54,950 nucleotides of DNA, from NCBI GenBank assembly GCA_016870515.1, contig VGBL01000012.1:1-54950 (forward strand), read 5' to 3'. Under the pieces are notes generated by a model that did not search any database, was not told where the DNA came from, and worked only from the letters and a program-made list of their open reading frames with translations. The stretch's first letter is position 1, and each line of letters begins with the position of its first letter. The DNA comes from Actinomycetota bacterium (GTDB lineage: Bacteria > Actinomycetota > Actinomycetes > S36-B12). The position numbers were made by a program, and so were the translations under genes. Positions 1-54,950 of the stretch are shown piece after piece.

Positions 1-440
1 CCACCGGGTGCCACGCGCGGCGCCGCCCTGCCGTGGTTCATGGCGCGCGTGAGGTAGATGCTGCCGAGCTTCTTGGGGTAGCCCTGGAACCATCCCCGCC
101 CGATCGCGAAGTCGGTCGTCACCCAGATCAGCACGCATCGGCTGTACGTCGTACCGGCGTATGAGCAACGCACGACCGCGAATGTCTCGAGGTATTGCGA
201 GCGCGAGGGGTCGAGCAGCTCGCGACCCTCGGCGCTGCAGGACTGCCAGTCGGCCCAGATGAAGGCGACCGCACCCGGGTCCTCGGGTGCGAGGTCGAGA
301 TCGGGCGGCAGGAGTGCGAGGACGCGCTCGACATCCGTGCGGTACTCGACGGTCAGGAGGGTGCCGGAGTAGTGCCAGGGCATCTCCGGTACGAGGGCCG
401 AGCCGCCGTCGGGGGAGTAGGGAGGGAGGAATCCGGCCAC
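1..440 (-). CDS. Acetoacetate decarboxylase family protein (C-terminal part beyond window)
   Basis: The frame is open from a GTG at 440 down to the window edge (146 residues seen). It begins MAGFLPPYSPDGGSALVPEM and carries QGYPKKLGSIYLTR near residues 120-134, which matches the motif around the Schiff-base lysine pair of acetoacetate decarboxylase (ADC). ADC-fold enzymes decarboxylate acetoacetate or, in many bacterial relatives, act on other beta-keto or enone acids, so the substrate is not fixed. The GTG is supported by a TAGGCT box 6 nt upstream; an in-frame stop lies just before it. The gene is divergent from the permease at 577. The family call is fairly safe; the exact reaction is not. 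Confidence 0.8.
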   Translation of the reverse strand, partial: MAGFLPPYSPDGGSALVPEMPWHYSGTLLTVEYRTDVERVLALLPPDLDLAPEDPGAVAFIWADWQSCSAEGRELLDPSRSQYLETFAVVRCSYAGTTYSRCVLIWVTTDFAIGRGWFQGYPKKLGSIYLTRAMNHGRAAPRVAPG

Positions 441-446
441 AATCCC

Positions 447-452
447 AGCCTA
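447..452 (-). promoter_or_regulatory. Leaderless -10 box of the ADC-family gene
   Basis: TAGGCT read on the minus strand, followed by 6 nt and then the GTG start at 440. There is no ribosome-binding site between the two. Confidence 0.5.
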
Positions 453-576
453 CCCGGGATCGTTCGGACCCGAACCAATTTCCCGAATGTGCTTGACCCG
501 GGACCCGCCGTACGTCACGCTCGCGTTCATTAGGGCCCATACGATCACCGGGCCCCCGCACCCCGGAGGGCACCCC

Positions 577-2100
577 ATGGCCGACCTTCAGCCGGCACCC
601 CCCGAGACACCCGAGACCTCCCTGCGCAAGGGACGCATCGGTGTCCTCGGCATCGTCTTCTTCGTCGTCGCGTTTGCCGCTCCACTGGTGGGCCTGACGG
701 GCGCAGTCCCCGTAGCCGTCGTCCTAGGCAATGGAGCCGGAGTGCCCGGCGCTTACCTCACCGTAGCCATCGTCCTGCTGCTCTTCAGTGTCGGATACGC
801 CGCGATGAGCCAGCACGTCACCAACGCCGGCGCATTCTTCGCCTACGTCGGCCGCGGCCTTGGCATCAACGTCGGGGTGGGCTCGGCGTTCGTCTCTCTC
901 ATGGCCTACCTCACTATTCAGCTCGCCGTCTACGGCTTCTTCGGCGCCGTGATGGGTGGCACGATGGCAGCGAACTTCGGCATCGAGCTCTCGTGGTGGG
1001 TCTGGGTGCTCATCGCCTGGGTCGTCGTGCTGATCCTCACCTTGCTGTCAGTCGATATCGGCGCCAAGGTCCTCGGCGTCCTGCTGACCCTGGAAATCCT
1101 GTCTGTCGTCATCACCGCCATCGCCGTCTTCGTCAAAGGTGGCCCGGAGGGCGTGAACTTCGGAGCGTCGTTCGCGCCGGGGGCTGTGATCGCCGGTGGG
1201 ATCGCGGGCACGGCCGGCATCGCCCTGGCCTTCGCCTTCGCCTCCTACATCGGCTTCGAGGCCACTGCCATCTACGGCGAGGAGTCACGCGAGCCCAAGA
1301 AGACCGTGCCGCGGGCCACCTACACGGCGATCATCCTGATCGGCCTGGTGTTCGCCTTCGTCACGTTTGCCATGGTGACCGCGATGGGTTCCTCCACCGT
1401 TGTCGACCAGGTGCTCGAGCGTTCGGCAATAGACGGGGAGCCACTGCTCGATCCGGCCGCCGTTCTCTTCTCGATCGGATCCGAGTACGTCGGCGAGTGG
1501 ATGGGTACCGTCATGAGCTGGCTGGTCCTCAGCAGCCTCTTCGCCGCTCTGCTCGCCGTGCAGAACTCATCGGCCCGCTACTTCTTCGCGATGGGTCGCG
1601 CGGGTGTGTTCAGCAAGCGCCTCGATCACACCAACCGCTTTGGCGCACCGGGCAATGGTTCGATTGCCGTATCGATCATCACCGCCATCGTTGTCGCGAT
1701 TTTCGTGATTCTCAGTCTCGACCCGATCCTCAACCTCTTCTACTGGGCATCCGCTGTCGCCGTGATCGCGATCGTTCTGGTCGAGATACTCGTGAGCATC
1801 GCGGTGATCGCCTACTTCCGCAAGACAAAGGCGGACACCCGGGTCTGGCACACGATGATCGCACCCATCCTGGCCATCATGGGTCTCGTGCTCGGGCTCT
1901 ACCTGCTGATGAGTCGCTTCGCAATCTTCGCCGGCACGGCGGCTGAGGGCACCGACCCAACCCAGCAGGCCTGGGCACTCAATCCGCTTGGATGGGTTCT
2001 CGTGCTCAGCCCGTTCGGGATCTTCATCGTCGGACTCATCGTCGGCGCGCTGCGACGCAAGGACCAGAACGAAGACGCGATTGCCGACCTCGTGACCTAA
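577..2100 (+). CDS. APC-superfamily amino acid/amine permease
   Basis: A 507-residue membrane protein with about 12 hydrophobic segments. It starts with a short polar tail (MADLQPAPPETPETSLRKG) and then the first helix with the APC signature region FAAPLVGLTGAVPVAVVLGNG. The loop FASYIGFEATAIYGEESREP resembles the conserved GFE-containing loop of APC transporters, which move amino acids or amines by proton symport or exchange. The ATG at 577 is preferred because GGAGGG (565-570) lies 6 nt before it, although the frame is open upstream. It is followed after 50 nt by a P450 gene in the same direction, so the two may share a transcript. The substrate cannot be told from sequence. Confidence 0.85.
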   Translation: MADLQPAPPETPETSLRKGRIGVLGIVFFVVAFAAPLVGLTGAVPVAVVLGNGAGVPGAYLTVAIVLLLFSVGYAAMSQHVTNAGAFFAYVGRGLGINVGVGSAFVSLMAYLTIQLAVYGFFGAVMGGTMAANFGIELSWWVWVLIAWVVVLILTLLSVDIGAKVLGVLLTLEILSVVITAIAVFVKGGPEGVNFGASFAPGAVIAGGIAGTAGIALAFAFASYIGFEATAIYGEESREPKKTVPRATYTAIILIGLVFAFVTFAMVTAMGSSTVVDQVLERSAIDGEPLLDPAAVLFSIGSEYVGEWMGTVMSWLVLSSLFAALLAVQNSSARYFFAMGRAGVFSKRLDHTNRFGAPGNGSIAVSIITAIVVAIFVILSLDPILNLFYWASAVAVIAIVLVEILVSIAVIAYFRKTKADTRVWHTMIAPILAIMGLVLGLYLLMSRFAIFAGTAAEGTDPTQQAWALNPLGWVLVLSPFGIFIVGLIVGALRRKDQNEDAIADLVT

Positions 2101-2101
2101 T

Positions 2102-2167
2102 CCGTTGAGTGGCGACTTATATTGCCCGACACGCCGTAGAAGGACCGCATATGTCGCCACTCAACGG
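2102..2167. repeat. Inverted-repeat element, copy A, around the P450 translation start
   Basis: CCGTTGAGTGGCGAC (2102-2116) and its exact reverse complement (2153-2167) form a perfect 15-bp stem. The 36-nt loop holds the P450 ribosome-binding site AGAAGGA (2138-2144), and the ATG at 2151-2153 sits at the edge of the right arm. The same core recurs at 3353-3403 and 36271-36333. Confidence 0.75.
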
Positions 2168-3347
2168 GATGCTCCAGCAGATTGACGTCTCCCCAGAGGA
2201 GGACGCGCGGCGCCGGCGGGAGTTCCCTGTCGGCGCCGGCGTGACTTTGGCCGACCTCGAGGATGCCGGCCGCGAGCAGGTGCTTGATGACCTGCGCGAA
2301 CGCGAGCCGGTCACCTGGCTTCCTGCCCTCGGCGGCTGGCTCATCACCAAGCGCGAGCCCGCTCGGCAGATGCTGCTGCCGAAGTCCGGCGCGACCGTCG
2401 AGGCGGAGCAAAATATGGTGCGCGCCTCCCTCGGGCGCATGATGCTCACCGTCGACGGCGATGAGCACGAACGCTACCGGCAGCCGTTCGAGGTGCCCTT
2501 CCGTGCGCGCGAGACCGCGAGCGCGTACGCCGAGCCGATCCGCGCGTACGCACGCGAGCTCATCTGGCGCATCCAAGGCGAGACTGAGTTGACCGAGGCC
2601 TTCGCGGCACCTTTCGCGGTGGGCGTCGCCGCGCAGGTGATCGGCCTGCCACTCGATGACATCCGCAAGATCGACGGCTTCTACTCGGCGTTCGCCGCCG
2701 CCATGGAATACACCGGCGATCCCGAGCCGCTGCGACGTGCCGAGGCTGCGCGCGCTGAACTCACCGACCTGCTCGTGCAGGGACTCTCGCGCTCGGCGGT
2801 CGTATCGGAGTCCGATCTCACCCCGGACGAGGTGGCCGCGCAGTTGCGCGTGGTCATGTTCGGGGCCATCGAGACCATCCAGGCGTCGGTGCTGACCACC
2901 CTCATGCTGCTGCTCCAGCACCCGGAGTCAATGGCGCAGGTGCGTGCCGATTCATCGTTGCTGGTGGGGGCCGTCGACGAGGCGATCCGATGGATGCCCC
3001 CGGTGGCCTTCATCGAGCGCTGGACGGATGCGCCGGTCACCCTCGAGGGCGTCACGATCGGCGCCCGGGAGTTCGTCGGGGTGTCCGTGATCGCCGCGAA
3101 TCGTGATCCCTCGGTGTTCGAGGATCCGCTGCGCTTCGACATCCGCCGGCCGAATGCTCGGCACGGCCTGTCCTTCTCGTCGGGCGCGCACCACTGCCTC
3201 GGCGTTCACCTAGCCAGAATGCAGACGGTCATCGCCCTCGAGGAGATGCTGACCGCGTGGCCGACGATCCACCTGGTGTCGGTGACACCGCCGAGCGGGT
3301 TCGCCTTCCGCCGCCCCTCAGACATGGTGGTGGCCCCTCACCCCTGA
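2151..3347 (+). CDS. Cytochrome P450
   Basis: A 398-residue soluble class I bacterial P450 (typical length about 400). The heme-ligand loop is FSSGAHHCLGVHLARMQ with Cys349; the K-helix ExxR is EAIR in AVDEAIRWMPPV. The I-helix segment is VMFGAIETIQAS, so the usual A/GGxxT motif is altered to GAIET, which is tolerated in some bacterial P450s. It would use a ferredoxin and reductase, neither encoded here. The ATG at 2151 has AGAAGGA 6 nt upstream; a GTG at 2109 would start inside the left arm of the inverted repeat and is less likely. It converges on the LacI gene with the second inverted repeat between them. The substrate is unknown. Confidence 0.92.
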   Translation: MSPLNGMLQQIDVSPEEDARRRREFPVGAGVTLADLEDAGREQVLDDLREREPVTWLPALGGWLITKREPARQMLLPKSGATVEAEQNMVRASLGRMMLTVDGDEHERYRQPFEVPFRARETASAYAEPIRAYARELIWRIQGETELTEAFAAPFAVGVAAQVIGLPLDDIRKIDGFYSAFAAAMEYTGDPEPLRRAEAARAELTDLLVQGLSRSAVVSESDLTPDEVAAQLRVVMFGAIETIQASVLTTLMLLLQHPESMAQVRADSSLLVGAVDEAIRWMPPVAFIERWTDAPVTLEGVTIGAREFVGVSVIAANRDPSVFEDPLRFDIRRPNARHGLSFSSGAHHCLGVHLARMQTVIALEEMLTAWPTIHLVSVTPPSGFAFRRPSDMVVAPHP

Positions 3348-3352
3348 GTGCA

Positions 3353-3403
3353 GTGGCGGGTCGTGCTGTCAGCGAGAGCGAGTCGCGCAGCACAACCCGC
3401 CAC
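3353..3403. repeat. Inverted-repeat element, copy B, between convergent P450 and lacI-type genes
   Basis: GTGGCGGGTCGTGCTG (3353-3368) pairs with CAGCACAACCCGCCAC (3388-3403), 15 of 16 positions. An outer CTGAG/CTCAG extends the arms after a 5-nt interruption on the left, and the regulator's stop codon (complement of 3404-3406) falls in that outer arm. Lying between two converging genes, it could act as a bidirectional terminator, though neither side has a T-run. Confidence 0.75.
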
Positions 3404-4489
3404 TCAGCGGGATGGGTGAGGGATCTCGCCGGATCCGCGCTCGATCAGGCGCGTGGGCACCACGTTGGTCGCGGCCGTCGATTCCCGGCCGAGTGCCCGC
3501 TCGGCAGCGAGTCGTCCGATGGCGTGCGGGTCCTGCGCGATGACCGTCACGCCGGGTTGCAGGAGGTCGGCCAGCTCGAAATCGTCGAAGCCCACCAGCG
3601 CGACGTCGTACTGCAGGCCCTTGCGCTGCAGCGTGGCCGCCGCCGTCATCGTGATCAGGTCCTGCCCGGTAAACAGCGCCGTGGGCGGCTCCGCCAGCGA
3701 CAGGAGCGCCTCCACGTGGTCGGCGGCCGACGATCGCGTGGCCCCCTCCCGTCGCACGAGGGTCATGTCGAGGGGGATCCCGGCCGCATTGAGGGCCTCG
3801 ACGTAGCCCGCGAAGCGCTCGCGTGCGGTGTAGATCGACGGATCACGGCCGATGTAGCCGATGCGCAGATGTCCGTGGGTGATCAGGTGCTCGACTCCCC
3901 GGCGCGATCCCGCGCGGTTGTCGGTGAGTACGACGTCGACGTCGAGACGCGTGGCTGGCCTGTCGACGAGCACGATGCGTGTGCCCTCGCTGGCCGCCTG
4001 GGCAAGGTGCGCGAAGTCACCCTCGGCCGGAGCGGTGATCAGCGCGTCGACCTGGCGTGCGACGTACGCGCGAGTCATGTCGCGTTCGCATCCAAAATTG
4101 AGGTCGGTACTGGAGGCGAAGACCGCGATGCCGTGCGAGCGCGCCACCTCTTCGATACCGCGCAGCAGTGCGGCGAAGAAGGGGTTGCCGACATCATCGA
4201 GGAGTACGCCGAGCGTGCCGGTGCGCCCGTCCGCTCGCCGCAGCGCGGTTGCCGCGGCATTGGGCCGGTAGCCGAGCGCATCTGCAGCCTCGCGCACGCG
4301 GGCCGTCACTCCAGGTGAGACACCCGGCTCGCCATTGACGACCCGGGACACTGTCTTGAAGCTGACCCCGGCCCGGGCGGCCACATCGCGCAACGTGGGG
4401 CGCCGAGTGCCTGGGGGAGCCGATAACGTTCCCATAACGGTGCTTGTCACCCCCCGGGAAGCCATTGACGGCGTCTGATTGGAGGCCAT
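3404..4489 (-). CDS. LacI-family transcriptional regulator of the adjacent sugar ABC operon
   Basis: 361 residues. An N-terminal helix-turn-helix (PTLRDVAARAGVSFKTVSRV, about residues 31-50) with the LacI hinge (ALGYRPNAAATALR) precedes a periplasmic-binding-protein-like effector domain (GVLLDDVGNPFFAALLRGIE onward). Family members bind palindromic operators and release them on sugar binding. The ATG at 4489 is taken because AGGGG precedes it; in-frame ATGs at 4465 and 4435 are alternatives that would shorten an otherwise unusual N-terminal tail. A perfect palindrome lies 14 nt upstream of the start, in the divergent promoter region shared with the binding-protein gene, implying autoregulation and control of the transporter. 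Confidence 0.9.
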   Translation of the reverse strand: MASNQTPSMASRGVTSTVMGTLSAPPGTRRPTLRDVAARAGVSFKTVSRVVNGEPGVSPGVTARVREAADALGYRPNAAATALRRADGRTGTLGVLLDDVGNPFFAALLRGIEEVARSHGIAVFASSTDLNFGCERDMTRAYVARQVDALITAPAEGDFAHLAQAASEGTRIVLVDRPATRLDVDVVLTDNRAGSRRGVEHLITHGHLRIGYIGRDPSIYTARERFAGYVEALNAAGIPLDMTLVRREGATRSSAADHVEALLSLAEPPTALFTGQDLITMTAAATLQRKGLQYDVALVGFDDFELADLLQPGVTVIAQDPHAIGRLAAERALGRESTAATNVVPTRLIERGSGEIPHPSR

Positions 4490-4502
4490 AGAAAACCCCT
4501 AC

Positions 4503-4514
4503 GACAACGTTGTC
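4503..4514. promoter_or_regulatory. LacI-type operator
   Basis: GACAACGTTGTC is a perfect 12-bp palindrome with the central CG typical of LacI-family operators, between the divergent regulator and binding-protein genes. A related half-match GATAACGTT lies inside the regulator N-terminus at 4422-4430. Confidence 0.7.
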
Positions 4515-4637
4515 AAGGTCTCAAGGCACCAACGATTGCGTAACAAGGCGTCCGCCCCGGTTGCGCTATCGGCCGAGGCAGGACAGGTTGCGTACACCCC
4601 CGGGGTCAACCGACCCCCCTTGAAGAGGAGAGTCTTC

Positions 4638-5798
4638 ATGGCACGTGCTTCATTCGGAGGCCGGCGTCTCGCCATTGTGGCGTCCGCCGGTGTCCTTGCG
4701 CTTGGGCTCGCCGCCTGTGGTGGCAGTTCAGGCGGTGGCGAGTCGTCAAGCGCGGCTCCCGCTCCCGATTCATCGAGCGCCGCTCCGGCGCCCGCTCCCG
4801 CCGAGCCCGTCAAGGTGACGCTGATCACCAAGGATTCGACCAACCCATTCTTCGTCGCCATGCAGGAAGGCGCGAAGGAGGCCGCTGCGGCTTCGGGCGT
4901 GGAGCTCACCGTCGGCTCCGGTTCTGCTGAGGGTGACGACGCGGGCCAGATCGCCCTGATCGAGCAGGCCATCGCGCGCGGTGATGCCGGCATCCTCATC
5001 ACGCCGATCTCGGTCAACGTCAACGCGGCGATCGAGCAGGCGCGCGCCGCGGGCCTATATGTCATCGCACTGGACACCCCGACCGATCCGCCGGACGTGG
5101 TCGACATCACATTCGCGACGGACAACTGCCTCGCGGGTGAGGCCATCGGCCAGTGGGCCGCTGGCTGGCTCAATGGCGAGAAGGCAACGATCGCCCGCCT
5201 CGTGATCTTCAACGATCGCATGGTGTCCGTTGACTACTGCCGTGACAATGGCTTCCTCAAGGGCATGGGCATCGACATCAAGGACCTCACCATCATGGGT
5301 GACGAGGCCGAGACGGGCACGTACTCCACCGGTGCCGGTGGCGACTACGAGATCGTCTGCCTCGAGGCCACGGGTGCCAACCAGGAGGGTGGCCGCGCGG
5401 GCATGGAGAAGTGCCTCGCTGCCAACCCCGACATCAACGTCGTCTACACGATCAACGAGCCGACCGCCTTCGGTGCCGCTGAGGCCCTCAAGGCTGCTGG
5501 CAAGACGATCGGCACCGACGTCATCATCGTCTCGGTCGACGGCGGTCTCGCCGGCGTCGAGGCTGTGAAGGCGGGCGAGATCCAGGCCACGTCGCAGCAG
5601 TACCCGCTGCTCATGGCCAAGCTCGGCGTCGAGGCCATCAAGACCATCGCTGACGGCGGTGCTCCACCCTCGCCCACCTCGGCCAACGGTGAGTTCTTCG
5701 ACACCGGTGTGAAGCTCTGCACCGAGCAGCCGATGGACACCGTCACCGCCGCCGAGCAGTGGACGGCACAGGAGTGCATCGACAACGCCTGGGGCTAA
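4638..5798 (+). CDS. Sugar ABC transporter substrate-binding lipoprotein (RbsB/IbpA type)
   Basis: 386 residues. A signal peptide ends in a lipobox LGLAAC with the lipidated Cys at 27, then a Ser/Pro/Ala-rich linker to about residue 53. A periplasmic-binding-protein type 1 fold follows, beginning VKVTLITKDSTNPFFVAMQE and containing the substrate-loop region SVDGGLAGVEAVKAGEIQAT. This class binds ribose, xylose, fructose or myo-inositol. The ATG at 4638 has AAGAGGAG 7 nt upstream and gives a proper signal peptide; earlier in-frame codons do not. It is the first gene of a three-gene importer controlled by the divergent LacI protein. Inositol is a plausible ligand given the iol genes downstream, but this is inference. 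Confidence 0.9.
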   Translation: MARASFGGRRLAIVASAGVLALGLAACGGSSGGGESSSAAPAPDSSSAAPAPAPAEPVKVTLITKDSTNPFFVAMQEGAKEAAAASGVELTVGSGSAEGDDAGQIALIEQAIARGDAGILITPISVNVNAAIEQARAAGLYVIALDTPTDPPDVVDITFATDNCLAGEAIGQWAAGWLNGEKATIARLVIFNDRMVSVDYCRDNGFLKGMGIDIKDLTIMGDEAETGTYSTGAGGDYEIVCLEATGANQEGGRAGMEKCLAANPDINVVYTINEPTAFGAAEALKAAGKTIGTDVIIVSVDGGLAGVEAVKAGEIQATSQQYPLLMAKLGVEAIKTIADGGAPPSPTSANGEFFDTGVKLCTEQPMDTVTAAEQWTAQECIDNAWG

Positions 5799-5822
5799 GC
5801 GGTCCTCGGTAGTAGGGCAGGA

Positions 5823-5859
5823 GTGCGGGGCGGCTTTACCAAAAGCCGCCCCGCACTTT
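5823..5859 (+). terminator. Intra-operon terminator/attenuator after the binding-protein gene
   Basis: GTGCGGGGCGGCTTT (5823-5837) and AAAGCCGCCCCGCAC (5842-5856) form a perfect 15-bp hairpin with a 4-nt loop followed by TTT. It sits between the binding protein and its permease, where such hairpins commonly keep the binding protein more abundant than the membrane parts. Confidence 0.85.
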
Positions 5860-5907
5860 CCTTATCCGGCTACGCTCCCCCTCACGCACGATTGACCGGA
5901 GGTTGAT

Positions 5908-6981
5908 GTGAGTTCCACGGCCCCCACCACGGCAGCGGACGAGTTTGCCCATCGCGCGACCCCCATGCAAAAGGTGCAGTCCTCACTGCACCGCTACCCT
6001 TGGCTGAGTCCGCTCGTCGTCCTGGCCCTGCTGCTGGTTATCTTCGGCGTCCTAGGGCTCGTCCTGGGCGTCGGTGATCTCGAGAACCTCTTCAAGCCCG
6101 GCACGATCTCGCTGATGCTTCAGCAGACGGTCATTATCGGCACGCTGGCCATCGCACAGACCCTTGTCATCCTCACGGCTGGCATCGATTTGAGTATCGG
6201 CGCGATCATGGTCTTCGCCCAGATGTTCATGGCCAATCTCGCCGTCTACACGACCGCGTCCAACGTCACCTTCATGGCCGGTCAGAATCCCGTGCTCGCC
6301 GTCTTTATTGGCTTGATCGTGGCGACACTCGCCGGCGGACTTAACGGCTTCCTCATCGTCAGATTCAATCTGCCGCCGTTCATCGTCACCCTGGGCACGC
6401 TGAGTATCTTTACGGCCCTCACGCTCATCCTCTTTAAGGCCCGCACTATCCAGGGCAAGGAGATGCCCGACTTCATGCTGCTCATGAGCACGAAGCTCGA
6501 GATCGGGCCACTGACCTTTACGCTCGGTCTCATCGTCATGCTCCTGCTGTACGTTCTCTTCGCCTACATCCTCCGCGGCACGGCCTGGGGCACGCACGTG
6601 TACGCCGTAGGTGATGATCCGGCCGCCGCCGAGCTCTCCGGCATCAACGTCAAGCGCGTGCTCTTCAGCGTGTACGTCGTTGCAGGTGTCGTTATCGGCA
6701 TCGCCGCATGGATCACGATCGGACGCACAGCGGCCGCAAGCCCCAACGTCGCGCCCGAGATCAACCTGGAGACAATCACCGCTGTCGTAATCGGCGGCAC
6801 GTCACTCTTCGGTGGGCGCGGGCGACTCCTCGGGACGCTGCTCGGAACATTCATCATCATCGTTCTTGACTTCGGCCTCTCCTTGGCGGGCCTGGACCAG
6901 GCCTATCGCGTGCTCGCGATCGGCGTCCTCGTCATCGCCGCCGTGGCCGTCGACCAGTGGATTCGGAAGGTGAAGGTATGA
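5908..6981 (+). CDS. Sugar ABC transporter permease (RbsC/FrcC type)
   Basis: 357 residues with about 8-10 hydrophobic helices, in the ribose/xylose/inositol permease family. Family landmarks are TAGIDLSIGAIMVFAQMF (helix 3 region), the GLIVATLAGGLNGFLIVRF segment and the coupling loop containing YAVGDDPAAAELSGINVKR. The near-C-terminal GGTSLFGGRGRLLGTLLG is also characteristic. The GTG start at 5908 follows ACCGGAGG. The stop overlaps the ATPase start by ATGA, so the two are translationally coupled. It would form a homodimer in the membrane with the ATPase. Confidence 0.92.
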   Translation: MSSTAPTTAADEFAHRATPMQKVQSSLHRYPWLSPLVVLALLLVIFGVLGLVLGVGDLENLFKPGTISLMLQQTVIIGTLAIAQTLVILTAGIDLSIGAIMVFAQMFMANLAVYTTASNVTFMAGQNPVLAVFIGLIVATLAGGLNGFLIVRFNLPPFIVTLGTLSIFTALTLILFKARTIQGKEMPDFMLLMSTKLEIGPLTFTLGLIVMLLLYVLFAYILRGTAWGTHVYAVGDDPAAAELSGINVKRVLFSVYVVAGVVIGIAAWITIGRTAAASPNVAPEINLETITAVVIGGTSLFGGRGRLLGTLLGTFIIIVLDFGLSLAGLDQAYRVLAIGVLVIAAVAVDQWIRKVKV

Positions 6982-7784
6982 CAACAACCTCCACGACCCA
7001 GCCCATCGTCCAGGCTAAGGACCTCAACAAGTCCTTCGGTCGCGTTATCGGTCTCGCCGACTGCAACTTCGAGCTCTACCCCGGCGAGGTGATCGCAGTG
7101 GTGGGCGACAACGGCGCCGGGAAGTCCACGCTCATCAAGTGCCTTTCCGGCGCCCTTACGCCCGACTCGGGAGAGATGCACATCGACGGCGAGGAGGTCT
7201 TTTTCAAGTCGACTAATGACTCGCGCGCCAAGGGCGTCGAGACCGTCTACCAGACCCTCGCTGTCGCGCCCGTGCTCGACATCTCCGAGAACCTCTATCT
7301 CGGCCGCGAGATCCGCAAGAAGGGCATCCTCGGCACGGTCTTCCGGAGCCTGGACAAGAAGCGTATGCGCAAAGAGGCAATGCAGAGCCTCAACGACCTC
7401 GGCGTGCTCACGGTGCAGAGCATCACGCAGTCGGTGGAGACCCTCTCGGGTGGTCAGCGCCAGGCGGTGGCCGTGGCCCGGGCCGGTGCCTTCGGCAGCA
7501 AAGTCGTCATCCTCGACGAGCCCACCGCCGCTCTCGGTGTCAACGAGTCCGCGCGCGTGCTCAAGCTCATCAGGGACCTGCGCGATCGCGGGATGAGCAT
7601 CATCCTCATCTCCCACAACATGCCCCAGGTCTTCGACGTCGCCGACCGCATCCATGTGCAGCGCCTGGGCCGGCGGGCCGCGGTGGTGACCCCGCAGTCG
7701 CATCAGATGAACGACGTCGTCTCGATCATGACCGGCGCCATGACAGTGCCGGAAGACCAGCAGCAACTGACGCCAGTGCGCTAG
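6978..7784 (+). CDS. Sugar ABC transporter ATP-binding protein (single NBD, FrcA type)
   Basis: 268 residues. Walker A is GDNGAGKST, the signature LSGGQRQAVAVARA, Walker B VVILDEPTAALG and the switch histidine lies in LISHNMPQV. Most ribose-type importers have a fused double ATPase of about 500 residues; this one has a single domain, as in the FrcA branch. The ATG at 6978 overlaps the permease stop (ATGA). The last gene of the importer operon; the next gene starts about 140 nt later. Confidence 0.92.
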   Translation: MTTTSTTQPIVQAKDLNKSFGRVIGLADCNFELYPGEVIAVVGDNGAGKSTLIKCLSGALTPDSGEMHIDGEEVFFKSTNDSRAKGVETVYQTLAVAPVLDISENLYLGREIRKKGILGTVFRSLDKKRMRKEAMQSLNDLGVLTVQSITQSVETLSGGQRQAVAVARAGAFGSKVVILDEPTAALGVNESARVLKLIRDLRDRGMSIILISHNMPQVFDVADRIHVQRLGRRAAVVTPQSHQMNDVVSIMTGAMTVPEDQQQLTPVR

Positions 7785-7921
7785 ACGCCTCCGCCAGGCT
7801 CGTCGTGCGGACTTTGGGGGCTGACAAGGCTACGCCGGGGCCGCTGACCTACGTGCGCGTGCCGTGACCAATCCCTGACTAATCGGCCACGCCCATGCCT
7901 CCTGTCGGGTTGAATGCTCCT

Positions 7922-9415
7922 ATGTCCGGCTCGCTCTCCGCTGATGTGGTCATCATCGGAAGTGGCATGGGCGGATCGACCCTCGCCTACGGCCTGGCCC
8001 AGCGGGGCATGGATGTGATCGTGCTGGAGCGCGGACACCACTTGCCCAAGGAGCCGCAAAACACCTCGCCGGAGGCGGTGTTTGTGCAGCGTCGCTACAA
8101 GCCCGACGACACCTGGTATTCCGCAGATGGCACGCCTTTCGCACCCGGCGTGCACTACATCGTGGGCGGCAACACCAAGGTCTACGGATCCTCGCTCCCG
8201 CGCCTACGAGAGCGTGACTTCGCCGAGACGGTCTATCCGGCGGGTGTTTCGCCGAAGTGGCCCTTTACCTATGCCGATCTCGAGCCCTACTACTGCCGGG
8301 TCGAGGCCCTCTACAACGTGCATGGCACCCCGGGCCCCGGTGATGACGCTGCACCGCCCAATGAGCCGTGGAGAAGCCAGCCCTACCCCTATCGAGCGCT
8401 CGCCCATGAGCCTTATGTCGCGCAGACCCTCGATCGGCTGCGCGCCCAGGGTCTGCACCCGACGACCACCGCGATGGGGGTCGACCTGCGCCCTGGAGGC
8501 CGGTGCATACGATGTGGCACCTGCGACGGATTCCCGTGCCGGTGGGATGCCAAGTCCGATGCGCAGGTGTGCGCCCTCGAGCCGGCTATCGCCACGGGTC
8601 GCGTGCGCCTGGTGACAGGTGCGTACGTCGATCGCCTCGAGACGGATGCTTCCGGTCGCATCGCGCGGGCTGTCGGCAGTCTGGAGGGTGAGCCGCTGGA
8701 GGTGAGCGGCCGCGTCTTCGCCGCGTCTGCCGGGGCGGCCAACTCCGCAGCCCTTCTTCTGCGAAGCGGCGTCGCCAACTCCTCCGGACTCATCGGCACC
8801 CGCTACATGGTGCATAACAACACCCACATCGCCGCAATCGATCCACGCCGACCCAACGACGTGATCTTCCAGAAGACCGCGTGCGTGAACGACTTCTATG
8901 ACGATCTGGGAGATGGCTTCCCGGGTGGCACGTTGCAGCTCATCGGCAAGGTCCAGGCATCCATGATGAAGACCCACGCGACCAAGGCGCCGCTGTCGGT
9001 GCTCAAGCCCATGGCAGCGCGCAGCATGGAGTGGCTCGTCATGACGGAGGACACTCCCGATCCGCGCAATCGCATCTATCTCGACTCGGCCGGCCGCGTC
9101 ACCGTCTCATGGACGCGCACCAACTACGACCGCCACGAACTCATGCTGGCGAAGGCCCGGTCGGTGCTGCGTAAGGCCGGCTATGTCGCGATCTTCGAGC
9201 AGCGCTTCGACATCTCAATGAATTCCCACATGTGCGGCACGGCGGTGGCCGGAGAGGACCCGCGGACCAGCGTGCTCGATCCTTTCTGCCGGAGCCATGA
9301 CCTCGCCAACCTCTACGTTGTGGACTCGGCGTTCTTCCCGTCGTCGGGGGCACAAAACCCGGCCCTGACGATCGCGGCCAACGCCCTCCGTGTGGCCGAA
9401 TCGATACCCGCCTGA
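7922..9415 (+). CDS. GMC-family FAD oxidoreductase
   Basis: 497 residues. The N-terminus holds an FAD-binding Rossmann motif, VVIIGSGMGGSTLAYGLAQR. A Cys-rich patch CIRCGTCDGFPCRW lies near residue 196 and the C-terminal active-site region contains NSHMCGTAVAG and QNPALTIAANALRVAES, giving the His/Asn pair of GMC enzymes. The family oxidises alcohols or sugar hydroxyls. The motif GGNTKVYGSSLPRLRERDF places it with soluble sugar/polyol-type GMC proteins rather than cholesterol oxidases. The ATG at 7922 gives the usual short N-terminus; ATG 7895 is possible. It follows a sugar importer and precedes a small ABM protein and inositol genes, so a cyclitol or glycoside substrate is a reasonable guess. 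Confidence 0.85.
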   Translation: MSGSLSADVVIIGSGMGGSTLAYGLAQRGMDVIVLERGHHLPKEPQNTSPEAVFVQRRYKPDDTWYSADGTPFAPGVHYIVGGNTKVYGSSLPRLRERDFAETVYPAGVSPKWPFTYADLEPYYCRVEALYNVHGTPGPGDDAAPPNEPWRSQPYPYRALAHEPYVAQTLDRLRAQGLHPTTTAMGVDLRPGGRCIRCGTCDGFPCRWDAKSDAQVCALEPAIATGRVRLVTGAYVDRLETDASGRIARAVGSLEGEPLEVSGRVFAASAGAANSAALLLRSGVANSSGLIGTRYMVHNNTHIAAIDPRRPNDVIFQKTACVNDFYDDLGDGFPGGTLQLIGKVQASMMKTHATKAPLSVLKPMAARSMEWLVMTEDTPDPRNRIYLDSAGRVTVSWTRTNYDRHELMLAKARSVLRKAGYVAIFEQRFDISMNSHMCGTAVAGEDPRTSVLDPFCRSHDLANLYVVDSAFFPSSGAQNPALTIAANALRVAESIPA

Positions 9416-9451
9416 CTCACATCGCGGTGTAAGCGAGCGCTAGCCGCCTCC

Positions 9452-9745
9452 ATGTCCAGCGAGCCCCTCTACCTCGTCGCCGTCTTCAAGCCTCGCATGG
9501 GGGTGGCCGACGTGGTCGTGGAGCGCCTGCGTCCCATGCGAGATGCCACCCGCGAGGAGCCGGGTGATGTCTATATGAAGCTCGTCGGGGGTGCCGGGTC
9601 CGAGACCTGGTGCATGTTCGAGAAGTTCGTCTCGCGCGAGGCGTGGGATGTGCACATGACCCAGCCGCGCGTAACCGACGGCAACGTATTCCTCGCCGAC
9701 AAATTATGCGAGCCGACACAGCTTCGCTTCTGCACCGAGAAGTAG
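9452..9745 (+). CDS. ABM-domain (antibiotic biosynthesis monooxygenase-like) protein
   Basis: A 97-residue single-domain protein of the dimeric ferredoxin-like ABM/YgiN fold. It starts LYLVAVFKPRMGVADVVVER, has a central strand with SETWCMFEKFVSREAWDVHM and ends in a strand LRFCTEK. Members are quinol or aromatic monooxygenases, or just small alpha/beta dimers without known activity. It lies 36 nt after the GMC gene on the same strand and may be co-transcribed. The function is not clear from sequence. Confidence 0.75.
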   Translation: MSSEPLYLVAVFKPRMGVADVVVERLRPMRDATREEPGDVYMKLVGGAGSETWCMFEKFVSREAWDVHMTQPRVTDGNVFLADKLCEPTQLRFCTEK

Positions 9746-9781
9746 GCCGCGGGCTCGTCTGCGGTCGTGAGGTCTTCGTGA

Positions 9782-10744
9782 TTAAACGGCGGCGGGTCGG
9801 CGACTGAGTTCGCTGATCGCCTCCACGATGGCATCGGGCGCCTCCCAGTTGAGCATGTGACCCGCGCGAGGTACCCACCACGCCTGCGCACCCGGGATCC
9901 CCTCCGCGAGCCGTTCGGACTGCCACGGTGGAGTCGTGGCGTCCTTGTTGCCCCACAGCACGATCGTGGGAATCGTGATCTTGTGAAGCCGGTCGCCGCG
10001 ATCCTCGACCGTGAAGGCCTCCAGGATCGGCAGCAGCGACCGGTGGTCGGCCTTGCGGAAGGTGTCGAGGAAGACCTGCACTATCGCTGGCGACGGGTCG
10101 TCGCCGCAGATGCTCGCTCCAAAGATTGTACCGACGGCATCATTGGCGACGATCCGCTGGAGCATGCCCGACTTGATGAGCGGGATCTGCGCCTTGTTCT
10201 GGGGCGCACCGCGTAGGACATCGCCGGGGAAGGTGGACATAAGGATGAGCCCGCGCAGTCGCTCCGCGACGCCCGGCACGTCCAACACGGCGGCGATCGC
10301 CAGGAATCCACCCATGGAGTGCGCGAGAAGGACTGCATCGTCCGCACCCACGTGCTCCAGCACGGCTAGGTAGTCGCCGGCCATCGATGCGGTGGTGATC
10401 CCGTCGGTGCCGATGGTCGATTGGCCGTGCCCACGCTGGTCGAAAGCAACCACCCGGTAACCGCGTTCGAGGAGCATGTCCCATACGACATTCCACTCGA
10501 TCAGCGTCATGTAGATGCCGTGGGCGAAGACGACCGTGGGCCCGGACCCGGCCGTGACGACGCGGATTCGCGTGCCATCAGGGCGCTCGGCGAAGGAGGT
10601 CTCGCCCTGGGGCTCGATCCGGAGTTGCTCGAGGGGGAACGGATCGGCGGCCTTGCGGATGTGCTCGGCCTTGCGGCGGGTGGCGAGCGCTGTTGCCCCT
10701 GCCGCGGCGGCGGCGACGGCTCCCAAAGCGAGCATGCGCTTCAT
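9782..10744 (-). CDS. Alpha/beta hydrolase, membrane-anchored or secreted
   Basis: 320 residues. An N-terminal hydrophobic stretch (LALGAVAAAAAGATALATRR) is a membrane anchor or signal. The hydrolase fold follows, with oxyanion region VVFAHGIYMTLIEW and nucleophile elbow AHSMGG. The acid is probably the Asp in LWGNKDATTPP and the catalytic His is in RAGHMLNWEAPD. It resembles haloperoxidase/esterase-type members. The start at 10744 is preceded by a GAGGAA-type ribosome-binding site. It converges with the ABM gene and is divergent from the PhyH gene. The substrate is unknown. Confidence 0.85.
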   Translation of the reverse strand: MKRMLALGAVAAAAAGATALATRRKAEHIRKAADPFPLEQLRIEPQGETSFAERPDGTRIRVVTAGSGPTVVFAHGIYMTLIEWNVVWDMLLERGYRVVAFDQRGHGQSTIGTDGITTASMAGDYLAVLEHVGADDAVLLAHSMGGFLAIAAVLDVPGVAERLRGLILMSTFPGDVLRGAPQNKAQIPLIKSGMLQRIVANDAVGTIFGASICGDDPSPAIVQVFLDTFRKADHRSLLPILEAFTVEDRGDRLHKITIPTIVLWGNKDATTPPWQSERLAEGIPGAQAWWVPRAGHMLNWEAPDAIVEAISELSRRPAAV

Positions 10745-10872
10745 CGATTCCTCCTTGCCTCGCCCGCGAGGCTAGACCCTCCGTGCGCGTCGAGTGAGCA
10801 GTTATGCCGAGTCCACCTCCGAGCGTAGGCTCGCACCGCTCCTCAGTGGAAGGGGGTGGCGGATCGGTACGG

Positions 10873-12012
10873 ATGGGGTTGGATATCGGGGTGAAGCGCG
10901 CCGCTGACTGCCGGGTCGACGACCTCGTCGCCATCGTCGATCAGGTGACCCTCCTGGACGACTACCCGCTGGCCCATCGGGTGGACCACAATGTGCTTAT
11001 CTACTCGGCTGCCGCCCTCGTCGGCGTCGATCGGGAGCAGGCGCTGACCGAACTCGCTCGGGCGCTTTCGACCGGTCCGGGCGTGATCATCGTCGAGGCC
11101 GCGATGGCGGCCGACGTGGTGGATCGCGCCACGGGCGTCTTCTTCCAGGTCATCGACGAGCAGCATCGCGCCGGGCAATCGGTCGGCGACCACTTTGCGA
11201 AGCCGGGCGCCAATGACCGCATCTGGAACTCCTTGGAGAAGCTGGCCATCGCTGATCCGGCGACCTTCGTCGACTATCACGGCAACGCGGTCATCGACCT
11301 GGTGGCAACCGCATGGCTCGGACCCGCCTATCAGATGACCGCCCAGGTGAATGTCGTCAATCCCGGCGGGGTCGCGCAGGTCCCGCACCGCGACTACCAC
11401 CTGGGCTTCATGTCGGCGGCGCAGATCGAGTCCTACCCCGACCACGTGCATGACCTGTCGCCGGTCCTGACCCTCCAGGGGGCGATCGCGCACGATGACA
11501 CGCCTTTGGAGACCGGCCCGACCATGCTGCTGCCGCATTCGCAGAAGTATCCGGGCGGTTACCTAATCGCCGGGCGTGACGACTTCGCGGACTACACGGC
11601 TCAGGCGTGCGTGCAGGTGCCCTTCGCCAAGGGTGATGCGATCTTCTTCAATCCTGCGCTTATCCACGGTGCGGGCACCAACCACACCGCCGACGTGCGG
11701 CGCATGGTCAACCTGCTGCAGGTGTCCAGTGCCTTCGGTCGTGCCATGGAGAGCATCGACCGCGAGCGCATCGTGCTGGCGATCTATCCGGAGCTCCTGG
11801 CACGCGGCGACGACCCGCGCGCGGAGATTGCCCTGCGCTCGGCTGCGGAGGGCTATCCCTTCCCCACCAACCTCGACCGCGACCCTCCGGTCGGCGGCCT
11901 TGCACCCGCAAGCCAAGCGTCCATCGTGCGCGAGGCGCTCGCCGCGGGTCGAGCCATGGATGAGCTGCGGACCGCCCTGGAGGATCACGCCACCAGACGG
12001 GAGACATCGTGA
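10873..12012 (+). CDS. PhyH-family Fe(II)/2-oxoglutarate dioxygenase
   Basis: About 379 residues. The Fe(II) facial triad is seen as HRD in QVPHRDYHLGF and the distal His in NPALIHGAGTNHT; VRRMVNLLQ supplies the likely 2-oxoglutarate arginine. Such enzymes hydroxylate or O/N-demethylate small molecules. The start is uncertain: ATG 10873 gives a natural N-terminus, but a GTG at 10846 is open and a TAGGCT box lies at 10826. The stop overlaps the next gene (GTGA), an inositol-dehydrogenase homolog, so the two products are made together. That pairing suggests an oxidative step on an inositol-like compound (inference). Confidence 0.85.
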   Translation: MGLDIGVKRAADCRVDDLVAIVDQVTLLDDYPLAHRVDHNVLIYSAAALVGVDREQALTELARALSTGPGVIIVEAAMAADVVDRATGVFFQVIDEQHRAGQSVGDHFAKPGANDRIWNSLEKLAIADPATFVDYHGNAVIDLVATAWLGPAYQMTAQVNVVNPGGVAQVPHRDYHLGFMSAAQIESYPDHVHDLSPVLTLQGAIAHDDTPLETGPTMLLPHSQKYPGGYLIAGRDDFADYTAQACVQVPFAKGDAIFFNPALIHGAGTNHTADVRRMVNLLQVSSAFGRAMESIDRERIVLAIYPELLARGDDPRAEIALRSAAEGYPFPTNLDRDPPVGGLAPASQASIVREALAAGRAMDELRTALEDHATRRETS

Positions 12013-13001
12013 GCGAGCCACTGCGCATCGGCGTCATCGGCACCGGCCGGATCGGCCGCATGCATGCGGGCTACATCGCCAGACAGACCCCCCGTGCGAC
12101 GCTCGCGGCGGTCAGCGATGTCAATCCGGCGTTCGCTGCCGAGGTGGGGGGGATGTACGGCGTGCCGGCGCTCGGCCCCGATGAGGTCATCGCTTCGTCG
12201 GACGCGGTGGCTATCTGCACGTCGACCGATACGCACGTCGACTACATCATCGATGCAGCCGAGGCGCGCAAGGCGATCTTCTGCGAAAAGCCCATCAGTC
12301 TCGATCTGTCGCAAGTCGATCGCGTGGCCGCGGTGCTCGAGCGCACGGGAGTGTCCTTCATGGTCGGCTTCAATCGTCGTTTCGATCCGGGGCACCGCGC
12401 GGTGCGGGATGCGGTGTTGAGCGGACGCATCGGCGAGGTCCGCATGGCTCGCGTCACCAGTCGTGACCCGTCGCCACCCCCGGTCGACTACGTCCGCGTG
12501 AGCGGGGGCATCTGGGTCGACATGATGATTCACGACTTCGATATGGCTGCATTCGTCGTGGGCTCCCCGATCGTCCAGGTATGGGCGCAGGGCGCCAATC
12601 TCATCGATCCGGCGATCGGCGAGGTGGACGACGTCGATGTCGCGGTGGCTGTGCTCACGCACGCCAATGGAGCCATCACCACCATCGACATCTCGCGCGA
12701 GGCGCCCTATGGCTACGACCAGCGAGTCGAGGTGCTCGGATCCCTGGGGATGGCCGTGTCGGACAATGAGCGTCTCAATTCCAGTGAGGTCTACCTCAAG
12801 GGCGAGACGCATCGGCCCGTGCTGCCCAACTTCTTCATCGAGCGCTATGAGACGGCCTACCGCGATCAGTGGCGCTGCTTCACCGACTACGTCCTCGATG
12901 GCGGGCCGTCGCCGGTGTCGCTCGCCGAGGGGCGGGCCCCGGTCGTGGTAGCGGCTGCGGCGGCCGAGAGTGCCCGGGCCGGACGAGCGGTCTCGGTCTA
13001 G
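12009..13001 (+). CDS. iolG: Gfo/Idh/MocA oxidoreductase, inositol 2-dehydrogenase-like
   Basis: 330 residues. The NAD-binding Rossmann motif GVIGTGRIGRMHAG is at the N-terminus, the EKP motif (FCEKPISLDLSQVD) near residue 95, and the substrate domain contains GFNRRFDPGH, SRDPSPPPVDYV and IHDFDMAAF. These, with YGYDQRVEVLGSLGM, are hallmarks of inositol 2-dehydrogenases, which oxidise myo-inositol (some D-chiro-inositol) to an inosose. The GTG start overlaps the PhyH stop. It is separate from the main iol operon at 13977-20769, and a second homolog lies at 21017, so specialisation between isomers is possible. Confidence 0.85.
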   Translation: MSEPLRIGVIGTGRIGRMHAGYIARQTPRATLAAVSDVNPAFAAEVGGMYGVPALGPDEVIASSDAVAICTSTDTHVDYIIDAAEARKAIFCEKPISLDLSQVDRVAAVLERTGVSFMVGFNRRFDPGHRAVRDAVLSGRIGEVRMARVTSRDPSPPPVDYVRVSGGIWVDMMIHDFDMAAFVVGSPIVQVWAQGANLIDPAIGEVDDVDVAVAVLTHANGAITTIDISREAPYGYDQRVEVLGSLGMAVSDNERLNSSEVYLKGETHRPVLPNFFIERYETAYRDQWRCFTDYVLDGGPSPVSLAEGRAPVVVAAAAAESARAGRAVSV

Positions 13002-13014
13002 CCGTGATGATGTT

Positions 13015-13416
13015 CTAGATGCGGGGGAGCACCCCGCGAAGTGCATCCCAGTCATCGATGCCGCAGCCGTTGTTACGCTGGATGATGACATCGACTAGGC
13101 GACCATCGACCTCGCCACGGATGCGTGCGCGTTGCGGACCGCCGTAAATCTCCGTGCAGATCCGACCGTGGTCGGGCCAGAGAACGTCCCCATTCAACTT
13201 GAGTGACCGACACGCACGGCTTGCGAAGCCCGGGCACGTGATCTCGGATCGCTCCTTGGTCTTGCCCCCGTCCATTGACACAACGACGGTGATTCGCGCC
13301 TTGAATTCAGACGCGCTGGCTGATGACGAGCCAGCAGCAGCCATTCCGAAGACGGCGACCGCCAAACAGCCGACGAGCGCCAGAGAACGCCGTAGCGTGA
13401 ATTCGCTGCTTCTCAC
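13015..13416 (-). CDS. Secreted subtilisin-inhibitor (SSI)-like protein
   Basis: 133 residues from a GTG at 13416. A signal peptide ends near SSSASASEF. The mature part has four cysteines (ITCPGF, RACRSL, RICTEIY, NNGCGI), the number and order of the two disulfides of Streptomyces subtilisin inhibitor. The C-terminal core YGGPQRARIRGEVDGRLVD then NGCGIDDWDAL matches the SSI-like pattern of CTxxYxP..V.G..xGxxV...NxC. SSI proteins inhibit secreted serine proteases outside the cell. The GTG is favoured over an upstream ATG at 13474 because a TACCAT box lies 6 nt before it. Two secreted serine proteases are encoded 25 kb away. Confidence 0.7.
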   Translation of the reverse strand: MRSSEFTLRRSLALVGCLAVAVFGMAAAGSSSASASEFKARITVVVSMDGGKTKERSEITCPGFASRACRSLKLNGDVLWPDHGRICTEIYGGPQRARIRGEVDGRLVDVIIQRNNGCGIDDWDALRGVLPRI

Positions 13417-13422
13417 GAGGCC

Positions 13423-13428
13423 ATGGTA
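13423..13428 (-). promoter_or_regulatory. Leaderless -10 box of the SSI-like gene
   Basis: TACCAT on the minus strand, 6 nt before the GTG at 13416; no ribosome-binding site lies between them. Confidence 0.45.
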
Positions 13429-13436
13429 AGTGTCGA

Positions 13437-13964
13437 TCACTTCTCGTGAGCGCAAAGGGGAAGAATTCGCAGCCATTCCCACGGGGAGCCTGGTAGCTCC
13501 CGGCGCTTCCACGCACCCCACGTGTCGGTTGACGCGTCGTAGTCACGGAAACGGTCGCCGGAGAAGACCACGCCCTTGCCACTGGCTGCCATCGTGGCGA
13601 GCCACGCCCGAGCGTCGTCTGCTCCGAGGTCGTACTCGACGGGATACCAGTTGCATGAGGCCTCGGGATTGGCTTGGGCCGCGGGGACTGTCAGGAGTCC
13701 AAGACCAATAGCTGCGGCGGCGTGAGCGGTGACAAATCGGCGGGGGGTCAGGGGATTAGGCGGGATCGGCGGAGTGAACTCCGGTTCTTGAGAGAATCCC
13801 CAGGGTCCGGGTAGCCACGGCGGCAAGCGGAGCGAGCGTGTCGTCCGCAGCAGGGCCGGATCGGGTTCACCACGAGTGTCCGCAGTCGGCGTACGGGCGA
13901 GGGAGAAGCCCCGGGCATGCTTCACGGAAACTTGCGGGGCGCCTTGGCATCTAGGCATCGACAC
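13437..13964 (-). CDS. Hypothetical protein with internal signal/anchor segment
   Basis: An open frame of 175 residues from a GTG at 13964, 12 nt after the iolD stop. The first 75 residues are polar and Pro-rich (LPPWLPGPWGFSQEPEF), then a hydrophobic segment VTAHAAAAIGLGLLTVPAAQ and a short exported domain with two cysteines (EASCNWYPVEYDLG, LPLCAHEK). The natural start is unclear: the likely signal-peptide start region has only CTG and GTC codons, so either the protein is a type II membrane protein with a long tail or a 5' part is degraded. No family is recognised. It may be read from the end of the iol operon. Confidence 0.4.
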   Translation of the reverse strand: MSMPRCQGAPQVSVKHARGFSLARTPTADTRGEPDPALLRTTRSLRLPPWLPGPWGFSQEPEFTPPIPPNPLTPRRFVTAHAAAAIGLGLLTVPAAQANPEASCNWYPVEYDLGADDARAWLATMAASGKGVVFSGDRFRDYDASTDTWGAWKRRELPGSPWEWLRILPLCAHEK

Positions 13965-13976
13965 CGTCGATCGCGG

Positions 13977-15860
13977 CTACACCCCGCGGCGCTGCGCCTT
14001 CAGTCCGATGTCCATTCGCTCGCGCGCATCGCGCACGCCAGCTCGTTCGCTCACCTCGGGAACGCCCACCTGCCAGAACGCCCCGCCCTCGGTCCAGTCG
14101 GACTCTCGCACCCGCATGCTGATGACATTGACGCCTGGCTGCTGATCCGCGAGCGCCGCACGCAACTCGTCGATGTCGCCCACGCTCACGGCGCGAGCTC
14201 CCATGGCGGCGGCGTGCGCGCGGAAGTCAACGCGCGCCCCCGTGTGGCCGTGCGAATCGCGCAGCATGTTGTTGTAGGAAGCCCCGCCCTGGCCGACCTG
14301 CAACCGCTCGATCACCGCGAATCCCTCGTTGTCGCAGATGACGACGGTCATGTCGATGCCGGAAAGGGCGGCTGAGAAGAGGTCGGAGTTCATCATCATG
14401 TAGGCGCCGTCACCGACCAACACATAGGTGCGTCCACGCCCGGCATTGGCGATCGCAGCGCCCCAGCCACCTGACACCTCGTAGCCCATCGTCGAGAAGC
14501 CGTATTCGCAGTCGAAGGTGGCCAGGCCGAGAGAGTGCCAGTTGATGTTGAGTTCTCCCGGGAGTCCACCAGATGCCGTCAGCACGTAGTCATCAGGGGC
14601 GGCCTGCGCATTCACTGCTCCGACTATCTGTGCGTAGCTCAGTGGAAGAGCGCCGTCGGGTGCCGTGCGGTCGGAGATGAAGGCATTGAGATCGGCCCGC
14701 ATCACCTCGCCCTTGGCGGTCCACTCGGTGGGCGTGACCCAGCCGTCGAGTCGGCCTTGGAGCTCGAGCAGGCCTTCGCGCGCGTCGCCGACCACGGGCA
14801 GCGCACGGTGCTTGACGGCGTCGAAGCGCGCGGCGTTGAGGCCGATGAATTGCGCCTGCGGGTGGAAGACCGTCCATGAACCCGTCGTGAAGTCCTGCAG
14901 CCGACTGCCAATGGCGATAATTACGTCGGCATTGGATGCCAACTGGTTGGCGGATGCCGCGCCGGTCACGCCGATCGGGCCACTGTAGCGCGGATGGTCC
15001 CAAAGAAGCGATGACTTGCCAGCGACGGTCTCGACCACGGGAATGCCGTGGCGCATCGCGAATTGCGCCAGCTCGCGCTCGGCGAGCGAATAGTGCACGC
15101 CGCCGCCGGCGATGATGAGGGGCCGCTGAGCCGTGCGGAGCAGGGCTGCGGCCTGGTCGAGTTGCCCCAGGTCTGCTCTGGGCCGGAGCGGAGTGTGCAC
15201 GACAGTCTCGAAGAGCTCGTCGGGGAAGTCGTAGGCCATCGCTGCGACGTCCTGCGGGAGGCCGATGAAAGCCGGCCCGCACTCGCCAGGGTCGCGCATC
15301 ATCGAAAACGCTTGCGGCAAGGACGTGATCACCTGCGCGGGATCGGTGATGCGATCCCAGTAGCGCACGACCGGTCGGAAGGCGTCATTGACCGTCGTCG
15401 ATGGCGAGCCAAAGTGCTCCACCTGCTGCAGTACCGGGTCGGGCAGCCGGGAGTGGAAGGTGTCGCCCGCGATGAAGAGCACGGGCAGGCGATTGGCCAT
15501 CGCCATGCCCGCCGCCGTCACCATGTTGGTGGCGCCAGGGCCGACGGACGATGTAGCAACCATGATCTGCTGTCGACGCTTGGCCTTGGCGTATGCCGCA
15601 GCCGCCAGGCCCATGCCCTGCTCGTTCTGTCCGCGCCACACGGGCAACTCACGGCGGTGCGACTCGAGGGAGTGTCCGAGGCTCGTGACATTGCCATGGC
15701 CGAAGATCGCGAAGACTCCGGGGAAGAGAGGGGCATCGATTAGTTGTGACGGCGCCGTCTCAGCTGACCCCGCGGGCCCAGGCGCTCCTGGGCTTGGCTC
15801 CATGAGCACTCGCTGCGCGATCAGATAGCGGACGATGGCCTCGGCGGCGGTGATCCTCAT
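13977..15860 (-). CDS. iolD: 3D-(3,5/4)-trihydroxycyclohexane-1,2-dione hydrolase
   Basis: 627 residues of the thiamine-diphosphate acetolactate-synthase fold. The cofactor-activating Glu is in GQNEQGMGLAAAAYAKA and the ThDP/Mg motif begins GDGAYMMMNSDLFSAALSG and ends ICDN. IolD opens the ring of trihydroxycyclohexanedione in the myo-inositol pathway to give 5-deoxyglucuronate. Length and order within iolE-C-B-D support this over acetolactate synthase. The ATG at 15860 overlaps the stop of the preceding oxidoreductase (ATGA). A short insertion after residue 20 (MEPSPGAPGPAGSAETAP) is unusual in this family. Confidence 0.93.
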   Translation of the reverse strand: MRITAAEAIVRYLIAQRVLMEPSPGAPGPAGSAETAPSQLIDAPLFPGVFAIFGHGNVTSLGHSLESHRRELPVWRGQNEQGMGLAAAAYAKAKRRQQIMVATSSVGPGATNMVTAAGMAMANRLPVLFIAGDTFHSRLPDPVLQQVEHFGSPSTTVNDAFRPVVRYWDRITDPAQVITSLPQAFSMMRDPGECGPAFIGLPQDVAAMAYDFPDELFETVVHTPLRPRADLGQLDQAAALLRTAQRPLIIAGGGVHYSLAERELAQFAMRHGIPVVETVAGKSSLLWDHPRYSGPIGVTGAASANQLASNADVIIAIGSRLQDFTTGSWTVFHPQAQFIGLNAARFDAVKHRALPVVGDAREGLLELQGRLDGWVTPTEWTAKGEVMRADLNAFISDRTAPDGALPLSYAQIVGAVNAQAAPDDYVLTASGGLPGELNINWHSLGLATFDCEYGFSTMGYEVSGGWGAAIANAGRGRTYVLVGDGAYMMMNSDLFSAALSGIDMTVVICDNEGFAVIERLQVGQGGASYNNMLRDSHGHTGARVDFRAHAAAMGARAVSVGDIDELRAALADQQPGVNVISMRVRESDWTEGGAFWQVGVPEVSERAGVRDARERMDIGLKAQRRGV

Positions 15861-17032
15861 GCGGTTGCTCCCAGGTCGACGACGGGTTCCCACATGCGGG
15901 AACTCCACGAATCGATGAGCGCCTGCTGCACGGAGACCACGTCGACCGCCTCCTTGAAGCCTGGCGTGAAGGTGCCACCGGCGGCAAGCGCCTCGAGGAA
16001 GACGAAGTCTTCGGTGGCGACGATGTCTTCGAACCCGATGGCATTGGCCTGCCCGGGCACGAAGGCCCCGTGGAAGGGGAAGCGGTCGCCGCCGAAGATC
16101 GTCGTCCAGCCTGTCTCCTTGATGGACGGGTCATGCCGGTAGTACTGGAGTTCGTTGAGGCGTTCGAAGTTCCAGGCGAGTGCGCCCTTGGTCCCGTAGA
16201 TCTCGAATGCGTTGTGGCTCTCGGGCCCGATGGTCGTGCGGCTGGTCTCAAACGTGCCGGTGGCTCCGCAGCCGAAGCGGCACAGCATCGAGGCGAAGTC
16301 CTCGTTTTCGACAGGCCCCTTCGGGTCGCTCGGCTTGCCGCGGCCGTAGTGGCTTGCCGCGCCCTGCGGGATGGGCCGCTCGGTGATGATGGTGTGCTGC
16401 ATGCCCACGACCTCGCTGATGTCGCCAACGAGGAACTGCGCGAGGGACACGCAGTGGCTGAGGATGTCGGAGGAGACGCCGTAGCCCCCCTCGCCCAGCT
16501 TGAAGCGCCACGTGAGCAGGCCCATCTCGTCGGAGCCATACATCGACAGAAATCGCCCGCGGTAGTGGGTGATCTCCCCGAGTGCGCCTGACGCGATGAG
16601 GTCGCGGGCGTGCATGACCAGGGGCGACCACAGGTAGTTGTAGCCGACACCGGTCAGGATGCCGGCGCGCTTGGCTGCGGAGTAGGCCGCGACCGTCTGC
16701 GCGGGCGTGCCTCCGATGGGCTTCTCGCTGAAGATGGCCTTCCCGGCTGCGGCGGCTGCCTCGATCATCGGCACATGCAGCATGTTGGGAGCGGTGACCC
16801 AGACGACGTCGACCTCTGGGTCGGCCACGGCGGCTGACCAGTCGTCGGTTGCCCGCGCGAAGCCGAAGTCGCGGACCGCGCGTTCGCGGCGCTCGCCTTC
16901 GGTGTCGGCGCACGCGACGAGTCGCGGGTTACAAGAACGCTGCGGAAAGAGTGAGGGGATGCGCAAGACGGAGCGGGAATGTGCTTGCCCCATCCAGCCG
17001 AGCCCCAGGACGGCAATGCCGATTTCCTTCAC
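15857..17032 (-). CDS. Gfo/Idh/MocA oxidoreductase of the iol operon
   Basis: 391 residues. The Rossmann motif is VLGLGWMGQAHS, followed by FSEKPIGGTPAQT (EKP) and a substrate domain with GVGYNYLWSPLVMHARDLIA and SSDILSHCVSLAQFLVG. It is longer and clearly different from the IolG-like proteins at 12009 and 21017, and closer in outline to scyllo-inositol or deoxy-sugar dehydrogenases found inside actinobacterial iol operons. The GTG at 17032 overlaps the iolB stop (GTGA) and the gene overlaps iolD by ATGA, so translation is coupled on both sides. The exact substrate is inferred, not shown. Confidence 0.85.
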   Translation of the reverse strand: MKEIGIAVLGLGWMGQAHSRSVLRIPSLFPQRSCNPRLVACADTEGERRERAVRDFGFARATDDWSAAVADPEVDVVWVTAPNMLHVPMIEAAAAAGKAIFSEKPIGGTPAQTVAAYSAAKRAGILTGVGYNYLWSPLVMHARDLIASGALGEITHYRGRFLSMYGSDEMGLLTWRFKLGEGGYGVSSDILSHCVSLAQFLVGDISEVVGMQHTIITERPIPQGAASHYGRGKPSDPKGPVENEDFASMLCRFGCGATGTFETSRTTIGPESHNAFEIYGTKGALAWNFERLNELQYYRHDPSIKETGWTTIFGGDRFPFHGAFVPGQANAIGFEDIVATEDFVFLEALAAGGTFTPGFKEAVDVVSVQQALIDSWSSRMWEPVVDLGATA

Positions 17033-17904
17033 TGCACGCGTCCCTTCGCCGAGGTCATGGGCAGTCGCGGATCGATGTCGGTCCAGGTGCCCCGGATCCA
17101 ATGGTGGCTGGGATCGTCGCAGAAGGCCATGGTCCGCTCTTCCGCCGGCCCGGCCAGCACGTTGAGGAAGTACATCGGGTAGTCCGGAGCCGCCGCGGTG
17201 GGGCCGTGATAGCCCTCGGGCACGAGGTAGGTGTCGCCGTCCTTGATCGTCACCGTCTCGTCGACGCTGCCGCTGACGGTGTAGACGCGGAAGAGTCCGG
17301 TGCCCTCGGGGTCTCCGTGCGCGGAGTCGTTCTTGCCGATCCGGAAGTAGTAAATCTCCTCGTTGGTGGTCGGGCAGTCGCCGATGCCGTCATGGCGATG
17401 AGGCGGCCAGCTAGACCAGTTGCCGCCGGGTGTGATCACCTCGCAGACGTTGATGCGGTCGGCCCCAGCAAAGGAATCGGGTGTCGCGATGTTGGTGACC
17501 TGCCGGCTCGCGCGCCCGCCCCCGCGCAATTCGACGGCCACGTCTTCGGCGGGCGTGTAGTGCACCGGATGGTCAGCTCGCGCCTTGGCAGTCAGGATGG
17601 CGACCTCGCCATTGACATAGCTGAAGTCGATGGTCTTGCCACGAGTTACGTAGAGCCAGTCGCTGACCGAGGCGAATACCCCCGCGCGTCCCCGCAGGGG
17701 ATAGGTGTTGCTATCGACCGTGATGGTGACGTCTCGGGCCGAGAGCGGCAGTACCACTGCCTCAGAGTCGCCAAGGTCGATTGAGCAGTCACGGTCGATG
17801 ACGTGTAGTCCGCTGTAGTCCCAACCAGCCTGCTCCGGCGCGATGGACATGGGGCCATGGGCATTGGCCAGTGTGCCGTGCGGTCGGTGCCAGCCCGAAC
17901 TCAT
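17029..17904 (-). CDS. iolB: 5-deoxy-glucuronate isomerase
   Basis: 291 residues, the normal length of IolB. Family motifs are NWSSWPPHRHDG, NEEIYYFRIGKND and VPEGYHGPTAAAPDYPMYFL in a bicupin fold, with His and Glu residues placed as metal ligands. IolB isomerises 5-deoxy-D-glucuronate to 2-deoxy-5-keto-gluconate, the substrate of the kinase IolC encoded two genes upstream. The ATG at 17904 opens MSSGWHRPHGTLAN. Confidence 0.95.
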   Translation of the reverse strand: MSSGWHRPHGTLANAHGPMSIAPEQAGWDYSGLHVIDRDCSIDLGDSEAVVLPLSARDVTITVDSNTYPLRGRAGVFASVSDWLYVTRGKTIDFSYVNGEVAILTAKARADHPVHYTPAEDVAVELRGGGRASRQVTNIATPDSFAGADRINVCEVITPGGNWSSWPPHRHDGIGDCPTTNEEIYYFRIGKNDSAHGDPEGTGLFRVYTVSGSVDETVTIKDGDTYLVPEGYHGPTAAAPDYPMYFLNVLAGPAEERTMAFCDDPSHHWIRGTWTDIDPRLPMTSAKGRVQ

Positions 17905-17935
17905 TCGCTACCTCCGTGGACTCGTGGTGCCGTGC

Positions 17936-18871
17936 TCATGGACCGTCACCGTGGACGATGCGCGCGGCGGTCGCGACGATGCCCTCCACGTCGCCGTCGT
18001 GCGGATAGAGCAGGGCGCGACCAGGGATGAGCCCGCGCACGTTGGGCTCGCGCATGGCCCGCTCCCATCCGTCGACGACGTCCTGCCACTGCTCGCCAGG
18101 GTCGCCCCCGAGCAGGAGGATCGGCATCGTGGTAGCCGCCGCAACTTCGGCGATGCGCGGGGTCGCCGGGATCTTCAGCCATGTGAAGGCGCTGCTCGAG
18201 CCCAGGCCCGAGGCGATGGCGACGGCGCGAATGAGCTCCTCGTCACGAGTGTCGAGGTGGGCGCGGCCCGACTCGTCCTTGAGGTAGGGCAGCGGCTCGA
18301 TCATGCAGGCGATCCCCTGGTCGGCGAGCTTCGTGGTGACGGCACCGCACATCTCGATCGTGCGGGCTACGCCCGGGTCGGTGAACTCGATGCGCAGCAG
18401 CAGTTTGCCGCCGTCGAGGCCGGCCGACGCAATGTGGTCGGGGTCGTACGCCGTGATCCGGTCATCGAGCTCCCATAGGGCTCCCTTGAGGCCGCCTCTG
18501 TTGATGGTGCCGATGGCGATTCGCCCCTCGAGAGCCCCGAGCCACGCAAGCTCCTCGAGGATGTCGGCGCTGGCCATCACGCCATCGACTCCGGGCACCG
18601 ACAGCCCGCGCATCAGGTTGTCGAGCAGCGTGTATCGGTTGGCGACGGCAAGGGGATCCTTGCCCACCGCCAGCATGCCGCGCGCGGTGTGATCGGCCGC
18701 GAGGATCATGAGATTGCCGTCCTGTTGAGGTGCCGGACTAGACGAGCCGTCATGCGTGCCCGACCCACCCTGCGGGGTCCGGCGCCGACGGTCTCGAAGT
18801 GCGCGCTGCAGGGAGGCGGGCTCGAAGACGCGGGCCTCGCACAGTGCACCGTAGGTCGAACGATCAAGCAT
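17936..18871 (-). CDS. Cgl0159-family (beta/alpha)8 aldolase-like protein
   Basis: 311 residues. Recognisable stretches are LMILAADHTARGMLAVG, VDGVMASADILEELAWLG and IPATPRIAEVAAATTMPILL; ILAADH and WLKIPA are aldolase-like strand ends with a candidate Schiff-base Lys. Proteins of this family sit in actinobacterial inositol operons between iolC and iolB and are thought to cleave 2-deoxy-5-keto-gluconate-6-phosphate in place of IolJ. The role is established only by context. An insertion rich in Gly/Ser/Gln (residues 33-52) lies before the first strand. The start ATG at 18871 has a GAGGGG-type site upstream. Confidence 0.85.
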   Translation of the reverse strand: MLDRSTYGALCEARVFEPASLQRALRDRRRRTPQGGSGTHDGSSSPAPQQDGNLMILAADHTARGMLAVGKDPLAVANRYTLLDNLMRGLSVPGVDGVMASADILEELAWLGALEGRIAIGTINRGGLKGALWELDDRITAYDPDHIASAGLDGGKLLLRIEFTDPGVARTIEMCGAVTTKLADQGIACMIEPLPYLKDESGRAHLDTRDEELIRAVAIASGLGSSSAFTWLKIPATPRIAEVAAATTMPILLLGGDPGEQWQDVVDGWERAMREPNVRGLIPGRALLYPHDGDVEGIVATAARIVHGDGP

Positions 18872-18928
18872 GAGTCAGCACCCCTCGATGTCGTGCCCGA
18901 AACCTGGATTGTTGCGCGCGCGCGTCGG

Positions 18929-19873
18929 TCACCGGCCACCCATCATGAGTGCCTCGACCTGCTCGATGGTCGGCATTGCATCGCCGCATGTGAGCTGGGT
19001 GGCTACATAGGCCCCGGCCGCGTTGGCGAACATGCCGATCTCGGGCACGGTCCAGCCTGACAGGAGCCCGTGGATGAGCGCACCGCCGAAGGCATCGCCC
19101 GCTCCGAGCCCGCACAGCACCTCGATGGGCACCGGCGGCACCGTCCAGCGGTCGTCAGGGGTGGCGAGCAGGACTCCATCACCACCCCGCTTCACGATCG
19201 CCAGATGGACGCCTTCGACGAGCAGCGCGTCGGCTGCCCGATCGGGATCGGTCTGCCCGACCGCGACCTCGCACTCGGTGCGGTTGCCGACCACGACCGT
19301 GGATCGACGTACGGCGTCGAGGGCGATGGCGTGTGCGGCGTCGCGGTCTGGCCACATGCTGGGCCGGTAGTCGAGATCGAGGACGACATCAGCACGGCGT
19401 TCGCGCAGGTCGAGCCAGTCCTGGCACGTGTCGGCAGTGCTGCCCTGGGCAAGTGCGCCGAAGCTTATCCAGAGCACGGGGCACTCGCGGATGACCACGG
19501 TTGGCACATCAAGCGGTGTGATCTGAGTGTCGGGTGCCGCCAATCCGCGGTAGAAGATGATCTGCGGATCCTCCGGTGGGTCGAGGGCGGCGAGCACGAC
19601 CGGCGTCAGCCCCTCACCGGTGCCGACGTACCTCGTGTCGACACCCCAGTCGCGCAGCTGCTGGCGCACGTAGTCACCGAGTTGCTCGCCGCCCACCTTG
19701 GTGGCCACGGCGGCCTGGTGTCCGAGGCGCGCGGCGGCGATGGCGACATTGGTGGGGGAGCCGCCGACAGACTTGATGAATGTCTGCGGATCGGCGAAGC
19801 TCGCGTCGAGCTGCTGTGAATACAGATCGACGCTGATACGGCCGACGGTGAGGACGTCGGGGATCGCGCTCAT
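18929..19873 (-). CDS. iolC: 5-dehydro-2-deoxygluconokinase (PfkB family)
   Basis: 314 residues. The start VLTVGRISVDLYSQQ, the glycine-rich GGSPTNVAIAAARLG and the C-terminal PfkB signature CGLGAGDAFGGAL (catalytic Asp in GAGD) identify a sugar kinase of the IolC branch. It phosphorylates 2-deoxy-5-keto-gluconate, making the aldolase substrate. The ATG overlaps the iolE stop (ATGA). In some actinobacteria IolC is fused to the aldolase-like domain; here the two are separate neighbours. Confidence 0.92.
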   Translation of the reverse strand: MSAIPDVLTVGRISVDLYSQQLDASFADPQTFIKSVGGSPTNVAIAAARLGHQAAVATKVGGEQLGDYVRQQLRDWGVDTRYVGTGEGLTPVVLAALDPPEDPQIIFYRGLAAPDTQITPLDVPTVVIRECPVLWISFGALAQGSTADTCQDWLDLRERRADVVLDLDYRPSMWPDRDAAHAIALDAVRRSTVVVGNRTECEVAVGQTDPDRAADALLVEGVHLAIVKRGGDGVLLATPDDRWTVPPVPIEVLCGLGAGDAFGGALIHGLLSGWTVPEIGMFANAAGAYVATQLTCGDAMPTIEQVEALMMGGR

Positions 19874-20769
19874 GAAGACAGGCGTAGCGAGACGACGTCG
19901 CGCAGGTAGTCCATCGACGTGATTACCTGCTCGATCGGGCCCTCGCCCTCGGGCGGAAGTCCGTCGGTGAGGGCGGTGTCTTGCTCGATGACATACCAGC
20001 CCTGGTAGCCGCGCGATTCGAGCGCCTCGACAACGCCAGCGATGTCGATATCGCCCTGGCCGAGCGGGGTGAACAGGCCCTCCTGCGTCGCGGCCATGAG
20101 GGTCTTGGTGCGGTTCAGCACCGGGGGCACGAGCGCGAGGTTGACGTCCTTGAGGTGGACGTGGCCCACGCGGTCGAATCCCTCGATGGCGAATTCGACC
20201 GGATCCTGGCCGCCGATGGCCATATGCCCAGTGTCGAGGCAGAAGCGCACGTCGCAGCCGCTGTAGACCATGTCGATGTCGTCCTTGGTCTCGACCAGCG
20301 TCTGCACATGCGAGTGCAGTACCTGCTGCAGCCCGAGCTCAGCGCAGATGTCATCGATGATGGCAAACATCTCCATCATGTGGCGCCGCTCATGGGCGTC
20401 GAGGGGGCGAGGGATAGACCAGTCGGGATCTAGGACGATGGCGGAGACGAATTGCGTGGCTCCGGCGCGCTGGAAGAGATCAGCCACGCGACGTGCCTCG
20501 GCGATGGCGGTGCCGCGGAAGGCCGGGTCGTGCAGCACCAGCGGTGTGAAGCCGCCGATGAGTGTCATGTCGTAGTCAGCCAGTGCGGCCTTGACATCGT
20601 CGGGGGAGGTGGGCAAGAAGCCGGGGGCGCCGAGTTCGGTCGCGGGCAGACCGAGGCCGGACATCTCGGCGAGTACGCGCGGCGTCGGCAGCATGGCGCC
20701 CCACCCGGGGACCTCGCAGATACCCCAGGAGATTGGGGCGGAGGCGACGCGATCGAGGAAGGCGGTCAA
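19870..20769 (-). CDS. iolE: Myo-inosose-2 dehydratase
   Basis: 299 residues of the xylose-isomerase-like TIM-barrel fold. The N-terminus has SAPISWGICEVPGWGAMLP, close to actinobacterial IolE, and metal-site stretches HSHVQTLVET, FCLDTGHMAI and HVHLKDVNL are in order. IolE dehydrates 2-keto-myo-inositol to trihydroxycyclohexanedione. It leads the minus-strand iol operon. A TTG at 20769 with GGGAG just upstream is preferred; a TTG at 20793 is possible but overlaps an operator-like CAACGTTG. A LacI-type palindrome lies 40 nt upstream. Confidence 0.9.
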   Translation of the reverse strand: MTAFLDRVASAPISWGICEVPGWGAMLPTPRVLAEMSGLGLPATELGAPGFLPTSPDDVKAALADYDMTLIGGFTPLVLHDPAFRGTAIAEARRVADLFQRAGATQFVSAIVLDPDWSIPRPLDAHERRHMMEMFAIIDDICAELGLQQVLHSHVQTLVETKDDIDMVYSGCDVRFCLDTGHMAIGGQDPVEFAIEGFDRVGHVHLKDVNLALVPPVLNRTKTLMAATQEGLFTPLGQGDIDIAGVVEALESRGYQGWYVIEQDTALTDGLPPEGEGPIEQVITSMDYLRDVVSLRLSS

Positions 20770-20808
20770 GGGACTCCCGGGGCTATCCCGCAACGTTGGC
20801 GCGGATTA

Positions 20809-20822
20809 TTGGAACGTTCCAA
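20809..20822. promoter_or_regulatory. LacI-type operator of the iol genes
   Basis: TTGGAACGTTCCAA is a perfect 14-bp palindrome with the central CG of LacI operators, in the divergent iolE/dehydrogenase promoter region. A weaker CAACGTTG (20791-20798), which matches the core of the ABC-operon operator at 4503, is adjacent. The LacI gene at 22124 is the likely regulator. Confidence 0.7.
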
Positions 20823-20857
20823 AGTATCGTGACACACTCGGTCGAAGCCGGCAAGCG

Positions 20858-20893
20858 GCTTGGAGGTGGGTGAGCACGCTGCTTGGAGGTGGG
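20858..20893. repeat. Short direct repeat in the iol divergent promoter region
   Basis: GCTTGGAGGTGGG occurs at 20858-20870 and again at 20881-20893, spaced by two helical turns (23 bp). It could be a paired activator/repressor half-site or a tandem duplication. Confidence 0.5.
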
Positions 20894-20938
20894 ACAAATG
20901 GTCGGTGGGGGCCACTGTCAGGCGCCAAACGCCACGCC

Positions 20939-20957
20939 TGTCCCACTTTGTGGGACA
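20939..20957. promoter_or_regulatory. Inverted repeat upstream of the second iolG-like gene
   Basis: TGTCCCAC-TTT-GTGGGACA, perfect 8-bp arms with a 3-nt centre, about 60 nt before the dehydrogenase start. GTGGGACA also occurs singly at 20889-20896, so one protein could bind both. Without a T-run it is more likely an operator than a terminator. Confidence 0.55.
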
Positions 20958-21016
20958 AGCGGCGAGGTGCTGGCGAGGGGGCTGACGCCGTTGGGTGAGA
21001 AGGGGAGGTGCGACAG

Positions 21017-22027
21017 GTGCGAGTAGTCGTGGTGGGTGCCGGGCGCATGGGCGTTATCCGGGCCGAGGACCTCGCGGCTGACGGCCGCGTCGACGACATC
21101 GTCGTCACCAACCGCAACCCGGCGCGTGCGCAGGAACTTGCCGCACGCGTCGGCGGGCGCACATCGCCCTGGGGCGAGTGGCCTGAGGCCGATGCGTACG
21201 CCGTCACCACAGCGACGGACACCCACATGGATCTTGTGCGGCAACTCGTCCGGTGTGGCAAGCCGCTGCTGATCGAGAAGCCTTTGGCCATGACACTGGA
21301 GGAGACCGATCGGCTCATCGCCATGTCGGAGGAAGTCACGATGCAGATCGGCTTTCAGCGTAGATTCGACACAGGAATACGTCGCATCAAGGAGGCGATC
21401 GACTCGGGCCGGCTCGGCGTTCTCTACACTATGATTCTCGTGGCCCACGACAAGACGCCGGGCTCTCCCGACTACATCGCCGGTAGCGGCGGCACCTTCC
21501 GCGACATGCTCGTGCACGATCTCGATCTGGCCCGGTGGCTGAGCAACTCGGAGATTGCCACGCTCTATGCCACGGGCGCGGTGCGCAACCACCCTGACTA
21601 CGCGGCTGCTGACGACCACGACGTGGTGGCAGTGCACCTGACGATGGCCAACGGCGTGCCCGTGCTCGTCAGCGGCACCCGTCATGACCCGGCGGGCCAT
21701 GACATCCGCATGGAGGTCTTCGGCTCGCTCGACTCGGTCGCGGCCGGCCTCGATCACCGCACACCGATTCGCGTCGCCGAAGCCGGCGAGGAGCCCGCCT
21801 ATGTCGAGACCTACTTCACGGGTGCTACGGCCGACCCCTACCGGGGGTTCATGGATCGCTTCCGCGCGGCATTCACTGCTGAGACGTCGGCCTTCGTCGA
21901 TGTCGTGCGCGGCGAGCGCGTCAATCCGTGCCCGCCCGAGGCGTCGCGTGCCGCGTTAGCGGCAGCCATCGCGTGCGAGGTATCCGCGCGTGAAGGCCGC
22001 GCGGTGGCGATGTCGGAGATCGGGTGA
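21017..22027 (+). CDS. Gfo/Idh/MocA oxidoreductase, inositol dehydrogenase-like (second copy)
   Basis: 336 residues. Rossmann motif VVVGAGRMGVIRAED, EKP motif LIEKPLAMTLEETDR, then GFQRRFDTGIRRIKEAI and a VHDLDLARWL catalytic region (HDxD). This is the IolG branch but lacks the SRDPxPPP loop seen in the 12009 copy, having AHDKTPGSPDYIAG instead, so the substrate may differ (another inositol isomer or inosose). The GTG at 21017 is chosen because AGGGGAGG (21001-21008) lies 8 nt upstream. It is divergent from iolE and followed by the LacI regulator. Confidence 0.87.
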   Translation: MRVVVVGAGRMGVIRAEDLAADGRVDDIVVTNRNPARAQELAARVGGRTSPWGEWPEADAYAVTTATDTHMDLVRQLVRCGKPLLIEKPLAMTLEETDRLIAMSEEVTMQIGFQRRFDTGIRRIKEAIDSGRLGVLYTMILVAHDKTPGSPDYIAGSGGTFRDMLVHDLDLARWLSNSEIATLYATGAVRNHPDYAAADDHDVVAVHLTMANGVPVLVSGTRHDPAGHDIRMEVFGSLDSVAAGLDHRTPIRVAEAGEEPAYVETYFTGATADPYRGFMDRFRAAFTAETSAFVDVVRGERVNPCPPEASRAALAAAIACEVSAREGRAVAMSEIG

Positions 22028-22080
22028 GCCGCGATGCATGATGATGTCCCAGATCGGGTGAGCCGCGATGCATGGTGATG
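22017..22080 (+). repeat. 34-bp tandem duplication at the end of the iolG-like gene
   Basis: A 30-nt unit beginning AGATCGGGTGAGCCGCGATG occurs at 22017-22046 and 22051-22080 with one difference. The first copy carries the gene's stop codon. A second, weaker duplication follows: GTGATGGGAC...GTGACCACGCC at 22075-22102 and 22113-22140, running into the start of the LacI gene. Confidence 0.8.
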
Positions 22081-22123
22081 GGACCACGCCCGTGACCACG
22101 CCGCGACACTGCGTGATGGGACG

Positions 22124-23125
22124 ATGACAGTGACCACGCCACGCACGGCTGCCCGTCGGCCCACCCTGCACGATGTGGCTGCCCGCGCAGGTGTCTCCAA
22201 GTCGCTGGCATCGCTGGCACTGCAAGGATCCCTCAAGGTGTCTCCCGCCAGTCGGGAGGCCATCCTGGCGGCGGCGAATGAACTCGGCTATCGCCCCAAT
22301 CGCACGGCGAGCAGCCTCGTGCGCCAGCGCACCCACACGATCGGCGTGCACATCCTCGACCTGCACAATCCCGTGTTCGCCGAGATCCTCGACGGGGTAC
22401 ACGAGGGCGTGCGCGACCACGGCTACTCCACCATCCTGGTCACCGGCAATGCCGATCCGGCAACTGAGCGGCGCGAGATCACCCGGCTCCTGGAACTGCG
22501 CGTGGAAGGGCTCATCCTGATCGCTCACCGGCTGTCGGACGATGACCTTGCCACGATCGCCGGAGAGATTCCCACGGTGGTGGTCACATGGCAGACGCCA
22601 GGGATCGCACGCTTGGACTCGGTGAGTGGTGACGACGTCTCGGGGTCGGGGCTCGCCGTGGATCACCTAGTGGGCTTGGGCCATGAGCGCATCGCTCACG
22701 TCAGTGGTGGCAGCAATCGCATCGCATGGGAACGTCGGGCCGGCTACGAGCAGGCGATGTCGGCTCATGGCCTTGAGCCCATCGTCGTGGATGGCGCGTT
22801 CACCGAGGCAGGCGGCTACGCCGGCGCGCAGTCGGCTGTCGACGCCGGAGCGACCGCCATCTTCGTGGCCAACGACCTCGCAGCGATCGGTGCGCTTGCC
22901 GGCCTACGCGATCGCGGCCTGCGCGTGCCCGAAGATGTGGCGCTGGTCGGCTACGACGGCATGCGATTGCTCGACTCCCTCGACCTCACGACGGTGGCGC
23001 AGCCGCTGGCCGACATGGGGCGCATGTCAGCAGATCTGCTGATGGAGCGAATCGCCGATCCGTCGCGCTCAGCGGTCCATCGACGGATGGAGACGCGGAT
23101 CGTCGTACGTGGGAGCTCCGCCTAG
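22124..23125 (+). CDS. LacI-family transcriptional regulator, probable iol repressor
   Basis: 333 residues. The helix-turn-helix PTLHDVAARAGVSKSLASLA is followed by the hinge helix ELGYRPNRTASSLV, and the sugar-binding core includes HILDLHNPVFAEILDG and FVANDLAAIGALAGLRDRG. The HTH recognition helix (VSKSLASLAL) differs from the VSFKTVSRVV of the regulator at 3404, so the two should read different operators, in line with the two palindromes seen. The ATG at 22124 lacks a ribosome-binding site and lies within a local duplication. It is transcribed with the dehydrogenase and probably controls the divergent iolE operon. Confidence 0.88.
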   Translation: MTVTTPRTAARRPTLHDVAARAGVSKSLASLALQGSLKVSPASREAILAAANELGYRPNRTASSLVRQRTHTIGVHILDLHNPVFAEILDGVHEGVRDHGYSTILVTGNADPATERREITRLLELRVEGLILIAHRLSDDDLATIAGEIPTVVVTWQTPGIARLDSVSGDDVSGSGLAVDHLVGLGHERIAHVSGGSNRIAWERRAGYEQAMSAHGLEPIVVDGAFTEAGGYAGAQSAVDAGATAIFVANDLAAIGALAGLRDRGLRVPEDVALVGYDGMRLLDSLDLTTVAQPLADMGRMSADLLMERIADPSRSAVHRRMETRIVVRGSSA

Positions 23126-23233
23126 CCCCCGCTGTCCAGATGCCGGCACGCTCGATCAGCGCAGCCGAGGGCCCTGTCTTTGCTGACATGAAGACTCCCC
23201 TGGGGCGCAAGAAGTAGGCGGCAGCGAGTTGCA

Positions 23234-24754
23234 CTAGTGCTTCCGCGCGTGGAGTGCCACAGATGGCAACTCCGGCAATTGCCGGATGAGCCGGCCGGTG
23301 ATCGAGGCGATCTGCATTCCGATCGTGATGGCGATGATGGAGGCGCCCACCGTCAGGATGACGCGGAAGTCGCTGGTCAGGTCGGTCAGGGATGGCAAGC
23401 CGGCGGCACCGGTGGATCCCACCGGTGCCGCTTCGGTGGTGTCGGCCGCTTTGGTGATGGCCTCGGTGAGACCGACGAGCCCGAGCGAGCCCGGCACGAG
23501 AAGCCAGAAGACAGGAGTGAAGATCACGAATGCGGGCGGGCCGTTGGCCGTACGGTCCTGGATGAGCAGCGCGATGAAGAGCGAGACACCCGCCGAGACC
23601 CCGGCGGCGAGCACTCCGTCGAGCTGCCAGGTCACCAACTGCTGGACGCTGAACGCGATCAGCAGCAGCAAAATCACGTAGCGCACGGCACCCTGCGGCA
23701 CGTTGAAGGCCAGCACTTGGCCGATGGCATAAACGGCGACGCCCAGCCACGCCACCCACACGGGCAGGCGGCTTTCGGTCAGATCGCTGATGGCAAAGGG
23801 GGAGATGTTGGCGAGTAGCGACCCGACGAGGATCCCGAAGACGAGAACGAGGATCTGCACGATCGCCGCTACAAGGCGAGATGAGCCCGCGATGAGGTGA
23901 CCGCTCGCGAGCTCCTGGGTCGCGCGCGTCAGGGCGGCGCCCGGGACCAGCGCAATGAGCGGCGCGACAACCACGCGCAGTGGCTGGACGTCGGACTCGC
24001 TGAGCGAGGCGAACCCGAACACCGAGAATGAGCACACGAAAGCGGCGAAAGGTGGGACCAGTGGTGCGATCTTCGGGTGCGGCCGGGCGAGCATGAGCAG
24101 CCAGCCCACGAAGAGGCCGAGTACCCCGGCCGAGATGAGGCCCCACAGGCTCGCCCGGAAGATCAGGGCGAAGCCGGTGGATGCGACGCAATAGCCGAGT
24201 ACGGTCGCCCACCCGGGGAAGCGTGGTTCCTTGCGGGGGAGCTCATCAAGGATGCGCGTGCCTTTGGCCGGTGAGATCTCGCCGCGACGGGCGTCCTGCG
24301 CCACGTCGTGTACGACCGCTGCCTGGTCGAGTCGCAGGGCATCCAGCGGGCCCTCGGTGATGACTCGAGCGCGGCCGACCTCGGGATCGTCGATGATGAC
24401 GACGCCGGGTAAGACGGCGACGCTGAGATCTCGACGCCCGTAGGCGCGAGCGACCCGGTCGAGGGTGTTGGTGACGTCGTCGACGGCGTATCCGGCGGCA
24501 AGTTGCGAACGACCGAGTGCCAGAAGGAATCGCTCTAGCTCAATGGATTCGCTGGTCGATGTGGATTCGCTGGTCGATGGGGGACCCGTAGGTGTCGCTG
24601 CGGCTGTCGACTGGCTGACGGATGTGTCGTCGGCGGCATTCGGCGCAGCGGACGGGGCCTCGTCGGGCTCGTGCTGAGTCGCAGCGGACTCATCGGGCAG
24701 GTCAGACCCCGCCGCCGTGCTCGGCGACCGGTCGGGGGGCTGCGGTTCGACCAC
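23234..24754 (-). CDS. Threonine/serine exporter, ThrE family
   Basis: 506 residues. After a polar Ser/Thr/Pro-rich tail of about 75 residues comes the cytoplasmic ThrE N-domain (ERFLLALGRSQLAAGYAVDD, VVIIDDPEVGRARVITEG) and then about ten membrane helices in two groups. Both halves of ThrE are in one chain, as in Corynebacterium ThrE (489 residues). The tail contains a duplicated STSES, from an 18-bp tandem repeat at 24542-24577. The GTG at 24754 is preceded 6 nt away by CAGGCT on its strand. It is divergent from the acyltransferase at 24787, with start codons only 32 nt apart. Confidence 0.88.
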   Translation of the reverse strand: MVEPQPPDRSPSTAAGSDLPDESAATQHEPDEAPSAAPNAADDTSVSQSTAAATPTGPPSTSESTSTSESIELERFLLALGRSQLAAGYAVDDVTNTLDRVARAYGRRDLSVAVLPGVVIIDDPEVGRARVITEGPLDALRLDQAAVVHDVAQDARRGEISPAKGTRILDELPRKEPRFPGWATVLGYCVASTGFALIFRASLWGLISAGVLGLFVGWLLMLARPHPKIAPLVPPFAAFVCSFSVFGFASLSESDVQPLRVVVAPLIALVPGAALTRATQELASGHLIAGSSRLVAAIVQILVLVFGILVGSLLANISPFAISDLTESRLPVWVAWLGVAVYAIGQVLAFNVPQGAVRYVILLLLIAFSVQQLVTWQLDGVLAAGVSAGVSLFIALLIQDRTANGPPAFVIFTPVFWLLVPGSLGLVGLTEAITKAADTTEAAPVGSTGAAGLPSLTDLTSDFRVILTVGASIIAITIGMQIASITGRLIRQLPELPSVALHARKH

Positions 24755-24760
24755 GTCCCT

Positions 24761-24766
24761 AGCCTG
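24761..24766 (-). promoter_or_regulatory. Leaderless -10 box of the ThrE gene
   Basis: CAGGCT on the minus strand, 6 nt before the GTG at 24754. Confidence 0.4.
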
Positions 24767-24774
24767 CCAGCCGG

Positions 24775-24780
24775 TAGGTT
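24775..24780 (+). promoter_or_regulatory. Leaderless -10 box of the acyltransferase gene
   Basis: TAGGTT, 6 nt before the GTG at 24787. This box and the ThrE box are only 8 bp apart on opposite strands, so the two promoters overlap back to back. Confidence 0.5.
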
Positions 24781-24786
24781 CGTGGG

Positions 24787-25572
24787 GTGCCCGACGCTTC
24801 CTTCCATCGAGATCCGACGTACCGACCGATCATCTCGGTCGCCAAGGGGGTCTTCGGCGCGCTTGGCATCAGGTTTGACCTCGTCGGGGTCGACAACATT
24901 CCGGCCACCGGCGGGGCGCTTCTGGCGATCAACCACACCAGCTTCCTTGACTTCGCGTTGGCTGGCCTGCCTGCTGACAGGCGGGGCAAGCGCCTCGTGC
25001 GGTTCATGGCCAAGGACTCGATCTTCTCGCATCCCATCGCCGGGCCCCTGATGAAGGGCATGCGGCACATCCCCGTCGACCGGGAGCACGGCAGTCAGTC
25101 GTTCCGCGACGCTGTCACCTACCTCAAGGCCGGCGAGCTCGTCGGCATCTTCCCCGAGGCGACGATGAGTCGTGCGATGGACATCAAGGAGATCAAGTCA
25201 GGCGCCGTGCGCATCGCCGTCGCGGCCGCCGTGCCGCTGATCCCGATGTGCGTGTTGGGCGGAGCTCGCATCCTCTCCTACGGGCACAAGGACTTCTCGC
25301 GAGGTACCACGGTGGCGATCACGGTCGGCCGGGCCATGCACCCCAAGCGCGGTGACGATACCGATGAGCTGACCGAGCAATTGCGCACGCGCATGCGCGA
25401 GCTCCTCGACGAGACCGTGGCGCGCTACCCTTATGAGGGATCGCCCTGGTGGGTGCCGGTGCGCCTCGGAGGGTCAGCGCCAACCCTGGCGCAGGCTGAG
25501 GAGATTGATCGTCAGGCTCGGGCGGCGCGGGCCGCGAGGAAGGCGGCGAAGGGGGCCGGCAAGAAGCGCTGA
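24787..25572 (+). CDS. 1-acyl-sn-glycerol-3-phosphate acyltransferase-like protein
   Basis: 261 residues of the PlsC/LPLAT family. The catalytic HxxxxD is seen in INHTSFLDFALAG, and the second block in VGIFPEATMSRAMDIKEIK, where the usual EGTRS reads EATMS, as in many actinobacterial homologs. A third block is VPLIPMCVLGG. It transfers an acyl group to lysophosphatidate or a related lysolipid at the inner membrane. The GTG start follows TAGGTT by 6 nt. The C-terminal 25 residues are Ala/Lys/Arg-rich (ARAARKAAKGAGKKR). Confidence 0.88.
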   Translation: MPDASFHRDPTYRPIISVAKGVFGALGIRFDLVGVDNIPATGGALLAINHTSFLDFALAGLPADRRGKRLVRFMAKDSIFSHPIAGPLMKGMRHIPVDREHGSQSFRDAVTYLKAGELVGIFPEATMSRAMDIKEIKSGAVRIAVAAAVPLIPMCVLGGARILSYGHKDFSRGTTVAITVGRAMHPKRGDDTDELTEQLRTRMRELLDETVARYPYEGSPWWVPVRLGGSAPTLAQAEEIDRQARAARAARKAAKGAGKKR

Positions 25573-25814
25573 TGACGGGGGATGGCATGCTCTAGCCCGC
25601 GACAGCAGGGTGATGGATGTGCTGTCTACCACTCCCGATTGTTTGGAACCGGAGATTCTCGCGGTGCTCGGCCGCGATCTAGACCCCGTGGTGCGCAGAC
25701 CCGTGGCTGCCCACGAGGCGACACCGTAGACGGTGCGCCAGCGGCTGCAGAGGGCAAGGACGCGGCTGCGCAATCGCCACCGACGGTTCGTCGTACGCAG
25801 CGGCGCGCTGGGCG
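25573..25814. other. Non-coding or decayed stretch after the acyltransferase gene
   Basis: No intact gene. The + strand frame around 25615-25728 encodes ILAVLGRDLDPVVRRPVAAH, which resembles a leucine-rich-repeat-variant unit, and then stops. This looks like one surviving repeat of a lost protein; the match is short and weak. Confidence 0.35.
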
Positions 25815-26042
25815 ATGGAGACGGCCTTTGGCAAGGCCGCTGAGGGCTCAGGCGAAGGCGGCAGCATCCCGCTCGTTGCCGCGCTTCAACAAGTCGCGCC
25901 GCATGCGCAGGTGATCCTCATGGGCGCTAAGGATCCGGCGGCGCTGATCCACGCTCCCAATGAGTCGGTCGATCTGGGCGAAGTGCAGCGGATGGTCCTT
26001 GCCGAGGCGCTGTTCATGGCGAGGCTGGGCGGCGGGGTCTAG
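25815..26042 (+). pseudogene. C-terminal remnant of an M20-family peptidase
   Basis: 75 residues matching only the end of M20 dipeptidases: GGSIPLVAALQQVAPHAQV, then MGAKDPAALIHAPNESVDLG and VQRMVLAEALFMARL. In intact enzymes (about 450 residues) GGSIP and IHAPNE flank a metal-ligand His near the C-terminus. The metal-binding N-terminal part is missing and the preceding bases do not encode it in any frame, so this is a 5'-truncated leftover. Confidence 0.75.
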
Positions 26043-26169
26043 CTGTCGCGTGTCCGGCGGCACCGAGTGGTCCAGGGCCGCGTGGAGATCCCGGGCCGAG
26101 TGGATCTCCGGGGCCGAGTGATGCTCCCGGTTGGTGTGACCACCACTCGCCCAGTGCATGAGCTCCTGG

Positions 26170-26175
26170 CAGACT
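26170..26175 (+). promoter_or_regulatory. Leaderless -10 box of the 107-residue conserved protein
   Basis: CAGACT, then 6 nt, then the ATG at 26182. The octamer GGCAGACT is shared with the box at 33380. Confidence 0.4.
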
Positions 26176-26181
26176 CAAAAC

Positions 26182-26505
26182 ATGGGGTTGTTCAGCCGAC
26201 GCAAGCGTCACGCCGCTTGGGACCGCGGCTCGACGCGCGAGGACATCAAAGACCTCGAGGAGTTCACTTGCTCGCGACAAGGTGTCGAGGCATATCTCGA
26301 GCCTGTAACCATGGCGACCGAGACCACCGTCGTGCTCGTCGCCCACGACGGAGAATGGACGCGTCGCCGCGTAGAGACTCCCGAGGAGGCGCGCGACCTC
26401 GCTCGCAAGTGGGGAATCCCCATCTACGACACGCAATTGGTTGGCTATCCCCCACGCATGCGCGAGTGGACGCAGCGCAACAAGCAGCAACGCGGCACGT
26501 TGTAG
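26182..26505 (+). CDS. Small conserved actinobacterial protein of unknown function
   Basis: 107 residues beginning MGLFSRRKRHAAWDRGS. The core EPVTMATETTVVLVAHDGEW followed by TRRRVETPEEARDLARKWG and IPIYDTQLVGYPPRM looks like a conserved family in actinobacteria, with alternating strands and a helix but no known motif. No membrane segment or signal. The ATG at 26182 rather than the earlier in-frame ATG at 26158 is supported by the family-like N-terminus and a CAGACT box 6 nt upstream. It is intact although flanked by gene remnants on both sides. Confidence 0.7.
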   Translation: MGLFSRRKRHAAWDRGSTREDIKDLEEFTCSRQGVEAYLEPVTMATETTVVLVAHDGEWTRRRVETPEEARDLARKWGIPIYDTQLVGYPPRMREWTQRNKQQRGTL

Positions 26506-26645
26506 GGAGTTCGTGGCGCGGGCGGCCGGGTGCGACGGGCGGCCCATACATCGCCTAGTCATCACGGTCAGACGCTCCCGTCTGGGATACCGCTTTGCCG
26601 TCATGCGAACTCTCTACCGAGCCACCGCCCTCCACCGCCGACCTG

Positions 26646-27185
26646 CTACTCGCCGCTCTTGACCGGCTGCTTGCGGAGCAGGTCGGGATGACTCGGATAG
26701 GAATGGCCGCTCGCGGTAGACACCCACGAGATATGCCCCGCGTCGTCGGTATCGATCAGGAAGTGGCCTGCCGTGACAACTAGGTGATCTGGCCCGCAGA
26801 CGGCGTGAACGCTGTCGAGGGTCGTGTTGGACCCGTCGAAGTCGACCGCATGGTCAAGTTGGCTGTTGCTGGCTGGACGCATGCACGTGTCAGCGGTGCA
26901 AGTGAAATCACGTACAGACACGAGGTCACGCAGCGCCTGAGATGGTCGGTAGCGCACCGTAAGCACAGAGAGTGCTTGGCCGCTGACGCCTGCTTCACGC
27001 GCCGCAAGCAGAATGCGGTGGTCGCGCGATGACGAGGTGGGCGGCGGTCGAGCGAGTGCCGCCGATGCGATGTCGGGGGTGATGTATCTCGGGCGATGGT
27101 GGTGGGCAACGAGGGGACAGGCTGTGGTGGAGGATTCATGTGGTGACGGGATGCGCGGGGTCCGACAGTACTCGGGGTCGTGCAT
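26646..27185 (-). pseudogene. C-terminal remnant of a DUF222/13E12-type HNH endonuclease
   Basis: The frame encodes YRPSQALRDLVSVRDFTCTA, then SQLDHAVDFDG and SGHSYPSHPDLL, the end region of DUF222-HNH proteins (normally 400-500 residues). The zinc/HNH positions are damaged: where relatives have N..LCRxHH this reads LDSVHAVCGPDH. The N-terminal 55 residues are Pro/Thr-rich and unlike the family, and the DUF222 domain is absent. Best read as a decayed copy. Confidence 0.7.
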
Positions 27186-27357
27186 TGCATGGCGTTAGAC
27201 GTCGATGCTTCGCGCATGCCCTATCCACAGGTTGGTTGGCCACATGCGCGCAACCTTGCCTGGGCATCCCCGCCGTCCACTGAGTGACTCCCCCACAGGC
27301 CTCCCGTCCTCGAGCGGGCAACCCTGCCCACGGCCCGCGCGTAGCAGCGTGTCTCGC

Positions 27358-27363
27358 TAATCT
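27358..27363 (+). promoter_or_regulatory. Leaderless -10 box of the second PhyH gene
   Basis: TAATCT, then 6 nt, then the ATG at 27370. The string CTAATCTCCT here is identical to that before the gene at 31340. Confidence 0.55.
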
Positions 27364-27369
27364 CCTCCC

Positions 27370-28164
27370 ATGGTCTACGTCGATCCCGCCGATGTCGATG
27401 CTTACGCGCGCGACGGTGCCGTCGTACTCCGTGGCATCTTCACTTTGCAGCAGGTCGAACTGCTGCGTGCGGGAGTGGCGCGCAATCTCGCCGAGCCCGG
27501 GCCGCTGGCGGCCGTGGCCAGTGATCCCGACGACGCTGGTCGCTTCATCGAGGACTTCTGCAATTGGCAGCGTATCCCCGAATACGAGGAGTTCATCCGC
27601 ACGTCACCTGCCGCGGCAATCGCCCGCGAAGTCATGCAGAGCGAGCACGTGCGCCTCTACCACGACCATCTCCTGGTCAAGGAGCCCAAGACTCGTCAGC
27701 GCACGCCGTGGCACCAGGACCAGCCCTACTACAACGTCGAGGGGCGCATCAACGTCTCTATGTGGATACCGCTCGACTCCGTCCCGCTCGAATCCACGCT
27801 TGAATTCGTCGCGGGCTCGCACCTCGGGCCATGGCTGATGCCACGCACCTTCCGCGATGAGCAGGCGAAGTGGTTCCCGGAGGGCACACTCGCAGATCTC
27901 CCGCGCATCGATGACGACCGCGACGCCTACCCGATCCTCGGCTGGGACCTAGAGCCTGGCGATGCCGTGTGGTTCCACATGCTGACGCTGCACGGCGCCG
28001 CGGGTACGACGAGCCTGCGCCGCGCGTTCTCACTGAGATTCCTGGGCGACGACATGGTGCACGCACCGCGTCCGTGGCGCACGTCGCCGGAGTTCACCGG
28101 CCTCGCCGATGAATTGCCCGCGGGTGTGCCCATGGACCACCCGCTCTTCCCGGTGCTCGTGTGA
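27370..28164 (+). CDS. PhyH-family Fe(II)/2-oxoglutarate dioxygenase (second)
   Basis: 264 residues, a typical short PhyH enzyme. The iron site is WHQDQPYYNVEGR (HxD) with the distal His in MLTLHGAAGTTSLRRAF, where the following Arg would bind 2-oxoglutarate. LEFVAGSHLGPWLMPR is the usual conserved stretch between them. It is not closely similar to the PhyH protein at 10873. No ribosome-binding site is seen; a TAATCT box 6 nt upstream suggests leaderless translation. The thioesterase gene follows after 7 nt, so the two form an operon and the substrate may be an acyl compound. Confidence 0.85.
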   Translation: MVYVDPADVDAYARDGAVVLRGIFTLQQVELLRAGVARNLAEPGPLAAVASDPDDAGRFIEDFCNWQRIPEYEEFIRTSPAAAIAREVMQSEHVRLYHDHLLVKEPKTRQRTPWHQDQPYYNVEGRINVSMWIPLDSVPLESTLEFVAGSHLGPWLMPRTFRDEQAKWFPEGTLADLPRIDDDRDAYPILGWDLEPGDAVWFHMLTLHGAAGTTSLRRAFSLRFLGDDMVHAPRPWRTSPEFTGLADELPAGVPMDHPLFPVLV

Positions 28165-28171
28165 AGGTGCA

Positions 28172-28558
28172 ATGACCCGCATCGAGATCCAGCGCCGCTT
28201 CAGCGACCTCGATCCGCTCGGCCACGTCAACAACGTCGCGTATCACGACTATCTGCAGGAGGCTCGCATGGGCCTCATCGGCGAACTCGACGCCGTCATC
28301 AACGACAACTTCGCCCAGATCGTCGTGTCACAGGAAATCCGACACATCAAGCCACTCGGCTACGCCCGCGACCCGGTCGTGATCGAGGCGAGCGTCACCG
28401 ACATCGCGCGTACGTCGTACACGATTACCTATCGCATCCTCGACGAGCACGGGGATGTTGCAGCCGAGGCCACGACGCGTCTCGCGGTGGTTGATCCGGT
28501 CAATGGTCGTCCGATCCGCATGCCCGAGGCGTTGCGAGAGCGCCTGCTCACGACCTAG
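28172..28558 (+). CDS. Hotdog-fold acyl-CoA thioesterase
   Basis: 128 residues of the 4-hydroxybenzoyl-CoA thioesterase/YbgC type. The motif RRFSDLDPLGHVNNVAYHDY contains the catalytic Asp (DxDPxGHVNNxxY) and the NN-Y pattern of the family. The ATG at 28172 follows GTGAAGGTGC, the end of the PhyH gene. Its TAG stop lies in a CTAG shared with the haem-importer ATPase gene that converges on it, so the coding regions overlap tail to tail by 4 nt. Confidence 0.88.
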   Translation: MTRIEIQRRFSDLDPLGHVNNVAYHDYLQEARMGLIGELDAVINDNFAQIVVSQEIRHIKPLGYARDPVVIEASVTDIARTSYTITYRILDEHGDVAAEATTRLAVVDPVNGRPIRMPEALRERLLTT

Positions 28559-29307
28559 CCATGCGACCAGAAGATGCGTCGACCGTCAGCAGTCGACGTC
28601 GACACGGGTACGCCGTACGCGCGGGTCAATGCCTGCGCGGTGAGCGTGGCGTCGGCCGGGCCCTGGCCGATCACACGGCCGCGCGACAGGAGTGTGGCGG
28701 AGTCCGCCACGGCGGCGAGGCGACCGAGGTCGTGGCCCACGACGATGACGGTGTCACCGACATCGCGGCGCCGACGTATCGCGGCGTCGATTTGGGCCTG
28801 ACCGGCGAGGTCGAGTGCGGCGTCAGCCTCATCCAGCAGGAGCACGGGCGCGCGCTGGGCGAGCACGCGGGCGAGGTGCACGCGCGCGCGTTCACCGCCA
28901 GACAGCGACGTGACCGGTCGATTGAGTAGCTCGCTGAGATCATGCTCTTCAACGACCTCGCCGATGACGGCGTCGTCCTGCGCTGACTGATCAGTGCCAC
29001 GCCACGGCAGGCGACCCCAGGTAATGACCTCGCGCACCGTGAAGGCGAAGGCAAGCGGCGTCTCCTGCGCGAGCAGTGCCCGACGCTGAGCTGCGAGGCG
29101 CGCACCCATCGTTGATATCGGCTTGCCCTCGATCGTGACGCTGCCGGAATCCGGTCGCAGGTCACCGGCGAGCACAGCGAGCAGCGTGGACTTGCCCGAG
29201 CCATTGGGTCCGACGAGTGCATGCACCTCACCAGCAGCGACACGGATGTCGGCCTGTTCCAGACGACCCGCCACGCTGACCTGGCGGGCCTCCACACGCG
29301 CGCTCAT
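28555..29307 (-). CDS. hmuV: Haem ABC transporter ATP-binding protein
   Basis: 250 residues. Walker A GPNGSGKSTLL, signature LSGGERARVHLARVLAQ, Walker B VLLLDEADAALD (DEAD in place of DEPT) and switch His in VVGHDLGRLAAV. The LAQETPLAFAFTVREVI segment is typical of FecE/HmuV-type ATPases. Its ATG overlaps the permease stop (ATGA). It energises import of haem (or possibly another iron chelate) with the two upstream genes. Confidence 0.88.
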   Translation of the reverse strand: MSARVEARQVSVAGRLEQADIRVAAGEVHALVGPNGSGKSTLLAVLAGDLRPDSGSVTIEGKPISTMGARLAAQRRALLAQETPLAFAFTVREVITWGRLPWRGTDQSAQDDAVIGEVVEEHDLSELLNRPVTSLSGGERARVHLARVLAQRAPVLLLDEADAALDLAGQAQIDAAIRRRRDVGDTVIVVGHDLGRLAAVADSATLLSRGRVIGQGPADATLTAQALTRAYGVPVSTSTADGRRIFWSHG

Positions 29308-30269
29308 GCCCAGCCTCCCTGGGCCGCGCGCGTGCGGCGGAGCAGCACGACAAAGACGGGTGCACCGATGATCGCGGTGACGACACCGAGGGGGAGCTCG
29401 ACCGGCGACACGACCGTGCGCGCGATCGTGTCGGCGAGGAGGAGCAGCAGTGCGCCGGCGAGCGCGGAGCCGATGAGCAGACCGCCATGGCGCGGGCCGA
29501 TGAGCATGCGCACCGTATGGGGCACCACGAGACCGACGAAGGCGATGACACCCACGACCGCCACTCCGGCGCTGACGGCGAGCACGGCCGCACCGAGCGC
29601 CAGCATCCGCGTGCGCTCGACCTGCACGCCAGCGGCCCATGCGGCGCCATCGCCCAGTGCCATGACATCGAGATCGCGCGCGACCAGAGCAGCGAGCACG
29701 GCGGCGACGACGAGAAACGGCAGTGTCGACCACACCCCCGGCCAGGTGGTGAGTGCGAGGCTGCCGGTGGTCCAAAAGGTCGTGGAGCGCGCCCCAGCCA
29801 CACCCGATGTCGCGACGGCGACCGAGAGCACGGCGGCGGCAAACGCTGTGACCGCGACACCGCCGAGCACGAGCGTGACGACCTCGGTGCGCCCCGACGC
29901 CGACCGCGCGATCCACAGCACAAGTGCCATGCCGGCCAGCCCTGCGAGCGTGGCGCCGACGGCGGCAAGCAGCGAAGAGTACGCCGCCCCGATCGCGACG
30001 GCGGCAACGGCACCGAGTGCGGCGCTCGCGGAAACTCCGATGATGCCCGGGTCGGCGAGGGGATTGCGCAGCGTGCCCTGGAGGAGTGCACCGGAGATGC
30101 CGAGACCGATCCCGACGATGAGGGTGAGTGCGATGCGCGGCGCGCGGATCTCGGTGATGATGAGACTGGACGTCTCGGCTGCACCGATGAGGAGTGCGCC
30201 AAGTGCGGCGGCGGCGAGCAGGACCGCGAGCAGGATGAGCACGACCGCCGTGCGGGCGCGACTCCTCAT
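29304..30269 (-). CDS. hmuU: Haem ABC transporter permease, FecCD family
   Basis: 321 residues with about nine to ten membrane helices. FecCD landmarks are RAPRIALTLIVGIGLGISGA, QGTLRNPLADPGIIGVSASA and the loop VGLVVPHTVRMLIGPRHGG that contacts the ATPase. The reading frame overlaps the binding-protein stop by ATGA and the ATPase start likewise, so all three are translationally coupled. The haem assignment rests on the binding protein and gene order. Confidence 0.88.
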   Translation of the reverse strand: MRSRARTAVVLILLAVLLAAAALGALLIGAAETSSLIITEIRAPRIALTLIVGIGLGISGALLQGTLRNPLADPGIIGVSASAALGAVAAVAIGAAYSSLLAAVGATLAGLAGMALVLWIARSASGRTEVVTLVLGGVAVTAFAAAVLSVAVATSGVAGARSTTFWTTGSLALTTWPGVWSTLPFLVVAAVLAALVARDLDVMALGDGAAWAAGVQVERTRMLALGAAVLAVSAGVAVVGVIAFVGLVVPHTVRMLIGPRHGGLLIGSALAGALLLLLADTIARTVVSPVELPLGVVTAIIGAPVFVVLLRRTRAAQGGWA

Positions 30270-31234
30270 GCCGGAGTCGCTGCCGCCTGGGCAAGTGCCG
30301 CGCGGAGGAGCTCGACGAGTGCACCCGTGCGCGGGCCGTAGGACAGCATCACACGGTCGTCCACGGCGATGATGCGACGCTCGCGACCCGCGGTGGTCTG
30401 CGCGACTCCAGGAAGCGCGACAAGTCCGTCGACACCGTTGACCGACTCCAGGCCGCCTGACATGACGAGCAGCACATCGGGGTCGAGGGCCGCCAGGGCC
30501 TCAGCGGTGAGCGGGACGAAGGGGTCGAGTCCCGCCTCGGCGCCGGCGTCGACACCGCCGGCCGCGGTGATGAGGTCATCAGCACCGGATCCCTCGCCAC
30601 CGAGGAGGTAGATCGCGGATGTGCCTCGCAGATAGAGGAAGGCGACGCGCGGGGCATCCGGTGATGCGCTCTTCGTCTGCGCGTCGGGCAGTGTCGCGAG
30701 CAAGGGCGCGGGATCGACACCGACGGCCTCGGCGACGGCGCGCGTGCGCGGGGCCATGTCGGCGAGTGTCCAGGCCTCGGGGATCTTGACGACGCGTGCG
30801 CCAGAAGCTCTGATCTGGTCGAGGGCCTCCTCGGGCGTCGTACGCGCGTCGACGATGACGAGACCCGGCTGCAGCGCGATGACCCGTTCGGCCGACACGC
30901 TGTGTGCCTGGGTCACCACCGCGGCATTGACGGGCACCTCACTCGTCTCATCGCGGCCGACGACGCGGTCGCCGACGCCGAGTGCGACCAGGGTCTCCCC
31001 GACTCCGGTCGCCAGGCTCACGATGCGCTGCGGAGTCTGCGGCCCGGGGGAGCCCTGTGCGGTGAGGTCCGGCAGATCAGCGGCCGTGATCACGATCGGC
31101 TCGCCCGGAGCAGCGGTCGGCAGCGTCGGGCTCGAGGCAGCGGGGGATGAGTCGCCCCCGGCGGAGGTGCACCCCGCGGCGAGCAGCGCGGCCGCCAGCG
31201 CGGCACCCAGGAGTGCCGATCCACGGGGGCGCAT
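30266..31234 (-). CDS. hmuT: Haem ABC transporter substrate-binding lipoprotein
   Basis: 322 residues. Signal peptide with lipobox LLAAGC (Cys22), a Ser/Pro linker, then a type III cluster-A binding-protein fold starting PQRIVSLATGVGETLVALGV. Haem-binding relatives share VVTQAHSVSAERVIALQPGL, whose His is a candidate axial ligand, and LYLRGTSAIYLLGGEGSGAD near the C-terminal half. The ATG at 31234 is 6 nt after GATACT on the minus strand. It is first in the operon and divergent from two secreted proteins. Confidence 0.85.
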   Translation of the reverse strand: MRPRGSALLGAALAAALLAAGCTSAGGDSSPAASSPTLPTAAPGEPIVITAADLPDLTAQGSPGPQTPQRIVSLATGVGETLVALGVGDRVVGRDETSEVPVNAAVVTQAHSVSAERVIALQPGLVIVDARTTPEEALDQIRASGARVVKIPEAWTLADMAPRTRAVAEAVGVDPAPLLATLPDAQTKSASPDAPRVAFLYLRGTSAIYLLGGEGSGADDLITAAGGVDAGAEAGLDPFVPLTAEALAALDPDVLLVMSGGLESVNGVDGLVALPGVAQTTAGRERRIIAVDDRVMLSYGPRTGALVELLRAALAQAAATPA

Positions 31235-31240
31235 TCGCAC

Positions 31241-31246
31241 AGTATC
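31241..31246 (-). promoter_or_regulatory. Leaderless -10 box of the haem-importer operon
   Basis: GATACT on the minus strand, 6 nt before the ATG at 31234. An alternative GTG at 31240 would directly abut the box and is unlikely to be the start. Confidence 0.4.
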
Positions 31247-31275
31247 CCCAGTGCACGCGGGCCCTTTCCCGACGA

Positions 31276-31298
31276 GGTGTCGGCAACTTCCCGACACC
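31276..31298. promoter_or_regulatory. Inverted repeat between hmuT and the divergent secreted-protein genes
   Basis: GGTGTCGG (31276-31283) and CCGACACC (31291-31298), perfect 8-bp arms around a 7-nt centre, midway between two divergent promoters. It is a candidate operator for an iron- or haem-responsive regulator, but does not match a DtxR or Fur box that I can recognise. Confidence 0.5.
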
Positions 31299-31327
31299 GT
31301 GTCAGGCGCGCATGGGATCGCCGTGCC

Positions 31328-31333
31328 TAATCT
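31328..31333 (+). promoter_or_regulatory. Leaderless -10 box of the first neocarzinostatin-fold gene
   Basis: TAATCT, then 6 nt, then the ATG at 31340. Confidence 0.55.
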
Positions 31334-31339
31334 CCTGAC

Positions 31340-31924
31340 ATGCGTCGCGTCGGCACCCTCACCGCGGCCTCGATCGCCATGGCGGCTCTGCTCTGGCCTG
31401 GCGGCACGGCACTGCCGTCGCTGTCGGGCTCCCCCGCGCAGGCCGCCACCGCCCTGTCCGAGCCGACGGCCCTGTCCAGCACGCTCGCGCGCAGTGCCTC
31501 GGGCACCAGGACCGTCCAGGGTCGCAAGCGTCAGACACTCACCGTGTCTCCGACGCAGCGACTGTCGCCCTTCGGCCAGACCGTGCGCATCTCGGGCAAC
31601 CGTTTCAATGAGCGCGTCGGCATCTACGTCGGCCTGTGCGTACTCCCGAGGGCCGGAGCCAAGCCGACACCCTGCGGGGGCGGGGTCGACACGGATGGCA
31701 GCACGAAGGCATCGGCGTGGATCTCCTCCAACCCCCCGCCGTACGGTGCTCGACTGGCGATCCCCTATCGGCCCGGTGGGAAGTTCAGCACTTCCATCCG
31801 GGTGAGTGCGCGCATCGGCTCCATCGACTGCCGCCGCGTGCGCTGCGCGATCGTCGCGCGCGCCGATCACACCCGGGCCAATGACCGCACGTGGGATGTC
31901 ATCGTCCCGGTCACCTTTCGATGA
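31340..31924 (+). CDS. Secreted neocarzinostatin-fold protein 1
   Basis: 194 residues. A signal peptide (cleavage near SPAQAATA) and a short linker lead to one Ig-like domain: LTVSPTQRLSPFGQTVRISG, VGIYVGLCVLPRAG...PC, and IDCRRVRCAIVARADHTRAN. The two cysteine pairs, including the Cys-x4-Cys, and the final strand before VPVTF line up with neocarzinostatin (VGQC...AC; VDCTTAACQVGLSD). Neocarzinostatins carry a small-molecule chromophore in a cleft; here no chromophore pathway is present. It is divergent from hmuTUV and followed by a paralog, so a surface role in haem capture is possible but unproven. Confidence 0.75.
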   Translation: MRRVGTLTAASIAMAALLWPGGTALPSLSGSPAQAATALSEPTALSSTLARSASGTRTVQGRKRQTLTVSPTQRLSPFGQTVRISGNRFNERVGIYVGLCVLPRAGAKPTPCGGGVDTDGSTKASAWISSNPPPYGARLAIPYRPGGKFSTSIRVSARIGSIDCRRVRCAIVARADHTRANDRTWDVIVPVTFR

Positions 31925-31963
31925 GCACGATCCACACACGGCAATCGACACAGAGGAGTAGAT

Positions 31964-32740
31964 ATGCGCATCACCCGAATTGCCGCGATCGGGGCCGCGG
32001 CACTGGCGGTCACCGCCACTGCGCTGACGGCCGCCCAAGTCGCCGGAGCCAATGACTTCAGCGTGACCGCCAACGGCGTGCCCAACCGCGGCACGATCTC
32101 GGATCTGCCGCCTAGCTCGACCGTCACGATGGCGGTCGCCAACCTGCCGGCCAATGTGGGCCTCTATGCCTTCCACTGCCTCGTGCCCCCGCCCGGTGCC
32201 AGCCCCGTGCCGACACGCTGCGATGCGGGCCAGGGCACGCTGATGTACATCGTCGAGACGCCCGTGCCGCAGACGACGACGCGTCCGCTCGTCACCAACG
32301 CGGAGTTCCTCGGCAAGAACCCCAACCCGCAGACCGGTGATACCGGCACGACCCAGGTCAACTGCCGCGTCGACTCGTGCGCCATCTACACGCTCGGGGC
32401 GGGACGCGAGAGCGCCAACCCGGCGTACATCCGCACCTTCACAACCCAGTTTGCGACCTCGGCTCCGCGTGAGAAGGACCGGGCCGTCGCCACGGTGCGC
32501 GGACGGATCGTGAAGGGTGCGTGGCAGCCACGCGTCTCCAACTCCACGGCGAGCGACTTCACCGTCACCCTGAGGTCGGGACTCAAGGCATCGCTGTCAT
32601 CCAATGCCTGCGAGGTGAGCAAGGCTGGCAAGATCCGGGCGCTCAAGACCTCGGGTACCTGCACGGTGACCATCACCTCATCGGGCAATGACCGGTGGGC
32701 GCCCTACGAGCGCGAGCTCACCTTCCGCCTCGTGAAGTAG
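31964..32740 (+). CDS. Secreted neocarzinostatin-fold protein 2 with extra C-terminal domain
   Basis: 258 residues. The signal peptide ends near QVAGANDFS. The first domain repeats the pattern of the preceding protein: VGLYAFHCLVPPPGASPVPT then Cys, and VNCRVDSCAIYTLGAGRESA with Cys-x4-Cys. A second domain from about residue 170 (VSNSTASDFTVTLRSGLKAS to the end) is another Ig/Big-like sandwich with one Cys pair (NACEVS, SGTCTVTI). The ATG at 31964 follows GAGGAGTAG. The 39-nt gap to the first gene makes an operon. There is no LPXTG anchor or C-terminal helix, so both proteins appear to be free or loosely wall-bound. Confidence 0.75.
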   Translation: MRITRIAAIGAAALAVTATALTAAQVAGANDFSVTANGVPNRGTISDLPPSSTVTMAVANLPANVGLYAFHCLVPPPGASPVPTRCDAGQGTLMYIVETPVPQTTTRPLVTNAEFLGKNPNPQTGDTGTTQVNCRVDSCAIYTLGAGRESANPAYIRTFTTQFATSAPREKDRAVATVRGRIVKGAWQPRVSNSTASDFTVTLRSGLKASLSSNACEVSKAGKIRALKTSGTCTVTITSSGNDRWAPYERELTFRLVK

Positions 32741-32750
32741 CGCGGCAGAT

Positions 32751-33335
32751 TCAGCGGCTGAGGTCGACGCCGGCGAGCGCGAAGGCAATCGCCGCGTCGA
32801 CCTCGGCGTCGGCGGGGTGCCCGGCCTCGATGTGTCGGGTGGCCATCTCCATGACACCCCAGATGTACGCCGAGATGCGATCGGCGCCGTCGACGCCGAG
32901 TTGGACGAGCGCGATATGCACCGGCGCCGCGAGCTCACGGTGCAGGGCCTGCACCTGGGCTCGGCGTACCGGTGGGAGAGTCGCGTCACCTGCGGCGCGC
33001 ACGAGGGCGTGGCGCCCATCAACGACATAGGTTAAGGAGGCGCGGATCCATGACTCGACGCGCTCGCGCGGATCCTCGATGCCTTCGACCGCGGCGGCGA
33101 GGTGATCGATCCAGGTGGTGAGCTCATCGACCACGACGTCCGCGATGAGGTCGGCCGCAGATCGGTAGTACTCGTAGACAGCGGATCGCGACAGGCCCGT
33201 GCGTTCGGCCACGGCCGCCATGGTGACGGTGCCCGATTCGCGCATCACGCTCACGGCGGCATCGACGAGGGCATCGCGGCGTTGTTCGCGATGCTCTGCC
33301 AAGCTCGGAGCGGCGATTCTGGGCACGTCCCTCAT
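32751..33335 (-). CDS. TetR-family transcriptional regulator
   Basis: 194 residues. The N-terminal HTH (VTMAAVAERTGLSRSAVYEYYRS, about residues 36-58) is TetR-type, followed by an all-helical ligand domain (DLIADVVVDELTTWIDHLAAA onward). It converges on the secreted-protein pair and may regulate that locus or the membrane protein at 33392. The ligand is unknown. Confidence 0.88.
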   Translation of the reverse strand: MRDVPRIAAPSLAEHREQRRDALVDAAVSVMRESGTVTMAAVAERTGLSRSAVYEYYRSAADLIADVVVDELTTWIDHLAAAVEGIEDPRERVESWIRASLTYVVDGRHALVRAAGDATLPPVRRAQVQALHRELAAPVHIALVQLGVDGADRISAYIWGVMEMATRHIEAGHPADAEVDAAIAFALAGVDLSR

Positions 33336-33379
33336 GGTGCCATGGAGTTGCGCATGAGGCTCGCGGGAGTGAATTCTGG

Positions 33380-33385
33380 CAGACT
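33380..33385 (+). promoter_or_regulatory. Leaderless -10 box of the four-helix membrane protein
   Basis: CAGACT, then 6 nt, then the GTG at 33392; same GGCAGACT octamer as at 26168-26175. Confidence 0.4.
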
Positions 33386-33391
33386 GATGGC

Positions 33392-33853
33392 GTGGACTGG
33401 CGCAGCTGGTGGACGGTAATCCTCACCGCGCTTGCCGGGCCCCTGGGGGGCTTCGGCTTTGGAGTCGCGCTTGCCCGACTCGCGGACGCGACCACGGGGG
33501 GCATGGCCGGGCTCGCCGGGGGGGTCGTCGGATTGTGGCTGGGGGCGCCCCTGGCTTCCCTCGTGGTCTTCGGCATCTGTCTGGTAACCCTCATGCGCGG
33601 CGTGGTGATGCGCCGCTGGCTCGCCCTGCTCGTCATGCCCGTGGCGGTGGTCGCCGAGGCACTCGTCGTGCTCGTCGGGCTGCGGCTGAGCAGCGGGATG
33701 GCGACGCCCGAGTGGGGGCTCGGCGCGGTGGCGATCGTCGCGACAGGTGTGCTCGGGGGCGGTGCCTACGTCGCCCTGCGCGTCGCGTCGTGGGAGCCCG
33801 GTGCCGATCCGGGAGGGTCCCCACCCAGCGATCCCGTGCAGCCGTCAGACTGA
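33392..33853 (+). CDS. Small integral membrane protein of unknown function
   Basis: 153 residues with four hydrophobic helices (VILTALAGPLGGFGFGVALA, then VGLWLGAPLASLVVFGICLV, LLVMPVAVVAEALVVLVGL and AIVATGVLGGGAYVALRVA). A Pro/Gly/Asp-rich tail ends the protein. No family is recognised. The stop is inside a 15-bp palindrome that also contains the stop of the convergent truncated pirin. Confidence 0.7.
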   Translation: MDWRSWWTVILTALAGPLGGFGFGVALARLADATTGGMAGLAGGVVGLWLGAPLASLVVFGICLVTLMRGVVMRRWLALLVMPVAVVAEALVVLVGLRLSSGMATPEWGLGAVAIVATGVLGGGAYVALRVASWEPGADPGGSPPSDPVQPSD

Positions 33854-33856
33854 CGG
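33842..33856. repeat. 15-bp palindrome holding two convergent stop codons
   Basis: CCGTCAG-A-CTGACGG is symmetric. The + strand TGA (33851-33853) and the minus-strand TGA (complement of 33845-33847) occupy its two arms. Confidence 0.6.
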
Positions 33857-34213
33857 TAGGGAAGTCGCGGCTGGTAGACGGTCGGACTCATTGAGTTGGC
33901 CGGGGCGGATGAGCTGCTCGAAGCCGAGCGAGTTGGTGTGCAGCACCGCACCGTCAACCAGCCAAGTGACGGTGTGCAGGCCGATGTGCGGATGCGGGCC
34001 GACGTCGAGTCCGCAGGTTTCGGTGACGACCTGCGGACCCATGAGGTAGGCGAAGCACCTGGCGCCCACGGTCCGCATCCCGCGGCGCGGCAGTGCGCGC
34101 CGCACGCGGAAGCCACCGACTTCAGCGGCCTTCGCGTCGTGGACGAGCGTGTCAGTCGGTCTTGTCATCTTGCGCCGCGCTCCGGGGGGCAGGAAGCGCG
34201 AGGTGGAGCGCAT
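33845..34213 (-). pseudogene. Pirin-like protein, truncated after its first cupin strands
   Basis: 122 residues. From FRVRRALPRRGMRTVGARCF through VGPHPHIGLHTVTWLVDGAV to LIRPGQLN it matches the N-terminus of pirins, including the PHPHIGL metal site. Where relatives continue LMTAGRGVAHAE it changes to ESDRLPAATSLPSV and stops, about 160 residues short. The start ATG overlaps the stop of the intact pirin (TGATG). Either a 3' deletion or a replaced end; unlikely to fold as a full bicupin. Confidence 0.7.
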
Positions 34214-35202
34214 CAGGCGTCGGGTGTGCTCGCGTTGACCGCACCGTGGGCCGCAGGGATCGAGCCGAGGCGACCGGCCTGGTAGTCGTCGAACGCCTGC
34301 ATGAGCTCGGCCCTGGTGTTCATGACGAACGGACCGTGTGCCGCCACGGGCTCGCGTATCGGCTGACCGCCGAGGATGAAGACGTCGAAGCCGCCGAGTC
34401 GTGACTCCTGCACCGGGTCGGCCGCGATCGTGATGGTGTCGCCCGAACCGAAGACTGCCGTCTGGCCGGACTTCACTGCGCGCCGGCCCGTGCCCGAGCC
34501 GACCTGACCGTCACCGGAGAGGGCGTAGACGAGCGCGTTGTAGTCGGTGCGCCACGGCAGCGTCACCTCGGCACCGGGAGCGATCGTCGCGTGAATGAGG
34601 GTCGCGGGGGTGTAGGTCTCACCGGGGCCCTGTACGCCGGCAAGCTCGCCGGAGATGATGCGCAGCAGCGCACCGCCATCGGGGGAGGTGGCGAGGCCCA
34701 CCTGGCCCGAGCGCAGGTCCTGGTAGCGAGGCTCGGCCATCTTCAGCCTGCTCGGCAGGTTGACCCATAGCTGCAGGCCGTGGAAGAGACCACCGCTGAC
34801 GACCAGGTGCTCCGGTGGTTTCTCGATGTGCAGGATGCCAGCGCCGGCCGTCATCCACTGCGTGTCGCCGTTGGTGATGACGCCGCCGCCACCGTGCGAG
34901 TCAGCGTGCTCGAAGATGCCGTCGATGATGTAGGTGACCGTCTCGAATCCGCGGTGCGGATGCCATGGCGTGCCCTTCGGCTCACCGGGCGCGTACTCCA
35001 CCTCGCCCATCTGATCCATCATGATGAACGGGTCGAGCGCGCGGAGGTCGATGCCCGCGAAGGCACGGCGCACAGGGAACCCCTCGCCCTCGAACCCGCG
35101 CGGCGCCGTCGTCAGCGACACGACCGGACGGTCGACGGCTGTGGGGTCGGGCGCGGGTACGCGCGGCAGGGACAGCGGGTTGTCGACGGTGATGGCGGGC
35201 AT
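34213..35202 (-). CDS. Pirin-family bicupin protein
   Basis: 329 residues, full-length. The cupin metal site is TPWHPHRGFETVTYIIDG with further His/Glu ligands in GAGILHIEKPPE. Pirins bind Fe; some (YhhW type) have quercetin 2,3-dioxygenase activity, others act as cofactors. GGAGG precedes the ATG at 35202. It is divergent from a DODA-type dioxygenase, a common pairing in bacteria responding to electrophiles or aromatics. The C-terminal half is complete (FILGGQPIREPVAAHGPFVM). Confidence 0.9.
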   Translation of the reverse strand: MPAITVDNPLSLPRVPAPDPTAVDRPVVSLTTAPRGFEGEGFPVRRAFAGIDLRALDPFIMMDQMGEVEYAPGEPKGTPWHPHRGFETVTYIIDGIFEHADSHGGGGVITNGDTQWMTAGAGILHIEKPPEHLVVSGGLFHGLQLWVNLPSRLKMAEPRYQDLRSGQVGLATSPDGGALLRIISGELAGVQGPGETYTPATLIHATIAPGAEVTLPWRTDYNALVYALSGDGQVGSGTGRRAVKSGQTAVFGSGDTITIAADPVQESRLGGFDVFILGGQPIREPVAAHGPFVMNTRAELMQAFDDYQAGRLGSIPAAHGAVNASTPDA

Positions 35203-35265
35203 TCGAGGCCTCCGAGTCGGTGGTGCGGGTGTGCGGGTCCGGTCGGCTTACGGCTTTTGGGGATT

Positions 35266-35283
35266 TAGTTGAGCGTTGAACTA
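35266..35283. promoter_or_regulatory. Probable MarR-type operator between pirin and DODA genes
   Basis: TAGTTGAGCGTTGAACTA: outer arms TAGTT/AACTA are exact and the centre is imperfect. It overlaps a TATGAT -10 box (35284-35289) by abutting it, so a bound repressor would block the dioxygenase promoter. Confidence 0.5.
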
Positions 35284-35301
35284 TATGATAGCCTGATCCC
35301 C

Positions 35302-36189
35302 ATGGATGTCCAGTCGGCGACCCTCGGCAGCCTGGGCGATGCGCCCGGGGATCGCTCGTCGGCACCGGAGTCGACTCCCGGGGACCGCACGTCGGCACCG
35401 GAGTCGATGCCCGGGGATCGGCGAATGCCCGCGCTCTACCTGGGCCACGGTGCCCCGCCCCTGCTCGATGACGCCACCTGGACGCGCGAACTCGCGCAGT
35501 GGACGGCCCGCCTGCCTCGTCCGACCGGCATCGTCATCCTGAGCGCGCACTGGGAGTCCGCCCCACTCGCCATCTCGGCCACGGCTGCGAAGACCCCGCT
35601 GGTCTACGACTTCTCGGGATTCCCCGAGCACTACTACCGGATGACCTACGAGACTCCGGATGCCAGCGACCTCGGTCGACTCGTCCGCTCGGTGCTGCCT
35701 GACACGCAGGAACTCCACGAACACTCGTCGCGTGGACTCGACCATGGCGCGTGGGTGCCACTGAAGGTCATGTACCCCGACGCAGACATTCCGGTCGTGC
35801 AGATGTCGCTGCCGGCCAATGACCCTGACGCGCTGATCGCACTCGGACGTCGCCTGCAGCCACTTCGCGACCAGGGCATCCTGCTCATCGGCTCGGGCTT
35901 CCTCACGCACGGGCTGCCCTTCCTCACCGACTGGAGCCCCGGCGCGACGGAGCCCGGCTGGTCTCGCGACTTCGACGCGTGGGCCGCGGATGCGCTCGCC
36001 CGCGGCGACGTCGACCAGCTCGCGCGGTTTCGCGAGGCCCCCGGCATGCCGTACGCGCATCCCACCGTTGAGCACTTCATCCCGCTCTTCGTCACGCTGG
36101 GCGCGGCCACCGATCCGTCGGCTAGACCGGAGACGGCGATCACCGGGTCGTTCTACGGGCTGAGCAAGCGCTCCATCCAGGTCGCCTGA
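35302..36189 (+). CDS. DODA-type extradiol aromatic ring-opening dioxygenase
   Basis: 295 residues from the ATG at 35302. The LigB/DODA core starts RMPALYLGHGAPPLLDD; metal and catalytic histidines are in LSAHWES, SRGLDHGAWVPL and FLTHGLPF. These enzymes cleave catechol-type rings or act on related diols with Fe(II)/Zn. The first 41 residues are an extension made of an 11-residue unit (PGDRSSAPEST, PGDRTSAPESM, then PGDRR) not seen in the family; an ATG at 35425 would give the normal N-terminus. The TATGAT box and lack of a ribosome-binding site before 35302 leave both starts open. Confidence 0.85.
   Translation: MDVQSATLGSLGDAPGDRSSAPESTPGDRTSAPESMPGDRRMPALYLGHGAPPLLDDATWTRELAQWTARLPRPTGIVILSAHWESAPLAISATAAKTPLVYDFSGFPEHYYRMTYETPDASDLGRLVRSVLPDTQELHEHSSRGLDHGAWVPLKVMYPDADIPVVQMSLPANDPDALIALGRRLQPLRDQGILLIGSGFLTHGLPFLTDWSPGATEPGWSRDFDAWAADALARGDVDQLARFREAPGMPYAHPTVEHFIPLFVTLGAATDPSARPETAITGSFYGLSKRSIQVA
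35344..35421 (+). repeat. 33-bp tandem repeat at the 5' end of the DODA gene
   Basis: Two full units (35344-35376 and 35377-35409) and a 12-nt partial third (35410-35421), each starting CCCGGGGAtCG or CCCGGGGAcCG. The length is a multiple of three, so the frame is kept. Confidence 0.8.
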
Positions 36190-36270
36190 CCGCTCGCGTC
36201 TGTGCGCCGCGCGTTCTGCGGGCTGGATGCGCAGATGAGGTGCACATCCAGCCCCGAGAACCCCATCCCG

Positions 36271-36333
36271 CGTTGAGTGGCGGGTTGTGGTGTGGGTTTC
36301 GGGGTTTTGGGCAGCACAAGGCGCCACTCAACG
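36271..36333. repeat. Inverted-repeat element, copy C
   Basis: CGTTGAGTGGCG (36271-36282) and CGCCACTCAACG (36322-36333) are exact complements. Inner parts TTGTGgTG and CAGCACAA pair again after two mismatches, as in copy B. It lies in the 220-bp gap between the DODA gene and the next gene, otherwise empty. Confidence 0.75.
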
Positions 36334-36399
36334 GGAGTGGGGAGCGGTCCCTCTCCATCGGATGACCGCTCGCACCTGTCATCGCGAACGCGCGTGCCC

Positions 36400-36405
36400 C
36401 ACACT
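36400..36405 (+). promoter_or_regulatory. Leaderless -10 box of the 160-residue hypothetical
   Basis: CACACT, then 7 nt, then the GTG at 36413. Confidence 0.3.
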
Positions 36406-36412
36406 GGTGCCC

Positions 36413-36895
36413 GTGACCGTGGACTTCCCGCGCGTGGATGGTCGCTCGTTGGCCGGCGACGACGTGCAGTTGCCGACCGACCTACCCGCGGAGCGAACGC
36501 TCGCGATCCTTGCTTTCCAGCAGCGGCACCAGGCGTGCGTCGATCGCTGGATCGCCCGTGCCGAGGCTGCTGGCGTCCCGGGCTCACCCCTCGACATGGA
36601 CACCGATGACGAGACCTGCGTTATCGAGATCCCCGTGCTGTCGAGTGGCTGGAAGCTCGGACGCGGATTCATCGACGGCGGGATGGCGGCCAGCATCCGC
36701 ATTCCGCGCGTACTCGCACGCACCATCACCGTCTATACGAACGTCGGTGCCTTCCAGCGGATCCTCGGCATCGCCGACTCCGAGCGGGTGCAGGCATGCG
36801 TGGTCACCCCGAGGGGCGAGGTGCTGGCTCGGGTGCCCGGTGAGCCAACCGACTCGGCGTGGCAGGTCATCGCCGATGCCCTGGGCACCGCGTGA
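36413..36895 (+). CDS. Conserved hypothetical protein, possibly thioredoxin-like fold
   Basis: 160 residues. It opens VTVDFPRVDGRSLAGDDVQL, a beginning seen in peroxiredoxin/Atp10-like thioredoxin folds, and has VIEIPVLSSGWKLGRGFIDG and a C-terminal VVTPRGEVLARVPGEPTDSA strand-turn-strand. The CxxC active site is missing (the nearest is a single Cys in RHQACVDRW), so any redox role is doubtful. GTG 36413 is chosen as the start because upstream in-frame codons run into the inverted repeat and a CACACT box precedes it. Confidence 0.6.
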   Translation: MTVDFPRVDGRSLAGDDVQLPTDLPAERTLAILAFQQRHQACVDRWIARAEAAGVPGSPLDMDTDDETCVIEIPVLSSGWKLGRGFIDGGMAASIRIPRVLARTITVYTNVGAFQRILGIADSERVQACVVTPRGEVLARVPGEPTDSAWQVIADALGTA

Positions 36896-37055
36896 GCATG
36901 GGGGCGTGGGCGGCGGCGCGTGGGCATCGTGTGGTCCGCGACTGGCGTGGCTTGGGTATCGCTTGATCAGCCAACGCAGGCACGTGAGCACCGCCTGGTC
37001 GGCGGCCGGCGCCCCGGGCGACGTGTAGGCGTGAACCTGCCGAAGCCGGAGTAGC

Positions 37056-37715
37056 TCAGGCTCTTCGGTCGTGTGCGGGATCACGATGCACGTGAGGCTT
37101 GACGAGCGGGAGCAAGCGGTTGAGCGCGATTGGTATGACGAGCAGGATGATGACGGTGCCGATGCCCCAGGATCCGCCAAGGACGATGGCGGTGAGGAGC
37201 GTGATCGCGTCAAGGACGATGCGCGCAAAGCCCAGTGAGCGTCCCGTTCGGAATGAGATCGCGCGCACCAGCTGGTCGTAGGGACTGGCACCAAGGTCGC
37301 AAGCGAAGATGCCGAGCACCCCTGAGCAGAACAGCACCAGGCCCAGCACCCACCACACGACGCGCACGGCAATCGGCCACTCGGGTGCGCCGATCGCATC
37401 CCCGACGAGCCGGGTGACATCGACCAGGATCGCGATGCCAACGAAGGTGACGAGGGTGCCGACGGCCGGCTTGAGGCCAAGGGCCCAGGACAGCAGCACC
37501 ATGAGCCCGGACAGCAGGAAGAGGATGACTCCCACGCTCAGGCCCGTCCGGTAGGAGATCCCGGTAAAGAACGCGTCGAGCGGGGCGACCCCGAAGCCCG
37601 CATCGATCATGAAGCCGAGCCCGATCCCGACGAGCACGGTCCCAATCACGAGTGACAGCCACGCTCGCGCGGATCGGTAGGGAATCTCGACGTCCATATC
37701 TCGCGTCAAGGTCAC
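37056..37715 (-). CDS. YczE/YitT-like membrane protein
   Basis: 219 residues with five hydrophobic helices. Two internally similar halves share the pattern GFGVAPLDAFFTGISYRTGL and DLGASPYDQLVRAISFRTGR, a hallmark of the YczE/YyaS/YitT group, whose function is unknown. The GTG at 37715 follows TAGTTT by 6 nt. Divergent from the secreted protease operon; no other context. Confidence 0.85.
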   Translation of the reverse strand: MTLTRDMDVEIPYRSARAWLSLVIGTVLVGIGLGFMIDAGFGVAPLDAFFTGISYRTGLSVGVILFLLSGLMVLLSWALGLKPAVGTLVTFVGIAILVDVTRLVGDAIGAPEWPIAVRVVWWVLGLVLFCSGVLGIFACDLGASPYDQLVRAISFRTGRSLGFARIVLDAITLLTAIVLGGSWGIGTVIILLVIPIALNRLLPLVKPHVHRDPAHDRRA

Positions 37716-37721
37716 CGGATG

Positions 37722-37727
37722 AAACTA
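37722..37727 (-). promoter_or_regulatory. Leaderless -10 box of the YczE-like gene
   Basis: TAGTTT on the minus strand, 6 nt before the GTG at 37715. Confidence 0.5.
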
Positions 37728-37887
37728 CCGGTGTCGGAGCAGGTGAGCGCCCGGGCCACGCCCGGGCCGCGACGCGGCGGCCGCCCCGTTGACCGGATGA
37801 TGCCCCCGATTGAGCGAGCCTGGGCGAATCCTCGGAGGTGAGTCGGTGGACGAGCCTCAACCGCGTCCAGGAAGGAGACTGGTGACC

Positions 37888-39834
37888 ATGTCGGCCAACC
37901 CCGCTCGTAGGCGCGCGAGGCCCGCGGGTATTGCCTCGGCGGGTGCGGTGCTGGCTCTCCTACTGTCGAGCATGGCGGCGTTGTCGAGCGTGGTGGCACC
38001 GGGAGTGCGAGCAGACGGCGCGGGGTCCGCGAACGCTGCCGGGTCCGCAGGCGTGTCCGGGTCGGCAGGCGTGGCCAGGTCCGCGGACGCTGCCGGGTCC
38101 GCAGGCGTGGCCAGGTCCGCAGGCGTGCAAGGGTCGGTAAGAGTCGCAGAGTCGCCGGGTGGCGTGGCACCGAGCTCAGCAGCCGACATAGGCGGCCTGA
38201 TCGTGAAGATCGCTGAGTCCGGGGTGAGCGTGCTGGCCCTAGCCCGCGCATCCGAAGAGGCCCTAGCCCGCGCATCTCAAGAGGCCATGGCCGACGTCGC
38301 GGGATCGACCGACGTGTCAGTGGGTGCCGCCATCGCGCCGCAGACGCGCGTCCTGGAATTCGCCGAGCCGGTCACGCAGGCGCAGGCCGAGCAGGCTGCT
38401 GCGCAACTCCAATCGCGCGCTGACGTGGTGTGGGCAGAGCCCGATGTGCCGGTGCGCATCGCATCAACCACCCCGGTCATCCCCAGTGATCCGCTGTTCG
38501 CCCAGCAGTGGGACATGTGGGATGCCGACCGACCCGTTGGCGGCTACAGCGTCAAGGCACCTCTCATCTGGGGAACCACCACCGGATCACCCGATGTCGT
38601 TGTCGCCGTGATCGACACCGGCATACAGGAGCATCCCGACCTTGATGCCCAAGTGCTTCCCGGTTACGACTTCATTCGCGACATCGACCGTGCCAATGAC
38701 GGCGACGCTCGCGACAGCGACCCCGCCGACCCGGGCGACTGGATCTCGGCAAGCGACAAGCTGAAGCCCGCGTTCAGCGAATGCCGCGTGCTTCCCTCCA
38801 GTTGGCACGGCACCCACGTCGCCGGGACCATCGCGGCTACCCAGGGCAATGCGGAGGGCATCTCCGGCGTAGCCCCGGGCGTGCGCATCCTGCCCGTTCG
38901 AGCGCTGGGTAAGTGCGGTGGCTACCTCTCCGATGTCATCGCGGCGATGCGCTGGGCGGCGGGTGACTCGATCTCCGGCGTACCGGCCAATCCGACGCCC
39001 GCACAGGTCATCAACCTCTCACTTGGCACGGCGTCACCGGACGCGCCATGCAGTCGCGCCCAGCAGGAGGCGATCTCCTTCGTGCGATCAAGGGGCACCG
39101 TCGTCGTGGCCGCGGCTGGCAATGACGCCAGCCCGGTGAGCGTCCAATCGCCGGCTGACTGTGCCGACGTAATCTCGGTGACTGCCACCTCGCGCACCGG
39201 TGCCCTCGCCTACTACGCCAACTACGGCCAACGCGAAGGTGACATCACCCTCGCCGCCCCGGGTGGCGACGCGCGGCTCGATACGCGCATCCTGTCGACC
39301 TTCAACTCCGGGCTCGAAGGCCCCGAGCAGCCCGGATACGCGCTCGCCCAGGGCACATCTGAGGCGGCACCGCACGTCTCAGCGGCAGCCGCCCTCCTCT
39401 ACACCCTGGGCGTGACCGACCCATCCGCCGTCGAGCGACGCCTCATCGCCGCCGTCCAGCCGTTCCCCGACGATGTCGCCAATGCGTGTACGGCGACCCG
39501 CTGCGGAGCGGGCATCCTCGACCTCAGTCGGCTGACGGTAGACGAGCCGGTGGTCACTCCACCCCAATCCGTGAAGGACATCGCCGTGTCATGGAGATAC
39601 GGCGCAGCCGCGGCGATCGCCGTGCTGCGCTGGCCCGCGCCATCGGGTGATGCGGCGACGAAGTATCGCTGGCGCGTGGCCCGTGCCGGTGGCGAATACG
39701 GCGACTGGACGCTCACGCAGCCACGATTGGCGCGCATACCGGGCCTACGACTGAATCGTGCCTATCGTGTGCAGATTCAGGCCGGCAACACCGCCGGATG
39801 GAGCGCTCCCACAACCGTGCGACTCCGGCCATGA
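37888..39834 (+). CDS. Secreted subtilisin-like serine protease (S8) with fibronectin III tail
   Basis: 648 residues. Signal peptide, a low-complexity Gly/Ala/Ser linker (residues 46-90), an I9-like propeptide (ADVVWAEPDVPVRIAS) and the S8 catalytic domain: Asp243 in VAVIDTGIQEHPDL, His307 in SWHGTHVAGTIAA and Ser491 in GTSEAAPHVSAAAALL. The usual GTSMAAPH reads GTSEAAPH. The last 90 residues look like a fibronectin type III domain (AGGEYGDWTLTQPRL; YRVQIQAGNTAGWSAPTTV). GAAGGAG lies 10 nt before ATG 37888 and 4 nt before an in-frame GTG at 37882; either may be used. The next gene is another secreted protease. Confidence 0.92.
   Translation: MSANPARRRARPAGIASAGAVLALLLSSMAALSSVVAPGVRADGAGSANAAGSAGVSGSAGVARSADAAGSAGVARSAGVQGSVRVAESPGGVAPSSAADIGGLIVKIAESGVSVLALARASEEALARASQEAMADVAGSTDVSVGAAIAPQTRVLEFAEPVTQAQAEQAAAQLQSRADVVWAEPDVPVRIASTTPVIPSDPLFAQQWDMWDADRPVGGYSVKAPLIWGTTTGSPDVVVAVIDTGIQEHPDLDAQVLPGYDFIRDIDRANDGDARDSDPADPGDWISASDKLKPAFSECRVLPSSWHGTHVAGTIAATQGNAEGISGVAPGVRILPVRALGKCGGYLSDVIAAMRWAAGDSISGVPANPTPAQVINLSLGTASPDAPCSRAQQEAISFVRSRGTVVVAAAGNDASPVSVQSPADCADVISVTATSRTGALAYYANYGQREGDITLAAPGGDARLDTRILSTFNSGLEGPEQPGYALAQGTSEAAPHVSAAAALLYTLGVTDPSAVERRLIAAVQPFPDDVANACTATRCGAGILDLSRLTVDEPVVTPPQSVKDIAVSWRYGAAAAIAVLRWPAPSGDAATKYRWRVARAGGEYGDWTLTQPRLARIPGLRLNRAYRVQIQAGNTAGWSAPTTVRLRP
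38023..38148 (+). repeat. 18-bp tandem repeat in the S8 protease linker
   Basis: Seven units of 18 bp, consensus GGGTCCGCAGGCGTGGCC, encode hexapeptides such as GSAGVA and RSADAA. A separate 24-bp duplication (38236-38259 and 38260-38283) encodes ALARASEE and ALARASQE. Confidence 0.85.
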
Positions 39835-39858
39835 CCCCGGTGACTCAGCCCTCTCGGT

Positions 39859-39864
39859 TAGGGT
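39859..39864 (+). promoter_or_regulatory. Leaderless -10 box of the S53 protease gene
   Basis: TAGGGT, then 7 nt, then the GTG at 39872. It would let the second protease be transcribed apart from the first, whose stop lies 38 nt upstream. Confidence 0.45.
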
Positions 39865-39871
39865 CGGTCGC

Positions 39872-41809
39872 GTGAGACGTCGATTGAGCACAGCGAAGGT
39901 CTTGGTCGCGGGCATTGTCGGAGCCCTTCTCGTGAGCATGCTCCTCGCTCCTGCCGCGAGTTCGGTTGCCCCGGTGCCAGCCGCCGGTGTGCCGACGGCC
40001 CCTGCCACGTCGATCGACTCGGCAGACCCGGTGGCGACGCCGACATCCTCCGCGATCGGCTCGCCGGCGGATCCGCTCGCACAGGCCCTGTCGCGCTCCC
40101 GGCCGATCGACCTGCGGGCGGATGACCCCGACCTCACCGTCATCGCCGGCCTGAAGCGCGACAGCACCGCCCTCGATATCCGGGCGACCAAGGCATCGAA
40201 TCCTGACGAAATCGAATACCGCGACTTCATGTCCCTGAGCGAAGCCGGACAGGCCTATGGTGCCAGCGCGGCCACCCTCAAGAAGTTGCGCAGCGCCGCC
40301 AAGCGCGCCGGCGTACGCGTGCAGGTCGACCCCTCACGCCTCCTCGCCCGCTTCACCGCGCCAGTATCCGTGTGGGAAAAGCTCTACGACAGCAAGGTGC
40401 GCGTGAGCCAGCCGACGGCAACGTATCCCTACCGCGTCTACTCGATCGTGAAGGACAAGCAGATCGCCGGCGCCCCGGCGATCTTCAAGGGCCTGGTGTC
40501 CGAGTGGGCCGCCATCTACATCCAATACGTCGCCTCTGCCGACGTGCCCGGCGTAGATCCGCAGCAGAAGACCGATCTCCAGGAGCTGGCAGCGTCGGCC
40601 GGATCGCCCCTGGCCTGGCCGACCAACACGGGCACGCTCCCGCCGGGCACCTGCGACGCCAAGGTGCTGCGAGACAAAGCCGTCTTTGCGCCCGCCCAGA
40701 TCCGCAAGGCCTACCGATCGACATCGCTGTCCGCGCGTGGCATGCGCGGTGCCGGCACCAGCCTCACGGTGCTCTCCCTCGGTGGGGGCTTCGCACAGGC
40801 CGACCTCGACAGGGCAGCCGCCTGCTTCGGCTACAAGCAGCCACCCGTCAGCATCGCACTCGGCACGGGGCTCGCCGAGCCGTTCGTCAACGCCACCATC
40901 GAGACCCATCTCGACCTCATCACGGTGTCGTCAGTGATGCCCGAGGCCGAGACGATCAGATTGGTGGAGGTATCCGAGGCGCAGATCAGCATCATCGACG
41001 GCCTCGCTCGCTCGCTCAACGCCGATGGCAAGGGCACCGACTCACCCGACGTCGTCTCCATCTCCTACGGCATGTGCGAGTCGCAGTTAGTGCCCTACAT
41101 GAAGCCCTATCTCGCGCTGAGCGAAGACCTCCTGCGCATGGCGGCGCTGGTCGGCACCAGTGTCATCGCTGCAGCGGGCGACTACGGCTCGTCGATGTGC
41201 GGTGCGCAGGAGGCCCTCGAAGTAGGTCCCACCGTGTGGTACCCGGCGAGTTCGCCATGGGCGACCGCCGTGGGCGGGACCAGACTCGAGATCACCGCCG
41301 AAAACACCCGCGCCAACGAAGTCGTGTGGAACGACTATCCCTTCGTGGGAGGTCCCGCCGCGACTCCGCCAACGGCGGCGGGAGGCGGCGGCCCGAGTTC
41401 GATCTTCGCCCGACCCTGGTATCAGGGCGGGTCGACGCCGGCGGGCCCGCGCGCGGTACCCGATGTCGCGCTCCTCGGCGCGATTCGACCGGGGTGGCCG
41501 ATCGTCTACGGCGACCAGGTCTTCACCGTGGGTGGCACGAGCGGCGGTACGCCGTTCCTGGGAGCCAACCTCGCCTTGATGGCCGCACAGCAGAGCGTGA
41601 ATGGCTATCCGGGATTCGGCTTCGTCAATCCGTGGCTCTACAAGGCAGCCGCCAAGACCCCATCGCCCTTCTACGACGTCACGATCGGCGCCAACAGCGT
41701 CCAGATGATCGGATGCTGCTCCGCCTACGCCGGATACGACATGGCGAGCGGTCTGGGCGTGCCGATGATGGATGCGCTCTTCAAGTCGATTCCCTATCCG
41801 GCAGGCTAG
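39872..41809 (+). CDS. Secreted sedolisin-type serine-carboxyl peptidase (S53)
   Basis: 645 residues. Signal peptide, a pro-kumamolisin propeptide (RDFMSLSEAGQAYGASAATL, then VSVWEKLYDSKVRV), then the S53 domain. The catalytic Glu344 and Asp348 are in ETHLDL, and Ser557 in GGTSGGTPFLGANLA (usual SGTSAS). The C-terminal calcium site region is YDVTIGANSVQM and GYDMASGLGVPMMDAL. Sedolisins cleave proteins at acid pH. The GTG at 39872 has TAGGGT 7 nt before it. The stop codon is a CTAG shared with the convergent FUSC gene. Confidence 0.92.
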   Translation: MRRRLSTAKVLVAGIVGALLVSMLLAPAASSVAPVPAAGVPTAPATSIDSADPVATPTSSAIGSPADPLAQALSRSRPIDLRADDPDLTVIAGLKRDSTALDIRATKASNPDEIEYRDFMSLSEAGQAYGASAATLKKLRSAAKRAGVRVQVDPSRLLARFTAPVSVWEKLYDSKVRVSQPTATYPYRVYSIVKDKQIAGAPAIFKGLVSEWAAIYIQYVASADVPGVDPQQKTDLQELAASAGSPLAWPTNTGTLPPGTCDAKVLRDKAVFAPAQIRKAYRSTSLSARGMRGAGTSLTVLSLGGGFAQADLDRAAACFGYKQPPVSIALGTGLAEPFVNATIETHLDLITVSSVMPEAETIRLVEVSEAQISIIDGLARSLNADGKGTDSPDVVSISYGMCESQLVPYMKPYLALSEDLLRMAALVGTSVIAAAGDYGSSMCGAQEALEVGPTVWYPASSPWATAVGGTRLEITAENTRANEVVWNDYPFVGGPAATPPTAAGGGGPSSIFARPWYQGGSTPAGPRAVPDVALLGAIRPGWPIVYGDQVFTVGGTSGGTPFLGANLALMAAQQSVNGYPGFGFVNPWLYKAAAKTPSPFYDVTIGANSVQMIGCCSAYAGYDMASGLGVPMMDALFKSIPYPAG

Positions 41810-43680
41810 CCGGCACGCAGTGCCTTGATGCGCGACTCCATGTCGTCAAGCGTCGCATCGAAACTCTGCCACAGTTCAGGACCGTCCTCCTGGCGCTCGT
41901 GCAGGAGCTCTTCGGCCACGACGAAGGAGGCAGCCTGGAGCGCATCGGTGAGGAGCACGGCCGCATCAGAAGGGTCCACGTGGGGTGCGGGCCGCTCCCA
42001 CAGGCCGTGCGGCTCCGTTGCCGCAGCGGACACCGCGGTCAGCGCGCCTAGCCGCTCACGGTCCACCGTCGTACGCGCGTCGGTTGGGTCGCGACCCTCA
42101 CGCACGGCGGCGGCGTAGGCGCGGATGGCACTGGCCATGCGCTCAAGGGCGTCGAGAGCCGTGAGACTCGAGTGACGGGGCCGCGTCGTGGCAACGATCA
42201 GCACCCACACGCCGGCAAGCACGGTGAAGGCCACTCGCGTGACGATGCCGGATTCGGCTTTGGCGTCGTCGAGGAACTCGTACATCAGCACGAAGTTGGT
42301 GATGCCCACGACCGCCACCGGGTAGTTGGCCCAGATGTAGCCGATGAACAGGTAGGACGCGACCCCGATGGCCAGGATCGACACGATGACCCGGAGATTG
42401 ACTGCGTCGGCCACGAAGACGAAGCCGATGGTCGCCACGATGCCGACGAGCGTGCCCATCACGCGCATGAACACACGCGTGACAGTGCCCGACAGGTCAG
42501 GCTTCGTGACCCAGGCCACGGTCATGGGCAACCAGTAGGAATGCGGCACCGAGATCAGCAGCGCCACGAGGTTGGCGATGCCGAAGGCGACGCACAGCCG
42601 CACCGCGTGCTCGCGCACGGGGTCACCAGCCGCCCAGTGCTCGCGCAAATTCGGCATGACGGGTGGATTGACGATGCGCGGCGGCGAAAGCTCGGATCGG
42701 CGCCCGATCGGCCACGGCTTCTCCAGTCGCGCGGCAGCATCGCGAAGCGGCTGCGCGAGGTCCTCCGCTAGCACGCGCAGTCGCTCGTTGGGGGCCGTGC
42801 TGGTGAGTGCCTCGAGCGCTGCGAGCGGCGTAGCGACATCTCGGGAGAGCGGACCCACCAGGGAGTCGCCGATGCGCCTGGCGACGAGCCCGCTGGCCTG
42901 CGCAAGCCGTACCGCATAGTCCTCGTCCCGCTCTTTGAGGGCGAGCAGTGCAAGCAGGACAAGCCGTGTGCGCTCGAGGTCGACGATGAATCCGTTGATC
43001 CACTCGGCCGTGGCACCGCGCATGCCCATGTGGTCGGCGACCGTGCGCGCGACCATCGCCTCGACAGCGACCGTGGGAGCGGTCATCTCTAGAAGGCTGC
43101 GGTGAGTCGCCTCGGCGTAGGCGCGGTAGGCCCGGGCCACGGTCAGCCGTCCCATGATGATGCGCTTGAAGGGAGTCGCCGCTAGAGCGAAGACGATGTA
43201 TACCGCGCCGCCCACGAGGACAAGGCCGAAGTCAAGGAATGCAATGCCGGTGCCGATGACATCGCCTCCGAAGACGGCGAAGAGGACGAGGGTGAGCGTG
43301 CCTATCAGGCCGCCGCGGGCACCGAGTGCCCCCGCGTATCCGCACGCGAAGGCAATGGCGAATCCGATGACGATGTGCAGGACGTCGTTGCCTGACACCA
43401 ATCCGCCGATCAGGGTGCCAAGCGCGCTCCACAGCGTGCCCCACGCCATCGACCTCAGGCGGCGGCCCGGTGAGTCCGCGCTATCGGCGAGCGCGGCGAA
43501 GAGCGCGCCGATGCCCAGGCTGAGGCCCTCCGCGATCAGGCCAACCTGATGGCCGACGGCCATTAGCACGATCAGGACAACGCCCGTGCGAATGCCGCCG
43601 ATGACGTCGACGTGGGCCCTCTGCACGCGGATGCACTCCCTCAGCGCAGCCGCCGCGGCATGCCTGTTGACTGACGACAC
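41806..43680 (-). CDS. FUSC-family membrane transporter
   Basis: 624 residues from a GTG at 43680. Two blocks of membrane helices (VGHQVGLIAEGLSLGIGALF onward and FGIANLVALLISVPHSYWLP onward) are separated by a long cytoplasmic helical region, as in YccS/AaeB-type FUSC proteins that export aromatic acids or similar. The motif LPMTVAWVTKPDLSGTVTRV is the conserved segment of the second block (usual LTVxxVLxPxxGxTxxR). A CATACT box lies 6 nt before the GTG. The last 60 residues are charged and cytoplasmic. Confidence 0.85.
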   Translation of the reverse strand: MSSVNRHAAAAALRECIRVQRAHVDVIGGIRTGVVLIVLMAVGHQVGLIAEGLSLGIGALFAALADSADSPGRRLRSMAWGTLWSALGTLIGGLVSGNDVLHIVIGFAIAFACGYAGALGARGGLIGTLTLVLFAVFGGDVIGTGIAFLDFGLVLVGGAVYIVFALAATPFKRIIMGRLTVARAYRAYAEATHRSLLEMTAPTVAVEAMVARTVADHMGMRGATAEWINGFIVDLERTRLVLLALLALKERDEDYAVRLAQASGLVARRIGDSLVGPLSRDVATPLAALEALTSTAPNERLRVLAEDLAQPLRDAAARLEKPWPIGRRSELSPPRIVNPPVMPNLREHWAAGDPVREHAVRLCVAFGIANLVALLISVPHSYWLPMTVAWVTKPDLSGTVTRVFMRVMGTLVGIVATIGFVFVADAVNLRVIVSILAIGVASYLFIGYIWANYPVAVVGITNFVLMYEFLDDAKAESGIVTRVAFTVLAGVWVLIVATTRPRHSSLTALDALERMASAIRAYAAAVREGRDPTDARTTVDRERLGALTAVSAAATEPHGLWERPAPHVDPSDAAVLLTDALQAASFVVAEELLHERQEDGPELWQSFDATLDDMESRIKALRAG

Positions 43681-43686
43681 GTCCCG

Positions 43687-43692
43687 AGTATG
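43687..43692 (-). promoter_or_regulatory. Leaderless -10 box of the FUSC gene
   Basis: CATACT on the minus strand, 6 nt before the GTG at 43680. Confidence 0.4.
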
Positions 43693-43797
43693 GCCTACGC
43701 GGTGATACCGTTGGGTTTCGCGCAAAGGACGTCGGCTGCCGAGGCGACTCCTGAGCCGCCCCGGGCTCAGCGAAGGCCAACTTGAAGGGGTATCGAC

Positions 43798-44145
43798 ATG
43801 CATCGGTCACGAGTGGGGGCTCTCAGCGCTGCGGCCGTACTCGCCCTGTCACTGGGTTTGTCCGCGTGCGGGGGAAGCAACTCTGGCGGAAGCTCCATCG
43901 GCGACAGCGCGGCCAAGCAGCAGCTGATTGACGAACTCGTTGGTGAACTCGAGTCGGGTGGCGCCGTGCCCCCCGACCAGGTGGCCTGCATCAAGGAAGG
44001 CTTCAACGACTTCTCGGTCGAGGAGTTGACCGTGCTGCGCGACAGCGAAGCCGACACCGAGGTGCCGACCGAGCTGCAAGACAAGATCCTCAACCTCATC
44101 ACCGGGTGCGTGCTGGGCGAATCCGCCTCACCCGCGGCTTCCTAG
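43798..44145 (+). CDS. Small lipoprotein, first of a tandem pair
   Basis: 115 residues. Lipobox LGLSAC with lipidated Cys24, a Gly/Ser linker, then a helical domain of about 70 residues (AAKQQLIDELVGELES; DFSVEELTVLRDSEAD) with two cysteines (QVACIKEG and ITGCVLGE) that could pair. It resembles short actinobacterial lipoproteins of unknown role. GAAGGGG lies 7 nt before the ATG. The next gene, 9 nt on, is a clear paralog. Confidence 0.8.
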   Translation: MHRSRVGALSAAAVLALSLGLSACGGSNSGGSSIGDSAAKQQLIDELVGELESGGAVPPDQVACIKEGFNDFSVEELTVLRDSEADTEVPTELQDKILNLITGCVLGESASPAAS

Positions 44146-44154
44146 GAGACAGAC

Positions 44155-44457
44155 ATGACACGACGTATCGCGCTCGCTGCCTCAGCGGGCATCTGTGCCC
44201 TCGGCCTCGTTCTCACCGGCTGCGGCAGCGCCGGCGGTGGAGACAAGGACGCCCTGGTCAACAGCCTCATGGAGGAGTTGACGACCAACGGGTCCGTTAC
44301 CACCGAGCAGGGCGACTGCGTACGCGGCAAGCTCAACGAGCTGTCCGTCGACGAGTTGACCGCGCTCAACAACGACAGCACCGGGGATGCCGCGGTCACC
44401 CCCGAGCTCGAGGAGAAGATCACCGGCATGCTGATGGAGTGCTTCACCGCGGGCTGA
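44155..44457 (+). CDS. Small lipoprotein, second of a tandem pair
   Basis: 100 residues. Lipobox VLTGC (Cys23), then the same helical domain as its neighbour: DALVNSLMEELTTNG, ELSVDELTALNNDST and PELEEKITGMLMECF, with cysteines at the same two positions (QGDCVRGK, LMECFTAG). AGGAGACAG precedes the ATG at 44155. The pair arose by gene duplication. Function unknown. Confidence 0.8.
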   Translation: MTRRIALAASAGICALGLVLTGCGSAGGGDKDALVNSLMEELTTNGSVTTEQGDCVRGKLNELSVDELTALNNDSTGDAAVTPELEEKITGMLMECFTAG

Positions 44458-44458
44458 A

Positions 44459-45316
44459 TCAAAGCGATTTGCGGGCCCTCAGCGTGTAGGTCATCGGCAG
44501 TCGCTCGCGTCCCTCGGCCAGGTGCCACTCCCCATGCGCGTCCTCGACCAACTTGCCAGGCAATGCCTCCCACGGGGCGCTGTCGTGCTCGATGAGCAGC
44601 TCGATGACGAGCCCCTGGTCGAGCAGTGCCGTGACCGTCTCTCCGATCCCGTGGTTCCATGAGTGCGAGATGGACGCACGAAACTTCGTGTCGGTCTCCA
44701 GATACGACCCGTCGTAGTCGTCGGTGATGGGTGCAGCGACCTCGAAGTAGGGATAGCGCACAGCGAGGTCGTCATCGACGTTTTCGTCCAGGGACCACAG
44801 CATGGGGTGTCCCTCGCGAATGAAGAGGAATCCGCCTGGCTTGAGCAGGTCGCTAACCACCGCTGACCAGCGCCGCACGTCGGGCAGCCAGCACAGCGCA
44901 CCGATGCCGGTAAAGACGAAGTCGAAGCGGCCGGCGCCCAGCACCTTAACGGCGTCGTAGGCATCGGCCTGCACGAAGTCGATGTGAGTGCCGGTGGCGT
45001 CTGCCAGTCGCTGGGCCTCGGCCAGCGAAGCGCCCGAGAAGTCCAGGCCGGTCATGGTCGCGCCCAGTCGCGCCAGTGAGAGCGTGTCGGTGCCGATGTG
45101 GCACTGCAGATGCAGGCCGCGCATGCCGGTGATCTCGCCGAGGAGAGGAAGGTCGAAGGTAACGACGTCGGACAGGTAGGACGAGTCGTCGAGGAAGTTC
45201 TGCACCTTGTAGCCAGCGGCCCGCGCATGGGCGGGGGCTCGCTCATCCCAGGCGGCGAGGTTGTCGGCGCGGTAGGCGGCCAACGGATCGGCGCCGGATG
45301 GTGTGGCCTTGGCCAT
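44459..45316 (-). CDS. Class I SAM-dependent methyltransferase
   Basis: 285 residues. The SAM site is seen as GLHLQCHIGTDTLSLARLG (motif I in the HCxxGxDTLxLA variant), with MTGLDFSGASL and FDFVFTGIGALCWLPD as motifs II-III. This variant is common in small-molecule methyltransferases of actinobacteria. GAGGAGG lies 5 nt before ATG 45316. It converges with the lipoprotein pair, its stop only 1 nt from theirs. The substrate is unknown. Confidence 0.88.
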   Translation of the reverse strand: MAKATPSGADPLAAYRADNLAAWDERAPAHARAAGYKVQNFLDDSSYLSDVVTFDLPLLGEITGMRGLHLQCHIGTDTLSLARLGATMTGLDFSGASLAEAQRLADATGTHIDFVQADAYDAVKVLGAGRFDFVFTGIGALCWLPDVRRWSAVVSDLLKPGGFLFIREGHPMLWSLDENVDDDLAVRYPYFEVAAPITDDYDGSYLETDTKFRASISHSWNHGIGETVTALLDQGLVIELLIEHDSAPWEALPGKLVEDAHGEWHLAEGRERLPMTYTLRARKSL

Positions 45317-45419
45317 GATTCCTCCTCGGAGAGTCATCCTAGGTTGGCGACAGCGGACGACCCCCGTCAGATGAACCTGGGCCTTGGCGCCAATGCTGGA
45401 CATGGGCGGGTCGGCACGA

Positions 45420-45425
45420 CAGGCT
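45420..45425 (+). promoter_or_regulatory. Leaderless -10 box of the LPG-synthase-like gene
   Basis: CAGGCT, then 6 nt, then the GTG at 45432. Confidence 0.35.
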
Positions 45426-45431
45426 TAGTGG

Positions 45432-46574
45432 GTGTCCGCCGAGGGCCCGCCCACTGATAGCGGTGCGGTTGGCATCCCTGTGAGCCCGGCGCCCAAGCGC
45501 AAAGGGGGCTGGAAGTCGTGGCTGCCTAAGGTCCTGCTCACCCTCGCCGGGCTCGCGCTCGCCTACTTCATCTTCACCTACATGGCCAGCAACTTCAGCG
45601 GCTTCGCCGAGGGTGTGAAGGCAGCGTTTAGCATGCCCTTGCTCTGGACGGTGGCGGCCATTCTCGCGGCCGTGTTTGCGATCCTGGTGTATCCGCTGAC
45701 GGCCCTGGCAGCGATACCGCACCTGGGCTACGGCCCGGCGTTTGTTGATCGGCAGGGCGGGTTTGCGATTTCGACGACCATTCCCTTCGGTGGCGGGCCC
45801 ATCGCTGTGGGCACGCAATACGCGATCCTCGCCCGCTACGGCGTGCAGCAGCGACTTGCGGCAGCGGCTGTGGCCGCTGACGCCATCTGGACCTACCTCA
45901 TGACGTTCGGCGCTCCGGGGGTCGCCCTCATCCTGCTCTGGATCTTCGAGCGCCGGTCGCTCTCGGGCGACGAGTGCGGTCCAGTTTCGTGCCAGACGAT
46001 CGACATTGTCTGCATGGTTACGGGCGTCATCTGCCTGGTCTCCATGGTGGCCATTGCCTTCGTGCTTCGTAGCCGGACCAATGCGCGCAAGGTTGGCGAG
46101 TTCGCTCAGGGTGCAATCGGTGGGGTCTTCCGCTTCGTCAAGAAGACTCCACCCAACGTCGCCGACTCGGTTGTCGGGTTCAATGACACCGCGGCCGAGA
46201 TGGTGGGCAAGCGCTGGATTCCGCTCACTGTGACCAATGTCCTTGCTCAATTGGCGCCCGTTCTCGTGATCATCGCGGCCCTGCGCGGGGTCGGTGCCGA
46301 GGGCATCACGGTGCTGGAGATCTTCGCGGCCTTCTCGGTTGCCCTCGTGCTCACCACCGTGCCGCTCGCCCCGGGGGGAGCGGGCACGGTCGATGCTGCT
46401 CTCATCGGCATGCTCGTGGCCTTCGGCGCGGACTACTCCGCGGCTGTTGCCGCTGACGTCATCTGGCGAGCCTTCTGCTTCCTGCCCCAGATGCTGATCG
46501 GGTGGATCGCCGTCGGCGTTTTTGCCTTGCAACGTCGAATGGCAGCGCGCCGGGCCGCGCACCCTGCGGGGTAG
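45432..46574 (+). CDS. Lysylphosphatidylglycerol synthase-like membrane protein (UPF0104)
   Basis: 380 residues with about eight to nine membrane helices. It has the UPF0104/LPG-synthase N-domain pattern: STTIPFGGGPIAVGTQYAIL in the middle and PLAPGGAGTVDAALIGMLVA near the end (usual P.PGG.G..E). Only the flippase-like membrane half is present; the cytoplasmic aminoacyl-transferase domain of MprF is absent. It may flip a lipid or be part of cell-envelope assembly. The tspO-like gene starts 2 nt after its stop. Confidence 0.8.
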   Translation: MSAEGPPTDSGAVGIPVSPAPKRKGGWKSWLPKVLLTLAGLALAYFIFTYMASNFSGFAEGVKAAFSMPLLWTVAAILAAVFAILVYPLTALAAIPHLGYGPAFVDRQGGFAISTTIPFGGGPIAVGTQYAILARYGVQQRLAAAAVAADAIWTYLMTFGAPGVALILLWIFERRSLSGDECGPVSCQTIDIVCMVTGVICLVSMVAIAFVLRSRTNARKVGEFAQGAIGGVFRFVKKTPPNVADSVVGFNDTAAEMVGKRWIPLTVTNVLAQLAPVLVIIAALRGVGAEGITVLEIFAAFSVALVLTTVPLAPGGAGTVDAALIGMLVAFGADYSAAVAADVIWRAFCFLPQMLIGWIAVGVFALQRRMAARRAAHPAG

Positions 46575-46576
46575 GC

Positions 46577-47050
46577 GTGGCCTGGAGGGTTGTCGCTGTC
46601 GTGGCAGCCGTGGCCATCGTGGTCGCGTACGCCGGACTCTCTGGCGTGTGGGTGTCCACCAATGCCGGGTGGTATCTCTCGCTGCCTCGGCCCTCATGGC
46701 AGCCTCCCGACCCCGTCTTCGGTCTCGCGTGGGTCTACAACTTCACCATCCTGGGCATCGTCGGTGTGGTGCTCGCGTTGCGGATGCTGCCGCAGCCGCT
46801 CATCGCCTACCTCGTCGTATTCGCCATGTCGGTCACGGCCGCCATCCTGTGGGCCTGGCTTTTCTACGTTGCGCACCACCTCGTGGCGGCGGCGCTGTGC
46901 CTGTCGGTGTGTGCACTGCTGACCGTCGCGATGGTGGTGCTCGCCTGGCGCGAGGAGTGGTGGTGCGGGGCGCTCCTGCTGCCCTACCAGGCCTGGCTCA
47001 TCGTCGCCGCCAGCCTGTCTTGGGGATACGTCGTGCTCACGAGGAGTTAG
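46577..47050 (+). CDS. TspO/MBR-family membrane protein
   Basis: 157 residues with five helices. The family motifs are WYLSLPRPSWQPPDPVFGL and VYNFTILGIVGVVLA in the first half, and AWLFYVAHHLVAAALC and LLPYQAWLIVAASLSWGYV in the second. TspO proteins bind porphyrins and haem degradation products and can drive their photo-oxidation. The GTG at 46577 sits 2 nt after the preceding stop, so the genes are co-translated. A haem importer is encoded 15 kb away, but no direct link is seen. Confidence 0.85.
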   Translation: MAWRVVAVVAAVAIVVAYAGLSGVWVSTNAGWYLSLPRPSWQPPDPVFGLAWVYNFTILGIVGVVLALRMLPQPLIAYLVVFAMSVTAAILWAWLFYVAHHLVAAALCLSVCALLTVAMVVLAWREEWWCGALLLPYQAWLIVAASLSWGYVVLTRS

Positions 47051-47110
47051 CCCACCCACGCGGGTGGCGCCGGGGTCTCTTTCGAGTCGCATGAGCACGG
47101 CGGGTACGTC

Positions 47111-47116
47111 TACCGT
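47111..47116 (+). promoter_or_regulatory. Leaderless -10 box of the 168-residue lipoprotein
   Basis: TACCGT, then 6 nt, then the ATG at 47123. The box is identical to that before the 2TM gene at 52274. Confidence 0.5.
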
Positions 47117-47122
47117 CAATGC

Positions 47123-47629
47123 ATGCCCACCATCGCTTCCCGCATGACCGCGCTCGCGCTCATCACCGCTGGCCTGGTCATGGTTGTGGGATGTGCTTCC
47201 GGCGACGACGAAGTCGCACCCGCCGAGCCCTCGATGCCGATGCCGATGTCGACACCGACGCCGAATTCGAGTGCTAGTTCGAGCGCGACGTCGAGCCCGG
47301 GCTCCAGCGTGGCTTCCCCGAGCGACGCAAGCGATGCGGCAAGCCCGTCTGCGAGCCCTGCCGCGGTCGATCCGGCATACACGGTGGCCGACGCGATCGT
47401 CGACCAGCTCAACACCATTCCTCCTGCGGCGCTGACATCCGAAGTCGTCACCATCGCTGTGAGCCCGCAGCTGCGGCAGGTCGCCTCCCAATACGGGGTC
47501 ACCACCGAGATAGACGTCAGGGGTGCCGATGTCAGCATCAGTGTCGAGAGCGAGCGACTGGTGTGCCGGGTGACGGTCGCCGACCCGCCGGAGACAACGC
47601 TGGCTCTGTCGTGCAAGAAGCGGCGCTGA
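47123..47629 (+). CDS. Lipoprotein with Ser/Pro-rich stalk
   Basis: 168 residues. Lipobox MVVGC (Cys24), then about 60 residues rich in Ser, Ala, Pro and Thr (a flexible, possibly glycosylated wall-spanning stalk), then a compact domain of about 80 residues (AYTVADAIVDQLNTIPPAAL; VSISVESERLVCRVTVADPP) with two Cys. No family recognised. It converges on the acyl-CoA ligase gene. Confidence 0.75.
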   Translation: MPTIASRMTALALITAGLVMVVGCASGDDEVAPAEPSMPMPMSTPTPNSSASSSATSSPGSSVASPSDASDAASPSASPAAVDPAYTVADAIVDQLNTIPPAALTSEVVTIAVSPQLRQVASQYGVTTEIDVRGADVSISVESERLVCRVTVADPPETTLALSCKKRR

Positions 47630-47630
47630 C

Positions 47631-49802
47631 CTAGGACACGACGCCGTAGCGGTGTCGCATGACCGCCGCGATAGCGGTATCGAGATGCGCACCGGTGAGT
47701 TCGGGTCCATCACCCAGGGGCCTGCCCATGAGCAGCAGGGGCACGACCTCTCCGGTGGCGCCGTGCTCCGGCGGGGCGTAGTCCGCGACGGGCAGCAGTT
47801 GCACGCCGTTGCGCTCGTAGAACGCGATGCGTCGTATATGCTCCGCGTGGCCGGGCTCACCCGCCGGATCCTCGACGTCGAGCAGGAGTGCGGTGCGGCC
47901 CTGGCAGGTGAGTCGATCCACCAGGCCGCCGAGCAGACATGCTCCATGACCAGAACTCCGGCGCGAGGAGTCGATGGCGAAGTAGCGCACGAAGGTGAAA
48001 GTCGTGTCGCCGAGATGCCGGATGAGCGCGAAGCCCGCGGGGCCGTTGTCCTCGAGCACGAGGAGTTCCTCGTCGGCTCGGTGCCCGCTGACGCTCGACC
48101 AGTCGGCGCGCACCGAAGCGGGGAACGATGTCTCGTAGATGCGGCGCACCGCATCGTCATGGCGCGCGGCATCGAAGGCGACCAGCGACGCTGGGCGATC
48201 GCGCTGAGTAGGAGGTGGCGAACCCTCAGACGAGGGCTCGCTCGTCGGGCGGTCAGCCCGCGGGCCGATCCAGGTCGACGTGTCGGAATCCCACGTACGC
48301 CCCGGCACGATCTCCTTCTTGGCGACGCGCTCGGAGGGCGTGCGTGGCAGGTCGCCGCGCACCTCCCAGTAGCGCGGCACCTTGAAGCGCGCAATGCGCT
48401 CGAGGCAGTGCGCGTGCAGTTCCGGCACGATCTCGGGCGCGTCGTGATCGTTGGTGAGTACGACGTACGCCTTTACTTCCTCGCCGCATATGTCATCGGG
48501 CACGCCCACGACGGCCGCGAGGCGCACGGCCGGGTGCGATACGAGGGTGTCCTCGACCTCACGCGCAGCGATGTTTTCGCCGGAGCGGCGTACGACGTCC
48601 TTCACTCGACCGACGAGCCAGATGTAGCCCCGCTCGTCCTGGCGGGCGAGGTCGCCGGTGTGCAGCCAGCCACCGCGGAAGGCGCGTGCGGTGGCTTCCG
48701 GCTCGTCGTCGTAGCCGGCCATCATCCCTGCCCCGCGCAGGGTGAGTTCGCCGATGGCACCGGCAGGGAGGGGTTGGTCATCGGCATCGACGATGCGCGC
48801 CTCGCGACCAGCCTTGGGGCGGCCGATGGTTCCGGTGCCGACGCATTGGTCATGGTCGTCGTCGGTGACGTGGATGTCGCCGCCGGTCTCGGTCATGCCG
48901 AAGACCTCGAACCATGGCACGCCCCAGCGCTCTTCCAACTCGCCATGTCGCGCGGGCGGGATTGCCGAGCACTGGATGACGCGCACGCGATGGTCGCGGT
49001 CGAGGGGACTCGGCGGCGTTGTCAGCATGAGCACGGGCATGGAGGCAACGCAGTAGAAGTAGGTGGCGGAGTGCTCGCGCAGTCGGTCCCACACCGTGGC
49101 GGGGTGGAAGCCGTCGAGGACCACGACCGACGCTCCGCTGACCAGGCCCGCGGCGATGTTCCACTGCGGATCCATGTAGGACATCGCCTGCGCCGTGAGC
49201 ATCCGGTCGTCAGCGGTGAGGCGCGGGAAGCCGGTGACCAGGCTGGATGCGAGGTAGAGCCAGTAGTCGTGCGAGAGTTGGCAGCCCTTCGGATGCCCGG
49301 TGGTGCCGGAGGTGAACTGCACGTTGGCCAGCGACGTTGGATCGGGCTCGACGGGTAGCGCAATGGCATTGGAAGGCGCACCCGTCAGGTCGGCGATGTC
49401 GATGATCGGGGTCGACACCGGTGAGATCGATCCCGCGAGTTCGGGTGTCGTCACGACTGCGACGGACCGGGACTTGCCCAGGATCCATGCGGCGTCGTCA
49501 TGCCGGCTCTTCACGCTCAGCGGCACCATGGTGGCGCCTATTCGCGCGAGGGCCAGCCAGATGAGCGAGTACTGCGGACGGTTGTGCAGCATGACGGCGA
49601 CGCGATCGCCGGGCGCGATGCCTCGCGCATGAAGGTGCCGGGCCAGGCGTTCGGCGGAGTCGGCGACCTCGGCGAAGGTGAGCGAAGCTGACGTCTGCGG
49701 CTCCGGGCCCTCGCGCAGGTCGAAGATCCAGGCCGTGCGATCGGGCCAGAGTTCGGCGGCGCGACGTACAGCCTGGGGAAGACTGCGCGGATCGTCGGTC
49801 AT
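47631..49802 (-). CDS. Acyl-CoA ligase (ANL) fused to a GNAT acetyltransferase domain
   Basis: 723 residues. Residues 1 to about 515 are an adenylate-forming ligase: VQFTSGTTGHPKGCQ (A3), FGMTETGG (A5), LHTGDLARQDERGYIWLVGR (A7) and KDVVRRSGENIAAREVE (A8). In the A10 motif the usual SGK reads SER (LPRTPSERVAKKEIV), a variant known in CaiC-like ligases. A linker (PTSEPSSEGSPPP) leads to a C-terminal GNAT domain with the acetyl-CoA loop RRSSGHGACLLGGLVDRL. It activates a carboxylate to the CoA thioester; the added GNAT could acylate a partner or use the product. The enoyl-CoA hydratase gene precedes it by 5 nt. Confidence 0.88.
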   Translation of the reverse strand: MTDDPRSLPQAVRRAAELWPDRTAWIFDLREGPEPQTSASLTFAEVADSAERLARHLHARGIAPGDRVAVMLHNRPQYSLIWLALARIGATMVPLSVKSRHDDAAWILGKSRSVAVVTTPELAGSISPVSTPIIDIADLTGAPSNAIALPVEPDPTSLANVQFTSGTTGHPKGCQLSHDYWLYLASSLVTGFPRLTADDRMLTAQAMSYMDPQWNIAAGLVSGASVVVLDGFHPATVWDRLREHSATYFYCVASMPVLMLTTPPSPLDRDHRVRVIQCSAIPPARHGELEERWGVPWFEVFGMTETGGDIHVTDDDHDQCVGTGTIGRPKAGREARIVDADDQPLPAGAIGELTLRGAGMMAGYDDEPEATARAFRGGWLHTGDLARQDERGYIWLVGRVKDVVRRSGENIAAREVEDTLVSHPAVRLAAVVGVPDDICGEEVKAYVVLTNDHDAPEIVPELHAHCLERIARFKVPRYWEVRGDLPRTPSERVAKKEIVPGRTWDSDTSTWIGPRADRPTSEPSSEGSPPPTQRDRPASLVAFDAARHDDAVRRIYETSFPASVRADWSSVSGHRADEELLVLEDNGPAGFALIRHLGDTTFTFVRYFAIDSSRRSSGHGACLLGGLVDRLTCQGRTALLLDVEDPAGEPGHAEHIRRIAFYERNGVQLLPVADYAPPEHGATGEVVPLLLMGRPLGDGPELTGAHLDTAIAAVMRHRYGVVS

Positions 49803-49807
49803 ACAGG

Positions 49808-50557
49808 TCAGGTCGTGCGGAAGCGGGCGGCCGCGGCATCGTTCTCGCCCGAGTCAAGGGTGGCGAGAGCTGCCTCGACCTCGGCATCGAGTGCCTGCTG
49901 GACGGTCGACTGCATGCTGTCATCAATGAGGCGCTTGGCCAGGCGCAGCGCGATGGGCGGCTTGGCGGATATTTCGCCCGCGATGTGAAGGGCGGTGTTC
50001 TCGTGGGCACCCACGGGCACCACGCGCGTCACCAGGCCCAGTGCTAATGCGCGATCGGCGTCGAAGCGCCCACCGAGCAGCGTCAGCTCCTTCGCGCGGA
50101 TGATGCCCACCATGCGCGGAAGGAGGGCGGAGATGCCGTTGGTGCCGCTCAGCCCGACGTCGACCTCGGGAAAGCCGAAGATCGCATCCTGGGTGGCGAT
50201 CACCAGATCACAACCGAGGGCGAACTCGGCGCCGGCACCGAGTGCATAGCCGTGCACGGCCGCGATGACCAGGCCAGGGAATGACATCGTGCGGCGCGTG
50301 ACGTCCTGCAGTCGCTGCAATCGCGCGCGTGCCTGGTCGCGACTCTCCTGGAGCGGGGGCTCCTTGAGGTCCCATCCCGCGCAGAACGCCGCGCCGTTGC
50401 CAGCCAGAACGATCACCCGCGACTGATCGGCCTCTGCGCGATCGAAGGCCTCGAGGATTCCGTCGACGAGAGCGGGCGTCACCGCGTTCAGACGCCGTGG
50501 CCGATTGAGGCGGATGACGCTGATGCTGTCGCCCTGCGACTCGTAGTCGACCTCCAT
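49808..50557 (-). CDS. Enoyl-CoA hydratase/isomerase family protein
   Basis: 249 residues of the crotonase fold. The oxyanion hole is formed by GNGAAFCAGWDLKE and VHGYALGAGAEFALGCDL. The usual catalytic Glu pair is represented by GAGAE and FPEVDVGLSG, so both glutamates of a hydratase appear present. A TAGCCT box lies 6 nt before the ATG at 50557. It is transcribed with the ligase-GNAT gene; together they look like CoA activation and beta-oxidation of a carnitine-like or aromatic side chain, though the substrate is unknown. Confidence 0.9.
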   Translation of the reverse strand: MEVDYESQGDSISVIRLNRPRRLNAVTPALVDGILEAFDRAEADQSRVIVLAGNGAAFCAGWDLKEPPLQESRDQARARLQRLQDVTRRTMSFPGLVIAAVHGYALGAGAEFALGCDLVIATQDAIFGFPEVDVGLSGTNGISALLPRMVGIIRAKELTLLGGRFDADRALALGLVTRVVPVGAHENTALHIAGEISAKPPIALRLAKRLIDDSMQSTVQQALDAEVEAALATLDSGENDAAAARFRTT

Positions 50558-50563
50558 GTAGGG

Positions 50564-50569
50564 AGGCTA
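50564..50569 (-). promoter_or_regulatory. Leaderless -10 box of the hydratase/ligase operon
   Basis: TAGCCT on the minus strand, 6 nt before the ATG at 50557. Confidence 0.5.
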
Positions 50570-50595
50570 CCGCGCGGTGGTTCGCGACCGAAGGC

Positions 50596-52134
50596 CTAGC
50601 CGTACCAGACCAGCGGGCAGCGCACCTCGGCTGCCGGCACCTTGAGCTTGGTCAGGTATCGGGTGATGGGTTCGTGTACGCACGGGGTGGTACGGCCGTA
50701 GATGATGTGATGCGTTCCCCCGTAGCGGACGAGGCCGGCGCCCGTGAATGCCTCGACCATTTCGAGAGCAGCCGACCAGGGGGTGCGGTTGTCGGCGATG
50801 GAGTTGGCGATGAGCGGCGGGGTGCTCAACGTGATGGGCACCGTGATCTGGCCGAGCGGCCGGCCAAGGGACGGCAAGCCGGCGCACTGGGCACCTTCGC
50901 GCAGGGCCGACTGGGCCACCGGAACGCCGCCGGAGCGAAAGCCCTCCTCGGCGATGGCCGTGAGTTGGTCGATGCTCGGACGGTCGGGCATGTCGGCGCA
51001 GTTGACGTAGGTGTAATGCGGGTCGAACCAGGCGCTTGCGCGAGCTGCGCGCTTGATGGAGCGGGAAGACCGCTTGGAAGCAGCGTCGTACAGCCTGTCG
51101 ATGAGATAGCGGGCGCTGCTCCAGGTGGTCTGGAAGGAAGCCCACTGGATGATGCTGTAGCCGGCTTCCCAACGGTTGAGGCGGCCACCTTCGTAGGGCA
51201 GCGTCTTGGTGTCGAGCGCGCTGAAGACGACCGCGTACTTGCGCCGGTATTCGGGCCCGAAAGCGTCGAGCATGGTGTTGATGGCGGCGGGGTCGTCCCA
51301 GGTGTGCTCACGGGACCATAGCTCGATCGTCGAGACCGGTGAGATGACTCCGTCGAGCAAGAGGGCGCGCACGCGGCTGGGGAAGTACTGCGCGTAGGCA
51401 CGGCCGACGGTCGACCCATAGCTCATCCCCCAGAACGACAGTGTCTCCTCGCCCAGCGCCTCGCGGAGGGCGTCGACGTCGTGCACGATCTGCCAGGTGC
51501 CGACGTAGGGAGCGGTGTCGCGGTTCAGCTTCAGGCAGGCGGCTGCGGTCGCTGCCTGGGCCTTCACGAATTTGGTGACCCATGCCTTCCAGTCGACGGG
51601 GCCGGTCGGCGCAGCATGCGGCGACTTGCCGTTGCACCCGCTGATTACCGGTTGCGACATGCCGACGCCGCGTGGATCCCAGGCGACGAGGTCGAAGCGT
51701 TCGCGCACCTTGGTCGGAAGCAGGCCGTAGACCCAGGAGATGTTGCTCAGCGCCGCGGATCCCGGGCCGCCGGGGTTGAAGGTGAGGACTCCTCTGCGCT
51801 TGCCGGGGCTCGAGGCCGGGATCCGTGCCACGGCGATGTCGTAGGTGCCGGCGACCCTCTTCGATCCCCAGTCGCGGGGGACCACGAGTGTGGCGCAGCG
51901 TGCGGTGCTCGGCATCGACGAGCCGCATGAGCGCCAGTTGAGGGCCGGTGGCGTGTAGGGGATCGCCGTGGGGGCGCTGGCCGCCAAGGTGGCAGGAATC
52001 GTGGTCGCGGTGCGCGAAGCCGACGATGCCGAGACAGGGGGAGCATCGCTTGACGGCACGAGGGCCTGTGACGGGGTAGCGCTTAGCGCCAGGCTGACAG
52101 ATCCGGCGATGATCAGCGTGAGGGCGCGGCGCAC
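50596..52134 (-). CDS. Secreted S33 peptidase with TAP-like C-terminal domain
   Basis: 512 residues. A signal peptide (LTLIIAGSVSLALSATPSQA) is followed by the alpha/beta-hydrolase fold: FNPGGPGSAALSNISWVYGL (oxyanion region), DLVAWDPRGVGMSQPVI and the nucleophile in SFWGMSYGSTVGRAYAQYFP. The C-terminal part has the TAP-like segment with the catalytic His in VRYGGTHHIIYGRTTPCV. Streptomyces relatives are tripeptidyl aminopeptidases. Several cysteine pairs fit an exported enzyme. The GTG start is 6 nt after TAGCAT. Confidence 0.9.
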   Translation of the reverse strand: MRRALTLIIAGSVSLALSATPSQALVPSSDAPPVSASSASRTATTIPATLAASAPTAIPYTPPALNWRSCGSSMPSTARCATLVVPRDWGSKRVAGTYDIAVARIPASSPGKRRGVLTFNPGGPGSAALSNISWVYGLLPTKVRERFDLVAWDPRGVGMSQPVISGCNGKSPHAAPTGPVDWKAWVTKFVKAQAATAAACLKLNRDTAPYVGTWQIVHDVDALREALGEETLSFWGMSYGSTVGRAYAQYFPSRVRALLLDGVISPVSTIELWSREHTWDDPAAINTMLDAFGPEYRRKYAVVFSALDTKTLPYEGGRLNRWEAGYSIIQWASFQTTWSSARYLIDRLYDAASKRSSRSIKRAARASAWFDPHYTYVNCADMPDRPSIDQLTAIAEEGFRSGGVPVAQSALREGAQCAGLPSLGRPLGQITVPITLSTPPLIANSIADNRTPWSAALEMVEAFTGAGLVRYGGTHHIIYGRTTPCVHEPITRYLTKLKVPAAEVRCPLVWYG

Positions 52135-52140
52135 CCGATC

Positions 52141-52146
52141 ATGCTA
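52141..52146 (-). promoter_or_regulatory. Leaderless -10 box of the TAP-type peptidase gene
   Basis: TAGCAT on the minus strand, 6 nt before the GTG at 52134. Confidence 0.5.
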
Positions 52147-52261
52147 GGTGCTGGGCGACGCCGATGACGCCCTGAGCGGTGAAACCCTGACGCGAGTGTG
52201 CACGTGTGCCGGCGACACGCCGTGTTCGGCAGGCATAAGCGCACACTCGGCATACGGGGTA

Positions 52262-52267
52262 TACCGT
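52262..52267 (+). promoter_or_regulatory. Leaderless -10 box of the 2TM-domain gene
   Basis: TACCGT, then 6 nt, then the ATG at 52274. It overlaps a small palindrome GGTATACC (52258-52265) that could be an operator. Confidence 0.5.
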
Positions 52268-52273
52268 TGTGAT

Positions 52274-52531
52274 ATGAGTGATAACAATGCACGTCATGCC
52301 GCGGTACAGCGCTTGCAGCGCAAGCGCGGCTTCATAAACTACGTGGTGGGGGCGATTGGCGTCTCCATCCTTATGGTGATCATCTGGTTCCTGAGCGGTC
52401 GCGGCTACTTCTGGCCAGCGTGGGTCATGGGCGGCTTTGCCATCGGACTGATCTTCATGTGGATCGGGGTATTCACCAATAAGCCGATCACCGAAGACGA
52501 GATCCAGCAGGAGATGAATAAGGGATCGTAG
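52274..52531 (+). CDS. Two-helix (2TM domain) membrane protein
   Basis: 85 residues. A basic N-terminus (RHAAVQRLQRKRGFINYVVG) precedes two membrane helices (GAIGVSILMVIIWFLSG; FWPAWVMGGFAIGLIFMWIG) joined by a short loop, the 2TM-domain pattern, and an acidic tail (ITEDEIQQEMNKGS). The ATG at 52274 is chosen because the helices begin soon after, and the TACCGT box is 6 nt upstream. Role unknown. Confidence 0.8.
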   Translation: MSDNNARHAAVQRLQRKRGFINYVVGAIGVSILMVIIWFLSGRGYFWPAWVMGGFAIGLIFMWIGVFTNKPITEDEIQQEMNKGS

Positions 52532-52532
52532 G

Positions 52533-52538
52533 TAGCCT
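52533..52538 (+). promoter_or_regulatory. Leaderless -10 box of the glycerophosphodiesterase gene
   Basis: TAGCCT, then 6 nt, then the ATG at 52545. It begins just after the stop of the 2TM gene, so the phosphodiesterase has its own promoter. Confidence 0.5.
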
Positions 52539-52544
52539 CGCCGC

Positions 52545-53534
52545 ATGAGCCCCCTGGTCGTTGCGCATCGCGGCGCCAGCGGTTACCTGCCCGAAAGTAC
52601 CCTTGAGGCGATGGCCCTCGCCCACGGTCAGGGTGCCGACGCGGTGGAGTGCGATGTCGTCCTGACCAAGGACGGCCACGTGCTCGTCAACCATGGCCTG
52701 TGGCTCGACGGGGTCAGCGACGTGGCACGCAAGTTTCCGGGGCGCGCCCGTGCCGACGGCCATTTCTACGCTCTGGATTTCGCGCTTGACGAGATCTTGA
52801 CCCTTGAGGTCACCGACCGCTATCGCGTCGAAGATGGCCGAGAGGTCCCGGTCTTCCCCGATCGCTTTCCCCTCTGGCAATCCGACTTCCGCTTCCACAC
52901 CCTCCAATCGCAACTGGAGTTGATCCGCGGACTGGAGCGCAGCACCGGTCGCTCCATGGGTGTCTTCGTCGAGTTGAAGACCCCCTGGTGGCACGAACGC
53001 GAGGGAGTCGACCTCGTGCGGCCGACCCTCGACGCCCTGGCGAGTGCGGGCTACCGCACGCGTGACGATCAATGCTGGGTGCTGAGCTTCGATCCACGCG
53101 CGCTCGAGCGAATCCGCTGTGGGACAGGGCTGGCGGCGGGGGTAGACCTTCCGCTGACGCAGTTGATCGCCGAGGTGGGTAGCGACGAGACCTACGAGCA
53201 GGGCCCTGACGGGTCATGGCGCCGCTACGACCACGCGTGGATGCACGAGCTCGGTGAGATGCCGCGGATACGCGCGTACGCCGATGCCATCGGACCGGAC
53301 TACCACGACCTTGTGCGCGTCGAGAGTCACGTCGTAGCAAGCAACGGCATGGCAGCAGCCGCGCACGATGCGGGGCTGCTGGTGGCCCCGTGGGCCCTAC
53401 GCGCCGATCAACTACCACCGTGGGCTTTGAGCATGAACGATGTGCTTGAGGTATTGATAGGTCAGGTGGGTGTGGACTCGGTGACGACAGACTTCCCCGA
53501 CATCGCTCGCGCATTCGTCGATCGCTTGGGCTGA
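52545..53534 (+). CDS. Glycerophosphodiester phosphodiesterase
   Basis: 329 residues of the GDPD TIM-barrel family. The catalytic start is VVAHRGASGYLPESTLEAM, with ADAVECDVVLTKDGHVLVNH giving the Glu-x-Asp metal pair and the second catalytic His. The FVELKTPWWHEREGV strand holds a further metal-site Glu. It has no signal peptide, so it is likely cytoplasmic, freeing glycerol-3-phosphate from deacylated lipids. The insert of about 60 residues after the second His is typical of the GlpQ group. Confidence 0.9.
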   Translation: MSPLVVAHRGASGYLPESTLEAMALAHGQGADAVECDVVLTKDGHVLVNHGLWLDGVSDVARKFPGRARADGHFYALDFALDEILTLEVTDRYRVEDGREVPVFPDRFPLWQSDFRFHTLQSQLELIRGLERSTGRSMGVFVELKTPWWHEREGVDLVRPTLDALASAGYRTRDDQCWVLSFDPRALERIRCGTGLAAGVDLPLTQLIAEVGSDETYEQGPDGSWRRYDHAWMHELGEMPRIRAYADAIGPDYHDLVRVESHVVASNGMAAAAHDAGLLVAPWALRADQLPPWALSMNDVLEVLIGQVGVDSVTTDFPDIARAFVDRLG

Positions 53535-53773
53535 TACACCCTCGGTAGTCAGATCCTCGTCAACGCCTTAGCACGAGGCCAGCATTGACTGAACGGATGA
53601 TCAAGTGACCGGCTCAGCCCTGTTTGTGCATGGCAAGTCCCTTCATGGTGGCGCAGGAAGTGCTCCCAGGCGTGATGCCTCCCGGAGTGCTCCGACCTCG
53701 GTCGCCGAGCCCCTTCGGCAATGAGATGTCATGAAAAGTCGACACCTGGGGCGTTAACAGGGGTCTCATGGTG

Positions 53774-53779
53774 CAGGGT
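53774..53779 (+). promoter_or_regulatory. Possible leaderless -10 box of the Asn/Gln-repeat lipoprotein
   Basis: CAGGGT, then 6 nt, then the ATG at 53786. Confidence 0.3.
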
Positions 53780-53785
53780 GGGGCA

Positions 53786-53962
53786 ATGACATCCCCTCGC
53801 CGTGAGATCGCCCTCATTCGTCGTGCCGCCGGCGCCCTTGCCGTCGGCGCCCTTGTCGTCGTGCCCGTGACGGCCTGCTCGGGCAACCAGAATCAAAACC
53901 AGGACCAGAACCAGAACCAAGACCAGAACCAGAACCAGAACGACCAAAACCAGAATCAGTAG
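53786..53962 (+). CDS. Mini-lipoprotein with Asn/Gln/Asp repeat
   Basis: 58 residues. An arginine-bearing signal peptide ends in a lipobox (VPVTAC, Cys31), leaving a mature peptide of 28 residues made almost wholly of Asn, Gln and Asp (SGNQNQNQDQNQNQDQ...). No folded domain is possible. The coding repeat is built from CAGAAC and CAGGAC hexamers (53885-53959). The gene has a normal stop and a signal peptide, so it is unlikely to be chance. Role unknown. Confidence 0.6.
   Translation: MTSPRREIALIRRAAGALAVGALVVVPVTACSGNQNQNQDQNQNQDQNQNQNDQNQNQ
53885..53959 (+). repeat. Hexameric CAGAAC-type repeat
   Basis: About 12 near-identical 6-bp units (AACCAG with C/T and A/G changes), which keep the frame of the mini-lipoprotein. 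This is the only strongly AC-rich, C-poor-in-third-position stretch in the window. Confidence 0.75.
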
Positions 53963-53971
53963 GGCGACGCG

Positions 53972-54950
53972 TCAGCGCTTGAGGTCAGTGACGATCTGCT
54001 GGCTGGCGAAGCGACCGGGTGCACCGATGACGCAGCCGCCTGGGTGCGTGCCCGACCCGCACTGGTAGTAGCCGCGGATCGGCGTGCGGTAGTCGCTGTA
54101 TCCGGGGGCGGGTCGGAAGAAGTACATCTGGTGCGGGAAGAACTCCCCGGCGTAGATGTTTCCCTCCGATAATCCGGTCTTGGCCTCGATGATGTCCGGT
54201 GAGACGATCTCGCGTTGGAGCACGAGGTCGTTGAAGTTGGGGAAGAAGCGCTGCATGGTGGCCTGCACGCGGTCAGCCATATTCTCCCGTTCGGCATCCC
54301 AGCTGCTGTCCTTGAGTTGGTACGGCGTGTACATCACGTAGCACGACATCACATGCTTGCCGGGGGGTGCCATGTCAGGGTCGATGAACGACTGGATCGA
54401 CGCGTCGATGTAGGGGTGCTCGCTATACCAGCCGTACTTCGCGGCATCGTAGGCGCGCTCCATGTATTCGACCGAGGGCGCGATGTTGATGAATCCGCCG
54501 TATTGGTCGGTGCGGTCGCCGAACGCGGGGTAGTGAGGGACGCCATCGAGCGCGAAGTTGACCTTGGAGGTGATGCCCTGGAAGCGGAAACGCTGGATCG
54601 TCTCCACGAGGTCGGCGGGCAGCTCCCGCGGGTCGGCGAGCTGGAGGAAGGTGCGCCGCGGGTCGAGCGAGCTCACCACGATCGGCGCGCGGAACTCGGT
54701 GCCGTCATCGAGCACGACCCCACGGACCTCGCCGCCGTCAGTGATGAGTCGCGTGACGTGCGAGTCGAGGCGGATCTCCGCGCCGTACGCCGTCGCCGCG
54801 CGTGCGAGCACCTGGGTGAATCCGCCATTGCCGCCCTTGTGGAAGGACCACGAGCCGCCGATGCCGTCATGCTCACCCATGGAAAGGTAGAGCCAGTTGA
54901 TGCCCGAGCCAGGCGACATGGGACCGAGTTTGATGCCGACGCAGGCGGCC
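53972..54950 (-). CDS. Phytoene-dehydrogenase-like FAD oxidoreductase (N-terminal part beyond window)
   Basis: The frame is open from the window edge to 53972 (326 residues, the C-terminal two thirds). Recognisable parts are GGSWSFHKGGNGGFTQVLAR (GG..W.F..GG.G..T), the FAD-domain strand VVVSSLDPRRTFLQL and the C-terminal signature GTHPGGCVIGAPGRFASQQI. These fit the phytoene desaturase/retinol saturase-like NAD(P)/FAD family. No carotenoid gene is adjacent within the window. A typical family member has about 500 residues, so 170-200 residues lie outside. Confidence 0.85.
   Translation of the reverse strand, partial: AACVGIKLGPMSPGSGINWLYLSMGEHDGIGGSWSFHKGGNGGFTQVLARAATAYGAEIRLDSHVTRLITDGGEVRGVVLDDGTEFRAPIVVSSLDPRRTFLQLADPRELPADLVETIQRFRFQGITSKVNFALDGVPHYPAFGDRTDQYGGFINIAPSVEYMERAYDAAKYGWYSEHPYIDASIQSFIDPDMAPPGKHVMSCYVMYTPYQLKDSSWDAERENMADRVQATMQRFFPNFNDLVLQREIVSPDIIEAKTGLSEGNIYAGEFFPHQMYFFRPAPGYSDYRTPIRGYYQCGSGTHPGGCVIGAPGRFASQQIVTDLKR

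Follow-up and report, generated by a model that had tools for sequence, protein, structure and literature searches.

Is a GNAT acetyltransferase that has been joined to an acyl-CoA ligase a switch for that ligase, or a second enzyme of the same pathway? The locus that raises this question lies in a window of 54,950 nucleotides, the whole stretch of DNA analyzed, which is an entire contig (G000:C12) of a 2.4-Mb MAG that is ~97% complete. Here a single ORF of 723 amino acids, read on the minus strand (49802..47631), encodes an AMP-forming acyl-CoA ligase (residues 1-512), a linker and a GNAT domain, an assignment based on the ORF itself, Pfam and full-length orthologues in five other MAGs. The CaiC-like ligase domain (48267..49802) was placed in the ANL superfamily using Pfam, NCBIfam and alignment. 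It is followed by a Ser/Pro-rich linker (residues 514-536; 48195..48263), delimited by junction comparison and predicted to be disordered (pLDDT <50), and then by the GNAT domain (residues ~538-723; 47634..48191), identified by Pfam, a structure model and structural matches. Five base pairs upstream on the same strand is a gene for a 249-residue crotonase of the enoyl-CoA hydratase/isomerase family (49808..50557), as judged from Pfam, NCBIfam, synteny and motif. The crotonase has a 170-bit ECH_1 match in Pfam and keeps both hydratase-type glutamates, in GAGAEF and FGFPEV, which we take to be equivalent to E144/E164 of the rat hydratase. A TAP-like alpha/beta hydrolase (50596..52134, minus strand), called by Pfam and synteny, lies upstream, 38 bp from the crotonase; because only G000, G005 and G007 have a gene of this kind in that position and orientation, we place it outside the core cluster. 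The initial annotation had described a crotonase in an operon with a ligase-GNAT fusion at 47631-50557. That interval correctly spans both genes, and the domains and the operon with the crotonase are borne out.

The ligase domain is well recognized by Pfam, with AMP-binding at residues 13-364 (E 9.5e-71, 239 bits) and AMP-binding_C at residues 415-490 (E 1.9e-16, 61 bits) both above the gathering score. Alignment places all of motifs A3 (TSGTTGHPKG), A5 (GMTET), A7 (HTGD) and A8 (GRVKD) in the protein. Motif A10 departs from the expected sequence: alignment with PDB ligases and a motif survey place Arg492 of SERVAK (residues 490-495; 48318..48335), within the stretch LPRT-PSERVAKKEI, in the position of the ANL catalytic lysine, a residue highly conserved in acyl-CoA ligases (PMC8388817). 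By its domains the protein still belongs to the ANL superfamily despite this difference in the A10 catalytic residue. The nearest-named ligase is CaiC, yet the domain misses the CaiC equivalog NF005947 in NCBIfam (293.5 bits against a cut-off of 651) and reaches 321.4 of 722 on a second CaiC-like model. It resembles the CaiC-like ligases (PRK08008, PRK06155) and their CaiD-type crotonase in fold, motifs and the adjoining crotonase gene, but differs from them in scoring far under the equivalog cut-offs, in the arginine at A10 and in the C-terminal GNAT. No further cai genes were seen beside the fusion locus. CaiC reportedly closes omega-amino acids into lactam rings, although caiC gave no detectable product in the system of the study that says so (PMC11196342).

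The GNAT domain is more divergent. Pfam finds Acetyltransf_1 (PF00583) at residues 552-650 (E 3.2e-4), with 21.4-22.9 bits barely above the gathering cut-off of 20.7. Modelled alone, this part adopts a GNAT fold (pLDDT 82.8), and among solved structures 3ey5 resembles it most closely (Z 16.1 over 153 residues). The nearest solved relatives are 3ey5, which is uncharacterized, and protein N-terminal acetyltransferases; these model-based matches do not point toward a small-molecule acceptor. The acyl-CoA pyrophosphate loop that had been noted as intact is indeed present, read directly from the sequence as RRSSGHGA (residues 614-621; 47940..47963): RSSGHG satisfies the R/Q-x-x-G-x-G/A pattern, and the R, G and G of R-x-x-G-x-G are invariant in 14 family members. 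The domain is a putative acyl-CoA binder and probably transfers an acyl group.

The fusion is not confined to one assembly, one of the outcomes that the initial annotation had named as speaking against it. A single fused ORF was found in six MAGs of one genus (G000, G008, G010, G003, G004 and G006), the five orthologues matching in tblastn at 66-74% identity over nearly the whole length, and it occurs in at least three gene neighborhoods. Three further members (G005, G007 and G009) carry the ligase and GNAT as separate adjacent ORFs with 4-bp overlaps (ATGA, TTGA and ATGA, respectively), so that all nine genus members with the GNAT have it directly beside the ligase or fused to it. Two members, with genomes 86-87% complete, have neither ligase nor GNAT. 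Of the eight genus loci that could be assessed, seven have the crotonase immediately upstream, in at least three kinds of neighborhood; G007 lacks it. The junctions themselves record how the two reading frames meet. In G003, G004, G006 and G010 the linker is almost nil, reading runs through ID/VD-MS, and the former GNAT start codon now lies in frame inside the fused ORF; G000 and G008 have linkers of ~30 residues. Six fused orthologues with in-frame junctions exclude an assembly artefact or frameshift. In both domains synonymous changes outnumber replacements, with dN/dS values of 0.13-0.37 for the GNAT and 0.14-0.16 for the ligase, so that purifying selection acts on the GNAT. The fusion is therefore real and selected. 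Public relatives sharing the GNAT are MAGs from several projects labelled Candidatus Nanopelagicales, Actinomycetales or Actinomycetota, with one 'uncultured bacterium', and a wider scan of public genomes with the GNAT alignment returned eight loci only, all from the same group.

No AMP-forming ligase-GNAT fusion was found described in the openly licensed literature searched, where the GNAT fusions described carry inactive NDP-forming synthetase domains. The closest are the type I and II acetyltransferases Pat/PatZ, which also combine an acyl-CoA synthetase domain and a GNAT in one chain (PMC8556138). Their synthetase domain is of the inactive NDP-forming kind, whereas that of the present protein is an AMP-binding ANL ligase that keeps its substrate and nucleotide motifs save the A10 lysine and so looks catalytically plausible. 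What is new in the fusion is the way in which domains of known families are combined.

The older partner of the ligase is the crotonase. In the phylum sample a crotonase adjoins the ligase in 11 of 11 GNAT-less Actinomycetota relatives, as it also does in G026, and on a plasmid of Tsukamurella tyrosinosolvens (L161:8878-11295) the two form one 805-residue chain (AMP-binding plus ECH_1). Crotonase and ligase are long-standing partners in Actinomycetota, and in most cases no GNAT accompanies them; since they are neighbors in GNAT-less relatives and one chain in Tsukamurella, the crotonase probably takes up what the ligase makes. The surroundings of such pairs hint at the kind of substrate. The Tsukamurella cluster, whose type is also present in Rhodococcus koreensis (L164) and is thus conserved in two genera, includes genes for glutamine-synthetase-like, C26 gamma-glutamyl hydrolase-like, alcohol dehydrogenase and aldehyde dehydrogenase proteins, and the first of these hits the gamma-glutamylputrescine synthetase model with a score under the cut-off. 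A Pot-like ABC transporter precedes ligase and crotonase in Bosea, and amidohydrolase and amidase genes follow the ligase in Pseudosulfitobacter. A TAXI-type (NMT1_3) solute-binding gene lies beside the crotonase-ligase pair in two genomes of family f25 (L110:3032-6147 and L111:3007-3799), with a DctM-type TRAP permease seen at the former; these genes are a candidate importer of the substrate. The recurrence of nitrogenous acids around ligase-crotonase clusters is suggestive, not proof.

The GNAT joined this pair later. In the ligase tree all 15 GNAT-bearing ligases fall in one clade (97/97), within which the genus is nested as a clade of its own (100/100). Among 166 genomes of the order, strong GNAT matches are restricted to the genus, except for one in G057 that is truncated. 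Next best, in a sample of 296 genomes from the class, are matches of 89-129 bits in five genomes of family f14, which also hold the best ligase matches (55-60%), and the genomes with a GNAT match of at least 89 bits are exactly those with the closest ligase matches, the two always lying in the same cluster. Five f96 genomes follow at 80-87 bits, where the GNAT is not near a ligase. In four f96 loci (L137:7386-8510, L138:7553-8668, L140:7861-8931 and L141:8051-9175) a conserved 162-residue protein is encoded next after the related GNAT; it had no Pfam match when tested in L138. The gene order is crotonase, ligase, Amidohydro_3, GNAT in f14, and ligase, 4HBT thioesterase, amidohydrolase, GNAT in G057; the G710 amidohydrolase shares 67% identity with its counterpart in G057 and 71% with the one in G741. 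ORFs of 747-817 residues that appear fused in f14 are wrong-frame read-throughs, the GNAT being a separate gene. An Amidohydro_3 enzyme thus stands between ligase and GNAT in G057 and the five f14 genomes, from which it follows that the GNAT tracks the pathway and not the ligase polypeptide. No orthologue of this amidohydrolase was found in the genus, which has only paralogues at 32-35% identity. The simplest history that these comparisons suggest is that the GNAT was recruited once, that the genus then lost the amidohydrolase, and that overlap was followed by fusion: loss of the intervening gene would have let the GNAT start overlap the ligase stop, which would then have been bypassed. The separate genes of G005, G007 and G009 may alternatively stem from a fission that came later.

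In four f14 genomes of one genus, a divergent KamA-like radical SAM protein is encoded directly after the GNAT (L132-L135), scoring ~145 bits, under the TIGR00238 cut-off of 199. This neighbor recalls the KamA-AblB (YodP) system of beta-lysine acetylation, but a beta-lysine pathway is rejected for the genus under study, because none of three GNATs matched the AblB models of NCBIfam, even with E values as high as 1 allowed, and, two trace matches aside, no KamA of useful score occurs in the genus or G057.

The gene orders also bear on the last option raised by the initial annotation, whereby the GNAT might pass the acyl group made by the ligase directly to an amine, turning the fusion into a one-chain acid-to-amide synthase. 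Such an acyl-CoA is the kind of donor that a GNAT uses, fusion would permit channelling, and the strict adjacency or fusion of the two in nine of nine GNAT-bearing genus members would suit such a transfer. The product, however, already has a consumer in the crotonase, with which the ligase is paired in many GNAT-less genomes and even fused in Tsukamurella, and the GNAT is not adjacent to the ligase in the six other genomes (G057 and the five of f14). Direct transfer is not the most economical reading, and we regard it as unlikely. Somewhat less probable still is a passive joining of co-transcribed neighbors, whereby the GNAT would acylate an unrelated amine or protein and loss of the stop codon would give equal expression only. 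Start/stop overlaps make joins of this kind easy, linker length ranges from almost none to ~30 residues, and the related f96 GNATs exist without the ligase; nevertheless, GNAT and ligase clade co-occur over three families and several gene neighborhoods, and the fused form has been kept in six species under purifying selection.

The arginine at A10 bears on the other reading, control of the ligase by its own GNAT. As had been proposed, the ligase has no acetylatable lysine at A10. The initial annotation had also tied the missing lysine to the GNAT, a connection that fails on comparison with relatives: arginine occupies the position in 15 of 15 GNAT-bearing ligases but also in 9 of the 12 subfamily members that lack a GNAT (G279, G246 and G026 keep the lysine), while [EQ]RV also occurs there in four more distant ordinary ligases. 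As the GNAT-less sister ligases mostly share the same arginine, the loss of the A10 lysine predates the arrival of the GNAT in this sequence comparison; loss driven by the GNAT is rejected. The GNAT-less relatives L110-L120 and L030 represent an acyl-CoA ligase clade with arginine at A10. Lys495, three residues on, is invariant across the genus and G057 and common in GNAT-less ligases too. Because two GNAT-less members (G191 and G381) read SERVAR, with lysine neither at A10 nor at +3, the shifted lysine is not a general replacement for the one at A10.

GNATs do acetylate and inhibit AMP-forming ligases. In the AcuA-AcsA system, which likewise pairs a GNAT with an AMP-forming ligase, AcuA acetylates the A10 lysine, K549, of a separate AcsA protein, and acetylation is abolished in AcsA K549R, although this variant still binds AcuA and binding by itself is inhibitory (PMC11255334). 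Control in cis would then require the fused GNAT to acylate a ligase lysine outside A10, such as the invariant Lys495, or Lys496, in the AKKE that the initial annotation had pointed to, or to inhibit by binding as AcuA does, and it is the least probable of these readings, given that the known target lysine is missing from every GNAT-bearing ligase, that Lys495 is also common in ligases without a GNAT, that the GNAT gene of G057 and f14 lies farther along, beyond the amidohydrolase, and that the relative placement of the domains is not predicted. The orientation in the AlphaFold model of the whole chain was unusable (linker pLDDT <50, pTM 0.63).

The reading that we favor, tentatively and at somewhat less than even confidence, is that ligase and GNAT act in the same short pathway, whose substrate would be a carboxylic acid that bears an amine, or a compound yielding such an acid; two pathway steps are more likely than an on/off switch. 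The steps may run as follows. The GNAT domain would N-acylate a small-molecule amine, and its likeliest donor is acetyl-CoA, which is the usual one for GNATs. The ligase domain would activate the carboxylate to an acyl-CoA, on which the separate crotonase could act by hydration or by loss of a beta-group. With its amine masked, an amino-acyl-CoA would be kept from cyclising to a lactam, and in related lineages the Amidohydro_3 enzyme would take the N-acyl group off again, a mask-on/mask-off logic. That the GNAT joined later, together with the amidohydrolase, when the ligase product already had a crotonase, fits such a pair acting on the amine; as the genus has no orthologue of the amidohydrolase, mask removal is not accounted for there.

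Elements of this two-step reading have precedents. Breakdown of a beta-amino acid by a ligase and a crotonase has been described for the beta-valine pathway, where BvaA-BvaB, like the present locus, combine a CoA ligase with a crotonase-family enzyme; unlike the fusion, BvaA is of the phenylacetate-CoA-ligase type and has no GNAT (PMC4619459). The proposed mask pair would parallel the gamma-glutamyl pair of the distant clusters, by analogy with ligases only 42-46% identical. The PuuA/PuuD pathways put a transient N-acyl mask on and off, and PuuA-/PuuD-like genes lie beside distant ligase-crotonase pairs, but that mask is a gamma-glutamyl group from a glutamine-synthetase-like enzyme, whereas the one proposed here would come from a GNAT. 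A stronger claim, which we think rather unlikely as it stands, is that the fusion is a new type of bifunctional enzyme that, in one chain, masks a molecule's amine and activates its acid, or joins an acid and an amine into an amide, and that it was built on an adenylating clade with arginine for the A10 lysine and so escapes control by lysine acetylation.

Uncultured actinobacteria of one small group have thus united in one protein an enzyme that activates an acid to its CoA form and one that probably acetylates or acylates an amine. The clade with arginine at A10 makes it testable how an ANL ligase adenylates without the A10 lysine and whether acetylation control is evaded. If both domains act on one metabolite, the fusion could be used as a biocatalyst as it stands and, in the manner of a Rosetta stone, would point to an unassigned amine pathway that is conserved in Actinomycetota.
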